Made by a program: the position numbers and the translations under genes. From NCBI GenBank assembly GCA_030043435.1, contig JASHXR010000053.1, forward strand, positions 1-9,279: a DNA stretch of 9,279 nt, read 5' to 3'. The notes under the pieces were generated by a model. It worked only from the letters and a program-made list of their open reading frames with translations, made no database searches and had not been told where the DNA came from. Shown here one piece after another: positions 1 to 9,279 of this stretch (position 1 is the first letter of the stretch; the number at the start of each line of letters is the position of its first letter). The stretch is from Microcaldota archaeon. Lineage in GTDB: Archaea; Micrarchaeota; Micrarchaeia; Micrarchaeales; CABMGC01.

Positions 1-217
1 TAGCGCCTTTCAGCGTCTCAGCCGCCCCCTCCTCTAGCTCCTTCCTTCCCACTACCGTGATGTCCTTCCCAGTCTCATGCGAGAGGTACTCCATGTACTC
101 GCCAGAGATGAAGGTCGTGTACTGTTCAAGGTAGACGCGGTGGGCCGCCTTCACCGCTCCCAGCGCCCTTACGGAGATGTCCCCTGAGTCCAGACCCAGC
201 CCTATAAGCAGGAGCAT
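1..217 (-). CDS. dphB: Diphthine synthase, N-terminal part (cut by window edge)
   Basis: SAM-dependent methyltransferase of the diphthamide pathway, which modifies a histidine of elongation factor 2. About 72 residues are visible. The N-terminus reads MLLLIGLGLDSGDIS, followed by VRALGAVKAAHRVYLEQYT and an ITVVGR strand. This matches the usual start of archaeal DphB (M-L-x-L-I-G-L-G-L, then a 'VYLE.YTS' segment), a TP-methylase fold protein. The ATG at 217 lies 1 nt after the radA stop, with an AAGGG motif 6-7 nt upstream inside the radA 3' end, so it is translated from the radA transcript. The C-terminal two thirds lie outside the window. The family call rests on recognition of the N-terminus only. 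Confidence 0.82.
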   Translation of the reverse strand, partial: MLLLIGLGLDSGDISVRALGAVKAAHRVYLEQYTTFISGEYMEYLSHETGKDITVVGRKELEEGAAETLKGA

Positions 218-218
218 T

Positions 219-1169
219 CTAGTCCCTTATCCCGTTCGGCGTTATCTTTATCACCGCCTCTGCCTCTGGCATGGCCGGCGAGTCGACGAGCCTTACGATC
301 CTCTTCTCCTCCTTGGACTTCCTCATGTAGAGCCTTGTCGTAGCCGCGTGAGCTACTATGTTGCCTCCCACCGGGGTCGTCGGGTCGCCGAAGAGGATGG
401 CCGGGTTGTCCATGACCTGGTTGGTGATGTAGACCGCGAGGTCGTACGTGTCGGCGAGGTGCTGCAGCTTGTGGATGTGCGCGTTGAGCTTCTGCTGCCT
501 CTCCCCGAGCGCACCCCTGCCCGGGTACTCCGCCCTGAAGAGGGACATCAACGAGTCCACGACCACGAGCTTTATGCCCTTCTCCTTCACCGTCTTGTCA
601 GCACGTTCTATCGCAAGTATCTGCTGGTCTGAGGATGTCGCGCGCACCACGCTTATGGCCTCAAGCGCCGCGTTTGCGTCCATGCCAGCCGCCTTCGCCA
701 CCGACTCTATCCTCTCCGGCCTGAACGTAGACTCTGTGTCTATGAAGAGGACCGAGCCTCCGAGCCCGCCCTTGTCGCGAGGGAGCTGCGCGTTGACGCA
801 GAGCTGGAAGCCAAGCTGCGTCTTGCCAGACGCGAACTTCCCGTATACCTCAGTTATCCCTCCTGTCTCGACCCCTCCGCCGAGGATCTCGTTGAGGCTC
901 GAGGCGCCTGTCGAGATCCTGCCCAGTCCCTTCCTCCTCTCGTAGACCTGCGCCCCTGTAGAGTATTCCAGCGTGGTAGCCTGCTTCGCCGTCTCCACTG
1001 CCTTCTTAGCCGCCTCAAGGCTCATCCCTGATACCTCGGCCAGGTCCCCAGGCACCGCGACTGCGATGCTGTCAAGCGTCTCGTAGCCCGATGCCTTCAG
1101 CTTCTCTGCCGTGGTCGGGCCTATCCCGGGCAGGTCCTCTATCTCCTTCACAGCCTTCTCCTTAGCCAC
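219..1169 (-). CDS. radA: DNA repair and recombination protein RadA
   Basis: Archaeal RecA/Rad51-family recombinase. It forms ATP-dependent filaments on single-stranded DNA and catalyses strand exchange in homologous repair. At 316 aa it is close to the usual archaeal length. Residues about 8-62 form the helix-hairpin-helix N-terminal domain (DLPGIGPTTAEKL). The core has ISTGASSLNEILGGGVETG (86-103), Walker A GKFASGKT (110-117), a FIDTESTFRPERI segment (142-154), Walker B LVVVDS (201-206) and the L2 region NQVMDNPAILFGDPTTPVGG (250-269). The Walker A has K-F-A where G-E-F-G is common; the lysine and threonine needed for ATP are intact. The start is GTG (1167-1169), with GGTGGTGGAG ending 2 nt upstream on the minus strand. 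No intein is present. It is followed directly by dphB. Confidence 0.97.
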   Translation of the reverse strand: MAKEKAVKEIEDLPGIGPTTAEKLKASGYETLDSIAVAVPGDLAEVSGMSLEAAKKAVETAKQATTLEYSTGAQVYERRKGLGRISTGASSLNEILGGGVETGGITEVYGKFASGKTQLGFQLCVNAQLPRDKGGLGGSVLFIDTESTFRPERIESVAKAAGMDANAALEAISVVRATSSDQQILAIERADKTVKEKGIKLVVVDSLMSLFRAEYPGRGALGERQQKLNAHIHKLQHLADTYDLAVYITNQVMDNPAILFGDPTTPVGGNIVAHAATTRLYMRKSKEEKRIVRLVDSPAMPEAEAVIKITPNGIRD

Positions 1170-1222
1170 GCTCCACCACCATCAGGAACAGAAGATTAGC
1201 GGTATTGATATGGCCGAGAAGG

Positions 1223-1231
1223 CATATAAAG
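1223..1231 (-). promoter_or_regulatory. TATA box for radA, possibly bidirectional
   Basis: On the minus strand the sequence reads CTTTATATG, close to the archaeal TATA consensus. Transcription would start near 1200, leaving a leader of about 30 nt with a Shine-Dalgarno motif before the GTG at 1169. On the plus strand the same bases read CATATAAAG and could drive the structured stretch at about 1250-1345. A second TATA-like block (GGATAAAAGG) lies at 1243-1252. Confidence 0.5.
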
Positions 1232-1249
1232 GTTAGCGAAGGATGGATA

Positions 1250-1360
1250 AAAGGCGAGGCGAGCGCAGGAAAACCTAGCGCTCCTTTGAGGCGAGGCTAG
1301 CGGTTGAATAGAGGAAGAGGCCAGCGCGTATAAAACGCGCTGGCAAGGCGACCAGTTTTC
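1250..1360 (+). ncRNA. Possible structured small RNA or regulatory region
   Basis: No plausible gene lies between 1170 and 1520. This part shows several structures. Hairpin 1 spans 1272-1305: AACC, TAGC and CTC pair with GAG, GCTA and GGTT, with small bulges. Hairpin 2 (1320-1344) is a perfect 10-bp stem GCCAGCGCGT/ACGCGCTGGC with loop ATAAA. A TTTT run follows at 1356-1359. A plus-strand TATA-like box (1223-1230) lies about 25 nt before 1252. A 13-bp direct repeat with one mismatch (GGCGAGGCGAGCG at 1253-1265; GGCGAGGCTAGCG at 1290-1302) is also present. No known RNA family was recognised. It could instead be operator DNA, because hairpin 2 encloses a TATA-like loop. The rest of the gap (1361-1480) shows only a short inverted repeat TTCCAT-AAAA-ATGGAA at 1431-1446. 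Confidence 0.3.
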
Positions 1361-1481
1361 CCTTCCTACAATATAGAATTCGCAGGAGAGATATGGCACC
1401 TTAAACTTATAAACCTTTCTGAATGTTTATTTCCATAAAAATGGAAGCATAGGCTGATGCGCCGGTGAGCGCATAATAAAG

Positions 1482-1490
1482 ACATATATA
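1482..1490 (+). promoter_or_regulatory. TATA box of the DUF92 gene
   Basis: ACATATATA lies about 34 nt before the ATG at 1521, which predicts a start near 1512 and a leader of about 10 nt. GGAG at 1510-1513 lies near that predicted start, so whether it is inside the leader is uncertain. Confidence 0.5.
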
Positions 1491-1520
1491 CAGCATAAAT
1501 CCAGGTATTGGAGTGGCTAG

Positions 1521-2189
1521 ATGCGGACCTTTCTGACCCTGAACCTTGGCGGCACGCTCTCCGCCTTCCTCCTCGGCGCTGCGCTCGTCTATCTTGGCAT
1601 AGCCTCGAAGTTCGGACTGCTCCTCATAGCCGTGATGCTCTACTTCCTCTTGCTCTCCACCCTGGTCACAGGCACAGGGAGGTCCAGGAAGGAGAGGATG
1701 GGCGTATACGAGAGGGGACGCGGCTGGAAGAACGTCTTCGCCAACGGCATAGTGCCTGTCATAACGGCCATACTCCTGGTCTGCGCAGGCAGCGGCGCGC
1801 TCCGCACCCCGCTCCTCGTCGCCTATGTCGCAAGCATAGCAGCCATAACCGCTGACAAGTTCGCGAGCGAGGTAGGCATACTCGACGGGCAGCCGACCAT
1901 GCTGCTCACCATGAAGCCTGCCAGGAGGGGCCAGTCCGGAGGGGTCACCGTGGCAGGCACTGCCGCTAGCCTGGCAGGCGCCTTCCTCATCAGCGCCTCG
2001 CTCCTCGCGTTCAGCGTGCCCATAATCTACATAGCAGCTGCGGGAGCGGCCGGGTTCCTTGGCAGCTTCGTCGACTCGCTCCTTGGCTACTTCGAGGAGC
2101 ACAGGATAGGGAACAAGTATACGTCTAACATAGCATGCGCGGCCGCAGGCGCAGCGCTCGCGCTGCTTGTCATCGTGATACGCCTATAG
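1521..2189 (+). CDS. DUF92 family integral membrane protein
   Basis: A 222-residue polytopic membrane protein with about six hydrophobic segments (roughly 8-28, 31-50, 74-90, 97-112, 148-188, 203-221). Family hallmarks are RGWKNVFANGIVP (67-79), ADKFASEVGIL (111-121), TMKPARRGQSGGVTVAGT (130-147) and GFLGSFVDSLLGYFEE (178-193), ending in an N-x-x-N-type segment (NKYTSNIACAAAG). This pattern defines DUF92 (TIGR00297). The plant member VTE6 is linked to phytyl-phosphate phosphorylation in tocopherol synthesis. A role in archaeal isoprenoid-phosphate metabolism is therefore possible but is only inference. The usual ADT of the conserved motif is ADK here. The ATG has GGAG 7 nt upstream. It is transcribed divergently from radA and has no obvious operon partner. 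Confidence 0.85.
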   Translation: MRTFLTLNLGGTLSAFLLGAALVYLGIASKFGLLLIAVMLYFLLLSTLVTGTGRSRKERMGVYERGRGWKNVFANGIVPVITAILLVCAGSGALRTPLLVAYVASIAAITADKFASEVGILDGQPTMLLTMKPARRGQSGGVTVAGTAASLAGAFLISASLLAFSVPIIYIAAAGAAGFLGSFVDSLLGYFEEHRIGNKYTSNIACAAAGAALALLVIVIRL

Positions 2190-2296
2190 CCATGTCTCTG
2201 GTGCGTCTTCCGCAGCGGCCAGGAGCCGCAGAGCCGTAGCGCACTTAATGCGCGCTCCAGTCTCCCGCCACTGAAGGTGACGCGTTTTACGCCACA

Positions 2297-2307
2297 CTTT
2301 ATAAAAC
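2297..2307 (+). promoter_or_regulatory. TATA box of the gene at 2345
   Basis: CTTTATAAAAC predicts a transcription start near 2328. This argues against the in-frame GTG at 2312, which would lie upstream of the transcript start, and favours the ATG at 2345 with GAGGG at 2333-2337. The rest of the gap 2190-2296 shows nothing recognisable. Confidence 0.5.
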
Positions 2308-2344
2308 TTGAGTGCAATTGGGTATGCGCAGAGAGGGCGACAAG

Positions 2345-2758
2345 ATGGGTCTCTTCGGCTTATTCGGCAAGAAGGACGTCAAGGCCGACCTCGGGAAGGC
2401 GCTGCCGTACTCGATAGCCACCTCGTTCACTCCGTACAGGCTCCAGTCTAACGCCAGGTCCAGCACGTCGCTCTCAGTCAGCCTGAAGAACCTGACCAGC
2501 GAGCCGGTCATGGCCTCTGTCGTGATAGAGGTGCCGGAGAGGCTTAGCCTCGACCAGACCGGGTTCGCCAAGCAGAAGGAGATAAGGATAGGCATGCTGG
2601 GGCCAGGGGAGCAGAGGGAGTCCAGGGCCGACGTCTACGGCGGGGTAGGCACGGACAAGGGAGAGTACACCGTCGGCGTCACCGCGTTCGTCCATTACAG
2701 GGACTACGCCCACGTGCTCAACGCAGCCAAGAAGAGGACCGTGCTGCAGGTCGTCTGA
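2345..2758 (+). CDS. Hypothetical protein, probable beta-sandwich
   Basis: Not recognised as a named family. The predicted product is 137 aa and soluble, with no signal peptide or membrane segment. After a short amphipathic start (MGLFGLFGKKD) there is a run of alternating beta strands: TSLSVSLKNLTSEPVMASVVIEVP, then KEIRIGMLGPGEQRESRADVY and GEYTVGVTAFVHYRDY. The 'SVSLKNLTSEPV...V.IEVP...GPGE' layout resembles Ig-like or CARDB-like beta-sandwich modules, which often mediate protein contacts. This is a fold-level impression, not a family match. The start was chosen from the TATA position and the GAGGG motif 7 nt before ATG 2345; in-frame ATG 2324 and GTG 2312 are alternatives. It stands alone between its own promoter and a 210-bp gap. 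Confidence 0.7.
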   Translation: MGLFGLFGKKDVKADLGKALPYSIATSFTPYRLQSNARSSTSLSVSLKNLTSEPVMASVVIEVPERLSLDQTGFAKQKEIRIGMLGPGEQRESRADVYGGVGTDKGEYTVGVTAFVHYRDYAHVLNAAKKRTVLQVV

Positions 2759-2930
2759 GCGCGACCTATCCTCGTCACTTACGCGCGCATCCGCTTCCTC
2801 ACCAGGCTCAGAGGCACCGGCCCGATCTCAGTTACCTGTGCAGCCGCGTGCGTTGGAGTCCAGCTGTGCATCCGGCTATTCCTGCGGCTCCATATCTGCA
2901 GCTACTTCCGGTGTCGCGTTTCAGGCCAAG

Positions 2931-2940
2931 CCCTATAAAC
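2931..2940 (+). promoter_or_regulatory. TATA box of the GNAT gene
   Basis: CCCTATAAAC lies about 34 nt before ATG 2970 and predicts a start near 2962. This supports ATG 2970 rather than any upstream in-frame codon. The gap 2759-2930 holds no supported gene. Confidence 0.5.
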
Positions 2941-2969
2941 GTTTAGCCCCAGTTATATCAGGAGCTTTC

Positions 2970-3488
2970 ATGATAATAAGGCAGGCGAGGAGTTCCGACC
3001 TCGAACAGGTCTTCGACATCTACATGCAGGGATACGACGAAGCTGCGGAAGACCCGTACTTCGGCGACATAAACCGGCTCAAGAGGCCGGAGCGCACCGT
3101 GCTGCCGGCCTGGTCGAAGAGGCTCTGCGCCGAGATGTCCGACGGGCACCTCCTCTTCCTCGTAGCCGTAGATGGCGCAAAGGTGGCGGGCTTCTGCTTC
3201 GCCAAGAAGAAGGACATACCCGATTCAGAGCTCTCGCACGTCGGAATCGTTGGCATGCGGGTCATCAAGGAGAGGCGCGGACAGGGCCTCGGCAGGCAGC
3301 TGATGCGGGAGCTCATAAAGAGGTCGAGGAGAAGGTTCGAGGTGCTCGAGCTCTCGGTTATGCCGACGAACAAGGCTGCAAAGAGGCTCTATCTCACGTC
3401 AGGGTTCAGGAAGTGGGGCACCGAGCCTATGGCGATCAAGAGGAGGGGGAGGTACATGGCCCACGAGCACATGTACCTCAAGCTCTGA
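2970..3488 (+). CDS. GNAT family N-acetyltransferase
   Basis: A 172-residue acetyltransferase that would move an acetyl group from acetyl-CoA to an amine; the substrate is unknown. The N-terminus MIIRQARSSDLEQVFDIYMQGYDEA is the typical GNAT beta1-alpha1 region. The core strand VGIVGMRVIKERRGQGLGRQLMREL (91-115) carries the R-x-x-G-x-G pyrophosphate-binding motif A (R103, G106, G108). ELSVMPTNKAAKRLYLTSGF (127-146) is motif B, with the usual N-x-x-A-x-x-L-Y. This layout is like RimI, the protein N-terminal acetyltransferase, but the insert at 75-90 and the basic tail (IKRRGRYMAHEHMYLKL) are not diagnostic. An upstream extension of the frame is possible, but ATG 2970 has GGAG at 2961-2964 and a fitting TATA box, so it is the better start. 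Confidence 0.88.
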   Translation: MIIRQARSSDLEQVFDIYMQGYDEAAEDPYFGDINRLKRPERTVLPAWSKRLCAEMSDGHLLFLVAVDGAKVAGFCFAKKKDIPDSELSHVGIVGMRVIKERRGQGLGRQLMRELIKRSRRRFEVLELSVMPTNKAAKRLYLTSGFRKWGTEPMAIKRRGRYMAHEHMYLKL

Positions 3489-3620
3489 ACGCCTCGCCGC
3501 CAAAGCGCCTCCGCATCCTCCCCGACTCAAGCGAGATTGGTTCTGCACGTTTAGGAGCGAAGTTGGAGTGAAGCTTAAAATAGGGAGCGCCTGATAGCCA
3601 ATAAAGGCAATTCCGGATCC

Positions 3621-4280
3621 GTGGTCTTCATGCTGGCTACACAGGTGCGGCAGCGGCCCATCACCGTCACTCTCGACATAGACGGCGTCTTGCTGAGAGG
3701 CGGGCGCGCCATCCTGCTCGGCGACCTACTAAAGAAGGGGGCCAGGCCATTCGACGGGAGGCACAGCCGCGCCACGGCCCTCGCCTCAGCCTTCACAAGG
3801 ATGCAGGCGCTCAACCCTGATGCCGTTCCTGCGCTCGCCTCGCTCAAGCGCGCGGCAGAGGACAACAGGCGCCTGATGCACTTCGCGCTCCTCTCCGACA
3901 GGGCAGAGGCCCTGCATTCCGTCACCATGGCCCGCCTCAGGAACTGTGGGCTAGTCTCTCATATCGACGACCGCGACGCCTTCTTCAACTCCGGCGCCAG
4001 CGCGGCGCAGTGGAAGCCCTCCATAGTCATGTCGCACGTAAGCATGGGGTACAACGTAGCCCATATAGACGACGACCCGCGGCGCGCCCTCGCCGTGGCA
4101 AAGGCTGGCGCCGAGTCAGGAGCAGTCACCTCCTACCTCTTCATAAAGCCAGCATCGAGGAGGCTGATGCTCTGGCTCGAGGGCATAACTGGGGCTAAGC
4201 CGCAGAACCTCTTCCTTGTGCGCAGCCTTGCCGAGGCTGTCGAGCACATACGCGAGCTTATAGGGAGCGGAAGGCTCTGA
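3621..4280 (+). CDS. HAD-like hydrolase
   Basis: Haloacid dehalogenase superfamily protein of 219 aa, probably a phosphatase of unknown substrate. All four HAD motifs are visible: motif I LDIDGVL with catalytic D19 and D21, motif II serine in FALLSDR (S92), motif III lysine in QWKPSIVMSH (K132), and motif IV HIDDDPRRA (D150-D151). The segment between motifs I and II, about 70 residues and mostly helical, would be a small C1-type cap. The first residues before ITVTLDIDG are poorly ordered. GTG 3621 and ATG 3630 are both possible starts; a weak TATA (CTTAAAAT, 3574-3581) predicts a transcript from about 3604 and does not separate them. It converges with the J-domain gene, with a 16-nt gap between their stops. 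Confidence 0.8.
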   Translation: MVFMLATQVRQRPITVTLDIDGVLLRGGRAILLGDLLKKGARPFDGRHSRATALASAFTRMQALNPDAVPALASLKRAAEDNRRLMHFALLSDRAEALHSVTMARLRNCGLVSHIDDRDAFFNSGASAAQWKPSIVMSHVSMGYNVAHIDDDPRRALAVAKAGAESGAVTSYLFIKPASRRLMLWLEGITGAKPQNLFLVRSLAEAVEHIRELIGSGRL

Positions 4281-4296
4281 GCCGCCCATACGGTAC

Positions 4297-5106
4297 TCAG
4301 ACAGAGGCGCGCAGCTTCTGTGCCACCTTCGCCTCGTCCTCACCTATCCTCCTCCTTACCTCGTCTATCGTCGCCGCGACCCCCTTCTCGACCCACCCGT
4401 CGGCTTCCACCAGCTCCCCTAGCGCAGCCACGTTCCTCTCCAGCCTGCCTGCGCTGGCGCGCGCTGCGCTGCCGGACCTCAGCAGGCTCCTGTTGGCAGC
4501 GCTAAGCCTCCGCACCTCCCTGCCGCTCTCGAGGAGGCTGCCCAGTACAGTAGCCACCGCCCTCTTGAACCTCCTCTTCCAATCCAGCACGTCCTCTATC
4601 GCTGCCTTTATCGCGTCAGGCGTAAGGGGCACAGAGACGCGCTTCCTGAAGTCGTCGAACTCCCTCTCCCTTATCCTTATGTACTCCCTGAAGAGCGCAT
4701 CTGAGATGGCTGTAGCGGCATCTGCGCTCAGCCTGGTGGCGCCCCTAGAGAAGGCCCTGTCGTACTCCTCCTTGAGCCGCTTCTCCTTGAGCACCCCGTA
4801 AGCCTCGTTTATCCGTTCCGCTGCCTCCTTCGCGCCCTTCTCCTTGTTGACGTCGGGATGGTACCTCTTGATGAGGCGCACGTAGGCATCGCGTATCCTC
4901 TTCTGGTCGTCGGTGTAGCCTATGCCGAGGACCTCGTAGTGGTTCCTCTCCGGCGCGCTCCCTACGTCTATCCCGAACCTTCCCGCCTCGCTGCGGAATG
5001 ACGCGGTAGCCGCCGCGGTCTCTGCCACGAGCGCGGCTATCCTCCTCTCCAGCCTCTCGTCGCCGAAGCGCCTGAGCCGCTCCGCCACCCCGCCTAGGAC
5101 TCCCAT
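4297..5106 (-). CDS. Orphan J-domain (DnaJ-like) protein
   Basis: A 269-residue co-chaperone-like protein. The J domain lies at about 56-117 (NHYEVLGIGYTDDQKRIRDA, then LIKRYHPDVNKEKG), with the HPD tripeptide at 83-85 that stimulates Hsp70 (DnaK) ATPase. There is no Gly/Phe linker, no zinc-finger repeats and no DnaJ C-terminal peptide-binding domain, so it is not canonical DnaJ. A 55-residue helical N-terminal region and about 150 residues of charged, Ala/Arg-rich helix (possible coiled coil, about 130-265) flank the J domain, unlike the usual N-terminal placement. It is the last gene of a minus-strand operon, 11 nt after the CCA-adding enzyme. No clear Shine-Dalgarno precedes ATG 5106; GTG at codon 7 is an alternative. 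Confidence 0.85.
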   Translation of the reverse strand: MGVLGGVAERLRRFGDERLERRIAALVAETAAATASFRSEAGRFGIDVGSAPERNHYEVLGIGYTDDQKRIRDAYVRLIKRYHPDVNKEKGAKEAAERINEAYGVLKEKRLKEEYDRAFSRGATRLSADAATAISDALFREYIRIREREFDDFRKRVSVPLTPDAIKAAIEDVLDWKRRFKRAVATVLGSLLESGREVRRLSAANRSLLRSGSAARASAGRLERNVAALGELVEADGWVEKGVAATIDEVRRRIGEDEAKVAQKLRASV

Positions 5107-5117
5107 AAAAAGATCAG

Positions 5118-6515
5118 CTATACCGCGACGTGCTTCTTTATCTCGGAGTACGCCTCCTCGGAGAGCCCGGCAGGCATGCGGTCCACGAAGAGGCGCGCGC
5201 CTGCCATCCTGACGTCCTTGCGCCCCCTGATGAGCCTGCCGCTTACGAACGCGGAGAGGAGCGACTCCATGTCCTTGTACCTGTTCCTCTCGACCATGCA
5301 GACTGTAGAGCCCTTCATGATAGGCCCTATCGCAGTCCTATGCTCCATGAGAAAGGCGTCGGTCGCCTCCTGCCCCATGAAGACGTCGGGCCCGCGCAGG
5401 AGCCTCGCGCCAGCCCCGCCGCTCGGCGCGAGGAAGAGCATGCACCCTCTCGTACCAGAGACCCACTGTATGGCAAGATATACCCTGTAGTCGTACCTTG
5501 CCGCTGTCTCGGCCACCATATTCGCCATCTTCCTAAGCTGAGGCCAGACCACGTCCTCGCTCTTGTCAGGCACCTTGAGCGAGACCAGATAGAGCGAGAG
5601 CCCGGACTCCTTGAGGAAGCGCGCCACCAGGCTCCTTGCAGAAGGGGAGGGGAACCCGCTGCCGTAGAAGCACCGCATGCTGGGCTCCTTGACGAACTCG
5701 CGCGCCACGAGAACGAACCGCGCCAGGGACTCGGTAGAGACACCTGCAGCTACGTTCCTGCCAGGGTCTACAGGGTCTATGACTATGAAGCTGGAGTTGA
5801 AGCGCTTCACGAGCGCCTGGTCCGAGAGCCGTCTCCTCGACTTGGGATCCAGGACGACAGGGGGCGCAAACGCGGCAGCGGCCTCGAGGAGCCCCAGGAG
5901 CGACCCGTACTGGTATACCAGTATCTCGCAGAGGTAGCCAGTGAAGCCGCCGATCTTCACCTCGGCTCCGTAGATGTGGTGGGCCTTGAGCAGCTGCTTC
6001 AGTACGCGCACCTCGTCCCTCTGCCTCCCGCTGAGGCTCGAGTTTATGAAGTCCGCGTGCAGCGGCGTCCTGTCGACTGTTGTGCCCATCTCCTCTATGC
6101 TCCCTATCCTCAACGCCGGGACCAGGTCTATCCTGACCCCGAGCTCCCTGAGGTAGAGCCTGATGTACGGGTGCTCGGCGTACTTTATCTCGTACCTGTC
6201 TCCCGGTCCGCTCGCGAGCCTCTTCCCGTATGCAAGGCCCTTCCGCACGAGCTCCTCCTGCTTAGTCTTCTTGTGGAAGAGGACAAAGATGTCGACGTCA
6301 GAGTCGCCCTTCAGGTTCGTGCCCCGCGCTATCGAGCCGACGACCTTGAGCTCTACGCCTCTGTCGACTATCCCCTTGAGCCTGTGCATCACCGCGTTTA
6401 CCCCTGCCACAGTAGCCGCGGCCTCGACTGCGCTGGGCTTCACCTCCGAGAGCACCCTGGAGAAGACGGCCTCAGCCCTCCTCGCCTTTGCAACCTGCAT
6501 ACCCATCACCGGCAT
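5118..6515 (-). CDS. cca: Archaeal CCA-adding enzyme (tRNA nucleotidyltransferase, class I)
   Basis: Adds the 3'-terminal CCA to tRNAs without a nucleic acid template, using CTP and ATP. At 465 aa it fits the archaeal class I enzymes. The nucleotidyltransferase signature is GSIARGTNLKGDSDVDIFVLF (60-80) with catalytic D73 and D75; the third carboxylate is D130 in VRIDLVPA. The segment SSLSGRQRDEVRVLKQLLKAHHIYGAEVKIGGFTGYLCEIL (about 160-200) is the typical central domain with the 'GFSGYL..E'-like motif. The body and tail regions follow (IDPVDPGRNVA about 247-257). The neighbouring tRNA-Ala gene does not encode CCA. It starts 7 nt after the upstream membrane-protein gene and precedes the J-domain gene by 11 nt. 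GGAG lies 10 nt before ATG 6515; Met4 and Met6 are possible alternative starts. Confidence 0.95.
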   Translation of the reverse strand: MPVMGMQVAKARRAEAVFSRVLSEVKPSAVEAAATVAGVNAVMHRLKGIVDRGVELKVVGSIARGTNLKGDSDVDIFVLFHKKTKQEELVRKGLAYGKRLASGPGDRYEIKYAEHPYIRLYLRELGVRIDLVPALRIGSIEEMGTTVDRTPLHADFINSSLSGRQRDEVRVLKQLLKAHHIYGAEVKIGGFTGYLCEILVYQYGSLLGLLEAAAAFAPPVVLDPKSRRRLSDQALVKRFNSSFIVIDPVDPGRNVAAGVSTESLARFVLVAREFVKEPSMRCFYGSGFPSPSARSLVARFLKESGLSLYLVSLKVPDKSEDVVWPQLRKMANMVAETAARYDYRVYLAIQWVSGTRGCMLFLAPSGGAGARLLRGPDVFMGQEATDAFLMEHRTAIGPIMKGSTVCMVERNRYKDMESLLSAFVSGRLIRGRKDVRMAGARLFVDRMPAGLSEEAYSEIKKHVAV

Positions 6516-6522
6516 AGGCTCA

Positions 6523-6864
6523 TCACTCCTTCATCCTGGACTGCTTCGCCGCCGCCCCTCCGCCGCCTTGCCTGTTCATCTGGACTCCTAGATAAGCTAT
6601 CTTGTACCCTATGGACGCAAAGAGGAAGAGCACTATCACCTCTATCGCAGTGTATGTGCCTACAGTCGCAGTGCTCTGCAGGTTGGCAGTTAGGGCGCTG
6701 ATCGAGCCGTTTACGGTACTGCTGCCGCTCCCGGTCCCTATCAATGCCAGGCTATTGAGGTCGCCATTGGCGCTCGAATAGACCCCGTAACCCAGCAGCA
6801 GGGCCAGCAGGATTATGGCTATCCCGACGCCTATCAGAGCATACCCAAGATACGACCCGTCCAA
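6523..6864 (-). CDS. Small two-helix membrane protein, function unknown
   Basis: A 113-residue protein not recognised as a named family. A first hydrophobic helix (about 6-29, LGYALIGVGIAIILLALLLG) is followed by a 35-residue polar loop rich in Ser, Gly, Thr and Asn. A second helix is at about 68-92 (YTAIEVIVLFLFASIGYKIAYLGV). The tail (RQGGGGAAAKQSRMKE) is glycine-rich and basic and probably cytoplasmic, which places the loop outside. The start is TTG, supported by GGGGTG 5 nt upstream and by a TATA box at 6894-6904. It is the first gene of the operon with cca and the J-domain gene. Its link to tRNA maturation is positional only. Confidence 0.72.
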   Translation of the reverse strand: MDGSYLGYALIGVGIAIILLALLLGYGVYSSANGDLNSLALIGTGSGSSTVNGSISALTANLQSTATVGTYTAIEVIVLFLFASIGYKIAYLGVQMNRQGGGGAAAKQSRMKE

Positions 6865-6893
6865 ACGCGCACCCCTCTTACTTCAAGTGCAAA

Positions 6894-6904
6894 GCTTATA
6901 ATGG
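6894..6904. promoter_or_regulatory. Shared TATA box for tRNA-Ala and the divergent membrane-protein operon
   Basis: GCTTATAATGG on the plus strand is centred about 28 nt before the tRNA 5' end. On the minus strand CCATTATAAGC lies about 26 nt before a start near 6873, just upstream of TTG 6864. One AT-rich element therefore seems to serve both directions. Confidence 0.55.
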
Positions 6905-6927
6905 TTGCGAGGTAAAGTCTAATCCGC

Positions 6928-6999
6928 GGGCTCGTGGCGCAGCGGTAGCGCGCATCGTTCGCAACGATGAGGTCGCGGGTTCAAATCCCGCCGAGTCCA
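6928..6999 (+). tRNA. tRNA-Ala (anticodon CGC)
   Basis: A complete 72-nt cloverleaf without introns. The acceptor stem GGGCTCG (6928-6934) pairs with CGAGTCC (6992-6998) and discriminator A is at 6999. The third pair is G3-U70, the main alanine identity element. The D arm is GCGC/GCGC with loop AGCGGTA. The anticodon stem is CATCG/CGATG with loop TTCGCAA, giving CGC at 6960-6962, which reads GCG. The variable loop is AGGTC. The T arm is GCGGG/CCCGC with loop TTCAAAT, which also forms box B. The 3' CCA is not encoded; TAG follows. A T5 run at 7028-7032 may end transcription. Its last 11 nt are repeated twice downstream, marking it as an insertion site. Confidence 0.97.
6989..6999 (+). repeat. 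Insertion-site repeat copy 1 (tRNA 3' end, attL-like)
   Basis: CGCCGAGTCCA, formed by the end of the T stem, the acceptor strand and the discriminator base. Identical 11-mers lie at 8252-8262 and 9100-9110. Base composition changes from GC-rich to AT-rich immediately after it. Confidence 0.75.
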
Positions 7000-7000
7000 T

Positions 7001-7052
7001 AGTACTTAAAGCCCGTAGGACTCTATGTTTTTATCACATGGATTTAAGTACT
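7001..7052. repeat. Perfect 10-bp inverted repeat beside the tRNA
   Basis: AGTACTTAAA (7001-7010) and TTTAAGTACT (7043-7052) are exact reverse complements with a 32-bp spacer. The core AGTACT recurs at 7158-7163 and 7569-7574, giving four copies within 575 bp. They may be binding sites for a recombinase or a cassette regulator. Confidence 0.5.
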
Positions 7053-7079
7053 TTTCAATTGGTAGGTGACATTCCCTTT

Positions 7080-7137
7080 AAGGTAAAGTGTACCCCAATT
7101 CCGTTGGACTTACTGTCCATGGTACGTGGCTTACCTT
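7080..7137. repeat. Nested inverted-repeat structure at the end of the PPC gene
   Basis: AAGGTAA (7080-7086) pairs with TTACCTT (7131-7137), and GTACC (7090-7094) pairs with GGTAC (7121-7125). Two small overlapping hairpins (CCAA/TTGG and GGAC/GTCC) lie between them. One arm covers the TAA stop of the minus-strand gene. No T-run follows, so a simple terminator is doubtful. Confidence 0.4.
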
Positions 7138-7520
7138 ATTACAAGTTCATTGTATCCAGTACTTTTATCAAATTTCCTTAGAAATTGGTAATCTTCAAAC
7201 GCTGCAATTACAACTTCTGCGGTAGTGTCAACTAAGCAATTATTCTTCATGTGTCCGCCTATACAGTTACCTTTTCCATCAGACAAAGAAATATGCAAGT
7301 GTACATCATCTTCTGAAATTGTGCCTACCAAAGAAACAATCTCTAACTGCTTTTTATAATCTTTGATTGTTTTTGCCCCAGCCATTCTGATAGTTGCTCT
7401 GGTCAGGCAGCCTACACAGGTAAGAATACAACCTGCTTTTATGTGCTTTCGCTTGGCAAAATTTACTATTTCTTGCTTTAAGTCTAAGCTCCGTGTTACT
7501 CTAAATGCATAAACTTTCAT
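7131..7520 (-). CDS. PPC (DUF296) domain protein
   Basis: A 129-residue single-domain protein of the plants-and-prokaryotes-conserved (PPC/PCC) family. Family features are MKVYAFRVTRSLDLKQEIVNFAKRKHIKAG with VGCLTRATIRM, then HLHISLSDGKGNCIGGHM (74-91) and a late strand TAEVVIAAF (100-108). H74, H76 and H90 match the conserved histidines that bind metal in prokaryotic structures of the family, where trimers are known. In plants the domain sits next to AT-hooks and contributes to nuclear DNA-binding proteins; prokaryotic single-domain versions have no settled function. Several cysteines (31, 35, 38, 86, 95) are notable. The ATG at 7520 lies about 26 nt from a minus-strand TATA box, so it is probably leaderless. 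Its AT-rich codons differ from those of the genes before 7000. Confidence 0.85.
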   Translation of the reverse strand: MKVYAFRVTRSLDLKQEIVNFAKRKHIKAGCILTCVGCLTRATIRMAGAKTIKDYKKQLEIVSLVGTISEDDVHLHISLSDGKGNCIGGHMKNNCLVDTTAEVVIAAFEDYQFLRKFDKSTGYNELVIR

Positions 7521-7540
7521 GATTTCATTTGATTACCAAT

Positions 7541-7551
7541 GCTTTTAAATG
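7541..7551 (-). promoter_or_regulatory. TATA box of the PPC gene
   Basis: ACATTTAAAAG on the minus strand lies 21-31 nt from ATG 7520, fitting leaderless transcription. Confidence 0.45.
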
Positions 7552-7566
7552 TGTAAGAAAACGTGC

Positions 7567-7854
7567 TTAGTACTTGAATCGTCTTTCATACTCTTTATGT
7601 GGAAACCATTCTAATAGAATGGCTATTATCTCAACTTCGTTGCCAGCTATTGAATATACTAATCTCCATGCATCTGGAAGATTGTACTTCCATAGGTTGT
7701 TTATCCCGTACTTTTGCTTGTATATCTTTGGTATCAGGCGTTTTGGTATTTCTATACCACATTCTGGGTTTGCCTTCAGATCGTCAGTAGCCCTGTCTAA
7801 AAACTTGTACAGGACTGGATTCTCTTCCTTTGACTTGAAGTAAGCCTTCTGCAC
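7567..7854 (-). CDS. relE: RelE-family toxin with apparently lost start codon
   Basis: RelE toxins cut mRNA on the ribosome. From GTG 7854 the frame gives 95 aa with the archaeal RelE core IPKRLIPKIYKQKYGINNLW, KYNLPDAWRLVYSIAG and the tail LEWFPHKEYERRFKY, which holds the basic and aromatic residues typical of the active site. The frame stays open upstream to a stop at 7915-7917 and encodes NSNRKVSVVFADEKVQKAYF, the expected first strand and helix of RelE, but no ATG, GTG or TTG occurs there. The natural start position is ATA at 7897-7899, overlapping the antitoxin stop as ATAA instead of ATGA, with GGTG 5 nt before it. The GTG start would drop about 15 residues including strand beta1. It is thus either a point-mutated, silenced toxin, an ATA start, or a weak GTG restart. 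Confidence 0.8.
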   Translation of the reverse strand: MQKAYFKSKEENPVLYKFLDRATDDLKANPECGIEIPKRLIPKIYKQKYGINNLWKYNLPDAWRLVYSIAGNEVEIIAILLEWFPHKEYERRFKY

Positions 7855-7895
7855 TTTCTCATCAGCGAAGACGACGCTGACCTTTCTATTGCTGT

Positions 7896-8156
7896 TTATT
7901 TTAACACCAAGTGGCTATTACTGTACTTCTTTACAAGTTCTGGATTCCATATCCAGATTACCTTTCCGTCCTTTTCTATAATCTTGCCAGATTCCCTTAG
8001 GTAGTCCAATATTACATTGAAGGTCTGGTACATAACCTTCCTCTTCAATGACAGCCATAGCTGACGCTTTGATGGGTATTCCCTTGCTTCCTTAAGGGCT
8101 TCCTCTACCATAAGCACTGTGTCGAGCCTTGGATAGTGAAGCATTTGCTGTTGCAT
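7896..8156 (-). CDS. Winged-helix protein, likely antitoxin of the RelE pair
   Basis: An 86-residue basic protein that reads as one small winged helix-turn-helix domain: YPRLDTVLMVEEALKEA, then YPSKRQLWLSLKRKVMYQTFNVILDYLRESGKI (recognition-helix region) and the wing KDGKVIWIWNPELVKKY. This sequence type is familiar to me as the gene just upstream of archaeal relE genes, where it probably acts as antitoxin and autorepressor; that role is inferred from context, and the classical RelB ribbon-helix-helix is absent. Its stop TAA (7896-7898) overlaps the expected relE start. ATG 8156 lies about 26 nt from a strong minus-strand TATA box, so it is probably leaderless. Met5 is a less likely start. 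Confidence 0.75.
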   Translation of the reverse strand: MQQQMLHYPRLDTVLMVEEALKEAREYPSKRQLWLSLKRKVMYQTFNVILDYLRESGKIIEKDGKVIWIWNPELVKKYSNSHLVLK

Positions 8157-8171
8157 GATAGTATATACACA

Positions 8172-8188
8172 TATATAATATATAAGCC
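8172..8188. promoter_or_regulatory. TATA region of the toxin-antitoxin operon
   Basis: A run of TA steps that contains CTTATATA on the minus strand (8180-8187), 24-31 nt from ATG 8156. The same stretch reads as a TATA box on the plus strand (ATATATAATATATAAG) and could drive an RNA across the repeat copy at 8237-8262. Confidence 0.5.
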
Positions 8189-8236
8189 TATCTATTACCT
8201 GAAAACCATGTACTTTACAACCAGAGGTCTACGGCT

Positions 8237-8262
8237 TTGAAGCATCATAATCGCCGAGTCCA
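8237..8262 (+). repeat. Insertion-site repeat copy 2 (TTGAAG-N7-ATCGCCGAGTCCA)
   Basis: TTGAAG (8237-8242), 7 variable bases, then ATCGCCGAGTCCA (8250-8262). The last 11 bases equal the end of tRNA-Ala and the last 13 equal copy 3. GCATC (8242-8246) and GATGC (8302-8306) can pair around it, and a GGGG-TATGAAT-CCCC hairpin (8284-8298) lies inside that span. CAACCA also precedes copies 2 (8218-8223) and 3 (9075-9080). Confidence 0.7.
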
Positions 8263-8343
8263 ATTTCACTTTACGATGGAGCAGGGGTATGAATCCCCCA
8301 CGATGCATTTAGCTGTATCTTTAGGTGGTGTGTATTACCGCAT

Positions 8344-8357
8344 AATATTTAAATATT
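8344..8357. promoter_or_regulatory. Palindromic promoter/operator of the membrane protein-ArsR operon
   Basis: AATATTTAAATATT is a perfect 14-bp palindrome containing a TATA-like core (TTTAAATA, 8348-8355). It would place a transcript start near 8380, 11 nt before ATG 8391. A dimeric ArsR-type repressor bound here would block the promoter, so autoregulation by the protein at 8610 is plausible. Confidence 0.45.
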
Positions 8358-8390
8358 TAATTAATCATTAATATATCACACCGTTGATTT

Positions 8391-8594
8391 ATGTTGAAAC
8401 GTGATAGTATGGTAAACCCCCTGTATTTGAAAGGAGTCGGAGTTGGACTGTTAATAGCATGGGTGACAGGCGCATTAGCCTATTGGCTGCAAAGGAAAGG
8501 AATCAAGCATACAAAACTTCCTATACCAATAGCACTAATACTACTTGAATTCGTGCTGAGTGTTATATTCTTGGCACTATCCTATTTGATATGA
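8391..8594 (+). CDS. Small two-helix membrane protein paired with an ArsR regulator
   Basis: 67 aa, not recognised as a named family. There are two hydrophobic helices, at about 14-32 (GVGVGLLIAWVTGALAYWL) and 44-66 (PIPIALILLEFVLSVIFLALSYL). They are joined by a basic loop (QRKGIKHTKL) that should face the cytoplasm, with both ends outside. ATG 8391 is used with the palindromic promoter at 8344-8357; ATG 8409 would give 61 aa. It ends 15 nt before the ArsR-type gene, so the two form an operon. In Bacillus an SdpR-type repressor is paired with the membrane immunity protein SdpI; the pairing here is similar in kind, but this protein is much shorter and shows no clear similarity to SdpI. A membrane signal or immunity role is a guess. 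Confidence 0.65.
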   Translation: MLKRDSMVNPLYLKGVGVGLLIAWVTGALAYWLQRKGIKHTKLPIPIALILLEFVLSVIFLALSYLI

Positions 8595-8609
8595 ACTAGA
8601 ACTGATAGC

Positions 8610-8912
8610 ATGGGAACCCTGTGGAAAGCTTTGGCGGACGATAGTCGCAGACGGGTTTTGCTCATGCTGATAGATGGTGAGATGACCCCGAGTGAGATTG
8701 CTACCAAATTCGATTTCACTCTGCCGGCCTTGTCCACCCATCTGCGAATCCTCAAAGACGCTGGGCTAGTTGTCGAACGGAGAGAGGGAAAGCGCAGGGT
8801 CTACTCCCTTAATGCTGAGGGCATGGACGAATTATTTAGATTCGTAGACGCATTTTGGGCATATCCGCTGCATAATTTGAAACGTTACTTCAAGGGTAAA
8901 AAGAAAATGTAG
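8610..8912 (+). CDS. ArsR-family (SdpR-like) transcriptional repressor
   Basis: A 100-residue winged helix-turn-helix protein. LWKALADDSRRRVLLMLIDGEMTPSEIA (4-31) is the ArsR start, FDFTLPALSTHLRILKDAGLV (34-54) holds the recognition helix, and VERREGKRRVYSLNAEGMDEL (55-75) is the wing. The 'LADDSRRRVL..L..GEMTPSEIA..F' pattern is that of the SdpR type. The ELCVC metal-binding motif of ArsR/SmtB sensors is absent and there is no cysteine, so metal sensing by cysteine thiolates is excluded. The tail (WAYPLHNLKRYFKGKKKM) is basic. It follows the membrane-protein gene by 15 nt and probably represses their shared promoter. Confidence 0.9.
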   Translation: MGTLWKALADDSRRRVLLMLIDGEMTPSEIATKFDFTLPALSTHLRILKDAGLVVERREGKRRVYSLNAEGMDELFRFVDAFWAYPLHNLKRYFKGKKKM

Positions 8913-9084
8913 GAGTTAGAGAGGAAGCTGTCTGAAGCGATCCGCGGACAGATGAGCTTTATATCACATAGCAGGCATATTGCGTTATAATGCAACTGTG
9001 GCGAAGTTTCAATACATCGTATATAAATGCCTATACAAAATATATAAAGTGTCCAATTACCGAGTGCAAAGGCGCAACCATCAC

Positions 9085-9110
9085 TTGAAGACCGCCTATC
9101 GCCGAGTCCA
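9085..9110 (+). repeat. Insertion-site repeat copy 3 (TTGAAG-N7-ATCGCCGAGTCCA)
   Basis: TTGAAG (9085-9090), 7 variable bases, ATCGCCGAGTCCA (9098-9110). The spacing is the same as in copy 2. The last 11 bases equal the 3' end of tRNA-Ala. Confidence 0.7.
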
Positions 9111-9187
9111 TGACGTTCATTACGCCCATAGTGCGACTTACCAACTATGGTTAATGATGGTTTTATTTGTAAAGACTTTGTAGCAAG

Positions 9188-9198
9188 GTTTAAATATG
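9188..9198 (+). promoter_or_regulatory. TATA box of the terminal antitoxin gene
   Basis: GTTTAAATATG is centred about 34 nt before ATG 9227 and would give a leader of a few nucleotides. Confidence 0.45.
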
Positions 9199-9226
9199 TT
9201 TATTCACATAATAATTATGTGGTTAT

Positions 9227-9279
9227 ATGCCAAACATAACTTTAGTCGTAAGCGAAGAACTTAGGAGGGATATGGAAAA
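9227..9279 (+). CDS. Ribbon-helix-helix antitoxin, N-terminus only (VapB-like)
   Basis: Only about 17 residues are visible before the window ends: MPNITLVVSEELRRDME. A short beta strand (NITLVV) followed by 'SEELRRDME' is the typical start of archaeal ribbon-helix-helix antitoxins, often VapB paired with a VapC PIN-domain RNase. The downstream toxin is not in the window, so the pair is a prediction. The ATG is supported by the TATA box about 34 nt upstream. It is the first gene of the third cassette after repeat copy 3. Confidence 0.65.
   Translation, partial: MPNITLVVSEELRRDME

Follow-up and report, generated by a model that had tools for sequence, protein, structure and literature searches.

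Small cassettes separated by copies of a tRNA-Ala 3' end in Micrarchaeota

Additive islands at bacterial tRNA genes are the nearest known kind of system to the row of cassettes described here. Such additive flexible genomic islands have been reported for Actinomarinales (PMC7771536), Methylophilaceae (PMC10872708, where the last 20 bases of a tRNA-Lys are repeated) and Alteromonas (PMC4119200). Like the locus studied here, they add cassettes at a tRNA, are bordered by directly repeated tRNA 3' ends and vary in content among relatives. The present locus is distinguished from them by its archaeal host, a core of 11 bp, units that are small (median 1.0 kb), end classes that recur with unrelated cargo and in one recombinase element, and a crossover that we map to the final seven bases of the tRNA.

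Archaeal tyrosine-recombinase elements at tRNA 3' ends, tandem ones included, share with this locus the enzyme class, the target, short attachment repeats and tandem integration at one locus (PMC8371274, PMC6563490). The thaumarchaeal attachment repeats given there start at 8 bp and have a median of 17 bp, and the cryptic elements measure 2.6-98 kb, whereas most of the units delimited here have one to three genes and lack a recombinase. Archaeal elements of this class encode an integrase; here, none is present in cassettes E1 and E2 of our locus, nor in 28 of 32 cassettes overall. Two tyrosine-recombinase families, IntA and IntB, do occur at tRNA-Ala in relatives. The IntA genes at this site, for example those of L042, L061 and L052, sit uninterrupted downstream of the tRNA, unlike those of SSV-type elements, in which integration splits the integrase gene.

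Tycheposons are tRNA-bordered elements with a tyrosine recombinase and variable cargo. Casposons depend on a Cas1-family integrase, use tRNA 3' ends and generate duplications of about 14-15 bp. In PMC10872708, tycheposons are cargo elements of 4-200 kb; they resemble our locus in the tRNA border, the recombinase and the variable cargo, but are not, as described there, arrays of 1-kb units. Integrons, including archaeal ones (PMC9668308), likewise place an array of small cassettes beside one anchor site, whereas here the anchor is a tRNA, IntI and an attC fold at the window junctions are lacking, and cargo lies on both strands.

The array behind tRNA-Ala(CGC)

The window, i.e. the whole stretch of 9,279 nucleotides that was analysed, contains the following features of the array.

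6928..6999, + strand: intact tRNA-Ala(CGC), array anchor, CCA not encoded (ARAGORN; Rfam RF00005, 70.9 bits)
6989..6999, + strand: core copy 1, CGCCGAGTCCA, the tRNA's last 11 bases (exact match)
7000..8262, + strand: cassette E1, 1263 bp, GC 0.38, with core copy 2 as its end
7005..7048, + strand: left arm of a gapped inverted repeat of E1 (local alignment between E1 ends)
7131..7520, - strand: E1 cargo, PPC (DUF296) domain protein, 129 aa (PF03479, E 3e-30)
7567..7854, - strand: E1 cargo, ParE-like predicted toxin, 95 aa, family F11 (PF05016, E 0.0014)
7896..8156, - strand: E1 cargo, predicted partner/antitoxin, 86 aa, family F6 (kin beside F11 elsewhere)
8199..8242, - strand: right arm of the E1 inverted repeat (same alignment)
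8237..8251, + strand: right-end motif TTGAAG-N7-AT ahead of core 2
8252..8262, + strand: core copy 2, CGCCGAGTCCA, displaced tRNA 3' end (exact match)
8263..9110, + strand: cassette E2, 848 bp, GC 0.43, with core copy 3 as its end and a class-A left end
8391..8594, + strand: E2 cargo, small hydrophobic, membrane-like protein, 67 aa (ORF, composition)
8610..8912, + strand: E2 cargo, ArsR/SmtB-family regulator, 100 aa (NF033788, 84.8 bits, cut-off 55; PF12840, PF01022)
9085..9099, + strand: right-end motif TTGAAG-N7-AT ahead of core 3
9100..9110, + strand: core copy 3, CGCCGAGTCCA, displaced tRNA 3' end (exact match)
9111..9279, + strand: start of cassette E3, the rest cut by the contig end (169 bp similar to relatives' cassettes)
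9227..9279, + strand: first 17 codons of a cut E3 gene, identical to those that open the antitoxin gene predicted in L115_e2

A sequence-only reading of this DNA had pointed out the three copies of CGCCGAGTCCA, all of which are exact; the block common to them is 11 bp and corresponds to tRNA positions 63-73 in the standard numbering. Equally exact is the longer pattern TTGAAG-N7-ATCGCCGAGTCCA at 8237-8262 and 9085-9110, with 0 occurrences expected from 200 shuffles. The 13-mer ATCGCCGAGTCCA is not common genome-wide: the assembly (746,368 bases, 70.6% complete) contains two matches, both inside the window. The description of AT-rich segments of about 1.26 and 0.85 kb in a GC-rich chromosome also agrees with the measured lengths and GC contents, as GC upstream of 6800 is 0.56-0.65 in most 400-base windows. 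TTGAAG had further been taken for a conserved upstream motif, which is correct for copies 2 and 3 but not system-wide, as it is the property of one right-end kind. Cassette 1 of L037, which has different cargo, ends on the right with a sequence that departs at 1 base from the 30 bp ahead of core 3.

Of the toxin-antitoxin or regulator cargo noted earlier, the ArsR regulator scores above its cut-off. The ParE-like match of F11 (19.6 bits) falls under the Pfam cut-off of 23, and its partner F6 gave no family above cut-off in profile searches. The F11 and F6 pair has relatives in L037, L044 and L054, with F6 also in L111. The 67-aa protein of E2 had no family above cut-off in the same kind of search, and the E1 proteins had no match in a defence-system library; the ArsR protein did match entries of that library, over a stretch that corresponds to its DNA-binding part. 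No recombinase was found in the window, nor by profile searches among the E1 and E2 proteins. The ends of E1 are inverted with an alignment score of 27, against a mean of 13.7 for ends of different cassettes, and those of E2 are not; scores of at least 26 occur in 3 of the 32 cassettes and are not general. From the core on, the 169 bp of E3 match PIN-toxin cassettes of relatives at 86.7% (L115_e2), 81.7% (L037_e3) and 80.6% (L111_e3). A search of the same genome for the E3 continuation with a relative's PIN toxin gave no match.

Cassettes and recombinases in related genomes

Genome sizes are about 0.6-1.2 Mb among the relatives, which are inferred to belong to Candidatus Micrarchaeota. Downstream regions were picked solely by a neighbouring cca gene and not by repeats: from the best 29 relatives 28 loci were taken, leaving out G024, whose contig begins at the gene. 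L060, which is without a tRNA-Ala, was not counted, L064 was retained by its tail though ARAGORN calls it tRNA-Phe, and both L065 (from G009, taken for its core match) and L066 (the window) stand outside the count. The resulting 27 regions (98,312 bases) contain 7 exact same-strand cores at 6 loci, where 0.01 are expected (mean of 200 first-order Markov simulations), and 0 on the opposite strand or in the reversed control. An exact second core copy is absent in 21 of these 27 unselected loci, many of whose contigs end early.

Including further loci, which are a choice from among the matches listed, we delimited 32 cassettes across 18 genomes, 28 of them without a recombinase and with a median of 1.0 kb, so that cassettes of like layout are present in 17 genomes besides this one. 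Several accepted cores have one or two mismatches, and degenerate cores were retained in L037 (+1253, +2570, +3423), L111 (+1167), L114 (+1852), L115 (+1806) and L124 (+3476) because their flanking ends resemble known classes. Copies were dropped before delimiting when they lay within a coding gene (L113 +1969) or within a Fic gene (L037 +1927 and its equivalents in L112 and L122), when the second copy was a longer tRNA-like stretch (L119, L120), when they were degenerate (L148), or when a lone copy was without a partner (L065, L100, L103, L132, L133, L134, L137, L139, L140, L143, L144, L145). Note that the lone copies of L134 and L145 have known right ends.

Cassette content at the tRNA site varies among relatives, and cassette genes lie on both strands. 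The clearest unit is a PIN-toxin cassette of 852-853 bp, found at 92-93% identity in three genomes (L037_e3, L111_e3, L115_e2; at least 150 bp per match, best nine partners per cassette) that represent two genera. It adjoins different neighbours in the genomes that have it, and its homology starts 2 bp ahead of the left core (27 bp in the same-genus pair) and stops 1 bp beyond the right core. Cassettes with Fic and DUF4258/DUF2283 lie at tRNA-Ala(CGC) in some genomes and at tRNA-Ala(TGC) in others. Gene order in relatives is not unbroken either: in one same-genus pair homology breaks exactly at the tRNA 3' base and returns after 679 and 1351 bp. No wholly empty tRNA site was found among the relatives' loci. 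A hairpin, AAAACTTCTTGGGAAGAAGTTTT, directly 3' of several tRNAs was considered as the native terminator of empty sites and rejected, since IntA elements, intact or broken (L136, L125 after +8806, L130), have this hairpin as their left end too.

By single linkage, with a shuffled threshold derived from left ends alone, 11 of the 32 cassettes are class-A at both ends, and one of these is the 8.8-kb IntB element L125_e1. Both end classes are common to four cargo kinds of cassette and this tyrosine-recombinase element. Left- and right-end classes mix; the second IntB element, L123_e1, combines a class-A left end with a right end of its own, and neither end of E1 clusters with any other, despite the TTGAAG motif at its right end.

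IntA lies behind tRNA-Ala in several genomes, and R, K, HxxR, H and Y, which we take to be the catalytic residues, are invariant in 8 IntA sequences. A search for IntA relatives in IMG/VR gave 212 stretches that fit a pattern, of which 0 were confirmed. The sole integrase match in the assembly of this genome (70.6% complete) lies behind tRNA-Leu(GAG), whose 3' end is different.

Crossover position and rival explanations

In L112, L123 and L124 the only difference between the tRNA and its displaced copy is at core position 4, which places the crossover 3' of this position. A crossover in the last seven tRNA bases in turn favours Campbell-type integration over casposon-type duplication, although later point mutation might in principle also account for the three differences. 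These allele mosaics, the intact tRNA and the displaced 3' ends fit a Campbell-type att core that restores the tRNA. We consider it probable that serial Campbell-type insertion at tRNA-Ala(CGC) built the array, and predict that a tyrosine recombinase acts on it in trans. In this model every cassette circle would bring an 11-bp core of its own and recombine with the tRNA 3' end by a crossover inside the last seven bases (GAGTCCA); insertion would rebuild the tRNA and displace the old 3' end downstream, where it would serve as separator. Cassettes may leave as circles, none of which was seen in the data examined, and the enzyme, including that for the window's own cassettes, would be supplied in trans. 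As relatives hold different cassettes at this tRNA, the row likely grew cassette by cassette. Serial insertion of recombinase-free cassettes, as proposed in the sequence-only reading, is upheld by these varied contents, the core-to-core boundaries and the two tyrosine-recombinase families. Since relatives have tyrosine-recombinase elements at this tRNA, one of them with both end classes, the cassettes are likely non-autonomous passengers of such enzymes.

Alternatively, the segments might be eroded remains of larger integrase-bearing elements that were inserted serially, the small units now being immobile. IntA and IntB elements of 2.0-8.8 kb at tRNA-Ala genes are in line with this, and L044_e1 looks like fused cassettes, intA fragments also occur, and L149 has E2 ends without E2 genes and without a right core, so that erosion accounts for part of the pattern. 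As a general explanation it is unlikely, as units that measure 0.56-2.0 kb, have open genes and match at their ends are seen repeatedly across genera, and the unit of about 853 bp persists in two genera at 92-93% identity beside differing neighbours. Insertion by a casposon-like Cas1 integrase, the tRNA end being a target-site duplication, had been raised earlier on the strength of the casposon preference for tRNA 3' ends and the size of their duplications. We regard it as very improbable: the position-4 mismatches in three loci would not be expected as the direct product of target duplication, Cas1 is present in 11 of 79 family genomes and absent from this assembly (70.6% complete), terminal inverted repeats, though seen in E1, do not appear to be general (mean score 15.3 for own pairs and 13.7 for cross pairs, 32 cassettes), and tyrosine recombinases are present at the site.

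A true integron, with an IntI integrase and folded attC sites, would match the layout, the small cassettes and the toxin-antitoxin cargo of some, and archaeal integrons are reported in PMC9668308. One of five junctions from relatives (L115) folds somewhat better than shuffles, with z -2.21, but the other four range from -1.37 to 0.17 and the two displaced junctions of the window, with one strand folded, gave 0.41 and 0.31. Against the integron-integrase model (NCBIfam, cut-off 265) IntA and IntB score 28.9 and 34.4 bits, and the genes lie on both strands, making this explanation scarcely credible. As neither window junction has an attC fold, the integron-like arrangement noted earlier holds for the layout only. 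Chance repeats or an assembly artefact could be suspected in a MAG contig that ends inside the array, yet with cassettes of the same layout in 17 more genomes and 7 exact copies against 0.01 expected the probability is negligible.

Serial Campbell-type insertion leaves room for a broader reading, which we put forward tentatively and somewhat doubtfully: a tRNA-integron, in which cassettes of 0.5-2 kb with toxin-antitoxin, Fic or enzyme genes may circulate as a common pool throughout the Micrarchaeota and be stockpiled behind tRNAs by dedicated IntA/IntB tyrosine recombinases at an acceptor-end platform. Such a gene-capture system would have originated separately from IntI/attC integrons. To our knowledge, little has been described of how such small-genome cells gain genes. 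If true, a fixed platform would provide a modular route for exchanging toxin-antitoxin and single-enzyme genes between genera, and integron-like layouts could come from ordinary recombinases that target tRNAs. As the core is short, the ends are defined and the recombinases are compact, the idea can be tested directly in vitro.

Among the best 80 of 160 IntA stretches, IntA lies directly behind many tRNAs, and small cassettes then follow at some. Such arrays with the recombinase first are found at tRNAs other than tRNA-Ala in L189, L216 and L224. Here the tRNA end was taken as the best of four offsets by exact copies, with an opposite-strand control for the identical tail, so that matches are slightly favoured.

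The cassette array behind tRNA-Ala(CGC) and its counterparts

In the window, the 11-base 3' end of a tRNA-Ala(CGC), here termed the core, is repeated twice downstream, and the cores separate two AT-rich segments of 1263 bp and 848 bp.

6928-6999: tRNA-Ala(CGC), adjoined by the CCA-adding enzyme gene (cca) on the opposite strand
7000-8262: cassette E1, ending in the core copy at 8252-8262
8263-9110: cassette E2, ending in the core copy at 9100-9110
9111-9279: start of cassette E3
L107:6658-7545, on contig C120 of the same genome: IntA-family integrase, starting directly behind tRNA-Leu(GAG)

The window makes up one entire contig of an assembly of 746 kb and 125 contigs, with an estimated completeness of 70.6%, and the sole occurrence of the 13-mer ATCGCCGAGTCCA in this assembly is on that contig. 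The first 169 bp of E3, core included, are 81-87% identical to a PIN-toxin cassette of three relatives, and the opening 17 codons are identical to those that begin the predicted antitoxin gene in that cassette. Its toxin matches the PIN domain PF10130 (84.9 bits, cut-off 22.4); as the profile search gave no confident family for the antitoxin, the name VapBC-like is based on toxin and gene order. Note that the window breaks at 9279 and that a relative's contig (G064:C14; L127, 1-11) terminates exactly at the tRNA-Ala 3' end. Contig breaks at or near cores are as expected for strains differing in cassette content.

The cca gene was looked for in 60 relatives and was present in 54; the best 29 loci were taken, and the downstream regions of 28 were examined. 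The 27 of these regions with a tRNA-Ala end contain seven exact same-strand copies of their own tRNA's 11-base end within 6 kb, in six loci, where 0.01 are expected by chance, and neither opposite-strand nor reversed-control copies were found in the same regions. A second exact copy is absent in 21 of the 27, in several of them because no more than 500 b of contig follows. Further loci, including insertions at tRNA-Ala(TGC), came from the matches listed when 79 family genomes were scanned for the core. Between the window and L037, a locus of the same genus, upstream likeness ends precisely at the tRNA 3' base; between the congeneric genomes G011 and G082 homology ends at this same base and picks up 1351 and 679 bp further on. 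The variable region thus begins at the tRNA end. In six relatives (L056, L057, L059, L061, L062, L063) the tRNA-Ala(CGC) has a predicted anticodon-loop intron, which the window's tRNA lacks.

Cassettes and their ends

In 18 genomes we could set both boundaries of 32 complete cassettes, admitting some cores with one or two mismatches. Recombinase-free cassettes account for 28 of the 32 and measure 563-2009 bp (median 1029, mean GC 0.40); named cargo comprises PIN toxins, Fic, DUF4258/DUF2283, RibD-like, glyoxalase-like, radical SAM and AlkZ-like proteins. The strongest result of the nucleotide comparison is a match between genera: the 853-bp cassette of L037 shares 93% identity with that of L111 and 92% with that of L115 (another genus), and the alignment spans from 2 bp before the left core to 1 bp beyond the right core. 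Homology among Fic cassettes starts exactly at the core; the cassette occupies slot 2 in L037 and adjoins a tRNA or tRNA-like end in L043, L047, L112 and L122. At L149 (839-1062), in another genus, the left end and the last 170 bp of E2 lie adjacent behind tRNA-Ala, with neither E2 gene and no right core. The two ends of E2 thus form a pair, and units decay as well; the one in L149 is a cargo-less remnant or precursor. The first cassette of L044, which carries an AlkZ-like gene and a toxin-antitoxin unit that stands alone in L121, appears to be a fusion of two cassettes whose inner core was lost.

Clustering of the end sequences (link threshold 26; top score of 400 shuffled left-end pairs, 22) groups the left ends into classes of 15, 5 and 2 and the right ends into classes of 14, 8, 3 and 2, the remainder being single. 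Single linkage places some distinct-looking left ends together in class A. Both ends are of class A in the 8.8-kb element L125_e1, which carries an IntB recombinase, and in ten recombinase-free cassettes with four kinds of cargo: PIN toxins of two families, Fic, and DUF4258/DUF2283. The left end of E2 is of class A, and its right end is of a kind shared with L037_e1 and L117_e1, whose cargo differs. The motif TTGAAG-N7-AT, proposed from the sequence as a conserved companion of the core, is indeed present in the right ends of E1 and E2, but it represents only one kind of right end, that of E2, L037_e1 and L117_e1. The right end of E1 has the motif, yet both E1 ends cluster with no other cassette; E1 is among three cassettes with a good inverted repeat joining their own ends. 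Class-A left ends (for instance L114; window 8263-8300) have GGGTATGAATCCC or a similar stretch about 20 nt behind the core, which resembles the T-arm of a tRNA and is a candidate recombinase-binding site.

Recombinases and the mode of integration

Two tyrosine-recombinase families are found at tRNAs in relatives. IntA is divergent (Phage_integrase 41.3 bits, cut-off 27.1; archaeal XerA model 52 bits, cut-off 220), with R, K, HxxR, H and Y invariant in eight aligned sequences. The best 80 of 160 matches in the alignment scan comprise 72 Candidatus Micrarchaeota, 3 Micrarchaeaceae, 4 Marsarchaeota and 1 bacterium; the window's host is probably a Micrarchaeon. Among these 80 loci, 68 have IntA on the same strand behind the nearest tRNA (Leu, Glu, Ala, Lys, Pro, Val, Ser and others), at no more than 374 nt in 65; of the other 12, six have the gene downstream of a tRNA but on the opposite strand, one is otherwise placed and five are without a tRNA nearby. 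The 75 loci of this set with a tRNA within 4 kb contain 38 exact tRNA-tail copies downstream and none on the opposite strand. In three loci, L189 (Glu), L216 (Val) and L224 (Lys), the row opens with an IntA element and continues with two small cassettes, separated by their own tRNA's core, in part with one mismatch. IntB (108 bits against the XerA model, cut-off 220) is located at tRNA-Ala in L123 and L125, with relatives behind other tRNAs. The sole integrase match in the window's genome (70.6% complete) is the IntA gene behind tRNA-Leu(GAG), truncated by the contig end; this genome therefore has a second tRNA-targeting element.

The differences between core copies bear on the mechanism. The tRNA of L112 and that of L124 end in CGCAGAGTCCA, against CGCCGAGTCCA in the displaced copy; L123 shows the reverse. 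The casposon-style duplication mentioned in the sequence-only reading does not agree with this, as both copies would be identical after a staggered target duplication. Alternatively, the differences arose by later mutation. In Campbell integration the displaced copy would take its 5' part from the incoming circle, which would put the crossover 3' of position 4, within GAGTCCA; judging from tRNA structure, exchange of position 4 would disrupt pairing in the acceptor stem. Read as alleles, the differences would place the reaction with the tyrosine recombinases, and we infer that small cassettes are released as circles and depend on a borrowed enzyme.

The proposed likeness to integrons holds for the layout of the array, which nevertheless stands outside the integron family. 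Papers on bacterial additive islands at tRNAs describe the same principle, including cassette exchange between genera (PMC7771536, PMC10872708, PMC4119200). Elements integrated in tandem at a single locus are reported from archaea, as are short attachment repeats (PMC8371274, PMC6563490). Among the best-matching open PMC papers we found no account of such arrays in Micrarchaeota.

In L042, L061, L052 and L107 the stop-to-stop frame of IntA reads across the tRNA gene, partly or entirely, and the integrated gene may thus use the tRNA promoter. A hairpin resembling AAAACTTCTTGGGAAGAAGTTTT lies directly behind tRNA-Ala or a displaced core in L136, L125, L130, L057, L050 and L059 and is a candidate terminator or element end; in some of these loci an IntA gene, or a piece of one, follows it.
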